From Polytrichum commune (lineage: Eukaryota > Streptophyta > Polytrichopsida > Polytrichales > Polytrichaceae), in NCBI GenBank assembly GCA_950295325.1, contig OX485803.1, positions 46,827,554-46,891,553 of the forward strand: a stretch of 64,000 nucleotides of DNA, read 5' to 3'. Positions 1 through 64,000 of this stretch are shown one piece after another. Position 1 is the first letter of the stretch. Each line of letters opens with the position of its first letter. The notes beneath the pieces are model-generated. The model had not been told where the DNA came from. It saw only the letters and a program-made list of their open reading frames with translations, and ran no database searches. The position numbers and the translations under genes were made by a program.

Positions 1-3000
1 AACGCTCAATGTCGTCTGGGCAAAAGACAAAGTCCGTGCGCTTCATAGATTGGAGTTTGTAATGATGCCACATACTGGTGTAGGTCGGCGCAGGGACGCT
101 CTTATTATTAGTGACGATTCTTGCGGTGCACTTCTTCTTCGTGCCCGCATGATTAGCCCAACAAGACTTCCCAGACGTATAGGGTATGCGGGCAATATGC
201 CAAAAAGAGACATCTACTTTGGTTTCTTGCACGGCAGTGACACGCTGGAAACCAAGTCCTGCAGGTGAAGGCACTTGAACCTCTTGTACAGAGGGGGAAG
301 ACTCCTCAATGATAGTGGGTAGTGTTTCTGGTTGAGATCGAGTGACACGCTTATCGGGGGGAGGGCGAGAGAAGTTCACGGTATCGGGGCGGTGGGTCTC
401 GCCATCATCACCAATTGGAGTGTCTGGTCTTCGCTTCTGCGATCCAAACACCTCGGCGCCCTCAAGGTGTGGATCGCGAGTGCAAAATTCTTCCCCACCG
501 GACATGTCAAGCAAGACCTTCTGCAACACTGTGGGGTCGCCAGTACGCTGAGCTCGACGTTGAGCACCCCTGAGCTTTAGTTCTTCTTTGGTTGGACCAT
601 CTCCGCCAATTCCACCTTTAAGGAACTGGTAGTATGCAAGAACTTGTAAGAAGGCGCGAATGTAGTCGTCAACCGTAGCCACGTATAGATCTCCACCCTT
701 GTTGCCGGAGGCTTGAAGCCACTTGTTGTGGACGGACTCCGCAAGATTGCACGACGGCATCTCGGCCAATTGGTCTTGGGTTAAAACCTTTTCCTGATTG
801 GAGAAATCAAGTATTAATATAAATGTACAGAGAGAGGAAATCGAATCCAAGAAAAACCAATAATGAATTATAAAGGAGATGTACCAGTTCCATGAAACCA
901 CCCCATTGAAGGTAGCGGAAGTGCCAAAAAGCAAGCCAGAGCTGAAGATGCTTGAGACCGTCCTCACTTGTATAATTCGATGACGCCCACCAAGCCTTGA
1001 TAGCTAGGTACCTAGTCTCAGCCTCTTCCATAGATGACGCATTTCGATATTGAAGGCAAAGATGTCTATGTTGGTCTTGTAACTCATGCTTTATATACGA
1101 TTTTGTATGTTTTTCGAGTGATTGTTTCCAATGGAAAAAACAAGTGCGCTCACGACCCTCCATTGGAACTTTGGGATCCCCTGAACCACACACAATGCGA
1201 ACAGCGTTCCAATTGGCTTGGGCACTGTCCGCCATGAAGCCTATAAAGTTTGGATGTGGGATACCGTGTCGGGCCATGACGTGGTTGAGGTTCTGCCAGA
1301 AGAGAACTTGGGCATCCTTATCCTCCGATTGGAAATCACAACATGAAATGGTCATGACCCGTTGATAAGTCCCATCGTACACATGAGCGGCCATGGTGGT
1401 CCACCCTTTGACCCGCTTCACGTGATCGGACATCATCCACGCGTTCTCCAGGTCCCCACCCGGTTGCATCCGACGAACCAAATCCACTCCACTTCCAGGA
1501 CCAACCTCCGACATCTTGAAGACGAACACCTTGTCTGTATCGTCACCTTGTCCTGGGAATTGGTTCCGTTGGACGTAGGCCCAATTGCTAACGCCTCGGA
1601 GCTTCGCGATGCCATCCATAACACCAAACCTCCGCAAATATTTGAAAGAGGTAACCTTAGAGCGAAGGTTTGGGGAATTCAACTCTCTACAGCTCTCAAA
1701 AACAGGTTCAAGCTCTTTTAAAGAGAAGAGACGGTGTGTGTCATTATCGCCAGAAAGGAGAAACTCACCAACAATGTCCTTGCTAGCTTAAAGGACGATC
1801 TTGCTGTGGGTGGCTTGAGGCGTACGTTCAACGTGCTCCTCAAGAAGTGCATTGATACGCTTCCGACTGTCTCTGCAGTCTCCAACCTTCACTGGATGTT
1901 GATGAGAACCGAGATGAATGCAGGCTCTTTGGGATGACTCCTTCCCATGGACGTAGAAGATTTTGGCCTCGCATAGTGCAATGCATTTGGGAGGCTCTTT
2001 ACAAATCCTGCAAACAAGAGTAGATCCAGATGGCACAATGCCAAAGAGAGGGAAAGGATCTTTAGTGAAACCTTCAAATTCTGTGTCATTGACCTTAGAG
2101 GTACGATGGGCGCGTTGAAGGTAATCACAACTCGGGTTTTGGCATTGGAGATGGCCAACACAGGTAGAGGAACAAAATGCAAGGCCAACGTCGTTTGTAA
2201 TGTTGGTGGTTTGAGTCTTAGTCCAAACATGGCCATCATATTGCTTGTCCATGCCGTCCAACGACTTGGCCCTGGTTTGAGATGAAGAGACTTCTGCTGC
2301 AGGGAGGACAAATAACTGGGTGCCATCGAAACGAGGGGGAAGGTGATTAACTTCTTGGATTTTGATTTTATCGTAATCTATTTTCTTGAGGACGTTCTTA
2401 CTACCGGGCATAGAGCCAAGACGACGAAGACATTGAACAATAGTTTGAGGAGGTTTAGATGTAGGGACCGAAGTAGTTGAAGGGACAGAGCTAGATGGAG
2501 AAGGCGTTACGTAGGATGCAAAGGGAAACAAATGAGGGGAATCATGGACAACAGCCTTATGCACTGGTACATCTTCACTCGAAGAATCAGACAAGTCTAT
2601 AACGTTGTCTACACCAGGCTCGGTCTTGACGCTTATTACCGGGGGTGTGCTAAAGGCAACAGTGGATGATCGAAGAGGAGGAAGGATTTCTGTTGACACT
2701 CCCATCTGAGAATCTGGCCAGCCACAAACCCTATACTTTCCCGCGCCAAGCTCCCACACTACATTGCCATTGTCAGTTACCTTGGAGGTCTCATGGAAGG
2801 TATGAACGAGCAATCCAGTATCAGGATGGTAGATCTCACGCTCTACCCATATTGTACTAGCTTTCAAAGAGAACCTAATGCTAAGATGAAGCTCCGAGAC
2901 AACAACAATACCTTGTGCACCAATGGGGAATATAATAGGGACCCCGATGCCATGTGAACGAAGTTCGGCCATCTCAGAGACGGGAGGAAGAATTGAGGTG

Positions 3001-3008
3001 GAAGCCAT
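1..3008 (-). pseudogene. MULE-type DNA transposase, one premature stop, 3' end beyond window
   Basis: Exon 1 runs 3008-885, a 90-bp GT-AG intron 884-794 follows, and exon 2 runs from 793 off the window edge, open throughout. Start: ATG at 3008 (MASTSILPPV). Residues about 255-375 hold a Cys/His zinc-binding region of WRKY/GCM1 type (CVGHLQC, CQNPSC, then HLGSHQHP), the usual DNA-binding part of plant MULE transposases. The transposase core follows, with FMADSAQANWNAVR (second catalytic Asp) and CFFHW (the family C-x2-H). The frame is identical on both sides of one TAA at 1790-1788, and the 35 codons after it (ASKDIVGEFLLSG...) read as normal family sequence, so this is a single nonsense change in an otherwise intact gene. 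Residues 127-139 carry a sumoylation-like VKTE and a SUMO-interacting-like VIDL followed by acidic/Ser residues. Divergent from the gene starting at 3328. Confidence 0.85.
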
Positions 3009-3327
3009 GAAGGCAGAGAAAGCAAACGTGAAGGAACAAAGATGCAAAGATGCATAGAGAAGGAGAATGGTGATGATGATGAAGTTATAAACAAATACGC
3101 ATGAATATCAGGAAGGAGACAAAATTGTCAGGCATCCTAAAAAAAGATACCCCTAATTACAAAGATGGTTGTCAGATAGTAAAGCGCGCCTCCCATCGGG
3201 AGGTATTGCAATTATATACTGAGAAGAATGCGATTGCTCACTTTCTTTCCAATGTGTGAGTTTGATGTGGTGAGGTTGTGGAAAGGAAATAGAACGAATA
3301 GGTCTGAATTGCGGGAGGGTTGAACAC
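3009..3327. promoter_or_regulatory. Divergent intergenic region between transposase and accessory gene
   Basis: These 319 bp separate the transposase ATG (3008, minus) from the ATG at 3328 (plus), so both promoters and 5' UTRs should lie here if the two genes belong to one element. No TATA box or repeated motif was assigned with confidence. Confidence 0.45.
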
Positions 3328-4327
3328 ATGAAGGAAATAGGCAATTCACAACCTCTGACAACGGAACCATCTAAGAAAAAGAAGAGGAGGCGATCGTCTA
3401 CACATTACACTGATAAGAAGAGAAAGACAGTGAGGACACAAAAGTCACAGGCAAGGAAAGCGCCAATCGAGGGCCGTGGGACGCCTGAGGATTTGAGCCA
3501 AAGCATAAAGGACCTGCGGAAACCTTCGTGGAGGCTAGACTGTGGGATTCGGCCTTTTCATTTATCACCGATTGTAGAAGAGGCGGACGGAAGTAAAGCG
3601 CAACCAATGGCAGAAGTGGAGGAGTTGGGAAACGACAGCATCCAAGAGGACTCACGCGAAGAGACAAACTCTACAAGTGTCGTACGTATTCTTCGGGTTC
3701 TCCATATATTCAGTTGTTTGAGCACATAATAAAAATGGTAGAACATATTCAACTGTGAAACAACTTTTCTTTTAGATATTATGGTTTGTCATCATTGTTA
3801 TAAACATTGTTTTATCTTAAATATAGGAAGAAGGGGGGAGTGGAGATAGTGGAAATATCTACGAAGAAGACAACAAGGAGGTAGCACAACAAATTGAGAA
3901 GGCGTTAGAAGAGCGAGAACTGATGTCGGGACAACCAACGATTCAAGCAAGAGAAAAAATGAAGGTGTCCAAGAGGAAAGCGGCAAAGGAAGATCTGAAA
4001 TCAAATTTGTTGGGAGGCCGCGAAAGAGCTGAAGGAGGAGACCCATGCGCAGAAACCCTAAGTGTGGATGTTGTGACCCCTGCTTCAAGATTTCAGCGAA
4101 GCAAGGTGGGCGGAACACAACAAACATCAAGGCGAGGGCGTGGCCGCGGGAGAGGAATGGCGCAAGTAAACCTCGGAGATTCGAGAAGCACTCCAATAAC
4201 GCCGACAGAGGACGGGACCTCGGAAGATAGTGGCGCCAATATAGGGGCTTCAGTGGAGGGCATACTCCAAATTCTGGTAAGGTGTCGGGATCTCGGCCAA
4301 GCTATGTTCGCCAACGTTTTTGCTTAA
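3328..4327 (+). CDS. Basic RG-rich protein; probable N-terminal exons of the ParB-like gene
   Basis: Exon 1 is 3328-3681 (118 codons, donor GTC|GTACGT). Exon 2 begins at 3827 after AAATATAG, in phase. Exon 2 can be read to a TAA at 4327 (284 aa in all), or can be spliced at ATTCTG|GTAAGG (ends 4276). The spliced form would join in phase to the acceptor at 12415 across an 8.1-kb intron. The product is low-complexity and charged: KKKKRRR at residues 16-22 with further basic clusters to 40 (likely nuclear localisation), an acidic stretch near 119-150, and an RRGRGRGRG tract at about 220-228 like GAR or AT-hook-type nucleic-acid-binding tails. No enzyme family is recognised. No internal stop is seen. 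It could be an independent small gene; I favour it being the 5' part of the 12415-15998 gene. Confidence 0.6.
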
Positions 4328-4518
4328 TTTCTATCACCTTGATTTCTCATAGTATTTGGAATATCAGCTTGACTTGCTTTCGGCCTTGTCCTGATTTGGG
4401 TTTAGGAACATGTCAGGAAAGGTATGTTTGTGCTTGAAAAATCAAAAGGTTATGTGCACATCATGTTGCTCTCGGCCTTGTCTCATTTTGTGTAGTGCAC
4501 AAGAATGAGCTAGGGGAA
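4328..4518. other. Lead-in to the palindrome array
   Basis: Non-coding. From about 4420 it resembles the array spacer (gtttgtgcttgaaaaatc), but the first palindrome is only at 4519. Confidence 0.5.
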
Positions 4519-7500
4519 GAGGCCTCGGATCCGAGGCCTCATATTTGTGTAAGTTTGAGTATGTGAAAGGTAGGGTTTTGAGAGAGGCGAGGTTCTTGAT
4601 TTCTCAAACAAATGGAATGTCGACTTTCTTGCTTTCTTGATTCTTTGCTCTCGGCCATTTCTTCTATTGTGTAGTGCATAAGTGGGAGCCATAGGAAGAG
4701 GCCTCGGATCCGAGGCCTCTTATTTGTGGGTAGGTTTGTGCTTGAAAAATCAAAATGTTATGTGCACATCAATTGCTCTCGGCCTTGGCTCGTTTTGTGT
4801 AGTGCACAAGAACGAGCTAGGGGAAGAGGCCTCGGATCCGAGGCCTCATATTTGTGTAAGTTTGAGTATGTGAAAGGTAGGGTTTTGAGAGAGGCGAGGT
4901 TCTTGATTTCTCAAACTAATGGAATGTCGACTTTCTTGCTTTCTTGATTTCTTGCTCTCGGCCATTTCTTCTATTGTGTAGTGCATAAGTGGGAGCCATA
5001 GGAAGAGGCCTCGGATCCGAGGCCTCTTATTTGTGGGTAGGTTTGTGCTTGAAAAATCAAAATGTTATGTGCACATCAATTGCTCTCGGCCTTGTCTTGT
5101 TTTGTGTAGTGCATAAGAAAGAGCTAGGGGAAGAGGCCTCGGATCCGAAGCCTCATATTTGTGTAAGTTTGAGTATGTGAGAGGTAGGGTTTTGAGAGAG
5201 GTGAGGTTCTTGATTTCTCAAACTAATGGAATGTCAACTTTCTTGCTTTCTTGATTCTTTGCTCTCGGCCATTTCTTCTATTGTGTAGTGCATAAGTGGG
5301 AGCCATAGGAAGAGGCCTCGGATCCGAGGCCTCTTATTTGTGGGTAGGTTTGTGCTTGAAAAATCAAAATGTTATGTGCACATCAATTGCTCTCGGCCTT
5401 GGCTCGTTTTGTGTAGTGCACAAGAACGAGCTAGGGGAAGAGGCCTCGGATCCGAGGCCTCATATTTGTGTAAGTTTGAGTATGTGAAAGGTAGGGTTTT
5501 GAGAGAGGCGAGGTTCTTGATTTCTCAAACTAATGGAATGTCGACTTTCTTGCTTTCTTGATTTCTTGCTCTCGGCCATTTCTTCTATTGTGTAGTGCAT
5601 AAGTGGGAGCCATAGGAAGAGGCCTCGGATCCGAGGCCTCTTATTTGTGGGTAGGTTTGTGCTTGAAAAATCAAAATGTTATGTGCACATCAATTGCTCT
5701 CGGCCTTGTCTTGTTTTGTGTAGTGCATAAGAAAGAGCTAGGGGAAGAGGCCTCGGATCCGAAGCCTCATATTTGTGTAAGTTTGAGTATGTGAGAGGTA
5801 GGGTTTTGAGAGAGGTGAGGTTCTTGATTTCTCAAACTAATGGAATGTCAACTTTCTTGCTTTCTTGATTCTTTGCTCTCGGCCATTTCTTCTATTGTGT
5901 AGTGCATAAGTGGGAGCCATAGGAAGAGGCCTCGGATCCGAGGCCTCTTATTTGTGGGTAGGTTTGTGCTTGAAAAATCAAAATGTTATGTGCACATCAA
6001 TTGCTCTCGGCCTTGGCTCGTTTTGTGTAGTGCACAAGAACGAGCTAGGGGAAGAGGCCTCGGATCCGAGGCCTCATATTTGTGTAAGTTTGAGTATGTG
6101 AAAGGTAGGGTTTTGAGAGAGGCGAGGTTCTTGATTTCTCAAACTAATGGAATGTCGACTTTCTTGCTTTCTTGATTTCTTGCTCTCGGCCATTTCTTCT
6201 ATTGTGTAGTGCATAAGTGGGAGCCATAGGAAGAGGCCTCGGATCCGAGGCCTCTTATTTGTGGGTAGGTTTGTGCTTGAAAAATCAAAATGTTATGTGC
6301 ACATCAATTGCTCTCGGCCTTGTCTTGTTTTGTGTAGTGCATAAGAAAGAGCTAGGGGAAGAGGCCTCGGATCCGAAGCCTCATATTTGTGTAAGTTTGA
6401 GTATGTGAGAGGTAGGGTTTTGAGAGAGGTGAGGTTCTTGATTTCTCAAACTAATGGAATGTCAACTTTCTTGCTTTCTTGATTCTTTGCTCTCGGCCAT
6501 TTCTTCTATTGTGTAGTGCATAAGTGGGAGCCATAGGAAGAGGCCTCGGATCCGAGGCCTCTTATTTGTGGGTAGGTTTGTGCTTGAAAAATCAAAATGT
6601 TATGTGCACATCAATTGCTCTCGGCCTTGGCTCGTTTTGTGTAGTGCACAAGAACGAGCTAGGGGAAGAGGCCTCGGATCCGAGGCCTCATATTTGTGTA
6701 AGTTTGAGTATGTGAAAGGTAGGGTTTTGAGAGAGGCGAGGTTCTTGATTTCTCAAACTAATGGAATGTCGACTTTCTTGCTTTCTTGATTTCTTGCTCT
6801 CGGCCATTTCTTCTATTGTGTAGTGCATAAGTGGGAGCCATAGGAAGAGGCCTCGGATCCGAGGCCTCTTATTTGTGGGTAGGTTTGTGCTTGAAAAATC
6901 AAAATGTTATGTGCACATCAATTGCTCTCGGCCTTGGCTTGTTTTGTGTAGTGCATAAGAAAGAGCTAGGGGAAGAGGCCTCGGATCCGAAGCCTCATAT
7001 TTGTGTAAGTTTGAGTATGTGAGAGGTAGGGTTTTGAGAGAGGTGAGGTTCTTGATTTCTCAAACTAATGGAATGTCAACTTTCTTGCTTTCTTGATTCT
7101 TTGCTCTCGGCCATTTCTTCTATTGTGTAGTGCATAAGTGGGAGCCATAGGAAGAGGCCTCGGATCCGAGGCCTCTTATTTGTGGGTAGGTTTGTGCTTG
7201 AAAAATCAAAATGTTATGTGCACATCAATTGCTCTCGGCCTTGGCTCGTTTTGTGTAGTGCACAAGAACGAGCTAGGGGAAGAGGCCTCGGATCCGAGGC
7301 CTCATATTTGTGTAAGTTTGAGTATGTGAAAGGTAGGGTTTTGAGAGAGGCGAGGTTCTTGATTTCTCAAACTAATGGAATGTCGACTTTCTTGCTTTCT
7401 TGATTTCTTGCTCTCGGCCATTTCTTCTATTGTGTAGTGCATAAGTGGGAGCCATAGGAAGAGGCCTCGGATCCGAGGCCTCTTATTTGTGGGTAGGTTT

Positions 7501-7917
7501 GTGCTTGAAAAATCAAAATGTTATGTGCACATCAATTGCTCTCGGCCTTGTCTTGTTTTGTGTAGTGCATAAGAAAGAGCTAGGGGAAGAGGCCTCGGAT
7601 CCGAAGCCTCATATTTGTGTAAGTTTGAGTATGTGAGAGGTAGGGTTTTGAGAGAGGTGAGGTTCTTGATTTCTCAAACTAATGGAATGTCAACTTTCTT
7701 GCTTTCTTGATTCTTTGCTCTCGGCCATTTCTTCTATTGTGTAGTGCATAAGTGGGAGCCATAGGAAGAGGCCTCGGATCCGAGGCCTCTTATTTGTGGG
7801 TAGGTTTGTGCTTGAAAAATCAAAATGTTATGTGCACATCAATTGCTCTCGGCCTTGTCTTGTTTTGTGTAGTGCATAAGAAAGAGCTAGGGGAAGAGGC
7901 CTCGGATCCGAAGCCTC
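4519..7917. repeat. Palindrome array 1: 307-bp units, 614-bp higher-order repeat
   Basis: Twenty-three copies of a 22-bp palindrome (GAGGCCTC on each side of GGATCC) alternate at 179- and 128-bp spacing, giving a 307-bp unit. From 4682 there are 11 units. Two variants, A (palindromes intact) and B (second palindrome changed to GAAGCCTC), alternate A-B-A-B-A-B-A-B-A-B-B, a 614-bp higher-order repeat whose copies look nearly identical, so amplification was recent. Each unit also carries two CTCTCGGCC motifs. The short open frames in the units are by-products of the repetition and are not called as genes. Confidence 0.95.
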
Positions 7918-8039
7918 ATATTTGTGTAAGTTTGAGTATGTGAGAGGTAGGGTTTTGAGAGAGGTGAGGTTCTTGATTTCTCAAACTAATGGAATGTTAG
8001 CTTTCTTCCATTTTTGATTCCTTGCTCTCTGCCTTGTGC

Positions 8040-8061
8040 CCCACGGGTGAACGCCCGTGGG
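8040..8061. repeat. Hairpin CCCACGGGTG / CGCCCGTGGG
   Basis: A 10-nt stem (one G/T mismatch) with a 2-nt loop lies at the junction between arrays 1 and 2. A perfect version is at 11116-11137 and a decayed one at about 11509-11531, each followed by GCCATGTAAC. Confidence 0.8.
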
Positions 8062-8141
8062 CCATGTAACAAGTAACTTGGTTAGGCATGTCTTTATGAG
8101 GCACTTTGGTTGGTTCTGAGTATGTAAACTAGTTTGTGTGT

Positions 8142-10049
8142 GAGGCCTCGGATCCGAGGCCTCTCGGCTGAGGCCACTTGAGGTTTTTTGATTCAAAGTA
8201 TAACTTGTATGAATGAGGCACTTTGCTTGTTTTTGAGGATGTAAACTAGTTTGTGAATGAGGCCTCGGATCCTAGGCCTCTTTTATGTGTTCCAAAACAA
8301 GTGTACGGAAGAGGCACTTTGGTTTGTTTTGAGTATGTAAAGTAGTTTGTGAATGAGGCCTCGGATCCGAGGCCTCTTTTATGTGTTCCAAAACAAGTGT
8401 ACGGAAGAGGCACTTTGGTTTGTTTTGAGTACGTAAACTAGTTTGTGAATGAGGCCTCGGATCCGAGGCCTCTTTTATGTGTTCCAAAACATGTGTACGG
8501 ATGAGGCACTTTGGTTTGTTTTGAGTATGTAAAGTAGTTTGTGAATGAGGCCTCGGATCCGAGGCCTCTTTTATGTGTTCCAAAACAAGTGTACGGATGA
8601 GGCACTTTGGTTTGTTTTGAGTATGTAAACTAGTTTGTGAATGAGGCCTCGGATCCGAAGCCTCTTTTATGTGTTCCAAAACATGTGTACGGATGAGGCA
8701 CTTTGGTTTGTTTTGAGGATGTAAACTAGTTTGTGAATGAGGCCTCGGATCCGAGGCCTCTTTTATGTGTTCCAAAACATGTGTACGGATGAGGCACTTT
8801 GGTTTGTTTTGAGTATGTAAAGTAGTTTGTGAATGAGGCCTCGGATCCGAGGCCTCTTTTATGTGTTCCAAAACATGTGTATGGATGAGGCACTTTGGTT
8901 TGTTTTGAGTATGTAAAGTAGTTTATGAATGAGGCCTCGGATCCGAGGCCTCTTTTATGTGTTCCAAAACATGTGTACGGATGAGGCACTTTGGTTGGTT
9001 TTGAGTATGTAAACTAGTTTGTGTGTAAGGCCTCGGATCCGAGGCCTCTCGGCCGAGGCCACTTGAGGTTTTGTGATTCAAAGTATAACTTGTATGAATG
9101 AGGCACTTTGCTTGTTTTTGAGGAGGTAAACTAGTTTGTGAATGAGGCCTCGGATCCTAGGCCTCTTTTATGTGTTCCAAAACAAGTGTACGGAAGAGGC
9201 ACTTTGGTTTGTTTTGAGTATGTAAACTAGTTTGTGAATGAGGCCTCGGATCCGAGGCCTCTTTTATGTGTTCCAAAACATGTGTACGGATGAGGCACTT
9301 TGGTTTGTTTTGAGTATGTAAACTAGTTTGTGAATGAGGCCTCGGATCCGAGGCCTCTTTTATGTGTTCCAAAACAAGTGTACGGAAGAGGCACTTTGGT
9401 TGGTTTTGAGTATGTTAACTAGTTTGTGAATGAGGCCTCGGATCCGAGGCCTCTTTTATGTGTTCCAAAACATGTGTACGGATGAGGCACTTTGGTTTGT
9501 TTTGAGTATGTAAAGTAGTTTGTGAATGAGGCCTCGGATCCGAGGCCTCTTTTATGTGTTCCAAAACAAGTGTACAGAAGAGGCACTTTGGTTGGTTTTG
9601 AGTATGTAAACTAGTTTGTGAATGAGGCCTCGGATCCGAGGCCTCTTTTATGTGTTCCAAAACAAGTGTACGGATGAGGCACTTTGGTTTGTTTTGAGTA
9701 TGTAAAGTAGTTTGTGAATGAGGCCTCGGATCCGAGGCCTCTTTTATGTGTTCCAAAACAAGTGTACGGATGAGGCACTTTGGTTTGTTTTGAGTATGTA
9801 AACTAGTTTGTGAATGAGGCCTCGGATCCTAGGCCTCTTTTATGTGTTCCAAAACAAGTGTACGGAAGAGGCTCTTGGTTGGTTTTGAGTATGTAAACTA
9901 GTTTGTGTGTAAGGCCTCGGATCCGAGGCCTCTCGGCCGAGGCCACTTGAGGTTTTTTGATTCAACGTATAGCTTGTATGAATGAGGCACTTTGCTTGTT
10001 TTTGAGTATGTAAACTAGTTTCAAAATGAGGCCTCGGATCCGAGGCCTC
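8142..10049. repeat. Palindrome array 2: about 96-bp units
   Basis: Twenty copies of the same palindrome (a few with one base changed, such as GATCCTAG or a leading AAGG) recur at 96 bp from 8259 to 9816. Steps of 117 bp occur at 8142-8259, 9027-9144 and 9911-10028, where the palindrome is followed by TCGGCCGAGGCC. The spacer (ttttatgtgttccaaaac, gaggcactttggtt) is unrelated to that of array 1. Confidence 0.95.
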
Positions 10050-10300
10050 TTTTTAGTGCCCTCGATGAGCAGTCCCCAGGGAGTGGCTCCCGGGACTGCG
10101 AATGTTTAAACAGGCATAACTTCCTTGAATTTTGCCCAAATGGAGCAAGTGAGGTGTCCATCGGCATCTACATTTCACGTAGATGACGATAGAGTGGTTG
10201 ATTGTTAGATTCGGAGACAACACGTGGAAGATATGGAGGTCTGAAGCTGCCGGGGGGGGGAAATGTGTTTTGTTAAGTGCATATGTAGGAGCTAGGAGAA
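10050..10300. repeat. Duplicated segment with GCAGTCCC hairpin and G-run, copy 1
   Basis: This segment recurs at 10651-10906. At its start is a hairpin (10069-10099: GCAGTCCC pairing with GGGACTGC, inner GGGAG/CTCCC). About 150 bp on is a G9 run (10252-10260). It interrupts the palindrome array. Confidence 0.85.
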
Positions 10301-12245
10301 GAGGCCTCGGATCCGAGGCCTCTTTTATGTGTTCCAAAACTAGTGTACGGATGAGGCACTATGGTTGGTTTGGAGTACGTAAATTACTTTGTGTGTGAGC
10401 CCTCGGATCCGAGGCCTCTCAGCCGAGGCCACTTGAGGTTTTTTGATTCAACGTATAGCTTGTATGAATGAGGCACTTCGCTTGTTTTTGAGTATGTACA
10501 CTAGTTTCAAAATGAGGGCTCGGATCCGAGGCCTCTCGGCCGAGGCCACTTGAGGTTTTTTGATTCAACGTATAGCTTGTATGAATGAGGCACTTTGCTT
10601 GTTTTTGAGTATGTAAACTAGTTTCAAAATGAGGCCTCGGATCCGAGGCCTCCTTTTAGTGCCCTCGATCAGCAGTCCCCTGGGAGTGGCTCCCGGGACT
10701 GCGAATGTTTAAACAGGCATAACTTCCTTGATTGTTGCCCAAATGGGGCAAGTGAGGTGTCCATCGGCATCTACATTTCACGTAGATGACGATAGAGTGG
10801 TTGATTGTTAGATTCGGAGACCACACGTGGAAGATATGGAGGTCTGAAGCTGCGGGGGGGGGGGGGGATTGTATTTTGTTAAGTGCATAAGTAGGAGCTT
10901 TGGGAAGAGGCCTCGGATCCGAGGCCTTTTTTTTGTGTCAAGGTTTGTGCTTGAAAAATCAAAATGTTAGGTTCATTTTTGAATTCTCTCGGCCATTTTC
11001 TGTAGTATGTATTTCATAAGGAGGGGCATTCAGAAGAGGCCTCGGATCCGAGGCCTCATTTTTGTGTCAAGGTATGTGCATGAAAAGTTAGGTTTTAACA
11101 TGATCAAATGTGTGCCCCACGGGTGAACACCCGTGGGCCATGTAACATGTAACTTGGGTAGGATTTAGCATCATCACGGGGAGATGTGTCCATGTCAAAT
11201 ATTTTTAAAAATTATGATTTTTTTTCTCTATATTCATAACCATTGATTATACCTTTTGGTTTTTTTTTTGAAATTTTTTGTCATCTTCATTTTTCCTAGT
11301 AATTGTTTTAGTTGAATTCTGCGTCATTCTAGGTAGAAATGGTATGTTTTCTAGAAAAATATGATCATAAAATTTGGTCATGATATTTTACTCCGTAATA
11401 GATATCATGTATATCTACCTTCCAAAAAAAATTGAGAAAATTTTGACCCATTTTGGTGATGCAACTTGGCAATGGAGTGACCTCCCCTGGAACATCATCA
11501 AATGTGAACCTCACGGGTGAACACCCATGAGCCATGTAACAAGTAAATTGGTTAGGTTTTAAAATCATCAAGGAGGGGCATTTGGAAGAGGGCTCGGATC
11601 CGAGGCCTCATTTTTTAGTCAGGTTGTGTGCTTGAAAAATGAAAACGTTAGGTTCATTTTTGAATTCTCTCGGCTATTTTCTGTAGTATGTATTTCATAA
11701 GGAGGGGCATTCAGAAGAGGCCTCGGATCCGAGGCCTCATTTTTGTGTCAAGGTATGTGCATGAAAAGTTAAAATGTTATGCTCATTTTAAAATGCGCTT
11801 GGCCCTATTGTTTTGGGTAGTGCATAAGTAGGTATTTTGTGAAGAGGCCTCGGATCCGAGGCCTCATTTTTGTGTCAAGGTATGTGCTTGAAAAATAAAA
11901 ATCTTATGTTCATTTTCGAATGCTCTCGGCCTTCTTGTTTTGGGTAGTGAATAAGTATGTGTTTTGGGAAGAGGCCTCGGATCCGAGGCCTCATGTTTGT
12001 GTCAATTTTATGCTAGAAAAATCAAAATGTTATGTTCGTGTAAGATTGCTCTCGGCCTTCTTGTTTTTGGTACTACATGAGTAAGAGGTTTGTGAAGAGG
12101 CCTCGGATCCGAGGCCTCATTTTGGAGACAATGTATGGGCTTTAAAAGTCAAACTACTATGTTCACATAACATTTCTCTCGGCCTTTTTCTTTTGGGTAG
12201 TGCATAAGGAGGAGGTAGGAAAAGAGGCCTCGGATCCGAGGCCTC
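10301..12245. repeat. Palindrome array 3: degenerate, mostly about 127-bp spacing
   Basis: Twelve palindromes start at about 10301, 10397, 10514, 10631, 10907, 11036, 11588, 11717, 11844, 11971, 12097 and 12224. The last five intervals are 126-129 bp. The spacers are more diverged than in array 1 but keep the tctcggcc motif and the phrase gtgcttgaaaaat. The second copy of the hairpin/G-run segment (hairpin 10672-10702, G14 at 10854-10867) and an A/T-rich palindrome-free stretch (11160-11500) lie inside. Confidence 0.9.
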
Positions 12246-12414
12246 TCATTCGTAGGTAGGTTAGTGCTAGAGTTTACCACTTGACTTAGCATTCGGCCAT
12301 TTCCATTTGTAGTTTGCTCTCGGCCTTGTATTGTTTTTGTGAGGATTTGTTTCTTTATAGTTACGAAGTTATTGACTTTTCTTTGTGAAATTCTCATTTT
12401 CTCCATGTTCTTAG
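12246..12414 (+). promoter_or_regulatory. Array-to-exon junction: intron end or promoter/5' UTR
   Basis: It contains two more cggcc motifs (gcattcggcc, gctctcggcc near 12290-12321) and ends in a pyrimidine-rich tract plus TTCTTAG, a good splice acceptor just before GATATG. So this is either the 3' end of an 8.1-kb intron or the promoter/UTR of a gene starting at ATG 12418. Confidence 0.55.
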
Positions 12415-15400
12415 GATATGGACTCTTCACATGTTGCGCAATCGCAACCCCAATCTGGAGAGGATGTTGTTCTTGCGGCCCCCGCGGTTGAAGTTGAAGC
12501 TATGCAGGTTGAGAGTCTCAATTCGCAGGGTCCATTACAAGTAGAGGTGAGTTGGATAGTTGTTGAATAATTTGTTGAGCAAGTTTTTTGAGTTCTAGCT
12601 TTCTAAGCATGGTTTTATTATTTGTGTTTTTGTTAGGCTCTCGCAATGAGCGAAGATGCCGTTCAAGCAGTTGCCGACACCGATCCCGTGGTGTGTGAGC
12701 TTGAGCTTCGGAAATCACAAAAGGAGGACTCCATTGGTGTTATCCAACGCCTCCGGATTAAGCCAACCTGTAAGTCCCGCTTATCCATTCCTTTGTGCCG
12801 CTTGAGAGCCCTCCCTCTCGTCCGTCCTATAAGTGAGGTTGAGGTGCAGCGCTTGGAATGTGAATTTGTAATGGGATACCGAGAGGGTGATCGGGTTCTT
12901 TACGTATCTGCTTTCAATGACGTTCCCGTGGACCTCCCCATTCCCTTTGGCATTATGGCCTCTTGGAGCCCTCTCTGGCAAGAGGCCTCCGCAGAATTTG
13001 ATGCCAAGCTCAAGGAGGATCCGGATCTTGCACATTTCGCCGGGAAGATGTTCTTCGTCTGGGAAGGCAATCATCGTCTCACCGCTTGGTGGAGACACAT
13101 CAATAACCACCACGCTGATGATAAGAGTTGGCATATCTCGGTGGATTGCATTGTTGTTGACCCTAGAGGATACACCGATGTATTTCTCAATGCCATGAGC
13201 GACATTAATTGGTAAGCTTACTCATTTTTTTCATTCATTTTTCATTTTTGTTTCAATTCTTTTCCATTATTTTCACCTCACGTTCCTCACATATTTTCTC
13301 TCAGGTCAACCGAGCATGATTATGTCAAGGCAAATATTCCGGCCAAGCTCCTTCGAATCCGCACTTTTGGAAGGTTAGAGTTGTCCACCTTCAAGGATCT
13401 CATATCGCCATCTGACTACAAAGCATGCGAGAAGATAAAGGAGAGTCGTCCAACTTGGTACACCTTGACCGCGGATGTGTTCGTTAAGTTTCTTTACAAG
13501 GTATGGTTTTGCATTCAATCATTTAGAGCTTCCAACATAGATAATTTCCATGCCGATTATATGAACTCACAAGATCATTTCTTGCAGAGAGACATTTCGG
13601 CTCAAACAGACCTTGCAGTGAGGCATTACCGTGAGACCACACCCATTGCGGAGAGGTCGGCCACTGAGATTTGGAATGTTATGACCAAGGCCCAGGAGAG
13701 GACAATCAAAAGTATTCGGGCCCGTTCTTTTGAGAAGTACATATCCGTTGCACACCCTGACAATGAAGAGGATTTCTTTCATGAGGTACTCTTTTAAACT
13801 CAAATCACTTTTGAACGCAATTCATCCAAATCACTCTTCAACTCTATTATTCTTTTGAATTCAAATCATTTTTATTTTGTGCACAGATTGACCGTCATTT
13901 TAATGAGTTCTCTTCGACGGAAATGACAATTGAAAAATTGCAAAAAATTGTCACATGCCCGGTCGAAGCTTCGTTCAAAGCTAAGTGGCTTTGCTGGTGG
14001 AACGCCCCCCTTCGTGAAAGGTTAGATAACAAGTTCCCCGTCGACAAGCCTATGAGGAAGAGGGCTTTGGACGACTGGCTACACAAGGCGTCCTTCTGGG
14101 CTCAGGTAAATCCATTCTTCGGCCTTCTTCATTTTTATTTTCCTCTATTCCATTTATCTCATATCTAATTATCTCCCTCTCTGCAGTTGGAGAAGGAAGT
14201 CGCGGTTGAAATTGAGACCTTAGAGGAGAGCCTCTCCGTCGACATTGATTGGGACGCATCAGAAACTATCTTGTGCCCTCGTGAATACGTTGATCATTGG
14301 CGGACAGTCCATATATCGTTCCCTCCGTTGCTCCCTCTCTTGCCCCCTCTGTTACTCCATCTGCATTTCATCCACAATCTCTTGCCACTCCATCTCATAG
14401 TGGCACTTCTCTCCTCTCTTTGCCTCGCAAGAGGAAGGCCGCTCTCTTGGATACCAGTGCCACCTCTTCGGATGCCCCTAACACGCTTTCCCTCATCGAA
14501 AATGTGGACATGGTTCAACTAATGCTGGATTCCGAGGTTGCCGGAGGTCCCCTCCCCGCATATACCCGCATCCAAGAGTTCATTGTCAAGGTTTGTATAC
14601 TTGCCATCGTCAATTCTCAATTTTTTTTCCTTTGCTTTGCTTATTTTTTTCCTTCTTGTTTTCTCATGAAGTTTCAATTGCAGGTTGGGGCAGGTCGTTC
14701 CCGTGTGAACACCTCGACTACAACTCACAAGGACCTCGATTTGCTCTTCGATGACATTCCCGAGAATTTGCCGGTGCCGAATATCTCCACCGATGTTCCT
14801 GCTTGGAACAAGCTCCATGAATCATACTATGAGTGTATTTTTGCATTTGCGAAATCTAACCTCTATGATCATGGTGTCCTTGTTCTTGCCCATTATGCGA
14901 GTGCCAGTGTTTCTAGGAGTATTTTCGATTGGGCACACACTTATGACTTCTACGTCGCGGAAGATTGGTTTGGAATGAATGATTTGGACCTCCAATCTCC
15001 CGTTGTTCCCTCTAGAGTGGTAAGCAAGTCTCCCTCTCTTCCCCTTCCGTATTGCTTATCATTTCAATTTCAATTCAATTTCAATTTCATTTCATTTCAA
15101 TTCAATTTTATTTTTATTGTTGCAGACTCGGAAGTTCAGCATCAAAGTTCTTGTTCGTGTTAACTCCGTTCTTAGAGTGCGGGAGGAGGCCATACAAGAG
15201 TATGGTTACAACCTCCAACGAGATGGATGGTTGAATACCTTCACCGATGAAAACAGCCAGGCGATGCGCAGTGATGGGGACCTTGGCGAGGTGCCCATGA
15301 GAAGCATCCTATTTTTTTTTCCATCCTTCTCGCTATTCTCACCGACAAGAATGATGTTATTATGGACTGGCAGTGTGGTGTAGGTACGCCTTGTTTTTCA

Positions 15401-15998
15401 ACTTCATCCTTACTTTGAATTTTCTATTATTTTTCCTTGACTAGTTTCCATACTAACATTTTACCTCTCGTTGCTTTAGGTGGTTCGATTACAGCATGTC
15501 GCTCCCTTGAGCGGCATATTGTGGCCCTTGAGAGTGACCCCGTTATTTTCAATTCACTCCTACTCCCCATGCGCGATCCCCAGCCTGCGCGTATATCTCG
15601 CTCAGTTACCGCACCGTCTACATCTATCTTTGATCCTCCTCAAAAGATGACCAAGAGGGCATTCGGATTCCTTTGTGCGTAAGTTTGCTTTTTATATTTT
15701 GCCATGTTTGCCTTGATTTCAAATTCTCATTTTCTAGTGTCATCATGTTTCTAATCATTTTGCTTGGGTGTTTAGAGAGCCAGCGGAGGTCGCAGTCATT
15801 CGTCGAGACATGTTTTCAAGTCCTCCGAAGCCGTTTGAGCTTCCCCCGTATGCTAGTGCAATGGCGGATTGTTTTGCGAAGGCGGAGTCCCCATCTCCTC
15901 CTCGCGTTCGTCATTTCTCGCGTGGGACACGAAATCTTTTCTTGTTAGAAGCAAATGAAGGTGAGGAGAGTGATAGGGAATGTTCTCCAAGCCCTTAG
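12415..15998 (+). pseudogene. ParB-like domain plus degenerate DNA-methyltransferase-like protein
   Basis: Ten exons: 12415-12546, 12637-13211, 13305-13500, 13588-13785, 13887-14105, 14187-14590, 14684-15019, 15126-15383, 15480-15678, 15776-15998; all introns GT-AG. Counting from ATG 12418, residues about 92-235 resemble the ParB/sulfiredoxin-like fold: an entry strand LSIPLCRLR, a PISEVEVQRL helix, then VWEGNHRLTAW at 184-194, the counterpart of the ParB G-x-x-R box. Later, LDLLFDDIPENLP (about 590) and VIMDWQCGVGGSITACRSL (about 770) sit in the order motif IV then motif I seen in beta-class N4/N6 DNA methyltransferases. However, DPPY is replaced by DIPEN, so catalysis is doubtful. PRKRK in exon 6 is a possible NLS. 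Exon 6 (after VDH, near 14293) and exon 8 (T-run near 15311) are each one base short of frame. The family assignment is by eye. Confidence 0.62.
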
Positions 15999-16053
15999 TT
16001 TATCATTTTGATTTTGGAGATTATAACTCCGTTTGTTGTTGTTATCCGGCTTT

Positions 16054-16059
16054 AATAAA
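16054..16059 (+). terminator. AATAAA polyadenylation signal
   Basis: AATAAA lies 56 bp after the TAG that ends the ParB-like gene, a normal distance for a near-upstream element. Confidence 0.6.
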
Positions 16060-16944
16060 AGTTGTGTGTTGGTTTTATTTTTGATATCCGGCGCAAGTTT
16101 CATTCTTTCTCTCCATTATTTCATATTCATAATGTCAATCCGCATTGCATTCTTTATTTTTTCTTCATCATTCGGATCTCTTAACTTCTAGTCACAAAAC
16201 AATCTAGCTCTCGGCTCTTAGTGTGAGATCTTAGTTATAGGGGGACCATACTTTCTATTAGTGTGGATGGTTTATTTTATGGTTGTGCACACTAATCACA
16301 TTGGCCGTCTTCCAATCCCAATTGCTATATAGCAATTGGAAGTTTTGTTTGGCACGCGAACATAACCTCGTCAAACTTTTTAAATTGAACTTCATGTTGT
16401 TCTCAAAGAGTCGGCACGTCACCTCAAAAATTTCCAAGAGGATTCTAAGGTTGGACTTGGGGGATTTGTCTTTGAGGTCTTTGGCTAAGCTAAGGACTGA
16501 ATTGGAAGGCTGTTATGGTGCGACGGAGTTTTATGGCATATTCTTTGGATCATTTTACCCATATTGGACATGCCCGGCAGATAGGGTGTAGATGGCCCTA
16601 AACTAGAGTATATAGTTATTTTAACTAACTACCCATTTTTGTAAGTCTTGAGGTTGGCTACATTTTGTTAACCAATAAAATATTTTGTGTATGGTATTTT
16701 GATTTCAATTTGGTGACGTCAGCCTTAATTTAATATGATACATTTGAAAACATATACTATAAGATGTTTGATAACAAATGCAATCTTCCACGCCTATAGG
16801 ATCCGTTGGTTTCTCAAACAATTCTGGGTTATTATGTCCACGGGAATGGGGGTACCTTTCCAAATATATAATTCAAACTATCTCTAATTCCACGGAAATA
16901 GGCACTGCTTCTCCTAAAATTACCCAACAAAATCTAAAATTTCC
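16060..16944. other. Non-coding AT-rich stretch with one perfect palindrome
   Basis: No gene is seen. A 22-bp perfect palindrome (CCAATTGCTAT followed by its complement) lies at 16318-16339. The right end of the left-hand mobile element may be in this stretch, but no terminus could be assigned because the left end is outside the window. Confidence 0.5.
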
Positions 16945-16953
16945 GCTCTCCAA

Positions 16954-17005
<52 letters not shown>

Positions 17006-17007
17006 AC
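16945..17007. repeat. CTCCGCT minisatellite, about 8 units
   Basis: The 7-bp unit CTCCGCT is repeated about six times exactly, with a CTCCAAT unit before and a CTACGCT unit after. Confidence 0.9.
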
Positions 17008-17199
17008 GCTCACATACTTGAGTTTCCCCTCCTTGTTACGCTCCCTGATCGACCGACCTTCATCAACTATTCTCCGGTCAAAAGCTCCCCCTCTTCGCGA
17101 TACCTTCGCCCTCAGTCTGACGACCCTCGTCCTCGCAACCCCTTCTCTGCTCACAAGCGATTGGGACTCTCGGCGGAAGCCTTTGAGGCCCTCGTGACC

Positions 17200-17895
17200 T
17201 CGGAGATTGACAGTTTCCTGGAAACTTCCGCTGAAAGTTGATGATTGCCCTTTATGCTTCCGATCATACGCTCCTCTGGGGTACTCCAGGGGATTTTTCT
17301 CCTGCCCTTGGTGGGTTCTCTTCGATTCTTCTCGACTGGCTGGGCGATTCTGGCTGTCTTCTCGGTCGGCTATGCGCCTTGCTCGCCTTCAATTGGTGGG
17401 CCTTGTCACCCTTTGGTTGCCCCGCGGTGCTGGCTGTTTGCAGGGGTCATTCCGGTTTCCTGGCGCTTCTTCTGTCGACGTGCTTGTTCCTGCTGCGTTC
17501 CGGCTTCTCCATTCGGTCGTCTTCGGCTGTTTTCGAGGTGGTGGTCATCTGCGTCTTCGTTCGGTTTCTGAACGGTCCCTCGGCAGGGGCTGGCGTTTCC
17601 GACCCGCTTCTGCTCTTCACGGCTCTACACGGCTTCTCGGCGTCTGCAGTTTCACGGCTTCTCGCCGTTTGGTTCCTGGTTGCTTGTTTTGCGCTGGTTC
17701 CTGCTTTGGTTTGCTTTGTTGGCGCTTCAGGGGCTTTCTATGGGGCTTCGCTGTTATGTTTTGCTTTTGTGGCTCTTAGTGGGGCCCCCCGCCCCGTCTT
17801 TGTGATGTTTTGTTTTGTTGTGCCTTCGGCCCCCCCCCCACTGGCCTGGTACTTTCTCCCGCCCTGTGGGCTTGTAATTGGTTTCCTCTCATTTT
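17200..17895. other. Adenine-poor, T/G/C-rich segment with overlapping open frames
   Basis: About 700 bp in which A is strikingly rare on the plus strand. Two plus-strand frames stay open for 190 and 219 codons, but the translations (Phe/Leu/Cys/Arg-rich) match nothing I recognise. The openness follows from the lack of A, since all stop codons need one. Several homopolymer C runs occur near 17785 and 17830. Probably transposon or decayed sequence; no gene is called. Confidence 0.5.
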
Positions 17896-18230
17896 AAACC
17901 TCGGTGAGGTCTTCACAGTACCCTCAACTCCACCTTTGGGAAGGAGGAGATAGGGGTTCAACTCCCCATATTGGCATCATCTCTTATACAAGTCCTTGTA
18001 ATGAAGGTTTGACTTTGAAAATTTTCATCCTAGATTCATAGGTGAATGGAGGTGCAAACTTCATCCAGCGTGAAGTTTTTCAAGGTCTATGCGAGGGGAA
18101 GAGAAGCCAAAACTTGGGGCAGTATAGGAGCATTTAGATCTCTCAGATCAAAATCAACTGCCGAAATCTTCCTTGCGCGGGAGGTGATGGGAGGGCGTTC
18201 ACAGCGCCTCAGTGAGGCGGTGGTCCTTCC

Positions 18231-18648
18231 GATGCTAATTTCGCAAGCTATATCGATGACCGTAAATCCCGCACCGACTACTGATTCGCATTGGGCGGTG
18301 GTATTAATTCTTGGGCTAGCTGCAAACATGGTTCTGTGGCAGATTCTACCACGGTCTCCGAGTTCATGGCCATGGTTGAAACGTCCAAGGAGGCTATCTG
18401 GTTATCTCGTTTTCTTTTAGATCTCAATTTCTCTCTGACTCTTCCAGTTGTTCTTCACTGTGATAACCAAGGTGCTATACAGCTTGTGAAGAATCCAATG
18501 TATCACAAGCGCACCAAACACGTTGATCTGAAATATTTCTTCGTTCGCGAATTGTGGGAGAGGCTGGAAGTTGATTATGTGTATATTAACACCGCCGCTC
18601 AGCTGGCTGACTTGTTTACCAGGCCTCTTCCTCATGATCGCTTTTAGC
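18231..18648 (+). mobile_element. Ty1/copia retrotransposon relic: RNase H end
   Basis: One frame reads DANFASYIDDRKSRTDY, a stop (TGA 18282), then FALGGGINSWAS, STTVSEFMAM, KEAIWLSRFL, CDNQGAIQLV, KRTKHVDLKYFFVRE and LADLFTRPL. This is the ordered C-terminal RNase H block of copia polyproteins. The catalytic Asp in CDNQ is kept. Upstream reverse transcriptase is not recognisable. Purine-rich GAGTGGGAG after the stop (about 18692 and again about 18898) resembles the polypurine tract before a 3' LTR. Dead fragment. Confidence 0.9.
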
Positions 18649-19973
18649 AACTTCGTCAAGCCATGGGCATGACTGCACTCTCCTCTGACTGAGTGGGAGT
18701 TCTGTCTGAGTTGTTGAAAATTAAACTCTACGTTCGATTGTTCCTCACTCCATTTCATCGTTTTCTTCAGTAGTCACCGGATCAACCCTCAACAGGGAAT
18801 GCCCAAATTCTGGTTCCTTTTTATACCGAAAGCATTGCCTCGAGATGAGTCTCAACAACTTCGGCATGATTTGGAGCTGCATACACTCTACTTTGAATGA
18901 GTGGGAGTTAGTTAGTTTTGATTTTATTACACATTCAAGTGTTGAATTGCTCTTAATAGAATTAGTGAGAATGTTGGATGAATTCTGTTCATCACAATTC
19001 TACAGTAAACCTGTTGAGATGTTTTCTCTGCATTCAAGTAGCCCGCCCAGGATCAGTTGGAGTTAGTTTTTCCGATCGTAGTACATAGCGGCACGAAGCA
19101 GAGTGATGGTCTCCATTCTTGTTTCCTTACAAGTTGCTGCTACACTATTGTGGATTGATTCATCGCTGCATTCTGCAGCACTCTAATAAAGAGTCTCTTG
19201 CGAAGCTTAACATTCGCTTAAGCAATTCAGTATGTATATTTCCTTTAATGAGAATACGTGCTGTGGTTTGTTTTGCAATTTGAGAGCTTCTACTAATAGG
19301 ATGAAAGAGACTTAAAGCCTTGTGTCAAACCCAAGGTATCATTTGCCTTCAATAGTACATTCTGAAGTCTACTTACTACATCACTATTTGCTTCCCATGA
19401 ACTTATATGTTTTTTTAATAGAAAGGAATAATGATCATATGATCATTGTTGTTGAAATATTGCAATGTCATTGAATCCCTTCTCTATTATTGGAACCAAA
19501 TATGCAAAAGTCAAATCATTGCTTGTAATAAAGTGTAAGCAAACCATTAAACATGGAACATAGTGCATGAGATTATTGACTTCAACAGTTTCAATGGAAA
19601 GAGTACATGATCACTCCACCATCACGTTCAAAATCTTGATATGCTCACAAATTAACAAACAACCACGTTTCATGCAGATCCCATTGTATTCTTCTATAGC
19701 GACTTCGTGATCTTTCACAAATATGTGGAAATAAAGCAGTGAAAACATACCATCATCAGGGTTGCAGTATTCTTAGAATTAGTAGCGATTTACAATTTGA
19801 AGTTACATACCAAAATTGAAAAAAAAAAAAAAAACCTTGAAGCCATTCGACTTTAATATATGCGAAGCATGGCAACTATAAGCTACTTGTGGTTGATTAT
19901 TCATGCTTGCGTAGTCAAGTGCAAGTATGCAATGCAGGTGCACTTATCAACATGTGCTTATAGTTAAGGTAGA
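18649..19973. other. Non-coding; possible copia 3' LTR remains and a poly-A run
   Basis: No gene is seen. The first few hundred bases may be copia LTR debris. A run of 16 A with one flanking G is at about 19818-19834. Confidence 0.4.
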
Positions 19974-20875
19974 CATGCCTATATTGAACATAGTAATAAT
20001 CTGGACACCCATATATGAGGGATACATGGTTAGGTATAAATTTAAGAACATACACCAAAAATAAGTAATTTAAAAAGATTGGATTAAGTGCTCGAAATAT
20101 GCTAGCCAATCTAGGTTCAATAGTCAACATAATTGGGGGCGCCTATAAGACCACTTAATGAGCAGTAGAATCTTTGCTTTGATAACAAACATTCATATGA
20201 GGTCCAAAATTTATGAGGAAAAATGGCTAGGAGCTTGATTCGGATTCGCTAATTATCTCGCACTAAGGGCCGCTTTACACTTAGAGGCCGGGCCAATTCG
20301 TTGTGTAAGAGGCTTGAAATCTTCATTTGTGATTGGTCAAAAGGCTCAAATCGGCCCCAACCCCTTTACATCTAGAGGCCGGGCCGATTTGGTGGTATGA
20401 TTTTTTAAATTAAAAAATGTATGTTATGACACGGCCCGAGCTCGTTGAATTGGGTGCACCCAAAATGGAAGGCCAATTCTTGGCCTAGAGGCCAATGTCA
20501 TATTCCACTAAAAAAATCTTCTTAAATAAAGTATAATTTTTTTAAGTGAACTAGATCCATTGGATTATGTGGAATCTAAAGGCTCTATCTTAGATTATGC
20601 TACATCCGTTGGATTAGGCTAATTTTTTTGAATCAGCTTGGCTTCTTGGCCCGAGGGCCTTTACATATGGGAAAATTGGCCCCCGGTATAATCTTATTAT
20701 AATGTGTAGTAGAGGCCGGCCTCCAACCCAAAAAAGGCTGAAATTTTGTGCAATCGGCCTCAAGGGAAATTGGCCCGGCCTCTAGGTGTAAAGCGGCCCT
20801 AATTGCATGTTTCATAGCCTAAAGAAAGTGGGTGCAGATAGAACAGTGTCAGAATAACACACATCTACCTACCTT
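19974..20875 (-). mobile_element. MITE family R400 copy, split by a second MITE
   Basis: This copy of a roughly 380-bp dispersed element begins TAAGGTAGACATGCC and ends near CATCTACC. It is interrupted at CACTAA by the Harbinger-like MITE 20267-20799, after which the R400 sequence resumes with TAATTGCATG. Confidence 0.8.
20267..20799. mobile_element. PIF/Harbinger-like MITE, 533 bp, TAA target duplication
   Basis: Terminal inverted repeats of about 32 bp (starting GGGCCGCTTTACAC and continuing to GGGCCAATT) have one mismatch. The flanks are TAA on both sides, the 3-bp TWA duplication typical of PIF/Harbinger. No transposase inside. Insertion into a known repeat gives an independent empty-site comparison (CATACTAATTGCATC at about 23252). 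Confidence 0.88.
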
Positions 20876-21269
20876 GTCACTATCAAATTAGCTCTGTTAC
20901 AACCACCAAGTATGAATAAAGCAGGACAAGATGTATGCATTTCTCAAAATACGGTGCTTTGGAACCTCTTCAAGGAGTATTTCGCCCGCATATTTATCAT
21001 CAGTAGGCTATTTCACGAGTCTTTGAAGTCAATTGTTTTTCGCCATCTAGACATATTTAGTGAGTTTCAAATATTCCTGCACTTTGTCCCTACATTTATA
21101 CTGTACAGAAAGTTGGGTTAATATAAAGTATTGGAGACTTAAGTTACCTACTGACTGGTGAAAATCTCATCAACACTAAGTTGATATGGTACACATGAAC
21201 TAAACTTTTACAACCCCACAGGATTCCATCTTGATTGTGATTTTGAAGAATATCACCATCGTGTCAAAC
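20876..21269. other. 3' flank of the P450 gene
   Basis: Non-coding on both strands as far as I can see; it should contain the P450 3' UTR and polyadenylation region. Confidence 0.4.
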
Positions 21270-24200
21270 TTACTTGGGGTGCACCTTGAGCAGACACCCT
21301 TTCTCCATCCCCGGAAACTGAGCGCCTGTGCGGACTATCTTCTCGTTGGGGTCGACCATGTCAAACTGATACTTCAAGACAACGTGATGCAAAAAGATGA
21401 GCATCTCAATGCGCGCAAACTCGTTTCCTATGCACGTTTTTGGGCCTCCTCCAAATGGCATGTATGTGTACGGTGCTGGCCCTTGACCTTCAAAGCGGGT
21501 AGGGTCGAAGGTTTCGGGATTCGGGAAGAATCTTGCAGACATATTTGAGGAGGCGGGCATGTACATCACCTGCATCATGAACGTTCCAAGTAAGTAATTT
21601 ATGAATCAGTTTTGTTGATGTCGGAAGTAAAATAGAGAGGCTTTCGATACCACGAGAGCCTTCTCAGCTCAGGCGATATCTGTTGAAAGAAGGGCTTCCA
21701 AGATCAAATCAAGCAATCTTATTGGTTGAGAGCAATATTTTGGACCCAAGGAGTTTACATTGGGTCCAGGGTGTGGTAGGAAAGCATGAGGAGGTGGTAA
21801 TGTGGCATCACTTTCCCACCACATCTCAGCATTCCGCACTCAGGAAAAATATTCCTAGTTTGAGAAACTTATTTTCAAACTTGGGTCGAATCTTGCATCT
21901 GAAAAGTAAGGTTTATTAAAGTAAGGTAAATACATGCACCTCAAAGACATGTGTTTAAAAGAGATTGTACTGCGTGCTCAAACTTTGTTAACTATTATAA
22001 GCTCAATCTAAGTCAACACAATTGGGGAGATCTCTATGACAATTTAAGAGAAAATCTTCGCTTTGATAATGGTAAGATAGTCATGAACTCCAAAGGTTAC
22101 GAGGAAATAGCTATAGCTCCAATCTGGATTTGCTACTCAGGTTCATACTAATTGCACTTTTAATATCTTATGAAAAGTGGGCGCATGGGAGAAAGTGTCC
22201 ATTATAGAGCCACTTACTTTAAGTGCACATGAGAGGAGGCAAATGACAAAAAACAGGGTTGTAATGTAATTCATCCTTGAATAGAGCGAGCTCTTTCCAA
22301 GTCAAAGGACAATTTTACGAATGCATGGATGCTAATGGTATTTTATTTTATCTTTTGAACAGCTATTTACGATTTGGATATTTTGGAGCTTGGCTTTGAG
22401 TACTTGCCTTCCAGCCTTTTGGTATAGTGTGTCCTCCAAACTGGAACTCTTGGATTGCTTCGCGGAACCCTCCTAAAACTGGTGGTTCTACCCGCATTGT
22501 TTCTTGAATTGTTTGCCATGAATATTTCATTTGACGCGTGTCTTCCCAGGTGATCTCTCCATCTTTTGAATTCTCAGCAATCTTCAGATTCTCTGCACAT
22601 GATAATCCACGAAACTCTTGTTATTTGTAGTATGAGATAGTGCAATTTTTTCCAGTACATGCCAAGGCAGGACAAAAATGTCCTTGAATGTTGTATCAAA
22701 AATAACATTTGCATATGCTTTGTTGAATATCCTATGAAGATGAAGATAATTGGTGTTTTTAACCTATTCAAGACACAAACAAGTTCTGATAAGTGTCAAT
22801 AGAACTTAACATTGATCATCAAAATACATGTGTGACTGCATCACAAAACGAATCTTCTAACATATGAGAAAACTTTTGTATTGTGATTTGTGCCATCATA
22901 TGGGTATCATGATCTAGTTGAAAATTAGAGCTGGTCATATAAGGTAGACATGCCTAATTCAGTTACTTATCTTGAGCGGACACCTATATTTGAATGGTAT
23001 GTGGTTGGGTGTGGCTCCAAGAATGGATGTCAAAAAGACATCACCTGATGGAAAGAGATTGGACTACATGCTCAAAACATGATAACCATTCTAGGCTCAA
23101 TGGTTAGCATGATTTGGAGACCGATCTGACTGCTTGATGAGCGCAAGAATCTTCACTTTGATAATGAACGAGATATTCATATGAGCTCCAAAAATTATGA
23201 GGAAATCAACTATGGCCTTGATTAGTACGAGATTTGCTAATCATCTCATACTAATTGCATCTCATACCATATCCTAGGAGAAGTGGGCTATTCCAAAAAA
23301 GTAACCATTGAAGACCCATCTACCTTAATGCAGTTTAGACACTAATGGAAGAAGACTATTGTGCTCGTCACATATCCAAATTTCAATGTTTTGACTCACC
23401 TCGAGTAACGCCCTCCAAACATTGTTGGTTGAGATAAAGATATCGCAAGGTAACAAGCAATGTGTGTGCAGTTGTGTCATAGCCAGCCCATAGGAATGTC
23501 ACCAAGTTGTCAATGATGCTCTCATCTGTCAAGTATTGGCCTTCATCATAAGTTGTTCTCAATAACACATCCAACAAATCTCTATTATTTTTTGCTATAC
23601 CTTCTCCTTGCAATTCCTGCAAAACCACATATCAAGGAAAAGAGAATTCCATCAGTACTTAGACCACATGGACCTAGGTAACCTCTTAAGTAGTTTCATA
23701 TTGACATATAGGTCTGTCCTTGAGCACCCTATTACGCCATATTAAGTGGGAAGAGCCCGCTCTCTTTCGCCAGGCACAATTCTAGTTGGTTGCACTTTGA
23801 TTCCATAATTAAAATTGCAGGGTCTTGACTAAGCCTACTCTCAAGTGGATGGGAGGGTGGGAATAAATTTCCCCAGAATTAGAGAGAGAAAATGCTTCAT
23901 AAGGTAAGCACTGTAATGTTAAGCTATTGAAACCATGTGACAACTCAATACTTTTCAAATAGTAGTTCAATGATATTCAATGCTCAACATAGCTATCGAA
24001 TTCAGAACTAAACAAATACTCACTGCCACCAACCAACGAAGTGGATCCACTTCAAGACCAATATAGTGGATTTCAAGAAATTTAAAAAGATGTATGTAGC
24101 AGGATCACTAGGAGAAAAGTTGTCCATTACAATCATCCATTGTGACTTATCCACTGCGACTCTTAGAGAGAAAATGTACAGATAAAGAATTTTGGATGTC

Positions 24201-27200
24201 CACTACAAGTTCAAGAATGAATTGCAAACCGGAAAACCATTGTAGGTCATATAAAAGATCATTTCAAGAATTCATGAGATATTCACATGAACTTGGCGAA
24301 CATAGCAAGCTCAACAATCATGTTCCTCACTCGGTTTTGCTGATGGTGTTTTTGGTGACATTATTTTGTTATCAAACCCCTACAAATCTTGAAATTCTCA
24401 CAGCATACATTCATATACTTTAAACTAAGCACATAGATAAACTTCGGCCTGATTAAGCATGCGGTTGTTTTTTGGAAATAGAGCAATCCACCCCAAAAGA
24501 ATGTTGTGGGTGGACCCACTTTAGCGGAAGTAATTGTTTGGATTATACATTTGTATGTGCGTTGTCCTAAAGGACAAAAGGAATGTACACCCAAAACCAA
24601 CTCCAGACCTGAAACCACCATTGTGTACCATAGTCATACATTTTGGGGGCTTTAAATGTATAAAGAAAAAGAGGGTTTTAATTACGGTATGTGAGTGTTA
24701 TTCGGTGTATATTCAATGCTCTCTAAATTTTGCCGAATAGACTTACACAACAAAACTTGTGTTACATTAGCAAATCTATGATGAAGCATCAACAAAAAAT
24801 CATTCCATCCAAAATTGAACCTCTCATGACTTAGTTATGGTTATTAAAAAGTGCATGTTTGTTGATTCCTTAACTAAAAATACACATGTTCTCCCGATTG
24901 TGCTCACTGTTGAGTGTGGGGTAGTTAATAGAATTTAAAAACGTGGTCCAATCTCTTTAAAGAATCATGTGTCATTGTGGTGTTTGTTCTTTGACCCTCA
25001 CCCAACCACACACCAATTAGATTTAGACTGGTGTTCGGTCTAGAAAAGTAACCGAACAACACCTTATGTGTTGGTTTTGAGTACCTCGTAACTTATAATG
25101 CCTACCTGACTGGCATGTTTTGGCACCGAAAATCGAAGCATTCAAAGAAAGGAGGTGCGCCTGGCATGGAAGTCACCTTGCGTCGCTGGGAGATGATGTC
25201 GCCAAGCATCTGACCGATGAGCTTGCGGGCCGCGAGTCCTTTGTGAAAAGTGGTGCCAGGGATGTTGATCGGAAACGCAAATAAGGAGGCATTCAGTTTC
25301 TTAAAGGCATTCTTCAGCACCTCCATTTTGAGGTCACCCTCCTCCATGCTCAGGAACAGGTAGCTTGCCACCGCGAACGCATACTCCTTGGTCATGTCCG
25401 CCAGGCAAATCTCATCTCTCCCGTCCCACTCCTTCCTGAAATGGTCTCCCGCAATCTTGCTCATCTTTGGAATGAAGCTCCGCAAGCTCTCGGGGTTGAA
25501 GAAGCACATGTAAACTCGCCGTGCTTGCCTGCAGCAGAAGCACCACCAGTAAAAATTGTACACCTTCAGCTACTAGGATGTGGCATCAAACATTCCAAGG
25601 GTTTAATGATTCCAATCTTGCGTGATGATATCTTTTTTTTTATGATAATCACGCAAGATTGATGAATACAAGAAGAATTTAACTTTGTTCTTATAAGTAG
25701 AGTAGCATGTGCATCAGCAGATTCCATCAACTCTTATACATTTCTACATCTGAATTCAGAATGCTCTCTAAGTTAAGCAGGTCTTTAAAGGACACTTTTC
25801 TCTCTGCACCTACTTCTCCTAGGATATGAAACACATTTCCATTTGAGTAAGATGATTAGCAAATCCAAATCATGCCCATAACCACTTTCCTCATAATTTT
25901 GGGAGTTCGTAGGAATATCCTATCAAGTGTCAAAGTGAAAATTCTCTGAATCATCAAATGATCATATAGGTCCCCCTCCCCTAATTATGTTGACTATTGT
26001 GTCTAGAATGATTAACAAAATTTGAGCACATAGACCAATCTCTTTTCAACACACGTAATCTTGTTAGATTCGCACCCAACGATACACCAATCAAATTACA
26101 AGGTGTCTGTTTGAGATCAGAAACCGAATTAGGCACACCTACCTTACATGAGGATATCTATATATATGCAGGAGAAGTTATTCTGAACCTGCACCAGAAA
26201 AATTCGCGCGGGACAGCAACTCTTTCTTTCAGTTTTACAGCTGTTTCAAAATCTCTTCCAATATTTTGGTAATATTTGTTTTTTCACAAAAGAGTAGCAA
26301 CAGGTTTGGATAGAGCCTGGCACTGATATTCATATCACTTGTCTTTGAATAAGTGGAGTTTCACACTCTCAAATGTCAATGTTTAAAATAAAGTCTAAAG
26401 TACTCTCAATGTGCACTCTCTCATCAATCTTGTAAATTCAAAACGCTCCAGGCCCTAATTTTCTGCAACAGGGATGGTTTTATCAATGTAAACCTGCATC
26501 AGAGATTTGACGCAGACATCTTCTTAAAATAACTCAGACGTGGATGACCAATGACTTACCTGTGTTTCTCACCCATCAGCAATGTGAGACTCCCGAGTCC
26601 GAGAATCCGGTTGACGGACTTGGGAAAGGCTCGGGTGCCACCGCACACTGTCTTGCCCTCATTCGCAAACAAGTATCTGTTGCCCTCCGGCGCTGGCATC
26701 ACCACCGTTGGGTTCAGGAACAAGTTGGTCGAAAACACCTGCCATGCGTACACCAATATTCATACATCACAACCCAACCCATGGTGATGAGTTTGATCAC
26801 TCATCCTACCAGTTGAGGCTAAGGGATTAAGATGAGCAAGAGTCCGGGCAGATCACTCGTATGATGGAACCTCGTGTGATGGAATAAATTCTAATGGAAT
26901 AAATTTACAAAACAGTTAGCATGACTGTAGGGCATTAGAGATTGTTTTGAGAATATATGAGGTAATTCCAAAAAAAAAATTATCAAATATATGAGCGCAT
27001 CACTTCATAGCCCACTGAAAATACCCTGCTCTTGCACGTGGTTCATATCTTTACAAGCGAGGTAACTCCGGGGCAGGAGCAGAGCAGGACTGACTCATGC
27101 GAGGCTCATACTCAAATGTATTATGAACTTGGTTTTCAGTATTGAAATCCTGCAGATCACATTGAGGAATAAGCATTATAGTGGTGAGTACATATATATC

Positions 27201-29131
27201 CAGGGGGTTGATACTAATTAATTTTGCCTCCACTAAGGGGCGCTTCACACTATGGCAGAAGGTCGAGAGGCCGTCGATTTCCACCAATCAAATTGCAAGA
27301 GTTCGGCCTCTCGACCCTTCACACTATGGCCAAACTCCAAAGGCCGTCGCAATTTAGAATGATTACTTTTTGAAGAAGGCGACGGACTCTCGAAGGAAGT
27401 TTGGGTTGGACAGGAATGGAAACCCAAACTATGGTCGAGAGGCCGTCAATTTTTTTTCATTAAAAAATCAATCATTGACAAGATCTTGGCCATTAGATTG
27501 AAGGGGTTATTTTGAGCAAGGAATAAAGTGGGATGCTCCTTTGGGCTTCCCTTTGGAGGCTTCACACTATGGCCATCCAAGTTGAGAGGCCATGGGAGTT
27601 CATGGCCAAAGGTTTGGCCTTTGGAGGCTTCACATTAAGCCTGGCCGAAGGCTCCACTTGCTATATTTTATTGGCTATTTTCAACTCATTTCTTTGGACT
27701 CTCAACAAAGTTTGGCCACTCAATCCCACGGCCTCTCAACTTGGACGACCATAGTGTGAAGCGGCCCTAATCATCTCGAGGGACTGATCACACCGGCCAA
27801 TTTTGACACTTTGACACCATCCGTTGGCATCTCTGGCTGTAATAGTGTGAAAAGTGGTGGGCCGGGATCTATTTCTCAACATAATCCCCAACAATTTCAC
27901 GGCTAGAACCATCCAGAATTTTTGGTGCGATCGGGGCATGAGCTTCAACTTGTGATAAACCGTGACACTGCCAAAAGAGGGGATTCACAAATGAACAGTA
28001 CTAAAGATCCAAAACCCACGTGGATATTTGAGTGGGGTTTAGAGATAGGAAACTGATGAGCAAAATGGCGGAACCATCTCAAGGTGTGCTGAAAATTCTC
28101 TTAATTTCAACCAAAACCTCACTGGAAATTGTTTCACTCCTGACGAGTGCTTGCTGGATTAAATCCCAGCTGTCGATGCCCCCTCAAGCAGCATCCTAAG
28201 GTACGTGGGTGTTATTCGGTTCGTTTTTCATCTTCTCTGACTTCTACCAATTATACTTACATCAGAACGAAACTTGAGTTGCATAAGCAAATCTATGATG
28301 AAGCATCATCAAAAATAGGACCTCCGATGATGATTTAGTTATGGGTATTGGAAGTGCATGTTTGTTGATTCCTTAACAAATATATAGGTCCTTCCCAATT
28401 GTATTCACTAATGCGTGTGGAGTAATTAATAAAACTTGAAAAACGTAGTCCAATCTCTTTTAAACACAATGTGTGTTTGTGTGTGTTCAAGGAGTTTGTT
28501 CTGTGATCCTCACCTACCCACACACCGATCAAATGATGTCATAGGTGTCCGATTTTATTTTTTAAAGCAAAAATATCAGACGCTTAAAATAGTACCTTAG
28601 TGGATCCTCTTCAGTGCCCGGGAAGTTTTTGGGCATAGTCGGTCAAGATCCCTTAATCCAACCGGTTACATGTTGACATCATCTTCCGGTTTTGCTGTAT
28701 TCATTTGAGATATATTCTAGTATAGATTCCTCTAAAATGATCGTTATTTCTCCTCAAGTTTCGAACTTCAACCGGTTCTTTCTCAAACTAAACCGGTTCA
28801 TCTGTAACTAACCGCCGGTTCTCCCCAGACATAGATTCTCTTGATACACCTCTTGGAATGCTTCTCTCCGTGGAGGTGATGGTTCGCTACATACCTCTCC
28901 GTATTTAGCCGCACGAGTTGCGTAGAAATCCGCCCACTTGTTGAGGAGTCCGTTGCTTATAAGCTCCAGTGTCTCGCCCACGAACGGCCACCCCATGCTC
29001 CCTGGCGGCAGAGTCGGCTTCGACTTGGATGGCGAAACAAATTGCCTCGACCTCCGGAAACAAATCCATCCCAACAGCCCCGCCGCCACCACACCCACCA
29101 GCGCCCATCCAACTGACCCTCCTTCCTCCAT
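21270..29131 (-). CDS. Cytochrome P450, CYP85 clan (CYP716/CYP725-like), 489 aa
   Basis: Exons 29131-28895, 26738-26560, 25528-25177, 23616-23400, 22592-22408 and 21569-21270 join in phase to 490 codons including the stop, the normal length of a microsomal plant P450. Residues 9-26 are a membrane anchor, followed by a basic stretch and the hinge LPPGSMGWPFVGE (about 42-54). The I-helix oxygen-binding motif is AGYDTT (300-305), the K-helix ExxR is ETMR (359-362), the PERF-region motif is FDPTRF, and the heme loop is FGGGPKTCIG with Cys436. Family knowledge puts CYP716/725 enzymes in triterpenoid and diterpenoid (taxane) oxidation at the ER; the substrate here is unknown. Oddities: Lys434 replaces the near-invariant Arg of FxxGxRxCxG, and intron 5 uses a GC donor (AAG|GCAAGT). 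Introns are 0.8-2.2 kb and filled with MITEs. No disabling change was seen. Confidence 0.93.
21700..21921. mobile_element. MITE family R3, partial copy in P450 intron 5
   Basis: It shares GGACCCAAGGAGTTTACA, the TGTGGCATC...TTTCCCACCA block and CTAGTTTGAGAAAC with 46349-46636 and 61785-62067. Termini are not intact. Confidence 0.7.
21922..22222 (-). mobile_element. MITE family R400 copy in P450 intron 5
   Basis: Shortened and diverged copy, from TAAGGTAAATACATG to CACTTACTTTAAG. Confidence 0.7.
22940..23327 (-). mobile_element. MITE family R400, nearly complete copy in P450 intron 4
   Basis: About 388 bp with imperfect terminal inverted repeats: TAAGGTAGACATGCC at the left and GACCCATCTACCTTA at the right. 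TA lies at both ends, consistent with a TA target duplication. It has no coding capacity. It is a good reference copy for the family. Confidence 0.8.
24686..25074. mobile_element. MITE family R2 copy in P450 intron 3
   Basis: About 390 bp, ends GGTATGTGAGTGTTATTCGGT-like and ACCGAACAACACCTTATG, which are inverted repeats. Related to the copy at 28197-28599, and through its TAAGGTA-type ends to family R400. Confidence 0.75.
25774..26146 (+). mobile_element. MITE family R400 copy in P450 intron 2
   Basis: Complete, plus orientation, from TAAGCAGGTCTTTAAAGG to AGGCACACCTACCTTA. Confidence 0.8.
27237..27767. mobile_element. PIF/Harbinger-like MITE, 531 bp, in P450 intron 1
   Basis: Ends GGGGCGCTTCACACTATGG and CCATAGTGTGAAGCGGCCC form a 19-bp inverted repeat with one mismatch, flanked by TAA on both sides. 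Sister in size and ends to 20267-20799. TIR-like pieces (cttcacactatggcc) recur internally near 27322 and 27560, suggesting internal duplication or nested relatives. Confidence 0.85.
28197..28599. mobile_element. MITE family R2 copy in P450 intron 1
   Basis: TAAGGTACGTGGGTGTTATT at the left and TAGTACCTTA at the right; about 400 bp; no coding capacity. Confidence 0.75.
28612..28811 (+). repeat. Left arm of a 200-bp inverted repeat around P450 exon 1
   Basis: Contains GGGCATAGTCGGTCAAGATC and several AACCGGTT motifs. An inverted, diverged copy lies at 31380-31582. Confidence 0.75.
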
Positions 29132-29739
29132 CGACAATCCTCCGTCTACCGAATCAACTTCAAATCGTCAAATGTTCTTCGTCTTCTCTGCTGCTCCGAG
29201 GAATCCTGAGCTGGAGCCTGAGCGGACCTTGGAATCTGTCTCCTTCACTGGTGGCTCACATGGCGTCCCAAGCTCCAAGTCCTAACCTTATTAGTTCCGA
29301 ATGCTGCTACCTCAACCTTAGTTTTTTGCTTAACCCAACTCTAAAGTCGTGTCGCCTCATGTGAGGATGCATGTGTAGCAACACTTTTTTCTTTTGGAGG
29401 TGAGGCTTGGGAAGTATGCTAATTAGGACTTGGACCCCGCGTGAAGTAGCAAGTCCCAACTTCAACGGCTAAAATTACACGGATTGATCTTAAGTGAACT
29501 GATTTTTAGGACTTGGGACCCATGTGAGCCAACCCTTAGACTAGCTTCTTGCGATGTCAAGGAGCTTCCAAACCCAATGAATGTTTCTTGGACTATTTAT
29601 TGCTCAAAACACTACACATTTTTGTGAGGATGGAATATTTGAAGTATATACTCTCTCTTTGGATGAACGTGCTTCAAATTGGATGAACAAATGCAGTTTA
29701 TCCATGTTCTAATCCTCCATCCAATGTTATGAATATAAG
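29132..29739. promoter_or_regulatory. Region upstream of the P450 gene
   Basis: This is the presumed P450 promoter. No gene and no motif assigned with confidence. Open frames at 29140-29364 on the plus strand are antisense or low-complexity and are not called. Confidence 0.4.
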
Positions 29740-30120
29740 TACACTAAATATGATACATTTAGTGTCACCGATTCTAATTGTCTTGCTCAATACTAATTGT
29801 AAACCGCGGTATAGTGTCACCAACACCAAATGTTAACCCAACATTATTTGACATTCGTTGTAATTTTTGGGGGGGATTGTAGATTTATAGTGTTGCAATT
29901 ACTGCCACTTACCAAGTGATTTTTGGGTCCAAATTTCAATCATCCATGACTATTTCATCACAAGTTGTTGACAAGAGAAGGTAGGGAGTTTGGCCAATGG
30001 ATGAGCACATCCATCATCCATGACAATGTTTTGTTCACTTATTCATAAGTGTCATCCAAAATTTACTATAGTGACAAAATCAAAAATACCATATGACACT
30101 AAATATCATATTTAGTGTAC
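29740..30120. mobile_element. MITE with CACTAAATAT palindromic ends
   Basis: Each end is itself near-palindromic: CACTAAATATGATA then CATTTAGTGTC at the left, GACACTAAATAT then CATATTTAGTGTAC at the right. About 380 bp, no coding capacity. Confidence 0.75.
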
Positions 30121-30874
30121 TTCTCTCTTAAGTAGATCACACACCACACTCCCTATGAAAAATGAAAAAGTATATATTTAAAAATGCTTGTTCAAGCCTT
30201 GCAGAAAGAAAATCAATGAGCCTACCATTGACTTGATTGCCTAGCACACGAGCAAGCAGTAGCGGAACTCTAGATCTCCATGTTGAAGTTGGCGTCAAGT
30301 TACCAACTCTTCCGATTGGCTACCATCATTCATCGAACCCCTTTACTTCAATGGCACACTTTATACTCGGGGCTAGATTGAGGGCCGACCCGAACTTTAC
30401 AATATGGCCCAATAGCATCACTCGTTCATCAAATCCGGTCCAACTGCTTTACACCAAGGTTTAGTTCCAACATTCACACATTCCATGTGGTGCCCTAGGT
30501 GGTACAATTTTGGCGCTAGAATTTTGAGTCCGTTGTAAGAAATCTGAACGAGCTTTTGCTCGATTCAATTCTCAACGTGGGTCGATTGGGCTCATCCATT
30601 GGATAATGAACATCTCTACCGTCGGTTCATGAAAGGTTGATTCTCTTGACTATAGTTTCTCCTCAAGAACATAGAGACTTAAAATTACGCCTCATCACTT
30701 TACATGTGCACAAGGCGGGGCCCACAAAAGATTGATAAAAGTTGGGCTGGATTGAGGGCTTTAATTGCACATGACACACGCGGGTGCTCAAGCCGGCCCC
30801 AAGCCATGCATAAAGCGGGCCTTATGTTTTGCCACAACAAACCTGGAGAACCGACTGCTACTCCATTTTGTCTC
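30121..30874. other. Non-coding gap
   Basis: No gene or repeat structure that I could support. Short open frames have no recognisable product. Confidence 0.4.
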
Positions 30875-31363
30875 ATTAGTGTGGGTTACCATTCAAAGTT
30901 ACGCGTCGCTACAACTTTTTACCGACGTCATCAATTTTTACCAACTAAGTTATATCATATTCTTCGGTGTGCATGCTAACTACACTAAATATGATATTTA
31001 GTGTTAGATACACTAAATATGAACACTACACTAAATATCACTAACCCTATGAAAGTAAGTAACATTAAATGTAAACTCAAACACTAAATATCATCTATGT
31101 TAATATGTGAAAGTTACATGCACGAATTTAGTGTTTAGTAGGAAAGAGGTGGCAACAAGGAAGGTGGCGGCGGCGCATTTATGTCTAACACTAAACATCA
31201 ACGAATTGAAAATTAGTGTTGAGCAAACTAGGGTGGTAAAACACTAAATCTAATCAAACACTAAATATCATATTTAGTGTACTTATGTTAATGCGGTAAA
31301 AAAATGAAACTCTCAGTAAATCGTCATAGCGATGCATAACTTCGAATAGTATCCCACACTAAT
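30875..31363. mobile_element. Foldback MITE, interrupted by a nested element
   Basis: Long inverted arms (ATTAGTGTGGGTTACCATTC at the left, complement ending CCCACACTAAT at the right). A shorter, uninterrupted relative is at 31991-32179. The 300-bp excess is the nested element 30982-31281. Confidence 0.75.
30982..31281. mobile_element. CACTAAATAT-type MITE nested in a foldback element
   Basis: Ends TACACTAAATATGATATTTA and TAAATATCATATTTAGTGTA match the elements at 29740-30120 and 47692-47921. Extra internal CACTAAATAT motifs are present. Confidence 0.7.
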
Positions 31364-31379
31364 TAGACAAATCAATGTA

Positions 31380-31582
31380 GTTACAAAAGAACCGGTTGAG
31401 TTTGAGAAATAACCGGTTGAAATTCAAGCCTCCATGAAAATTACCCATTGTCTAGAGGAATGTAAAGAACATACCTCAAATTAATGAAGGAAACCTAAAA
31501 GATGTCAACATGCAAGCAGTTGGACTTTTGAAACACTAGGATCTCGACCGATTATGCCCAAAAATCTTCCTAGACGTTGCTT
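31380..31582 (-). repeat. Right arm of the inverted repeat around P450 exon 1
   Basis: Reverse complement, with changes, of 28612-28811: AAGAACCGGTTGAGTTTGAG at the start, GATCTCGACCGATTATGCCC near the end. Confidence 0.75.
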
Positions 31583-31990
31583 TGCCATTCACCGCAGCCA
31601 GGTCGATCCCAAAGTTTGTAAGAATGGTTCAGGCTTTCAAAAAGGCTAAGTTAAAGCTGGACATGATATATACTGCATCCTAACATTTCTATAATGAGAT
31701 ATTGCCGTGGATGATTAAAATTTGGATTAAATATCACTTAGTAAGTGGCAATATGTTCAACATTATAAATCGCTAATATCCAAAGTTTTTTAACAAGGAA
31801 TGACAAATATTGTTAGGTTTACATTTAGTGTTGGTGACACTACATGGGCGGTTCACAATTAGTATTATGCAAAACAAATAGAATTAGTGGCACTAAATGC
31901 AATAGTTAGTGTAGTGTGGGTCTCACATGGTTCTCTAGGGTGCTCCTCACTGTTTCGTGAGGATGTTTGTGGCTACACTAAGTTTTCTAG

Positions 31991-32179
31991 TTAGTGTGGA
32001 TTACCATTTGAACTTACGTGTTGCTATAATTTTTTATCAACGTGATCATTTTTTACCAACTAAGTTATATCATATTTTTCGGTGTGCATACTAAGTACTA
32101 ATGTTATTTGGGTAAAAAAATTGATACTTTTAGTAAAATGTTATAGCGATACGTAATTTCAAATGGTAATCCACACTAA
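31991..32179. mobile_element. Foldback MITE, about 190 bp
   Basis: TTAGTGTGGATTACCATTTG at the left and CAAATGGTAATCCACACTAA-type sequence at the right are near-perfect inverted repeats. It serves as the empty form of 30875-31363. Confidence 0.75.
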
Positions 32180-32715
32180 TTAAACAATTTAATGTAGTTT
32201 GCTAGGTAAATTGGTGAGGCATGACTAGCTATTGGGCCATCTGCAATGTTATGAAAGCCTTTTTTCCTAGATTAGTGCAATTTTCTCAACCACCTCAGGA
32301 AGAGGAGTGGGAGAAAGGGAATCATCACATGCAAGCGTACCTCTCATTCATCCAACATAAAAACTTAACCCCCTATAGGTTTGTGGCCGTATCATTTAAA
32401 ATGGCTTGGACTAGACTAATCCAGGGTGTATAAAACTAATTCTAGTGTTGAATCACAAATAAAAACATTAGGGTTTCATACTATTTCAAGGCTTTACGTA
32501 AGATGAATGAGAGGTATGCATTTGATTGGTGTAGCAAGAGAGAGGCAAATGACATGATTTTGTTTTTGTAGTAGTTCTCTAGAGAGAGGGAATTAATGCA
32601 TACTTGTTAGGTAGGGAGAATGAATGGCATCTACAGTAGATGTGCCTAATTCAATAACTCATCTTAATGGACACTAGCCCATGATTTGAGTGGTGCAATG
32701 AATGGAGAGAAAATT

Positions 32716-32858
32716 GACATTACTTAGCTAATGAGTTGTGTTTCATGGGCCTAGTAGTAGATTCAAAAATAAAGACTCCGGATGCCGGAATCCCATTGCC
32801 TCAGACATAATTAAGAGTCAAGGCAACTGAACACAACTCATTAGCTAAGAAATGTTAT
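32716..32858. mobile_element. Small foldback element, 143 bp
   Basis: TGACATTACTTAGCTAATGA at the left pairs with TCATTAGCTAAGAAATGTTA at the right; arms of about 28 bp. Confidence 0.7.
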
Positions 32859-33069
32859 GTGGCTCAACATGGTTGCTATCATCAATTCTTTATTATTAAC
32901 CATTTATTCATTGAAATGTTTATGTTATTCTTTGAAATTTAAATATATTATATTTTCCAAAATATTCTTTTGTTCATTTCCTAGAGTTTCAATTTTCAAC
33001 TGGTAATTTGGGAAAACAACTTGATTGACTTGCAACTAGTAGCCGGTTCTCCACATTCAACTCAGTAGT

Positions 33070-33388
33070 GAATGGTTGGGTGTGGATCTAAAAACAGGCA
33101 CCAAAAAGACATGTGTTGAAAAGAGATTGGACCACGTGCTCAATATTTGGTAACTACTCTAGCATAATAGTCAACCTAATTGGGGAGACTTATATGATCC
33201 TTTAATAATTTGGAGAATATTCACTTTGACAATGATTAGGATACTCATACAAGGTTTGAAATTTAGGAGGAAAGTGGCTACAGGCACAATTTGGATTCGC
33301 TAATTATCTCACACTACTTTGTGTATTTTATATTATATGAGAAGTGGGTGCAAAGAGAAAAATGTCCACTTAGGACATGCTTACCTTA
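33070..33388 (-). mobile_element. MITE family R400 copy, left end lost
   Basis: Starts inside the family (GGTTGGGTGTGGATC) and ends at CATGCTTACCTTAT. Confidence 0.7.
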
Positions 33389-34269
33389 TGTAGTTTCAAG
33401 TCAACTGGCTGACACGGTAGCGACCCAGAAGGAAAAACTGATTATTTAACATGATTATTCCACACTTGGTCAAGGCCATGTTCAATGCAACGCAGAAATT
33501 AGCTCTTAACACTGGAAATGTTGAACCAGACATCACTCTACACTAGTACATGTATCCCTAAGCTCTACTGTTCTAAATCACACTCTCAGATTCACCCTGA
33601 AAGATTTGATTATCAGGGATTGACTTATGCGCATATGGTTACAAGGACATTTTAATTTATTTAGAGATTATCATTTAGAGTTTCTGTCAATTAGTAGATT
33701 CTTTCTGATACGCATGAAGAATCCTTGCCATTCTAGTGCAACCAACGTGTAGGATACATCTAAGGCAGAATAAACAACCATCATCAGATTTCCAGTGGTT
33801 CAAACCTCAAAAGCACTTTAGGAGTTAAACAAATAAACTCAAATATCATATAAAATAATACAAAAAGTCAATCTTTAGTGACAAGAACATTTTTTTTTCA
33901 GAACAATGTAATGTGTCGTAAGCTATAACAAAAAAGGAAAAACTCCTAATGGTCAAACTCTGTATGAGAGATTGTGTAGGCTTTGATGCGCATAAAACTC
34001 CTTTTGCTTGTTGGCTATGGCTTTCTCTTGATGAAGGGAATCTGTTTTAAGTCATCCTTGTCACCTACGACTGGTCTGAGTCCTACTTCAGTCTGCAATT
34101 GAGGTTTCTCAACAACTATTTCAAGATCGAATTGCAAAACCTTGGATGAAAAGCTACCAAATTTAGCAATTCTATGCGCAGAAAAAACACCCGTCACTGT
34201 AATCTCGTGAGGGGAAGGCTTGAAAAGTGCGGAAGCTTGTTTGGGCAGAGAGGTTCAGAAAAATAAGAA

Positions 34270-37200
34270 CTAAGTTGCCGCTGCCGGCTTGGGAGTTGAA
34301 GTTGGCACAGAGGTGTCTGGCACCACTTGCATACCTTTCAAGTCCAGTAGAGCCCGATCTTTCAGCTTTGGGTCGAACCGCAACACGTCTGTGCAATTTC
34401 GTTGCTTGAACATTATTTCCAGCTCTTTCTGAACTCTCCTTGCGACATTTTTGAGTACTTTGGCTGTTGGTGGCCCTGGTGCGGCGTCTTCCAGCAGTGC
34501 CCTCTCTGCATCTGCACAACAGAGAAGGAGTTCCTCAGGCCAAAAATCAGATGGCAATGCCAGAACAGTAAAGACCCCAACTCGCTCAAGATCCTGAGAA
34601 GAGATATATTTCTATTCTAGGATATAAGGTGATAGCCAGTGTTGGTCTGGTTTATAGGTGAATGCATAGCGTCAATAATCAACATCAAGAATGGTAATAA
34701 AGAACCTACCCATGGGTATCAAAATTTGAACACCAGCCAAATGTTGATATTTGGTGGGCATCTCAATTTGAAAATCTTTGTATACCCAAGTTAGTATTTG
34801 GGTCAATACCATTCTAACACCACATTGAGACTAGGAAACTTTTGCCTATGTATGAAGGTTCTTGCATGGTACATAAACCCAGATGATATAGAAATCAGAA
34901 TACTGTCAAATATCCATATCCTACTGGTATCAAAAAAATTGTGAAATCCTCATTATGGATACCCGAATGGTATAAAAAAAGACAATACCAGACCAACACT
35001 GGTAATAACAAGATCTAACGAAGGTCCACACCAATGTTGAACTACTGTAGTATATAGGTGAAAGGATGGTACCAATGCTAAATCTCAATACTAGTAGGGT
35101 ACTGGTGTCAGAGAACCTGCCTACCCTGTATCCAGATTGTAAAACTAGGCAGACACTGATATTTGGTGGGTATCACAAGATGAGAGAACCTTTGTATATC
35201 CAAGTTGTTATTTGGATCAAAACCATCCTAAAACCATGTTTATACTAAAGTAATTTTACCTAGTTATGAAGGCTCTTGTATGGTCTATAAACCCGAATGG
35301 AACAAAAAAATATATATCCTCAAATACTCATACCCTTCTGGTGTCAAAGAATATAAAATCATCAATAAATATATTTATATTTATATGCATGCCCAATTGG
35401 TTTAAAAAAAGAAGTGATCTCAGTCTAACACAGGTTCTCACCAGTCATCAGAGGTTTGCAGTCCAGAGCATTCTCCCAAACATTTTGCATTTCACCATTG
35501 TCGTTGCCAATTGGTACAGATCCGTATTCTGAGATCCACTGGTCACGAGTGCCTTCAAGTAGGGCACGACTGGGTCGCGTGACATGCATAACCTTCACAT
35601 AATGACACTGGAGGGGCCTTCTTGCAAAATGTAACCTCATACTTTGGTACACCTGTTTGACGTCATTGAATACCAGTGTCAAATTGCACGTCATTATTAA
35701 CCATTACAAAACAAATGTACCTACCGTTAGAGTAAAACTCATCACCTTTTTATAGTCTAGAATCATAAGTTAGCCACACTATACATCTGATTTAGTGTGG
35801 CCCACACTGTTCATCCTTGATCCACACTAATTGTCCTGCAAGCACTGGGTGGCCACTAGAGAGGGTGTCATATGACAAGTCATGAAGACCACTCTGACTA
35901 ACATGCCACAAATTTTTTGATGCCACACTATATCAGATGTTTGATATACTCAACCTAACTGAGGTAATGACATTCTTGGCCAAAATCCATATTATCTGAA
36001 TTCCAAAGACCCAAAAGCATTCGGGTGGACATCCACTCAAATTGATGCAATGAGTAATAATCAAGGGAGTAGGGATCTACTCACTTGTCGTGAGACACCG
36101 ATGTAGCAAAGGTTTTTGTTCTCGTCATAAATAGCATACAGACTGGCCTTGACACCAGGCTGGGTGAGGTCTGTGATATGACCATCCTCCGTCAAATACG
36201 GATAAAACTCAAGATTAGTTAATGGTACTGACTCGCCTGTCCCTTGAGCAGATTGCCTTCGCAGTGCATCTTGCTTTCTTCTATACTCTTCTTGTGCCTG
36301 CAAGTCATCTGACCTGATCAATATTTTCCATCCCAATAGTGCTTGAGCAGTTAAAGTTATCCTGGAATTCAACATAACTTTTGGTCGGGAGTTGGTTGTT
36401 TCCCATACAACATCTTCCATGTTCGATAAGTTTTTGGTTCATGCTTGGAGATAGTAGTGTGGAGGTTTGAACAAAGAACATCCTATATAGGTTCATGGAG
36501 GGTTCAAACTCATTATGGCTTTACCATGAGGTGCTAAAATGAGTTTGACCCTCACTGAACTGAACATAAATAGGTTACTCTACATTTTAGTTCAAAGACT
36601 ACGTTCAAGCATGCACTATAAGTGCAAAGAAACTATGGATCTTATAAGCACAAAAACCAATGGAAAATCATAGGGGATCAACTCCTGACACATTTTCCCA
36701 TTGAAAAAAGTCACAGTGTGTGAAATAGATAATTCTATTGTTCTCAGAATCGATGCCTTCACTAAGTACATGCAACTGGGTGTTGCTCCCTAAACTACAC
36801 TTCACCCAAATGAGCCTGATTCTGAAGCCTTCTAAATCAGAATACCTATTTGATTCATACCACCTATCAAGATGATGTAGAATCGAAGCAGTTCCGTCAG
36901 TGCTGGTGTCAGGAAATCATGGACAACACGTCTGGGTCTTACTATGAAATTACCTGAAGAGTGGCCTGGCGAGTCTTCTCCTGATGTTCATCAGCTGCTG
37001 CAAGCTTCTGCTTCCACTTTGGTTCTACAATTAGTTCGCCCTTTAGAAGAAGTATTTTGAACGGGAGTGCCACAAATTTCAAAAGGATGACTCAAACGTT
37101 TACTGAATTTCTTTGTGTATGTAATGGGTTCAGATCAACGCAAAGAAAACTCTTTTCTAAGAGCACCCGACAATCTCTCCTACAAACTCCTACAGACTGT

Positions 37201-37998
37201 GAGGGTACGCCATGTAAATTCCTACCTCCAAACTCAGAATCTGAACAGAAGCAAATCAAGAAAACCCTTACCTGCTGAAGAGGCAACAATTGCAATCTGC
37301 AACCTTTGAGAAGATTTTAAATCTCCTTGAGTGATCTTGCAAACAAGCTCCTCTCTGCAATTCATCCACACTCCATCATTACTCTTACAAACATCCCAAG
37401 CATTGTCATCCGTAGAGGACAGGGATACATCGTCATTGTAAACCTGGTACCGTAACTGCTTAATAATTCGGCTTACATAGAATAATTATCCTTTCAAAAA
37501 TCCACATGGCAGCATTACATTGCCTGAGACCTCCAAATCCCATGTGGATATTGCAGAAAAGATGAACCAGGAAACCACCTTACGGTATTAGAACCTAAAC
37601 CCTTCACTCGCCCCTAGGTACAAAACGCTGGGAACACAGAATTAGGTCAAGACATTGCAAGAGAATTCCTTCCATCATCGAGTCCTGGGCGGAAATTATA
37701 TTCATCACACATAATTTTTTGCTTTCTTTGATATGATGCAATTGAAACACAAAGAGGAAGAGACGTAAACCCTGGCTATGGAGTTGAACTGTCACATTAC
37801 ATTCGAGGGTTTTACACAGCACACACATACCCACCAACCAAATTGTCAAGAGATGGGTTTGATGCAAAAGGATGGGGAAGACAGGAACCTTACCCAAACC
37901 AGGCCGGTCTGAGCGTAGACACCGAAACATTGGCCTTCACGACCGCCACACCACAGCTGATTGCAGCCATAGCCATAGCTCCTAAACCCAACCACCAT
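34270..37998 (-). CDS. GIY-YIG-fold domain protein, about 359 aa
   Basis: Exons 37998-37894, 37443-37272, 37090-36954, 36297-36085, 35652-35442 and 34511-34270 add up in phase to 360 codons. Residues about 105-165 are a charged linker (LPFKILLLKGELIVEPKWK, then KTRQATLQAQEEYRRKQDAL, likely helical). The GIY-YIG region starts near 189 with SLYAIYDENKNLCYIGVSRQ, keeping Tyr192 and the YIG at 203-205, and continues through exon 5 (FARRPLQCHYVKV, ALLEGTRDQWISE, NVWENAL), where the Glu and Asn of the fold are plausible. The C-terminus (DAERALLEDAAPG...) is family-specific and may be helical. The role is unknown; similar proteins are, to my knowledge, organelle-type plant proteins. Weak points: the first exon has an unusual Cys/Gly-rich sequence (a second ATG in another frame would encode a transit-like peptide but does not fit the phase), and the 37090 acceptor (TTTGAG) has a poor pyrimidine tract. 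Confidence 0.78.
34636..35002. mobile_element. MITE R4, perfect 15-bp inverted ends, in GIY-YIG gene intron 5
   Basis: CCAGTGTTGGTCTGG at the left and CCAGACCAACACTGG at the right are exact complements. About 367 bp, followed immediately by a diverged second copy (about 35020-35437). Confidence 0.85.
35020..35437. mobile_element. MITE R4, second diverged direct copy
   Basis: It repeats the internal order of the neighbour (GATATTTGGTGGGTATC, CCAAGTTGTTATTTGGATCA, AAACCCGAATGG). Its ends (CCACACCAATGTTG and CAGTCTAACACAGG) are decayed. Confidence 0.75.
36322..36755. repeat. Dispersed repeat R5 in GIY-YIG gene intron 3
   Basis: It shares GGGAGTTGGTTGTTT and GTAGTGTGGAGGTTTGAA with 50366-50780 in intron 5 of the second sorting-nexin gene. 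Class unknown. Confidence 0.7.
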
Positions 37999-40515
37999 CA
38001 GTGTCACAAGTGATTGCAAAAAAAATTCAAAAAGAAAAAGAAAAAGAAAAAAAGAAAAAAAGAAAATCCTTTCTTTACACCGACGTGAATGTGAGTCCGT
38101 TTGCCCTACATATAATGCCCTTACAACTGACTGCACACCAAAACAGCAACAACAACAATCGCAACCCATCATGCAATTACTCCACAGAAACCAGCCGCCA
38201 CCTTGGAATCTCCGTCAACACCAGCAACCCATTCATGGTCAAACAAGAGAAACACTGGGAGGCCCAATTTCTTTGCCCAGGTGATTAAATTTGCGAGGTG
38301 AAAATCCTTACTAACTTACTTGCGATGGTTACGCTGGCCTGGCGATACCCAGTTCCGAAGTTAGCCGATGAGCATGACAATTGGAAAGAGGAAGCAGACA
38401 CTGTACTTTGGTTTGGTTTAGATACTTGTGTGTTGTTCACTACGCGGTGTGTAAGTTGTTGGCTTATCCACTTCGAAGGCTAGAAATTGAAGCCGAAGGC
38501 GGTGATTGGCTCATCCAGCTCATGACCTTCCTCGGTGGCACATTCCACCGGTTGAGTCTCGGATGCAAGTCGCAACCATTCTCTCTTATTATAAAGACCC
38601 ATCTCAACATGGCTTTACCAAATAGCCCAAGTCTTTCCTAAGAACAGGGTAAAGCTTTCTTGGTTATAGTGGAGGCACCCGGCTATTCTAGTGCACTTAC
38701 AAGAACTTGATGTGGAGATTTTCAAGTAGGTTTTATTTGAGTAGTTTTCACACAAGTTCATTATTTTATGTATTGAGCAATGACATGTTGGGTAAATTTT
38801 TGTCCCATCCGCAAATGCCTTACCACTCATATATCTTACCATTGGTTTTTGTTCATGGAGCTCCATGTGTCCTTGTAACTAAGACTACAAGCAAACAATC
38901 ACAAGGGCCAGAGGTGACACTTTTGAGGGTTCTATATTCTTGCCTCATCCCTAAGTAGTGATGGGAGTGTGGGTGCTTGAGGCTTTAAAGCTCTACTTTT
39001 AAACCATGCCATGTCTTTTGCCAACTAGGCTTTGGACTAGATAGAATTGATGGTATGAAGGCTGTGTTTTTAGAATGAGCTTTTAGCTAAGCTAAAGTCA
39101 AGTGGGAAGGGAGGAAAACTTAATTAAGTAGGCAACCCTTATTTGGTTTTTTTATTTTTTTACTAGGACACCTATATTTGAGTTGTAAGGTAGATGGGTC
39201 TTAAATGTTTACTTTTTCCAACTAGCCCACTTCTCCTAGGGTATGAAACACACGGTTACCTAGTACAAGATGATTAGCAAGCCAATTTGAATGATGAGGA
39301 TATGTGACCATTAAGAAAACTAGTCTAAAATAGAACAATTTCAGGTCAATACCAACATTTTTTGCAAATCAATGTTTTCCCCACTCCAATGAAAGTTAAT
39401 TTCTAATTTCAAAAATCAGAATAGAGACGCCGTCAACTTCCCCTCCTCAAAGTATTTGCAAGTAATATATCCCTATATATATATATTCACATAACAAAGA
39501 TTCTAAAGAGGTGCCACATCCTTGGGACAAGATTACATATTGGTCCCTCAAAACAAAGTAAAATCTTCACTCCCTCCCTCCCATCTTCTTCCCTTTCTTC
39601 TTGTGAGTTGTAATTCTTTCCTCCTCTCTCTCACTTCCTACTCTCACACTTCCTACCATATGCAATACTTGGGCTTTCCCTTGCCCCCATATGCATTGTG
39701 TTCAAGTAGGCTCTAAGTAAGAGCCAAGATTATGACTAGGAAAAAGTTCCAAGGAAAAAGCACAGGCTTGCAAGAAACGATGAAATTACAAGGAAACTAA
39801 AGAAAATGAAACCACTACAGTAATTGACACAGAAAATACTACATTGACGGCCTTGATTGTCCAATGCAACCATCAATGCAGTCCATAATCACAATTGCCT
39901 GAGGAATATGCACATGACCCAATAAGTCCCCACCCCAAATTCTCCTCGCCAAGGCAGCTCAAACTTCAATTTCATCTCTGAGCAGGGTACATTGAATGCA
40001 AATAGTGTAGGTAGGTAAGCCCCTATATAGGTGGGCCAAAAAGCAGATCTCTGGCATAAGAAGACCTATGAAATACTAGAACTTTGCCTTCTAATCCTCA
40101 GTGTAACAATAAACCATTTAGTTACTTACTGGGATTTATTGGAAGGGTCTAGTAAGTTGCTCACCAATGGGATCTTCTGTGCAAAATCCAAGCAACTATT
40201 TGTGCACATAAGTCAAGGCAATGTGATGATTTTGAGTCATAATTACAACCCTATGGAACGGTGGGAAACCACAGCCGAAACTGAAAGTGCTGTATTCCAA
40301 TACACAAGTCTCCTCAAATGGTGAATTGGTTACTAAAAGGAGACAGATATCACAGCCTACTCCTAATATGACCTCCGCCTGTGCCAACACAGTGACGACC
40401 TATTTCACTTGGTTTATTCAACTCCAGCCATTGCTAGCATAGATCTGAAATACATGAGGAGGTATTGATCCAATATGAAGTCCTTTTTAATGAAGGACGC
40501 CTAACAACACTGCAA
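37999..40515. other. Intergenic region between GIY-YIG and sorting-nexin genes
   Basis: An A/AAAAG-rich microsatellite (about 38018-38067) lies right upstream of the GIY-YIG gene. A truncated R400 copy is at 39186-39312, an AT microsatellite at about 39474-39490 and a pyrimidine-rich stretch at about 39565-39660. The last 100 bp resemble the sequence downstream of the second sorting-nexin gene (about 48880-48977) and are probably 3' UTR. No gene is called. Confidence 0.5.
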
Positions 40516-43500
40516 CTAATCGGGTGTTGAGAAGCCTGAAGAGGATGCTTCTGAAGAACGGTTTGACGATGAATTTGCCTCTTCCGCTGCTTTTGTCCAA
40601 ACATTTGCAATTTTCTTGGAGTATCCAACCTGCATCAACACAAGCAGCACAAAATGTTGAGAATAGAACGCAAAAAATGACAAGAGCTGAATACCACGAA
40701 TATGAAGGCAGACCTGTGCCATTCTAAACTGATATCTGAGCCAAAACCTACTAAGGTAGATGTGTGTTAGTCAGGTACTTTTCTCTCTGCCCCACGTCTC
40801 ATAGGATATGAAACATGGAATTAGTGAAAGATGATTGGCGAATTCAAGCCGTGCTCAGAGCAATTTGCCTCATAATTTTTGGAGCTCATATGAATATCTT
40901 ATTCATTCTCAAAGTGAAGATTCTCCTGCTCATTAAGTGGTCATATAGGTCCTCCCAATCATGTTGACTATTGAGCCTAGAATGGTTAACTTAATTTGAG
41001 CACAGTGTAATCTCTTTCAAAAACATGTCTTTTTGGTGTCCGTTCTTAGATTCACACCTAACTGCATACCGTTCAAGTATAGGTGTCCACATTATTGTTA
41101 TGTTTGATTTAGACATGTCTATCTTAAAATGATACAACACCCAGTGCATCATTGAATGCCTGAAAAGTAATCACCTACATTTGACTATAGAAGATACTAG
41201 GACCCTAGAAAGCAAAAGGGTTGCTCAAGACAAACCTGTGTCTGAACAAAACCATGTAACATGTTCATGAAGTCTCGTTGCCTCTCCTCATCAAAACGCT
41301 CAAGCTCTGACTTATTGTGCTCCTGCATGTGTAAATTACATGTCAATGCAATGCATTCATCCTCAAGCACATGCAACTTGCAGAAATAGATATTCGAAAT
41401 AAGCTGATGTTTGTTTACTCACTCAAGCATAAGATATAACTGAGGCAGAATTAAATCAACTCTCATAACCTTCCTTCAAAATATACATAATATCACACAA
41501 TATATACAATATCACAAGGTCCTCATACTCTCAAATAGGAGTAAGGATAATACTAAGGTAGATGGTTCTTATATAGTTACACTTTATGACTAGCCCACTT
41601 CTCCTAGGATATGAAACACGCGACTAGTACAAGATGGTTAGCAGATCCAAATTGAGGCCATGGCCACTTTCCTCATAAGTTTTGGAGCGCATATGAATAT
41701 CTTATTCATTATCGAAGCGAAAATTCTTGTGCTCGCTAAATGGTCATAAAGCTCCCCCCAACTATGTTGAATATAAGCCTAGAATGCTTACTCATGTTTT
41801 GGAACACACTTTGGAACATGTTTGGGAACATGTTCTGATCTCTTTTAAACACATGTCTTTTTGGTGTCTGTTCTTGGAGCCACACCAAACTACATCTTAT
41901 TATACATGTCCTAATAAGAAAAGTAACCAAACAAGAGTTGTCTTGAAAGGCTTTGGTCTTATATACCTTAATCTGTTCATACTCCTTCAGGGCAAGGTCA
42001 CGAGCTTCTTCAGTGACCTTCACTGCATCTTTCAGTTCGTCAACTTTGCGGTTCTGCGTTCTGCTGCCACCAAACACTTTGTTGGAGGAGGCTACTAACT
42101 TATCAATTCGCAAATTGCTTGCTGCTACATCTGACATGAGAGTCTGCACTGTCAGGAGTGCATTATTCCGATCTGCAAATGCTGTTTGCAAAGCCTGCAT
42201 CAAGCCCAGGTACTCGTGCAGTTCATCCTGCATACACATATTCATTTCCAATATGTCATTCATGTAAACCTAGAAACCTGTATGCTGTTGATGAATTTGA
42301 GTGGAAATTCAAGTGTGGATCAAAGAGAAGCACAACAACCCATGGGAACTCTGGGGTTGAGCCGTCTAAGGTCAGAATATAACTTGGATGAGTGACCTTC
42401 CTACCACTTGATTTCCGGTGCACCCTACCACACATAGTCCACCCAATCTTAGTGGGGGTATCAGCGTGAACCAGATATTTTCAACCAACCATGTGGGAAC
42501 CTAAAGGCTTGCCCTTCAGGGAGATAGGTGCGAACCAGCTAATCTGGGCCCTTCCAAGGTGTTCACCTGTGAATGGAGGCAATAGTCTCCAGGGCCCTCT
42601 AACTCTTGTAATGCCTGTTTCGAGATTACATAGACTTAGACCAACTCGAAAATAAAAGAACACCATAATTCATGCCGGTGGCAACATTGAAGCCGTCATT
42701 CTTTCTTAGCACATGAATGGCTTCAACACAGAAGACAGAATATAGAATGACAACCACTGTATCCTCATGGTCTCAACAGTTTATCTGTGTCTGCTAGAGT
42801 GACCATTACACATTATTTTCCTCTTCAATGTGACGTACATACATTGCTCCTTTGAATGTTCAAAATTGGAAAGAGATATCTCGGTCCTAGCTGGACATAT
42901 TGATCAGATCAGGCAATAAGAGTTTTCAACCATGAAGAGAGATAAATGGAAAGGGCTACTAACCAAGTGCTTCACAGACAATGAATTCGACTCCCGGTAG
43001 AAGCGGCTGGCTTTGACAGCAGCAGTAGCTGTGCGTTTTGCGTCCGCAGAAAAAACACGTTGACAAGGCGAAATTGTCTTATCTTTCTCATACTTGGCCA
43101 GCTTGATGAAGGCTAGACCCAACTCCCCCATAACATCCCCCACTTCTTGTTGCGCCTTTACAAGTGCCTCAGCCTGCATCAATCTCAACAGTTCATATGA
43201 CTCCAAGGTTTTTGTGGGTTGTCCCAATAAAATTTCAGGTGCCAACAGAAGGTGAGCTCATTCCATGATGCAGAAGAAAATAAAGCCTTCATTTCAAGGC
43301 TAGCTACATTGAGGAGTTTCCTTGCATATTGGACATGATTCATGGACCATTTAATAGGATACAAGAAGGTTAATCATTTCCAAGATCTTCCATCACTGTA
43401 TGTCCCAATCTCTCTCAGTCTATGATTTATTGATAACCCAGAATAGATCTTTGTTTGATTAAGACAAACAAACAGTTCATGCCAGCAAGTAATATAATTT

Positions 43501-44888
43501 TTTACCTGTTGAGATGCATTACTCAGTTGAAGTTCAAGGTCATGCAATTTCTCCTTCTTCTCCAAAAACTCCTTGTCTTCTTCCATAATGGCAGGCTTGG
43601 TGCTTCCCCACTCATTTGTAACTGACTGCTTCAACTCCTTGAACATGCGGAGCAGATCACGACCTCCTTTTGCAGGTTGCACAGCTTCTTGAGGGGTTAT
43701 CATTGCACTGCCTTCTCCAAAAAGCTGCCGTGGAAGTTTCACAGCCCCATCCAGCATCCTGGATGCCATGTCGGTAGTTGGTTGCAGAGGCAACTTTCCC
43801 TGTATGTCAAGATTTCTGCATAATTTAGCACACAGGATAGAAATAAACATTCCTGCCAAAAACCCTGACCACTAATTACTCAGAACCTGTGACTAAGGCC
43901 CTTTACCTTCCAATAAAATACAATTGCTGCCTTATATAAGCCTTGGACCACAAATTTAGTACCTAAGTCCAACACTTTGCATTCACTCAAATTTCAGCAA
44001 AAAGAATTCCATGCACCTACTCTGTCCACTCTGCACACAAAACTGTTTCAAACAAGACAGAAAACTAACTTCAAGTGATCATACCCTGATGATGTCCCAA
44101 TTCCTTACCTCAGTTTGAAGGAATTTTCGGAGCTCGTCACTGTGCCGGAGAACATGGTGTGTAGCCAATCTGCCAAGGTACTTCTCCAATGCTAATCTTC
44201 GTTGTTCGATAAATTCCACCTTCTGCATCACTTGGCTCTCCACAACATTTTTGTCAGGTCGAGGTGGGATGAAGTACCCTCTGTAATGCTCGGCTAGTCG
44301 GTCAGCTAAAGTCACCACATCTTTAAACCGCCTCCTCACACTGAACTCCGAGGCGCCATAGGATACCATGTTGGTATGGGTTATGATTCTGTAAGTCACA
44401 TAAGAAGTTCCTCCTGGCACTAAAGAACCCCCCGGCTCCTGCACCGTCTGGGGATCCAACACTCTCACAGTCAAAGCCTCCGAGGACGACAACCTAGGGG
44501 ATGACGAGGAGAAGGAGGACGAAGAGGGATGGGCAGCACCCACGTCTCGATTATTACTGCTCCCGTTCGCAGCAGTATCCCCCCCCATGTAAGGTGAGAA
44601 AATCGCATCCGCATATGACGGCGGCTCGATCATGGTATCTCTGAAGCTGTTACTTCGGCCCGCAGCATCCTGGAACGGTTTCCTAAAACTGTTGATAATA
44701 GGTGGCTCGGGTTTTGTGGCCAGGGGATGAGACTCCTGTAGGGTTGAGTTCCCACTCGACATGGCACTTCGGTAATCACTCGTGGAAAAAAATGAGTGGG
44801 GATCATCTTCTAATGCCAAACTTTCCATCACATCCGTGGACGTGTAAAGCCGCGCCTGCTGCGCATCGTCCTCCTCAGAGCCCATCAT
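40516..44888 (-). CDS. SNX2: Sorting nexin, SNX2-type PX-BAR protein, copy A, 581 aa
   Basis: Exons 44888-44109, 43799-43506, 43173-42964, 42227-41967, 41322-41236 and 40629-40516, all phase 0, give 582 codons, close to Arabidopsis SNX2a/b. Residues 1-137 are an acidic, Ser-rich, probably disordered leader. The PX domain is about 139-258: SVRRRFKDV (185-188 is the phosphoinositide-binding RRRF), PPRPDK (208-213), RRLALEKYL. Exons 3-6 encode the Vps5-type BAR coiled-coil domain (about 330-570; KASRFYRESNSL, DELHEYLGLMQALQTAF, ERFDEERQRDFMNML). Family role: PX-BAR sorting nexins bind PI3P on endosomes and, as SNX1/SNX2 dimers, work with retromer in vacuolar-receptor and auxin-carrier recycling. 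Tandem paralogue at 48978-54213. Apparently intact. Confidence 0.95.
40752..41126 (+). mobile_element. MITE family R400 copy in SNX2-A intron 5
   Basis: Near-complete, TAAGGTAGATGTGTG to GACATGTCTATCTTA. Confidence 0.8.
41554..41940 (+). mobile_element. MITE family R400 copy in SNX2-A intron 4
   Basis: Starts TAAGGTAGATGG. The right end is decayed and stops about 27 bp short of exon 4, so the insertion lies very close to the donor site. Confidence 0.75.
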
Positions 44889-46348
44889 GCCTCCGGAAGC
44901 ACCAACCCTTTCTTCTTCTTCTTCTTCTTCTTCAACCCTCTTTCTCTGACTACTTTACCACAAACCCTAATTCAATGTCTCGAGAATGAAGCAAGCTCCA
45001 TTTCCTTCGACTTCACTTTGTCATGAACCAACCTGTGGCAAAGAAAAATCCACAGCATCACCTAAAACATCATACCATACCATATCCTTCAAAATAAATG
45101 TCAAACTCACATCTCAACAACAAAATAAAAATATTGACAAGCTCAGAATTAGGATAGAGTACTTAGTTTCTAGATTCTATCAAACAGGCGTACAAAAGTT
45201 AAGGCCACTCCAACAAGTGATGTTCCAAGATGAATCACGGCAATAAAAGCTCAAATACAAACTACTGCGACACATAAACCATCTACTCACATGCATAAAA
45301 AATGATTCTAGGTTTCATCAAACAGGTCAACGTGGAAAAAACGTCACGATTAAACCAGTTCGTTCACAATGAGCTTGGTTCTCCAGATAAGGAACAAAAC
45401 TATTCTTATTCTACAGATTCTGTACTCATGAAAGTGGAAAGTGATTGCGGTCCAAAAAACTCTCCATCATTAGAAATTTAACTTCCTAGAATGCACCCTT
45501 GATCCCAACCTAAGCCAGTGCATGATGATTTTTATTTACTTTTTATCTACCTTCACAGGACTCTCTGGCTCTTCCATCTCTGGGGCTGCCCTGGGTTCGA
45601 CTTGATGAAGAAACCTCGACTTCAATCCTTCATACCCCTGGGATTGCAACTAAAATTATTTGGGTGATTCATAGTTTGCCTACCCCTCCCAATGAATGAC
45701 CAATTAGGTCAACACCCCCAAAACCCTCACCTTTAATAGCAAACCCCACAGAAAAAATCCTCACGTAAATTTGAGCTTTCGATCGAGTAACCACAATCTG
45801 AGCTCGACCCTCCTCCGATTGCTGTGTCTGCTCCCCACAACCGCAGACTCCGAGACTGTCAGTTTTCCGGGCCTCCTCGCGTTGCAATCAAACTTATCAA
45901 GGCATTCCTATAGCCCGGGGATAGAAATCGCTCATGATGATGTCTTACCGGAGACACCAAATGCTTGAGCCGAGGTTTTTGAAACTTGGCGCAAAAATTT
46001 AGCACAAAACTACGTGCGTGAGATTCAACAGGGTTCCTTGTTGGTGCAAGACAGACATGATTTCTTCGACCCAAGGTGTCGGGCAACGGAGGAGACAGAA
46101 AAAATCCAGTGAGAGCAAATAGAGAGAGGTGAAATCTCCGTATTGGTAGATCTTAGAATATGGAAACTGCATTTTCTGAGGGGACTGAGGCTCCAAATTC
46201 TTCAAGAATCGTAGATGTTGGGTCCCTCTGTTGTTTGTAGATTTTGAGAAACATAAGAATCTTCAGGATGTGTAGAATCGAGGAGACACTGGAGAAAAAA
46301 GGGCGTGTGTAGAGTGGAGTGGAATGGAGTGGAGTGAAGGGCACCCTA
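44889..46348. promoter_or_regulatory. Upstream region of SNX2-A
   Basis: A (TTC)n tract is at about 44909-44932. AAACCCTAA (telo-box) at about 44963-44971 is close to the start codon. TTGCAATCAAACT near 45882 recurs upstream of SNX2-B near 55106, so promoter or 5' UTR sequence was duplicated with the gene. No other gene. Confidence 0.5.
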
Positions 46349-46636
46349 GTGGGTTTACATTAGGGTCCAATACCAAAGAAACTCTAAAACTCAGCGATCC
46401 TATTGGTCAAGAGAATCATTTGGACCTAAGGAGTTTACACTAGGTATGAGCAAATGAAGTGGCGATGATGTGGCATCGCTTTCCCACCAAACTTTAGCAG
46501 TCCCAACTCAAGAAAATACTCCTCGTTTGAGAAACTGATTTGCAACCTTGGCTCCAATGTTGTGTTTGATAGTGAGGTTCATAAAGGATGTTTTGGATAT
46601 CAAGTTTCTTGGATCCACACCCTAACGTAAACCCAC
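46349..46636. mobile_element. MITE family R3, complete copy
   Basis: 288 bp. Ends GTGGGTTTACATTAGGGT and ACCCTAACGTAAACCCAC form an 18-bp inverted repeat with one mismatch. Confidence 0.82.
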
Positions 46637-48977
46637 CTGAAGATAAAGGGGACCCATTTATTTCATGAAAGAGTGGGTGTTGAACAAAAGCTTATGTTTA
46701 AGGTTCTCATATGTGACCCTTAAATGTCAATTATGGGCTTTGGAGACAAAAAAGTTTTTTGTTAACAAAATTTCTCCTTAAAATTTTCTTGAAGTAGTTT
46801 TATTATTCTAATGAGTTTTTTTTTTTCCAATTGATGCAATAAGTTGAAAAATAGGTGCAATTGTATTCAAGTGTGAAAGGAGCTTTCCAAGATCTACATG
46901 CAAACTTAGACCCATACATGGATTTTTGGTTTGTCAAGATGTTCAATTTAGTATTCAACTTTATGTGCAATCTTTTAGCAATTTGTGATAATTTTAAGTG
47001 AGTAGTATTTGATCATTGAGCCTTTTGTCTTAGGTCATCACATTGTAGTTGTTCAACCCTTAGACGTCACAAAACCCCTAACATGCGATTTGAGACAAGG
47101 TGAATGGAATTTTATTGTTGATATCTTCATCTTTAATCATTTCTTTGGAGAAGTAACATGTATTGGCATAGCTTTTCATCCTTCCAATGAGATTCTCTAA
47201 AAATAAGTTAAATAATTTGGGTGCAAACACAATCAAGTACATGTTCAATATGCAGTTCTATATATGTAATAACAAGCAATTTGAGCCATCATTTTACACA
47301 TGATTATATTTTTGTCAAATCTTTCATAGCATGTTATATGAAAGATAGTTTTGAACCTTCAAATATAACTTTAGTGTGTAATTCCTTGCTATGAAATGCT
47401 TACAACTATTTACAATTAAAATGTTATACATGGTGTTACTCCATGTCAAGATGCTAAAGTGAAATTTCAACTAGACATATGTAATATTTATGTAATTTGT
47501 AACATTTTTTGGGATGTAAAAAACATCTGAGCACTTCAATGTGGTTCATTGTAAGTCATTCAATTTCAATAAAACACGATTTAACCTTGGGTTAGAAACC
47601 TATATTCCTAACTTCCTTATACCTACACTCTTCTTTGAGAAGAGTTTGGAGTTCCAGCTTTTTCTAGGAGCCACCAAGATAGAAACTCACTACACTAAAT
47701 ATGATATTTAATGTCACCTACTATTTAATGATATTTATAATTACACAATGCTATCTCTATTTATTGTATATTTCATATTTTACTGACAAATGTGAAATTG
47801 ATAGTTTGGACATTATAGGTCACTAAAAACTTTACTTGGTAAGAAATCACATCAATATTAAAACTATACAATACTGTGTAAGTCCAAATAGTAAGTGACA
47901 CTAAATATCATATTTAGTGTCATACTTGCATGTTAATTTAATCTTGTGGAGATTTAATACCATAAGGAAGTCTTGGAGTCTTTTGACACCCCCAATTGCT
48001 CTGAGTCCTTTCCTTGCATGTATTGTACACAAATTTCTCTAATTTATGAGATAGATGACAAGGTCAACAGTCACAGCCTCACAAGCAACTCCCCTACTGT
48101 TCCATTTTCAAACAAGAGACTGTCTAGTCTTGTTCAAATTTTTACAACATTGTGCTCCAACAACAAAAGTATATGTAGGTAAAGACTTCATAACAAATTC
48201 ATTTGCTCTGGGGCATTAGGGGGTTGCGCATTGTATTGGAAGCTACAATGTAACAGCTTCCTGCTCATCAAATTCTATTAAAAATGAATGCCCCCAGTTC
48301 AGGTCAGTTTGGAGCAACAGTTGAATAACAAGCCACAAGTTTAAAGGGTTTTTCTGAACATATATATATATATATATATATGAAATATAGACACCATGTA
48401 ATTTTAAGGTATTTAATCTGAAGCTTCAATCACCTTTACACTAGACCATTTATGGTATTCATGTCACTTACTATCCAGAGGAATGTTGTGTTATAAGTTT
48501 TCGATTAGAATGTCAGTTTTTACCAAGTAAAACCTTTAATGAAACAACCTATTTGGCCTTTGTGGGTGAAATGTATGAAACCTTTTAGCAAAATGCATCC
48601 CAAAAAGGCAGTGACACTAACTAACATAAACGGTGCACTTATCTCCATATTTGTAGAACATGAATACATCTGACTGCACAGTTGTCATACATCTACAACA
48701 TGTATCTACATACCTCATACTCCTCCCTGTCAGTATTTGAATACCTCAATTTGAGCAAGAAAATTGATTATTTTGAATACCACTTACGCAAGGTCGCTCA
48801 CTCCACCCCGTCAATCAATGTACATACCTTCAACTGTGCCAACAAAGTGCCCAGCATTTGCGTACTTTATTGGATTCCAGCCATTCCTGGCATGGCTCTC
48901 AAATACACAAGAACCAAGAAGCCATCCAATACGATGTAGTCCTGTACATAGGGGTCCTGTACTTAACCACACTGGAT
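46637..48977. other. Intergenic region between the two SNX2 genes
   Basis: AT-rich. Holds a CACTAAATAT-type MITE (47692-47921), a (TA)n microsatellite (about 48360-48381) and the probable 3' UTR of SNX2-B near its right end. No gene is seen. Confidence 0.5.
47692..47921. mobile_element. CACTAAATAT-type MITE, about 230 bp
   Basis: ACACTAAATATGATATTTAA at the left, TAAATATCATATTTAGTGTC-type at the right, plus matching inner TCACCTACT / AGTAAGTGA. Family of 29740-30120. Confidence 0.8.
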
Positions 48978-51900
48978 TTATTTTGGTTTTGAGAAGTCTG
49001 ATGAGGATGCTTCCAACGACTGATTTGACAAATTTGCCTCTTCAGCTGCTTTTGTCCACACATTTGCAATTTTCTTAGAGTATCCAACCTGGACCACCAC
49101 AACACCCATTAATGGAAAGAACTGGATGAAGGTCATTTATGTACTAAGATAGACGGGTTTTAAGTGGTTATTTTTCCCAACTAGTCCGCTTCTCCTAGGA
49201 TATGAAACACGCGATTAATACAAGATGGTGAGCAAAGCCAAATCGGGGCTGTAGCCACTTTCCTCATGATTTTCGGAGCTCAGTTGAATATCTTAGTCGT
49301 TAACAAAGTGAGCACTCTTGTGCTCATTAAATGGTGATATATGTGGTCCCTCCCCCTTTATGTAGCTATTGAGTCTTGAATGGTTATCAAATTTTAAACA
49401 CATGTCTTTTTGGTATCCTCTCTTGGAGCCACATCAAACCACATCCAACTCAAATATAGGTGTCCTAATAAGAAAAGTAATCGAACAAGGATTGTCTACA
49501 CATGTGGTATACTCATGATTCATACACTGCTCTTATGGTGAGTTTATCCTACAAAGGAGGGATTCCATCGAACCCATGAGCTTCGAAAGAAACATTCTTG
49601 CTCAACTCTTATTTTGATGACATAAAGTGTAAAGAAAGAGTTTATGTTGTGATTCTTTTAAAAATCTTCCCACCAAGCTATCACCCATCAAATATCATGT
49701 AGGCATTTAAGCATAATGTATCCCCAAAGTTCTGAACCGCTACTATGAATTAAACTTGGTAAGATTTCGAAGGTGGCATGTTGTATGACTAAAGAGGCTT
49801 TTAAGAGTTCAATACTACCTCCACTAAAAAGGATCTAACAAGGAGATGATTCCAACAATGCCACCAGCATGGATTAGGGTGTTGCTTCATCTTCGAGTTG
49901 TAATCCCGAAAGAAGCATCACGAGAATTAGAGTGTCCTCAAAGACTCCTGCCTCCTTTCAAAGGGGAACACCTTGACGCTAGGTTGCATCTATCTCCCCG
50001 AAAAGCAAGCCCCTAGAATCCCACATGCTTGGTTGAAAATATCCGGATCATCCGGATACCTCCACTATGATTGGGTAGACCATAGTGGTAGAGTGCACTG
50101 GAAATCAAGTGCCAGGAAGTTCACCCATCCAAGCACTATTCCAGCCTTAGGTGGCTTAGGCTTGGCATTCCCATGGGATCCGGTTTAAGGCCATGGGTTA
50201 AGCCACCCCGGATCTATCAATAAAGAACAAATCAAGAAAAGAGTGAACTCTAATATGATTGCTGAGACCACTGTGCAGTTGAGGCTACAAAAGTGCACCA
50301 TATTTGACTGCGACATGATAGCATCTTCTGAAAATCCTAGTGCTTATAGAACATACCCAGCCTTGGCCATCGATATGGAAAAATGATACATTAGAGTTAT
50401 CCTCTAACCCACCATGACTTTTGGATGGGAGTTGGTTGTTTTGCATACAATACCTTCCATGTGCAGTAATATTTTGGTGCATGGTTGGAGGTAGTAGTGT
50501 GGAGGTTTGAATGAAGAACATATTGTATCATTACATTGATGGGCAAACTCATTTTATCATGCCAAGGGGTGCTATAATGAGTTTGACCCCAATGAACCAA
50601 AATAGGATGTTCATTCACCTTCAAACATTACCTCTGGGCATGCACTACAAGTGGAAAGAAATGATTGATTCTGAATGCAAAACAACCAATCGAATATCAT
50701 GGGGCCAAATTACTGACAAAAAGTCCCATTGAGTTGAAGGACAACTCTATTGTGAGTCGCATTCCAGAGACTGGAGATTTTCTACACATATTTGATTATG
50801 GAGAACAAGACCCTGCAAAACATCTCACAATGATAATAATAAAAAAGGCCTAGAGCACACACACACCTGTGTCTGGACAAAACCATGCAACATATTCATG
50901 AAGTCTCGTTGTCTCTCCTCATCAAACCGCTCAAGCTCTGACTTATTGTGCTCCTGCACATGCCAAAACATGTCAATATTTACATGCTTACAAACATAAT
51001 GTTGCAAAACGCATACCTACTCCTCTAACTTTATAATTATGACAAGAGCGTCCACACTCCCATCCAGCAAGGGAGCAATAAAATAGTACATCTATCATTC
51101 AACAGATTTTATTCTTTTTTCTTGATAAATTTTGGTCTTCTGTACCTTAATCTGATCATACTCCTTCAAGGCAAGCTCACGAGCTTCCTCAGTGACCTTC
51201 ACTGCGTCTTTCAGTTCTTCAACTTTGCGGTTCTGTGTTTTGCTGCCACCAAACACTTTGTTGGAAGCAGCCACTAATTTATCAATACGTGAATTACTTG
51301 CTTCCACATCTGACATGAGCGTTTGCACTGTCAGAAGTGCATTATTTCGGTCTGCAAATGCTGTCTGCAAAGCCTGCATCAAGCCTAGGTACTCATGCAA
51401 CTCGTCCTGCACAGTTACACAAGTTCAGAAACAGAAAGCAAAAATCGCTTATAACTTATAGCATCAGACGGGATGCACTTTGTCACCACTTGTAACACAA
51501 AATTATCTGAACACCTTGAAAGAACCTTTAAATGTGATTACCTAATACATCTTTGTAGTAAGAAGTTTATATAGATCCAGATAACAAAACATGGTCTACA
51601 CTCAGTGTAACTTTCTTCAGATAGTCAAAAAGGTGTAATCTTGAGCTTCTTAATACAAGGTACTTGCAACTGACTGAAGGCGATTGGTTGAATTTTTTTG
51701 CAGGAAATAATAGAAGACAGAGGAACAAAGAAGTGTTGCTCACCAAGTGCTTGACGCACAGAGAATTTGATTCACGGTAGAAGCGACTGGCTTTGACGGC
51801 AGCTGTGGCAGTCCGTTTTGCATCTCCAACAAAAACACTTTGGCAAGGTAGCATAGTCTTCTCTGTTTCAAACTTGGCTAACTTAATGAAGGCTAAACCT

Positions 51901-54213
51901 AGCTCCCCCATCACTTCCCCCACGTCCTGTTGTGCCTTTACAAGAAGCTCAGCCTGTGCCACGCGGACATTTCAGCGGAAATGGTTGACCGTTGGCTAAA
52001 GCCCTCACAGCAATGCCTCAGAGATTTATTCCAAAAAAAATTGAGGATTTTCATTTAAACAAATACCAACGTCCACAAGTCTAATGCAGAGAATGGCTCT
52101 AATCTGCATACTATACTAAATTTACCAATTGGTGAGTGTGGGAAATTAGTGAGGGTGGGAAAATAGTGAAGGTGATGCTAAATTCCTTCATGCTATGAAT
52201 TAGTGCCACCAAAAGATCTAGGAAGCATTGTTCATCTTGGCACTTGGCACTATTCACTTAAAGTGCCGGCACTTGGCACTAAAAAGTATCCGCACTTAGC
52301 ACTATTCATTGACAAGCATATGGCACACACTAAACACAAGCACACACTAATTTTCTTGAAATCTACGGTACATGAGCATGGAATATACCGTAGTCATGAA
52401 TTTAGTGTCACCCGATAGCAACTTCAACCCTTGGTAACTTTAAGATTTGGCTAGATTGTGCGTGTGACTTTAATTAGTACTACCCTCACTAATTGGTATA
52501 TTTAGTGTAGTATAATACAACACACCAACCTGGTCTTCTTCAAACAGATACCACAAAAAGCTTAATCATTATGACTCAATTAACACAACCCTAAATGTGG
52601 TGTCCTCTTATATAGAATCCTCCTTGAGATTGACCAAACAGAGACTCTACAAATGAACACTTTTATGCTCACTTTACCTGCTGAGATGCATTACTGAGTT
52701 GACGTTCAAGCTCATGCAATGTCTCCTTTCTCTCCATGAACTCCTTGTCTTCTTCCATGATTGAAGGCTTGGCACTCGTCCACTCATTTGTAACCGACTG
52801 CTTCAACTCCTTGAACATGCGGAGCAGATCACGACCTCCTTTTGCAGGTTGCACAGCTTCTTGAGGAGTTATCATTGCACTGCCTTCTCCAAAAAGCTGT
52901 CGTGGAAGTTTAACAGCCCCATCCAGCATCCTGGAGGCCATGTCGGTAGTCGGTTGCAGAGGCAATTTTCCCTGTAAGTCAAGACCACTTCTGCGTTATT
53001 AACACAATTCCACCAGCAACACTCCTACAACCTGACTCTTATAAATTCGAGTGCCTATTCCATTGCAGAATCTCACTTGAATTTGATAAGACAGGTGGCC
53101 CATGACCTCTGTACAACTGAATGGCTAAAATAATCCAGGATGAGTATTACGTATGTAAGAATCAGACCTCCTGTGCTACAAAAGGCTTATTCTCTATGTG
53201 TACTTGGGTTTTATGAAGAGTCATTTATCCAGAAATTTGATGCAGAGTATAATAGATTCCCAGGGCTGCACTAATTTGCACCCCTCATTGGAGGACATTT
53301 AACCTAACAATTGCACATACAACCATCCACTTCCTAGATAACTCATTTACGTCATCTCAAGTTGAATGCATCTACTCTGACCAACTCCACAAACAAGACA
53401 GAGAAAACTAACTTCGAGTCATTATGCCTTGATGATGTCCCGATTCCTTACCTCAGTTTGAAGGAATTTTCGGAGCTCGTCACTGTGCCGGAGAACATGG
53501 TGTGTAGCCAATCTGCCAAGGTACTTCTCCAATGCTAATCTTCGTTGTTCGATGAATTCCGCCTTCTGCATCACTTGGCTCTCCACAATATTTTTGTCAG
53601 GTCGAGGGGGGATGAAGTACCCTCTGTAATGCTCGGCTAGTCGGTCAGCTAAAGTCACCACATCTTTGAACCTTCTTCTCACACTGAACTCTGAGGCACC
53701 ATAGGATGCCATGTTGGTGTGGGTAATGATTCTGTAAGTCACATAAGAAGTTCCTCCTGGCACTAAAGAAGCCCCTGGGTCCTGCACTGTTTGTGGATCC
53801 AACACTCTCACAGTCAAAACCTCGGACGAATTTGGGGACGACGAGAACGATGACGAAGATGAGGGATGGGTGCCCAGATCTCTACTGCTCCCATTTGGAG
53901 TGTAAGGGGAGAAAATGGCATCTGCATAAGACGGCGGCTCAATCATGTTATCTCTGAAGCTGTTGTTGCTTCGGCCAGAATCTAAGAATCCCTTTCTATA
54001 TGAGTCCTTGAAACTGTTGATGATGGGTGTTGACGGTTTTGGGGCCAGGGGATGAGACTCCTGTAGGGTTGAAGTTCCACCCGATATGGCACTTCGGTAA
54101 TCACTCGTGGAAAAAAATGAGTGGGGAGGATCTTCTAATGCCAAACTTTCCATCACATCCGTGGAAGTGTAGAGCCGTGCCCTCTGTGCATCGTCTTCCT
54201 CGTAGCCCATCAT
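48978..54213 (-). CDS. SNX2: Sorting nexin, SNX2-type PX-BAR protein, copy B, 574 aa
   Basis: Exons 54213-53452, 52971-52678, 51953-51744, 51406-51146, 50953-50867 and 49088-48978 give 575 codons. The four internal exons have exactly the lengths of copy A (294, 210, 261, 87 nt). The PX and BAR domains are almost identical to copy A (SEFSVRRRFKDV, PPRPDK, EHNKSELERFDEERQRDF). Differences concentrate in the first 130 residues and the last 20 (FSKPK here versus FSTPD). Function as for copy A: endosomal phosphoinositide binding and membrane-curvature sensing, probably in homo- or heterodimers with other SNX proteins. Intron 5 has grown to 1.8 kb by repeat insertion. No disabling change seen. A telo-box AAACCCTAA sits about 40 bp upstream of the ATG. 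Confidence 0.95.
49143..49495 (+). mobile_element. MITE family R400 copy in SNX2-B intron 5
   Basis: Begins TAAGATAGACGGG; the right end is decayed. Confidence 0.75.
50366..50780. repeat. Dispersed repeat R5 in SNX2-B intron 5
   Basis: Same orientation and order as 36322-36755, ending about 90 bp from exon 5. Confidence 0.7.
52109..52514. mobile_element. MITE with about 28-bp inverted ends in SNX2-B intron 2
   Basis: ACTAAATTTACCAATTGGTG at the left matches the complement of CACTAATTGGTATATTTAGT at the right. Inside are several short CACTTGGCACTA-type repeats. Confidence 0.75.
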
Positions 54214-55899
54214 GCCTAACAGAAGATTCCCAACTCAGCACCACCTTCCTTCCAAAACCCTAATTGAGTGACAAGAAAGCAACAACAAGCTCCATGTCCT
54301 TCCAAATCAGGGATGGGTCTTCATTGATAACAGCCTGTAGCAATGCACACGAAAAAGCCTTAACTTCACCCAAATTCTTCCTTCGGGAGTGGAAAGCTCA
54401 AGGTTGACTTAGAATAAGAGACCTAAACACCATCCACTACAGTTGTGAGGGATAGCTTCTATTGTTGCTGCCGACCCCATTAAGATAGGTGCACAATGTC
54501 CAAGACACATTTGGGTAAATGATTCCTGGAATGTTCACATCAATAATTCCGGTAGCAACCAAAATTCTGTTGCAACCAGAAAAGAAAACAGCACCTACTC
54601 AAACTGGTTCCCTAAAAATATACACGCCACGCAACATACAAGACGGCCGAGAAATCATCATCGTGAGCTTGTTCAAGAAGAAATGAACATTCGATGATCG
54701 TTTTGGGCATAATCCAGTTAGCAAATTCCATGCAATTCGTGCTTCAATGTCTTCAAGGACATTGGGTATGAGAAAATAACACCAAGCGAATGCAATTTGA
54801 TACCTTTGTAATTGCACCTCCCCCTCTTTGATTGCACCAATGTGCAGATCAATGCTCACTGCCCCCGAATGAAATTTCCACCATATTTTGGTCAACCCCT
54901 TCAAAATCGTTAATTAGGTCACCACTCAAAAAGCTTCAATTACACCCACTTTCTCCCCCCATGAAGTTACCCGAATCTGCAGTTCCCGACATACACCGCT
55001 CTCAACTTGCGATGATTGATGGGTTTAAGTTAAGCCTCCAATGAGTACCGTCTGCAGCCTAGGCAGCAACCCTAACCCCAACCGAAGGCAAATTAAGTCC
55101 TCCTCTTTGCAATCAAACTCGTGAAGGTAACTATCGCCGTTGAAGGTCTAAAAATAGAAGAAACGAGGAATCTAACTTGAAGAGAGATCATTCCGAACAC
55201 CAACTGTTGATGGGCGATGAGCGAAGAGGAGAGGAAACACGAGGGGACATGGTTTCTAACACAGGGCAATTTGTTGACCACATGTAAGTAAGCAATCAGT
55301 GGACCACATCAACAGGGCGATCAAATGAGCACACATACTTATACATTAAGTTGACTTAGCATTTTTCCACTGTAGCCTAATTTTTACCATATACCCAAGT
55401 AGAAATAAGTTCAATAAAATCATTGCTGCTTGGGTGACGTAGTATGTATTGTAAGTGGTTCCAATCATGCCGTAATAAATTCTTTCAAAAAATCCAGTCG
55501 CAGTACCAGCTTTACTTTGAAAACTCAGGACCAGCAGAATCATCCTCCGAGCTGCGATCTATAATTGTATTTACTGGCGTGGCATTAGTAGTTAACCAGC
55601 CAATCGAAAACTTTCACATTATCCTTATAATAGATAATATATATAATTTGGTCGACACTCATAGGGGAGCCTGATTCGCAAAAGCGCAAGCATGCTAAAC
55701 GTAAGTTAAATGTTTGAGAATTTCGGCAGATGATCTCTATGACCTCTATGACTCTATGATATCTGTGATCCACGGATCTCTATGACTCACAACTTAGTCA
55801 CTTGAGGAAAAGCTTAGCGTAATCCGTTTTTGCTGTCGCATCTAGACCAAATAGGGTGAGCCGATCCATTCACATCTTTTATTCCTGAATCAATCTTTG
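54214..55899. other. Upstream of SNX2-B
   Basis: The first 1.1 kb should hold the promoter and 5' UTR of SNX2-B. The remaining stretch shows no gene or clear repeat. Confidence 0.4.
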
Positions 55900-56485
55900 A
55901 TCACTGTATCACACAAAAGCCAAGTTTCCCTCCATTCGCCATCTTTTAAGCAATGCCAAAACACGTCTTCGAATCATCAACACTCTCTGAGTTTAGGGTT
56001 TTGGGTTTAGGGTTTAGGTTCTGATTCGGGATGTCGTGGAGGACTCAAAATCTTCTGAAAGCAGATCTCACCGAAGTCTGAGAACTTGATGTTTAGGACG
56101 TCGGATATGAGGTTATGGTGCTCTTGTTTGAGGTTTGGTGGTGGCGGTGAATGTATGAGTAATTTGGGGTAGTGTTGGGCAATTGATGACTGCATCACAC
56201 AAAAACTACAGAATTTCTTGAAGCCGAGATTCCACCTATTCCGCATCTTGTAAGCAATGCCAAAACATGGCTTCGTAGCATCAACACACTCTCAGGGTTT
56301 AGAGCTTAAGTTCTAGGGTTTAGTTCGGGATGGCTTGAAGAAGGCACAAAATGTACTGGAAGCATGCCTCACTGAAGTCTCAGAACATGATGTTTTGGAC
56401 TTCGGATTTGAGGTGATGGTGTGTTTGTTTGGAGTTTGGTGTTTGCGGCGAATGTGTAAATAATTTGGGATAGCGGTGCGCAATT
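55900..56485. repeat. Tandem duplication upstream of LpxC, with telo-box-like motifs
   Basis: About 300-bp units at 55900-56195 and 56205-56485 share, in order, the phrases AGCAATGCCAAAACA, CATCAACACTCTC, TTTAGGGTTT-type sequence, GAAGTCTGAGAAC and GAGGTTATGGTG-type sequence. The first unit has three telomere-like TTTAGGG words (55990-56012) and the second two degenerate ones. Such AAACCCTAA boxes are common in plant promoters. Confidence 0.75.
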
Positions 56486-56525
56486 GAAGTGGCAGGGAAG
56501 GAGCAGGTTGTTTAGTATATGAATT

Positions 56526-59500
56526 ATGTATGTGTCTCCATCCGTCATGTTGAGGGCAACGGATCTGCCATCTCTCTCCTGCATCTGGAGGAGCAGCCAT
56601 GGCGTGGGGCTGTTGCTCAAAGCTAGGACAGTCTGCTCCATATCCCATGCCTGCCAGGTTTGTGTCTCCTCTTTGCATGTTTCTCACCCTAAGGAGCTTT
56701 GTTTGGCCATCATCATTCTTTTACTATGTGTCTTACTATGTGCGCAAATTCAATCATTCAGTTGTTCCTACATGTCATTTGTTACAGACTGCACAGCCTC
56801 AACAGACCATTTCAAAGCCTGTCACGAGGGAGGGAATTGGACTTCACTCTGGGGAAAGAGCTACCTTGAGGCTCCTGCCTGCAGGTGCTGGGGAAGGGCG
56901 CTACTTCGTGCAGCTTCCCAAGGAGGCTAACAAGGAGGCGGTAATTGTGCCTGCGACGGTGAAGAATGTGATCGATACGAGGTTGAGCACATGTTTAGGG
57001 AAGAATCGGGCATCCGTGTACACTGTGGAGCATTTGTTGTCAGCATTGGAAGGTGTAGGTGTCGACAATTGCCGAATCGAGATTGATGGCGGGAGTGAGG
57101 TAACAATAATAATAATAATGTACATGCATGCAAGCTTTCGAAGTGGAAATTTCTTGATACCCGTGGCTGCAGCCATGATTCTTGAAGTAACTGAGCAATG
57201 TGGCAGAATGATATTTGAAAGAATTCGATGTGTGTTACTGCCTCCTGCTCATAGAACGTGGCCTACTCTCAATTGTTGTGTTCTTTCAGGGAATATTGTC
57301 ATTCTAGGAAGAAAGGTCATGAATAAAGTAAGCAGGTCTTAAACGGGCACTTTTCTCTCTAGACCCACTTCTTGTAGGATATGAATTACATCGCAATTAG
57401 TGCAAGTTGATTAGCAAATTCAAATCGTGCCTGTAGCTACTTTCTTCATAATTTTTGGATCTCTTATGAATATCCTATTCATTGTCAAAGGGCAGATTCT
57501 CTCAGCTATTGAATAATCGTATACGTCCCCCCAATTATGTTGACCATTGCATCTGAAATGGTCAACAAATTTTGAGTATGTAGTCCTATCTGTTTTCAAC
57601 ACATGTCTTTTTGGTGACCGGTCTTAGATTTGCACCCAACCATATGCCACTCAAATATAGGTGTCCATTTAAGATCAAACACTGAATTAGGCACATCTAC
57701 ATTACCCTGGAAATCAGAGAGGTCACTATAGATGGTTGAGCAAACACATCAACCCACATTATGAGGTAGATTTTGAATTGTGAGTCGATCAATGCTTCAA
57801 AGGCTGTCAAGAGAGGTAGATACAAGTATTACAGTGAATGACTAAGGGTTCACCTGTGACAACCTTGTAGGTCTTCATGTTGGTTTCATGGCTTGTAATG
57901 GCAGGTGCCTTTATTGGATGGATCAGCAAAGGAGTGGGTTGAGGCTATTGAAGAATCAGGCATATGCATTGCAAAGGACACAACAACAGGAGCACAAGTG
58001 GCTAGGGAGGCTCTTGTAATCGATACTCCCATTACTGTCAGTCATGGAGATTCGTTTGTAGCCGCGTTTCCGTCACCCTTTACACGTCTTACATATGGGA
58101 TTGATTTCCCCCAGGTGATTATTAACATGCATGTTTCACATCCCAAGAGCAATAAGTGAGGTTTTGATTATTGTCTGTAATGCTCTCTCTGGCTTTAAGA
58201 ACAGTCTGGTGCAGAATCAACTTGAAATAATCAATGTACACCATGATTTTATTATGAAGGCATCACGAATGAGCATTTTTTGGATTTTATATACTCTTAG
58301 TATTGGTGGCTATGAGAATGCTTGCTCCCTTGTACTTGATAGTGGCTGAAAATCTTCCAGTACCACCGTTAATAAATTCTCACCATAAGGTAAAATGGGT
58401 CTTAATTTGTTACCTTCCCCTGTTCTCTATGAAATACAAGTCTGATATTCAAACTCTAAATTTTGCTGATCCGTGAATGTGGATGGAGAAGCCAAGTTCA
58501 AGTGCAGAGAAACTTGGGGCTTGCTGTGAATTTGAATTTCCAACAGTCAAAAAGCCATAACTTGGTCACATAGCAGCCCCCGAAATATGTTGACTATTGA
58601 GACTAGAATGGTCAAATGTTTTTGAACATGTAGTCCAATCTCTTCTAATACACTACTTTTTGGTGTCCATTCTTAGATCCACACATAGCCACACACCACA
58701 CAAATATACGTGTTCATTTATGAAAAGTAACTTAAATCAGGCCCGCTTACCTTATGACTCGACGTTCTAAACAATCTCTCCTGTATTGCTGTAGGTTCCT
58801 GCTATAGGAACTCAATGGTTTACTTGGAGTCCAACTGGATCTGCCTCCTACAAGATGGATGTGGCTCCTGCCCGCACATTTGGAATTGCTGAGCAGGTAT
58901 TTCCCATCCAGTTTACTAAAATCTTATTTTGTTCCTACAATGAATTGTAGACCCAAGTCTATCTACACTGAAGGTGACATTGCTGTCAGCTGTGATTTGT
59001 TCCTCTACTGTGTCTGCATTATTTATCTCAGCTATACTCTATCCTACAAAAAGCCAGCATAGTGAAGTTGAGTTTTTGTTGCTGCAAACAGAGAAACGAA
59101 ATTTTCCTGTGCCCCTATTGCAGTACATACCTCGTACTCCATAAAATCATGCATACTAATACTATTTATCACTAGTGCAGATTGAGGGACTTCGGGCAGC
59201 TGGGCTCATTAAAGGTGGATCTCTTGATAATGCTCTCATATGCAGGTTCTTTTCCAAACATTTGGTATAGTCAGAAAAACCATACCTGTTTATTTGAATG
59301 CATAATTAATGCCAAGAACAGTTTTTCGGACGAGGAAATGGGTAATGACTTGAGAGTCCCTGCCATATCAAGATATTGCAAGCTGATTTTGAATATATCC
59401 TGGCATCTTAATAATCATCTCATTACTACCTAATTGAGTCATGTAATTGGTATAGTGTTTGGATGTAGATGACTCAGACTTTTTCAATGTCAGCCACAAA

Positions 59501-60248
59501 CGTCCAAAATATGTATTTTTGGTGGTACATTTAAATCATGGTTTCATATCTTGATTTGCAATTTCTTCAACTGTAGTGATGATTCTGGACTGAGTCTTTG
59601 CCACTCTTGTTGATTGCAGTATGGATAAAGGCTGGTTAAATCCACCTTTACGTTTTGCAGATGAACCATGTCGACATAAATTGCTGGATTTGATTGGTGA
59701 TTTATCACTCTCTGCACTCCCAGGTCATGCTGGTCTTCCTATAGGGCACATTGTTGCCTTCAAGGTAGTACTCTCTTGATCTTGTATGCTAAATATTCTG
59801 TGAACAAATTTTCCAGCAAGCCTGTCTGAAGGCTCTGGTGACATGACATAGTGGTCTTCCCATTTCTTTTAAGAGGCACAATCAACATATAACCTTTAGC
59901 TGCATTGATCCAGCTAATCCAGCTAATTCAGCCCCAAAAGTACCTATGCACGTTATCCAACCATGCAACACTAAAACCTCTTGGAATAATTTGATAGCTT
60001 TATATAATTTGATAAGGATATGGGAAATGCTTTGGCTTTGCAAGTATTCAAAGCACATGGCTCTGCGAGGACTTCAACAAAAATATCGACCCGTTGTCCT
60101 TTAATGTCACCCAACTATGATTTCTCAGTGTTGAATGTGTATTAACTGATCCCCGCAGGCAAGTCATTCTCTTCATGTCAAATTTGGTGGAGCACTTCTT
60201 CGCCATCATCACCCTGTGAAAGCATCAGGGCCGGCCTTTGTTATGTAA
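56526..60248 (+). CDS. LPXC: UDP-3-O-acyl-N-acetylglucosamine deacetylase (LpxC), about 351 aa
   Basis: Exons 56526-56657, 56788-57099, 57905-58114, 58795-58896, 59181-59245, 59620-59764 and 60159-60248 join in phase to 352 codons. The enzyme removes the acetyl group from UDP-3-O-acyl-GlcNAc, the committed step of lipid-A-type synthesis; plant versions act in mitochondria. The first 44 residues (MLRATDL..., Ser/Arg-rich) look like a mitochondrial presequence. The start may be 56526 or the ATG at 56547. Seen motifs: GIGLHSG (62-68), [11 protein letters not shown] with general base Glu125 and zinc His126, [12 protein letters not shown] with zinc ligands His293 and Asp297, and [11 protein letters not shown] with catalytic His325. 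All expected active-site residues are present. Introns 2 and 3 carry R400 MITEs. Intact. Confidence 0.93.
57329..57704 (+). mobile_element. MITE family R400 copy in LPXC intron 2
   Basis: TAAGCAGGTCTTAAACG to GGCACATCTACATTAC; near-complete. Confidence 0.8.
58386..58754 (+). mobile_element. MITE family R400 copy in LPXC intron 3
   Basis: TAAGGTAAAATGGGTC at the left, GGCCCGCTTACCTTAT at the right; internal sequence strongly diverged. It ends 40 bp before exon 4. Confidence 0.75.
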
Positions 60249-62238
60249 TTCTGGTATGTAGTCAAATGAAGCTACTACTGATTAAGACCCGAATCTAGAT
60301 GAACTACATGTGTTTGATAACACATGCAAATGTTGGCTAAAGGAGTCACTGATTTCTTCAACCCCACCACTCAGGTTCTCTTATGAGATGATGCCCAATT
60401 TGCATGAATTTTGGAATGGGCATTTCAAGTAATGAATCACCATATCTACTTATTATGTCATTTCTTAAAACTCTTCTGAGAAAGTGGAATTGTGTCGATT
60501 TTGCAAATTATTAGTAAATTAGTAAAACGTGCTGTATAATCCGTCCATAACTGTCATATGACAAACTTGTTTCATATTTATGATTTTAGTATTATTTGGA
60601 ATTCATGAAGCAAGTGTTAACTAGATTAGATTAAATCTGGGTGAAATATAGCACTTTGAAACTCAAAATTTGATTTCTAAATTTACTAGAGAGTATAAAC
60701 AAAGACACACATCAACAGTTTGGGTGTGTTTGTAGACACATTTGTTATAATTATAAACACCTTCCAGAAGAAACAATGTCCAAGCTTTGTAACCTCTTCA
60801 TCAAAGTTGTATTTGAATGGTCCACAAAGCATTATAGGATAGGAAATGTGAAGCAGGCTTCTCACACTACGAAACATTTTCTGCAAGGTATGACAGAAAT
60901 GGCTCTTATGAAAAAGCATAGTAGAAAACATTGCACATTGATAGGTGCATGAAATCTTTAGCAGATTACAAATAGTCCTAGGTTGGCATGCATTTCATCC
61001 TATGGCAAGCCAGAATTTGAAGGGCCAACATATATCAGCTTCTTAAACCTTTATTGCCCCCACTGACCCAAGGGGTCATCTCTTACCAGGAGAGTGCTTT
61101 ACATTGCCACCTCATATCATCATCCAGGTGTCCCACTTGGCATGATGAATCGCATACATTTCAAGAAGATAAGTGCAAGTCCTATTAGATTTTGATTTGA
61201 TATCAAGGAGAATGATGTTCCAAGGTGAATTTGATCTTAGTACGAAGACTTGAGTAAGGGAAGCTGTCTTGTCCATGGGTGTTCACCATTGTAATATTGA
61301 GCTGTGTGTAGCGGTTTGGGCAATAACCCAAAGCAAATATGCTCCAAAGCTCAGTATGTGAGACACCCATCATCCAGTCAATGAACTTTGACCACCGCTA
61401 GAAGAGGCATATGAACTTAAAATTTGAAAAGTCAAATGTATAGTTTCCAATTTTGGACTTGTGTGTATATTTGAATGGAGGTCAACACCCATCATGTCCT
61501 CCAAATTTAGAAAAATAAGATTTTCTTTAGCTGCCCCAACTTGATAGCTTCAACTTTGTGATTGTGTGATCTTCTCAATTTTTGTTGAAATGATGATAAT
61601 TTTGTTTCCAGGATTTCATTATGAAGTTGGCTTCTTCATACAAGTGGCCGATTAAAACAAATGTTGATGATAGTGAGCTCAAATGCCCTTGACATTATGT
61701 GTGGTATGAAAATTTCAAGTTCATTGGAATGCACCCCAAAGCAATAAAGTGTTTGGCTTCCCGGACTCTAAAATCAATTTCATTTCATTAGAGTCCAAGA
61801 CCAAAGAAATTCCAAAATGAAGCAATCCTATATGTTGAGAGCAAAGCTTTGGACCCAAGGAGTTTACAGTAGGTATGAGAACATGAAGTGGCGATAATGT
61901 GGCACCACTTTCCCACCAAATCTTATTGGTTCTCACTGAAAATACACTCTTCCTAGTTTGAGAAACCAATGTTCAAATGTGGGTCCAATCATGAATCAAA
62001 ATCAAGGTTTAGTGAGGGGTGTTTTGGACCCCAACTTTCTTGGACATGGATCCTATTACAAACCCACCCTTAGTTTTGGTTCTTCGGATTAGTTTGCCTT
62101 TAATATTTGTCTCTAGAATTTCGTATCCCAAATGTAGGATATCCACCATGGCATTGTTCTCCAAGTTTGCTCGAGGCAAATTAAGTTAACAGATAGAGGC
62201 AATAGTATTATTGTGGGTGACCCATTGTGTTTGCAATG
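60249..62238. other. Intergenic region downstream of LPXC
   Basis: AT-rich and non-coding apart from the LPXC 3' UTR. Contains an R3 MITE copy (61785-62067). No gene is seen. Confidence 0.5.
61785..62067. mobile_element. MITE family R3 copy
   Basis: GAGTCCAAGACCAAAGAAAT, GGACCCAAGGAGTTTACAG and CTAGTTTGAGAAACC in the same order as 46349-46636. The right end TACAAACCCAC is preserved, the left decayed. Confidence 0.75.
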
Positions 62239-62500
62239 TAAGGTAGACATCCCTTATTTGGCTACTCCTCTTATTGGGACACCTACATTTGAGTGGTATG
62301 TGGTTAAGTGGCACTTTAAGACGAGACACCAAAAGACTTGTTGAAAAGAGATTTTAAGTGGTATTGTAAGTTGTTAGGTGTGAATCTAAGAATAGAAAGA
62401 AAAAAGGACATGTGTTTGAAGATTTTGGATTACATAATAAAAATATGCTAATCATTTTGGGTTCAATAGTGTACATGATTGTGGGGGGTGCTAAATGACC
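62239..62500 (-). mobile_element. MITE family R400 copy, right end lost
   Basis: Starts TAAGGTAGACATCCC. Family phrases can be followed to GTACATGATTGTGGGGG and then fade. Confidence 0.7.
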
Positions 62501-63654
62501 AATTAATTAGGTAAAACCCATTTTCATGTCAGATGGATGAGAGATAAAGCTCTCTCACATGCGAAAACTTCCCCTCTCGCCTACACCAATTGCCCAAACG
62601 TGGTGTGACAATACATTTGTTTTGCATTTTCTAACACTCCATCCTAGAGAAATGATGTACACCCTGAACTCCATAATATCAACCTCCATAATGTCACTCA
62701 CTCTCTTATATCCCGAAACCCTAGGGAACGGATGTTCGTAGTTCAAATCTCACTCCTTATTGTCACATTTCTCTCCCTTATATCATGAATTTTGTCATTA
62801 ATGCAAACCACCAAAGAAGTCAAGCCACAGCCTCGCAATGCGCCATGTGTCAATATGTGGAGTGTCACCTGCTTCTCATTCTTATTCTCCTGCTGCCACT
62901 TGTTAAATGTTGGTGCATGCATATGCCATGTCGCCCGGGAAGACCAAGTGGAGTGGACCACATCACACCATCAAAATGTTGAACATTATGTTATTCCATA
63001 GTATCACATGCATGCATGTTAACACTACAAAACTCCATAATATCACGTGCACTTTGGTTGCCACAGGTGTGATACTACAGAGTTTAGAGTGTAGTACGTC
63101 ACACCACGTTTTCAAGTTTATTTTAGAGCTGTAAATAAGGACGACATGCTGCTGTTGACCAAACACTGTGAACATTCACCTCATTTCCTCTCCTTTCCAA
63201 ATTGCTCTCGGCCAGTGCCGTGTTGTTGGCCACCTATCAGTTGTCATGAATCAGTTTGTCTGATCTGGGGCCTTGTTTCTTAGTGTCGTGTGCAATACGG
63301 GAGGGAGGATGCAAAGGAAAGGACCTCTAGTCCTGCCAAAGTCCTCATCGCTCCCCATTGTGAAAAAAGGTCATAATGGGAGTAGCTATACATGTCTTAA
63401 TGGTCCGAGATGACCCTAGACTACTGGGTGATAATGGAGAGATACCCATTTCCAAACGGAGTGGTTGGCAGCTCGAGTCCCGCAGTGAAATCTTCTCTCT
63501 ACTTGACGGGAAAAATTAAGTAAGTATGTAGGAAGTCAAGAGCCCACTCACTGCAATGTAGGCAGCAAACCCCACCCTCCACTTAAAGGATTCTTGAGCA
63601 GGGTAGGGCCAACGGGCTCAAATTCATGTCAGATTGCCCGACGTTGGTTGTTTT
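62501..63654. other. Non-coding gap
   Basis: No gene or structured repeat that I could support. Confidence 0.4.
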
Positions 63655-64000
63655 TAAGGTAGATAGCCCTTATTCGGTAGTTTTTCTTAAATGGACACCT
63701 ACGTTTGAGTTGTATGTGGTTATGCTTGGCTCCAAGAACATAAACTAAAAAGATGTGTGTTTAAAAGAGATTGAATTGTGTGCTCAAAATATGGTAATTC
63801 TTTTAGATTCGTTGGTCAACAAGATTGGAGGGACCTGTATGACCATTTAATGGACACGATCATCTGCATTTTGATAATGCAATAAGATGATTCATAGGAA
63901 CTCCCATAATCATATAGCCTTGATTTGGATTTGCCAACCATCTCGTACTAATTGTTGTCGATCTAAGAATGGGCACCCAAAAAAATATGTGTTAGAAAAA
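63655..64000 (-). mobile_element. MITE family R400 copy running off the right edge
   Basis: Starts TAAGGTAGATAGCCC. The internal family order is kept up to about 63950. The last 50 bp repeat an internal phrase (GATCTAAGAATGGGCACC), suggesting a nested or rearranged copy. Confidence 0.65.

What the first reader, a model, noticed from the sequence alone, without database searches (positions are those of the whole stretch)
1..16059. Candidate mobile system: MULE transposase, ParB/methyltransferase-like protein and a palindrome array
Seen: a MULE transposase gene diverges across 319 bp from a plus-strand gene whose product looks like a ParB-type domain joined to a beta-class DNA-methyltransferase-like region. 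About 55 copies of one 22-bp palindrome lie within that unit. Known: Arabidopsis VANDAL MULEs encode VANC proteins that bind short motifs repeated in the element and undo its silencing; bacterial ParB binds palindromic parS sites; fused ParB-methyltransferase proteins occur in phages and bacteria. Inference: the ParB-like protein may recognise the palindromes and act on methylation or silencing of its own element. I know of no described element with this set of parts.
Basis: partly seen in the sequence, partly recalled or inferred. Interest (0 to 1): 0.85.

Follow-up and report, generated by a model that had tools for sequence, protein, structure and literature searches.

The report
Moss transposon with self-recognising palindrome arrays
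A large jumping gene, probably in a moss, carries its own DNA-binding gene and tens of copies of one palindrome, and relatives in the same genome carry other palindromes that go with other versions of that gene, which suggests that each element recognises its own DNA, perhaps to escape silencing.

Summary
In detail: 55 palindromes (39 perfect; 0 in shuffles), and two genes diverging across exactly 319 bp. Both genes lie in one 18.8-kb transposon; near-identical ends with exact 10-bp target duplications were found in 7 of 11 copies examined. The window copy is broken in both genes.

Main new result: the palindrome follows the ParB-like gene, not the transposase. All 15 sampled upstream regions with ParB-like identity of 72% or more carry GAGGCCT-CG-GATC-CG-AGGCCTC. 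None of 17 at 69% or less does; 11 of those carry TCT-CG-GNNC-CG-AGA, mostly as ACCCTCT...AGAGGGT. Distant clades have further dyads; every array called has CG-N4-CG at its centre. Of 10 loci chosen before their upstream DNA was seen, 6 had such arrays (three of these are related), against 0 of 19 control slices.

I infer that the protein binds its own element's dyads; VANC-like anti-silencing is the likeliest use, untested. The C-terminal part resembles beta-class DNA methyltransferases with an odd motif IV (D-I-P-E). The ParB label has no significant profile support. ParB–methyltransferase accessory genes are already reported in algal transposons; I found no report of the arrays and the operator repertoire.

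The parts
1..3008 (-). Transposase gene (MULE-like by motif), start codon at 3008; its 3' part and the left end of the element lie outside the window to the left (L001)
   Evidence: ORFs; 30 of the 40 other hits at 97% or more have a 766-aa open frame (A2 read); the window copy has an in-frame stop at the 1787/1788 ORF border; dN/dS 0.027 between A2 and B1
3009..3327 (.). 319-bp divergent promoter interval; the 91% similarity between A2 and B1 ends close to here (window about 2989, by offset)
3328..3681 (+). Exon 1 of the ParB/methyltransferase-like gene (basic N-terminus); splice sites inferred by eye
   Evidence: tblastn to A2, C1, B1 and D; dN/dS 0.385 A2-C1
3827..4276 (+). Exon 2 (R/G-rich); inferred phase-0 donor at 4277
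   Evidence: dN/dS 0.42
4277..12414 (+). Inferred 8.1-kb intron holding the whole palindrome array (no transcript evidence; an alternative start at the ATG 12418 cannot be excluded)
   Evidence: donor and acceptor in phase
4519..12245 (.). Array of 55 copies of the 22-bp dyad GAGGCCTCGGATCCGAGGCCTC in tandem units of about 307, 96/117 and 127 bp
12415..13211 (+). Exons 12415-12546 and 12637-13211: ParB-like region with F-V-W-E-G-N-H-R-L signature
   Evidence: dN/dS 0.087-0.169 in the 8 of 10 pairs with a defined ratio
13305..14590 (+). Exons 13305-13500, 13588-13785, 13887-14105, 14187-14590 (borders by eye and frame): helical/linker region; about 617 bp lost at 14304 in this copy
14684..15996 (+). 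Exons 14684-15019, 15126-15383, 15480-15678, 15776-15996 (borders by eye and frame): beta-class methyltransferase-like domain; motif IV D-I-P-E at about 14753-14764, motif I DWQCGVG at about 15363-15383
   Evidence: dN/dS 0.067-0.205
17007..17028 (.). Right terminus CGCTCACATACTTGAGTTTCCC of the element
17029..17038 (.). Right copy of the 10-bp target duplication CTCCTTGTTA (left copy lies in L001)

Best explanation
This is a large MULE-type DNA transposon of a land plant, most likely a moss. Besides its transposase it carries a self-recognition system: a divergently transcribed gene for a ParB-like, methyltransferase-like protein, and tens of copies of that protein's own 22-bp operator, probably inside the gene's long first intron. 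The protein most likely binds the dyad as a symmetric dimer. It would contact an invariant CG-N4-CG core plus seven clade-specific outer bases, and so coat copies of its own clade only. The likeliest purpose is VANC-like anti-silencing: the bound protein keeps the promoter and intron free of host silencing marks, either by occupying the CpG core or by placing a non-host methyl mark. SHOWN: one unit with shared ends and target duplications; operator type co-segregates with the ParB-like gene and not with the transposase; operators are conserved while the repeat units around them turn over; the coding regions are under purifying selection; further clades have further operators with the same central geometry. 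INFERRED: binding, dimerisation, anti-silencing, and any enzymatic activity. My odds: recognition of the array by this protein about 0.85; anti-silencing as its main use about 0.5; active base methylation by it about 0.3.
For: Co-segregation in 32 loci: A dyad in 15 of 15 with ParB-like identity >=72% and 0 of 17 at <=69%, while the identity of the paired transposase, known for 9 and 14 of them, overlaps (80-94% vs 79-94%, pairs). De novo, the second group has TCTCGG-NN-CCGAGA (102 sites, 11 of 17 loci). Module exchange: A2-B1 transposase dS 0.217, but the ParB-like exon of A2 is saturated against B-type L026; A2-C1 transposase dS saturated, but 0.53 and 0.36 in methyltransferase exons and 0.80 in the ParB-like exon of C1's close relative L017; the high similarity of A2 and B1 stops near the transposase start. 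Operators in unrelated contexts: 14 contexts, 1.84 bits per position inside vs 0.49 and 0.35 outside (A); 19 contexts, 1.54 vs 0.30 and 0.28 (B). Clade D dyad AATCCCACGGATCCGTGGGATT. Motif-first test: two loci chosen from GGGTGCCGTTAACGGCACCC clusters, 2 of 2 held a ParB-like exon and a divergent transposase. ParB-first test: 6 of 10 loci had arrays, 0 of 19 control slices, and all 34 arrays called have CG-N4-CG. Mantel r 0.41, p 0.005 over 11 representatives. Purifying selection. Precedent for the mechanism: VANC proteins and tandem-repeat motifs that co-diverge, lying in introns and upstream regions (PMC5735166, passages and discussion read).
Against: The array lies beside or inside the gene, so physical linkage alone would give much of the co-segregation. 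Not every ParB-like copy has an array in the stretch sampled: 5 of 15 B loci, 2 of 2 D loci with 2 kb and 4 of 10 blind loci fail the test, and both F loci show at most one site. The six positive blind loci are not six independent cases: three of them (L094, L100, L101) have ParB-like exons 73-79% alike. E and G share nearly the same operator although their ParB-like exons are only 38% identical. The control slices are ordinary window DNA, not other tandem arrays. No profile or structure confirms ParB. Motif IV is D-I-P-E, not (D/N/S)PP(Y/F). No expression, binding or methylation data were available. CpG positions of the dyad show no clear excess or lack of decay.
Confidence: 0.5

Rival explanations
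1. The protein binds the array as an ordinary transcriptional or copy-number regulator of its own element (operator array, autoregulation or titration), without acting on silencing.
For: The array lies between the divergent promoter and the ParB-like exons; dyad operators with clade-specific arms are typical of repressor families (recalled). All recognition evidence applies equally.
Against: 55 sites over 7.7 kb exceed what a simple operator needs; a conserved methyltransferase-like domain (dN/dS 0.067-0.205) suggests more than binding.
Confidence: 0.22
2. The protein is a transposition cofactor: arrays act as internal assembly sites that gather the transposase or pair the ends.
For: Exact target duplications and long open frames in many copies suggest recent movement.
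Against: In A1 the operators lie only in the interior: 4519-12245 in the window, none with an exact core in the 8 kb to the left. They track the ParB-like gene, not the transposase.
Confidence: 0.13
3. The palindromes are passive satellite repeats that travel with the neighbouring gene; no protein of the element reads them.
For: Tandem arrays expand and are copied with their neighbour; linkage explains co-segregation.
Against: The dyad stays fixed in 14 and 19 mutually dissimilar contexts, and arrays in distant clades have the same central CG-N4-CG geometry; controls 0 of 19.
Confidence: 0.06
4. A host factor, or the transposase, reads the palindromes.
For: CpG-rich dyads could attract host methyl-CpG or CXXC-type factors (recalled knowledge).
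Against: Operator type ignores transposase identity, and one host factor would not explain many clade-specific outer sequences that correlate with ParB-like divergence.
Confidence: 0.09

Closest known systems
Arabidopsis VANDAL MULEs with VANC anti-silencing proteins (PMC5735166, passages and discussion; PMC10398659, abstract and outline only)
   Same: MULE-type element; accessory gene; short motif arrayed in tandem repeats in non-coding parts including introns; motif and protein diverge together; transposase more conserved
   Different: VANC21 motifs are short (YAGTATTAY) and arrayed in one orientation, not 22-bp dyads; VANC has DUF1985/DUF287, for which no Pfam hit was found here; anti-silencing untested here
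ParB-like plus DNA methyltransferase accessory gene of Ectocarpus Sola1-1_Ec32, with similar genes cited for green and red algal transposons (PMC12477816, passages)
   Same: Large DNA transposon, accessory gene on the strand opposite the transposase, ParB-like plus N4/N6 methyltransferase-like domains
   Different: Other transposase superfamily and lineage; no operator array or motif co-divergence appears in the passages I read; homology could not be tested because its sequence is not held
Prokaryotic ParB-parS and phage ParB-like proteins; phage DNA methylases
   Same: (D/E)-G-x-H-R signature by eye; palindromic targets (recalled); beta-class methyltransferase motif I region
   Different: No significant profile match for the ParB-like part; operators arrayed by the tens; eukaryotic, intron-containing

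Membership tests
Mutator-like elements (MULE) | Target duplication of 8-11 bp (PMC6446971, passage) | tested here: met
   10 bp exact in 7 of 11 copies, 9 of 10 bases in 1, one or both ends not located in 3
Mutator-like elements (MULE) | Terminal inverted repeats | tested here: met
   52 nt at 92% between the ends of A1, simple-sequence rich; outermost bases only partly inverted
Mutator-like elements (MULE) | DDE transposase of the MULE profile, SWIM zinc finger | tested here: inconclusive
   No Pfam MULE or SWIM hit; DGTY...D...CxxH and CxCx(19)CxH patterns seen by eye
ParB/Srx-fold proteins | Profile or fold match to ParB | tested here: not met
   No ParB hit in Pfam, PHROGs, NCBIfam or PDB (stray hits to other families, the best PF20608 Phage_tube_C E 0.00041, below its cut-off, for L108); hhalign best P 0.044, though in the expected register DGNHR/DGFHR; AlphaFold pLDDT 37, unusable
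Beta-class N6/N4 DNA methyltransferases | Motif I / SAM-binding region | tested here: met
   Weak but convergent: PHROG methyltransferase E 0.0032, PF01555 E 0.22 below cut-off, PDB 5hek/5hfj E 0.009, 19 of 19 phage hits annotated as methylases, best E 1e-3
Beta-class N6/N4 DNA methyltransferases | Catalytic motif IV (D/N/S)PP(Y/F) (recalled) | tested here: not met
   D-I-P-E in the window, A2, C1, L041, L042, L044, L045; D-I-P-K in L043, D-I-L-E in L046, D-V-P-E in L047 and L048; activity not claimed
VANC-type anti-silencing systems | Element-specific motif arrays that co-diverge with the accessory protein | tested here: met
VANC-type anti-silencing systems | Homology to VANC (DUF1985/DUF287) | tested here: not met
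   no such Pfam hit; works like, not member of
VANC-type anti-silencing systems | Loss of host silencing marks on target copies | not testable with these tools
   no methylation or expression data
ParB-methyltransferase transposon accessory genes of algae | Sequence homology to the algal proteins | not testable with these tools
   sequences not held; architecture alone agrees (PMC12477816, passage)

The most novel reading that the evidence does not exclude
One plant genome holds a large, diversified family of transposon self-recognition systems: about ten operators, some of them similar to each other, each a 22-bp dyad with an invariant CG-N4-CG core and each paired with its own ParB-like protein (with a methyltransferase-like domain where I looked in clades A and B). 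These act as orthogonal anti-silencing switches that read, shield or re-mark CpG sites of their own element. The cassette (N-terminal exons, array and ParB/methyltransferase exons) is exchanged between transposase lineages as a module.
Probability: 0.4. Interest if true: 0.92.

Novelty: new variant of a known kind. Interest (0 to 1): 0.82.

Why it matters
Natural protein-operator pairs of one family inside one genome would allow the recognition code to be read by comparison and tested at once by binding assays. If anti-silencing is shown, it would be a second system of the VANC type, with a protein that has no DUF1985/DUF287 match here, in a probable moss, and would give a testable role to the ParB-methyltransferase genes already seen in algal transposons. 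The invariant CpG core bears directly on how transposons contend with CpG methylation.

Tried and rejected
Structure prediction of the ParB-like exon (pLDDT 37) and of the methyltransferase region (pLDDT 33) failed, so no fold search was run. Profile searches for ParB in Pfam, PHROGs, NCBIfam and PDB gave no ParB hit. I built a comparison profile from YbdM and seven phage ParB-like proteins; hhalign gave no significant match. Scans of viral and prokaryotic contigs found no relative; tblastn of the ParB-like region against phages found none at E<=1. Clade F (L059, L060) showed no array in about 5 kb upstream. Clade D slices were taken at a fixed distance; two of four held 13 sites each and two held none; extra DNA for those two gave 1 and 0 sites. 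The genome search later placed the array of one of them further upstream; the other (L053) stays unresolved, since the listing stops before its contig. I considered that CpGs in the dyad might be protected from decay; one search gave no clear answer. Papers: nine searches; in their listings (titles and starts of abstracts) I saw no MULE with a palindrome array and a ParB/methyltransferase gene. The two references that PMC12477816 cites for algal cases (Iyer 2011; Petroll 2025) were not read. I rejected 'already known' because the array and operator repertoire are not in the passages read, and 'categorically new' because both halves of the idea have precedents.
Full report
OBSERVATION. The palindrome GAGGCCTCGGATCCGAGGCCTC occurs 55 times (up to 3 mismatches) in the window, all at 4519-12245, against 0 in 100 shuffles; 39 are perfect. 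It sits in three kinds of tandem unit (about 307, 96/117 and 127 bp). The genome has 1903 exact copies, and 0 of the reversed control. The two genes start 319 bp apart on opposite strands.

HOST. The genome (408 Mb, 64 contigs) has LEAFY genes (4 SAM_LFY matches), so it is a land plant or a near relative. The DNA-binding part in L040 reads YLFDLYEQC; from memory, aspartate at this place marks moss LEAFY. I call the host a probable moss; no tool named it.

ONE ELEMENT. Comparison with sister copy A2 (L002/L003) bounds the element at 1,812 bases left of window base 1 and at 17028. Ends are GGACGACACTTGTATGTGAGCG and CGCTCACATACTTGAGTTTCCC, with at most one mismatch where located in the pairs. 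Of 11 copies examined, 7 have an exact 10-bp target duplication, 1 matches in 9 of 10 bases, and in 3 one or both ends were not located. One of the 7 is a B-type element (L077/L078), so both types share the same ends. For two further elements (B1, C1) only the left end was found, with 1 and 2 mismatches, in the DNA fetched. Of 123 listed transposase hits, 75 have as nearest a listed ParB-like hit within 20 kb in divergent orientation, 1 convergent, 1 tandem, 46 none; random positions give a mean of 1.8 and at most 6 paired (both lists are capped, and 149 of 150 ParB-like places were used).

STATE OF THE WINDOW COPY. The transposase has an in-frame stop at the 1787/1788 border; 30 of the 40 other hits at 97% identity or more have a 766-aa open frame there. 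The plus-strand gene lost about 617 bp at 14304.

THE PLUS-STRAND GENE. Exons can be joined from 3328 to 15996 if the array is an 8.1-kb intron; donor and acceptor are in phase, but no transcript was available. The ParB-like part has the signature FVWEGNHRLTAW, matching by eye the DGFHR of phage ParB-like proteins. hhalign put it in that register with the most diverse alignment, but not significantly (P 0.044, probability 1.2%). The C-terminal part has a motif I region that matches DNA methyltransferases in four searches, weakly but at the same place. Motif IV reads D-I-P-E in most copies read, with D-I-P-K in L043, D-I-L-E in L046 and D-V-P-E in L047/L048: a departure from (D/N/S)PP(Y/F). dN/dS is 0.087-0.169 for the ParB-like exon in the 8 pairs with a defined ratio of 10 pairs tried, 0.067-0.205 for two methyltransferase exons, 0.027 for the transposase, and 0.39-0.42 for the N-terminal exons. 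The gene is thus maintained.

THE PALINDROME FOLLOWS THE PARB-LIKE GENE. B1 matches A2 at 91% over the left 4.8 kb, up to about the transposase start, but its array differs and its ParB/methyltransferase gene is 64-69% identical in DNA. C1 is the reverse: transposase side 77%, plus-strand gene 81%, A dyad present. I then fetched the 2 kb upstream of 32 ParB-like exons spread over identity. All 15 with identity of 72% or more carry the A dyad (3-13 sites); of 17 with 69% or less none does, even at 6 mismatches; the identities of the paired transposases, known for 9 and 14 of them, overlap (80-94% and 79-94%). For some long-spaced pairs, such as L020 and L017, I did not check that both genes lie in one uninterrupted element; B1, C1 and L077/L078 do not depend on pairing by distance alone (B1 and C1 were fetched whole; L077/L078 have both ends and the duplication). 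De novo counting in the 17 found one dominant inverted repeat, TCTCGG-NN-CCGAGA, 102 sites in 11 loci, mostly ACCCTCTCGG-NN-CCGAGAGGGT (L030 has AGGCT on one side). Synonymous distances agree with exchange of modules: A2-B1 transposase 0.217 while the ParB-like exon of A2 is saturated against B-type L026; A2-C1 transposase saturated while the methyltransferase exons are at 0.53 and 0.36 and the ParB-like exon of C1's close relative L017 at 0.80.

NOT JUST LINKAGE. The 233 A sites lie in 14 mutually dissimilar contexts: 1.84 bits per position in the dyad, 0.49 and 0.35 in the flanks. The 137 B sites (13 of 18 loci) lie in 19 contexts: 1.54 against 0.30 and 0.28. Sites were admitted with up to 5 mismatches, so part of this contrast is by selection. 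The B motif occurs once in the A set (in C1), the A motif never in the B set. The genome holds 1998 copies of the B pattern, 0 reversed controls.

MORE CLADES, ONE GEOMETRY. Clade D (ParB-like 60% to A; ten copies at 94% or more) has AATCCCACGGATCCGTGGGATT: 84 genome copies, 0 reversed controls. Of the 50 sites that one search lists, 41 lie within about 8 kb upstream of a D copy listed and 9 form one cluster elsewhere (C4:55128443-55129358). Clade E (six copies) has GGGTGCCGTAAACGACACCC in 1-6 copies per locus; no transposase was found in the 9 kb upstream held in L050. Searching with the E pattern (68 copies, 0 reversed controls) showed clusters of GGGTGCCGTTAACGGCACCC elsewhere. Two were fetched, and both held a ParB-like exon (38% and 41% to E) and a divergent transposase (best stretches 60% and 42% to A) with 14 and 11 dyads: clade G.

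BLIND TEST. From a search with the G exon I took ten further ParB-like copies, eight at 37-44% and two at 56-57% identity to G, and fetched only the 2.4 kb upstream. A procedure that knows nothing of CG (three or more mutually similar near-palindromes) found arrays in 6 of 10: L094 about GGTGTCTCGGGGCCGAGACAAC, L095 GGCATCTCGGATCCGAGATGCC, L096 about ATATTGGCGGTGCCGCCAATAC, L098 CCCTGTGCGTTAACGCACAGGG, L100 AGTGTTTCGGGCCCGAAACACT, L101 TGTGTCTCGGCACCGAGACACA; none in L092, L093, L097, L099. The ParB-like exons beside L094, L100 and L101 are 73-79% alike, so the six stand for about four separate groups. The same procedure gave 15 of 15 (A), 10 of 15 (B), 0 of 2 (D, 2-kb stretches), 3 of 3 (D and G, long stretches) and 0 of 19 control slices of the window to the right of the element. 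All 34 consensuses it produced have CG at positions 8-9 and 14-15 of the 22-bp dyad. Over 11 representatives, identity of the ParB-like exon correlates with operator similarity (Mantel r 0.41, p 0.005; operator strings typed by hand, made symmetric for some). E and G are an exception, with close operators but 38% identity. Presence of a transposase or methyltransferase exon beside the ten blind copies was not checked.

HOW IT LIKELY WORKS. Dyads of two helical turns, operator identity tied to one protein, and tens of sites in a non-coding stretch point to a dimeric DNA-binding protein that marks its own element. VANC proteins of Arabidopsis MULEs do this and remove silencing, and their motifs lie in tandem repeats in introns and upstream regions and co-diverge with the protein (PMC5735166, passages and discussion read). 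The invariant CpG pair fits an interaction with CpG methylation, but that is inference. Whether the methyltransferase-like domain still works is open.

PRIOR WORK. [quoted passage not shown] passages, part 1 of 2 of one section). The present case adds a MULE-like host element in a land plant, the operator arrays, their co-divergence, and the operator repertoire. In the MULE survey the word moss does not occur, and the table rows that I saw list no such accessory gene (PMC6446971, passages).

Noticed in passing
L006:1-1955: A separate 47-bp tandem repeat (about 42 copies, 93% matches) lies in the DNA fetched beside element C1.
   Followed up: no
outside the right end of A2 (A2 17971 and 19889), B1 15866, L096 about 259: A different repeat with the palindrome CTGTCCCGGGACAG recurs near several elements; a 387-bp stretch of A2 and B1 is 95% identical there.
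   Followed up: no
L098, positions about 1657-1721: A second, close-packed palindrome family (GGTTTGGGTCGCTCGACCCAAACT, 32-bp spacing) of other geometry beside the CG-N4-CG array.
   Followed up: no
L092, L093 and other hits with open frames of 306-348 aa: A ParB-like clade (about 56% to G) with long open frames and no array in 2.4 kb upstream in the two copies sampled; it may have lost the operators or keep them elsewhere.
   Followed up: partly
L021, L022 and B1 arrays: Some B-type arrays carry mainly one intact half-site (TTCCGAGAGGCTAG) in 75-bp units rather than full dyads.
   Followed up: partly
window 44079-44954, minus strand: The only open frame of 280 aa or more in 17500-64000 (291 aa) looks like a sorting-nexin PX-domain host gene by eye (name recalled, no profile run).
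   Followed up: no
G000:C4:55128443-55129358: A cluster of clade D operators with no clade D ParB-like hit listed nearby; possibly a non-autonomous copy.
   Followed up: no
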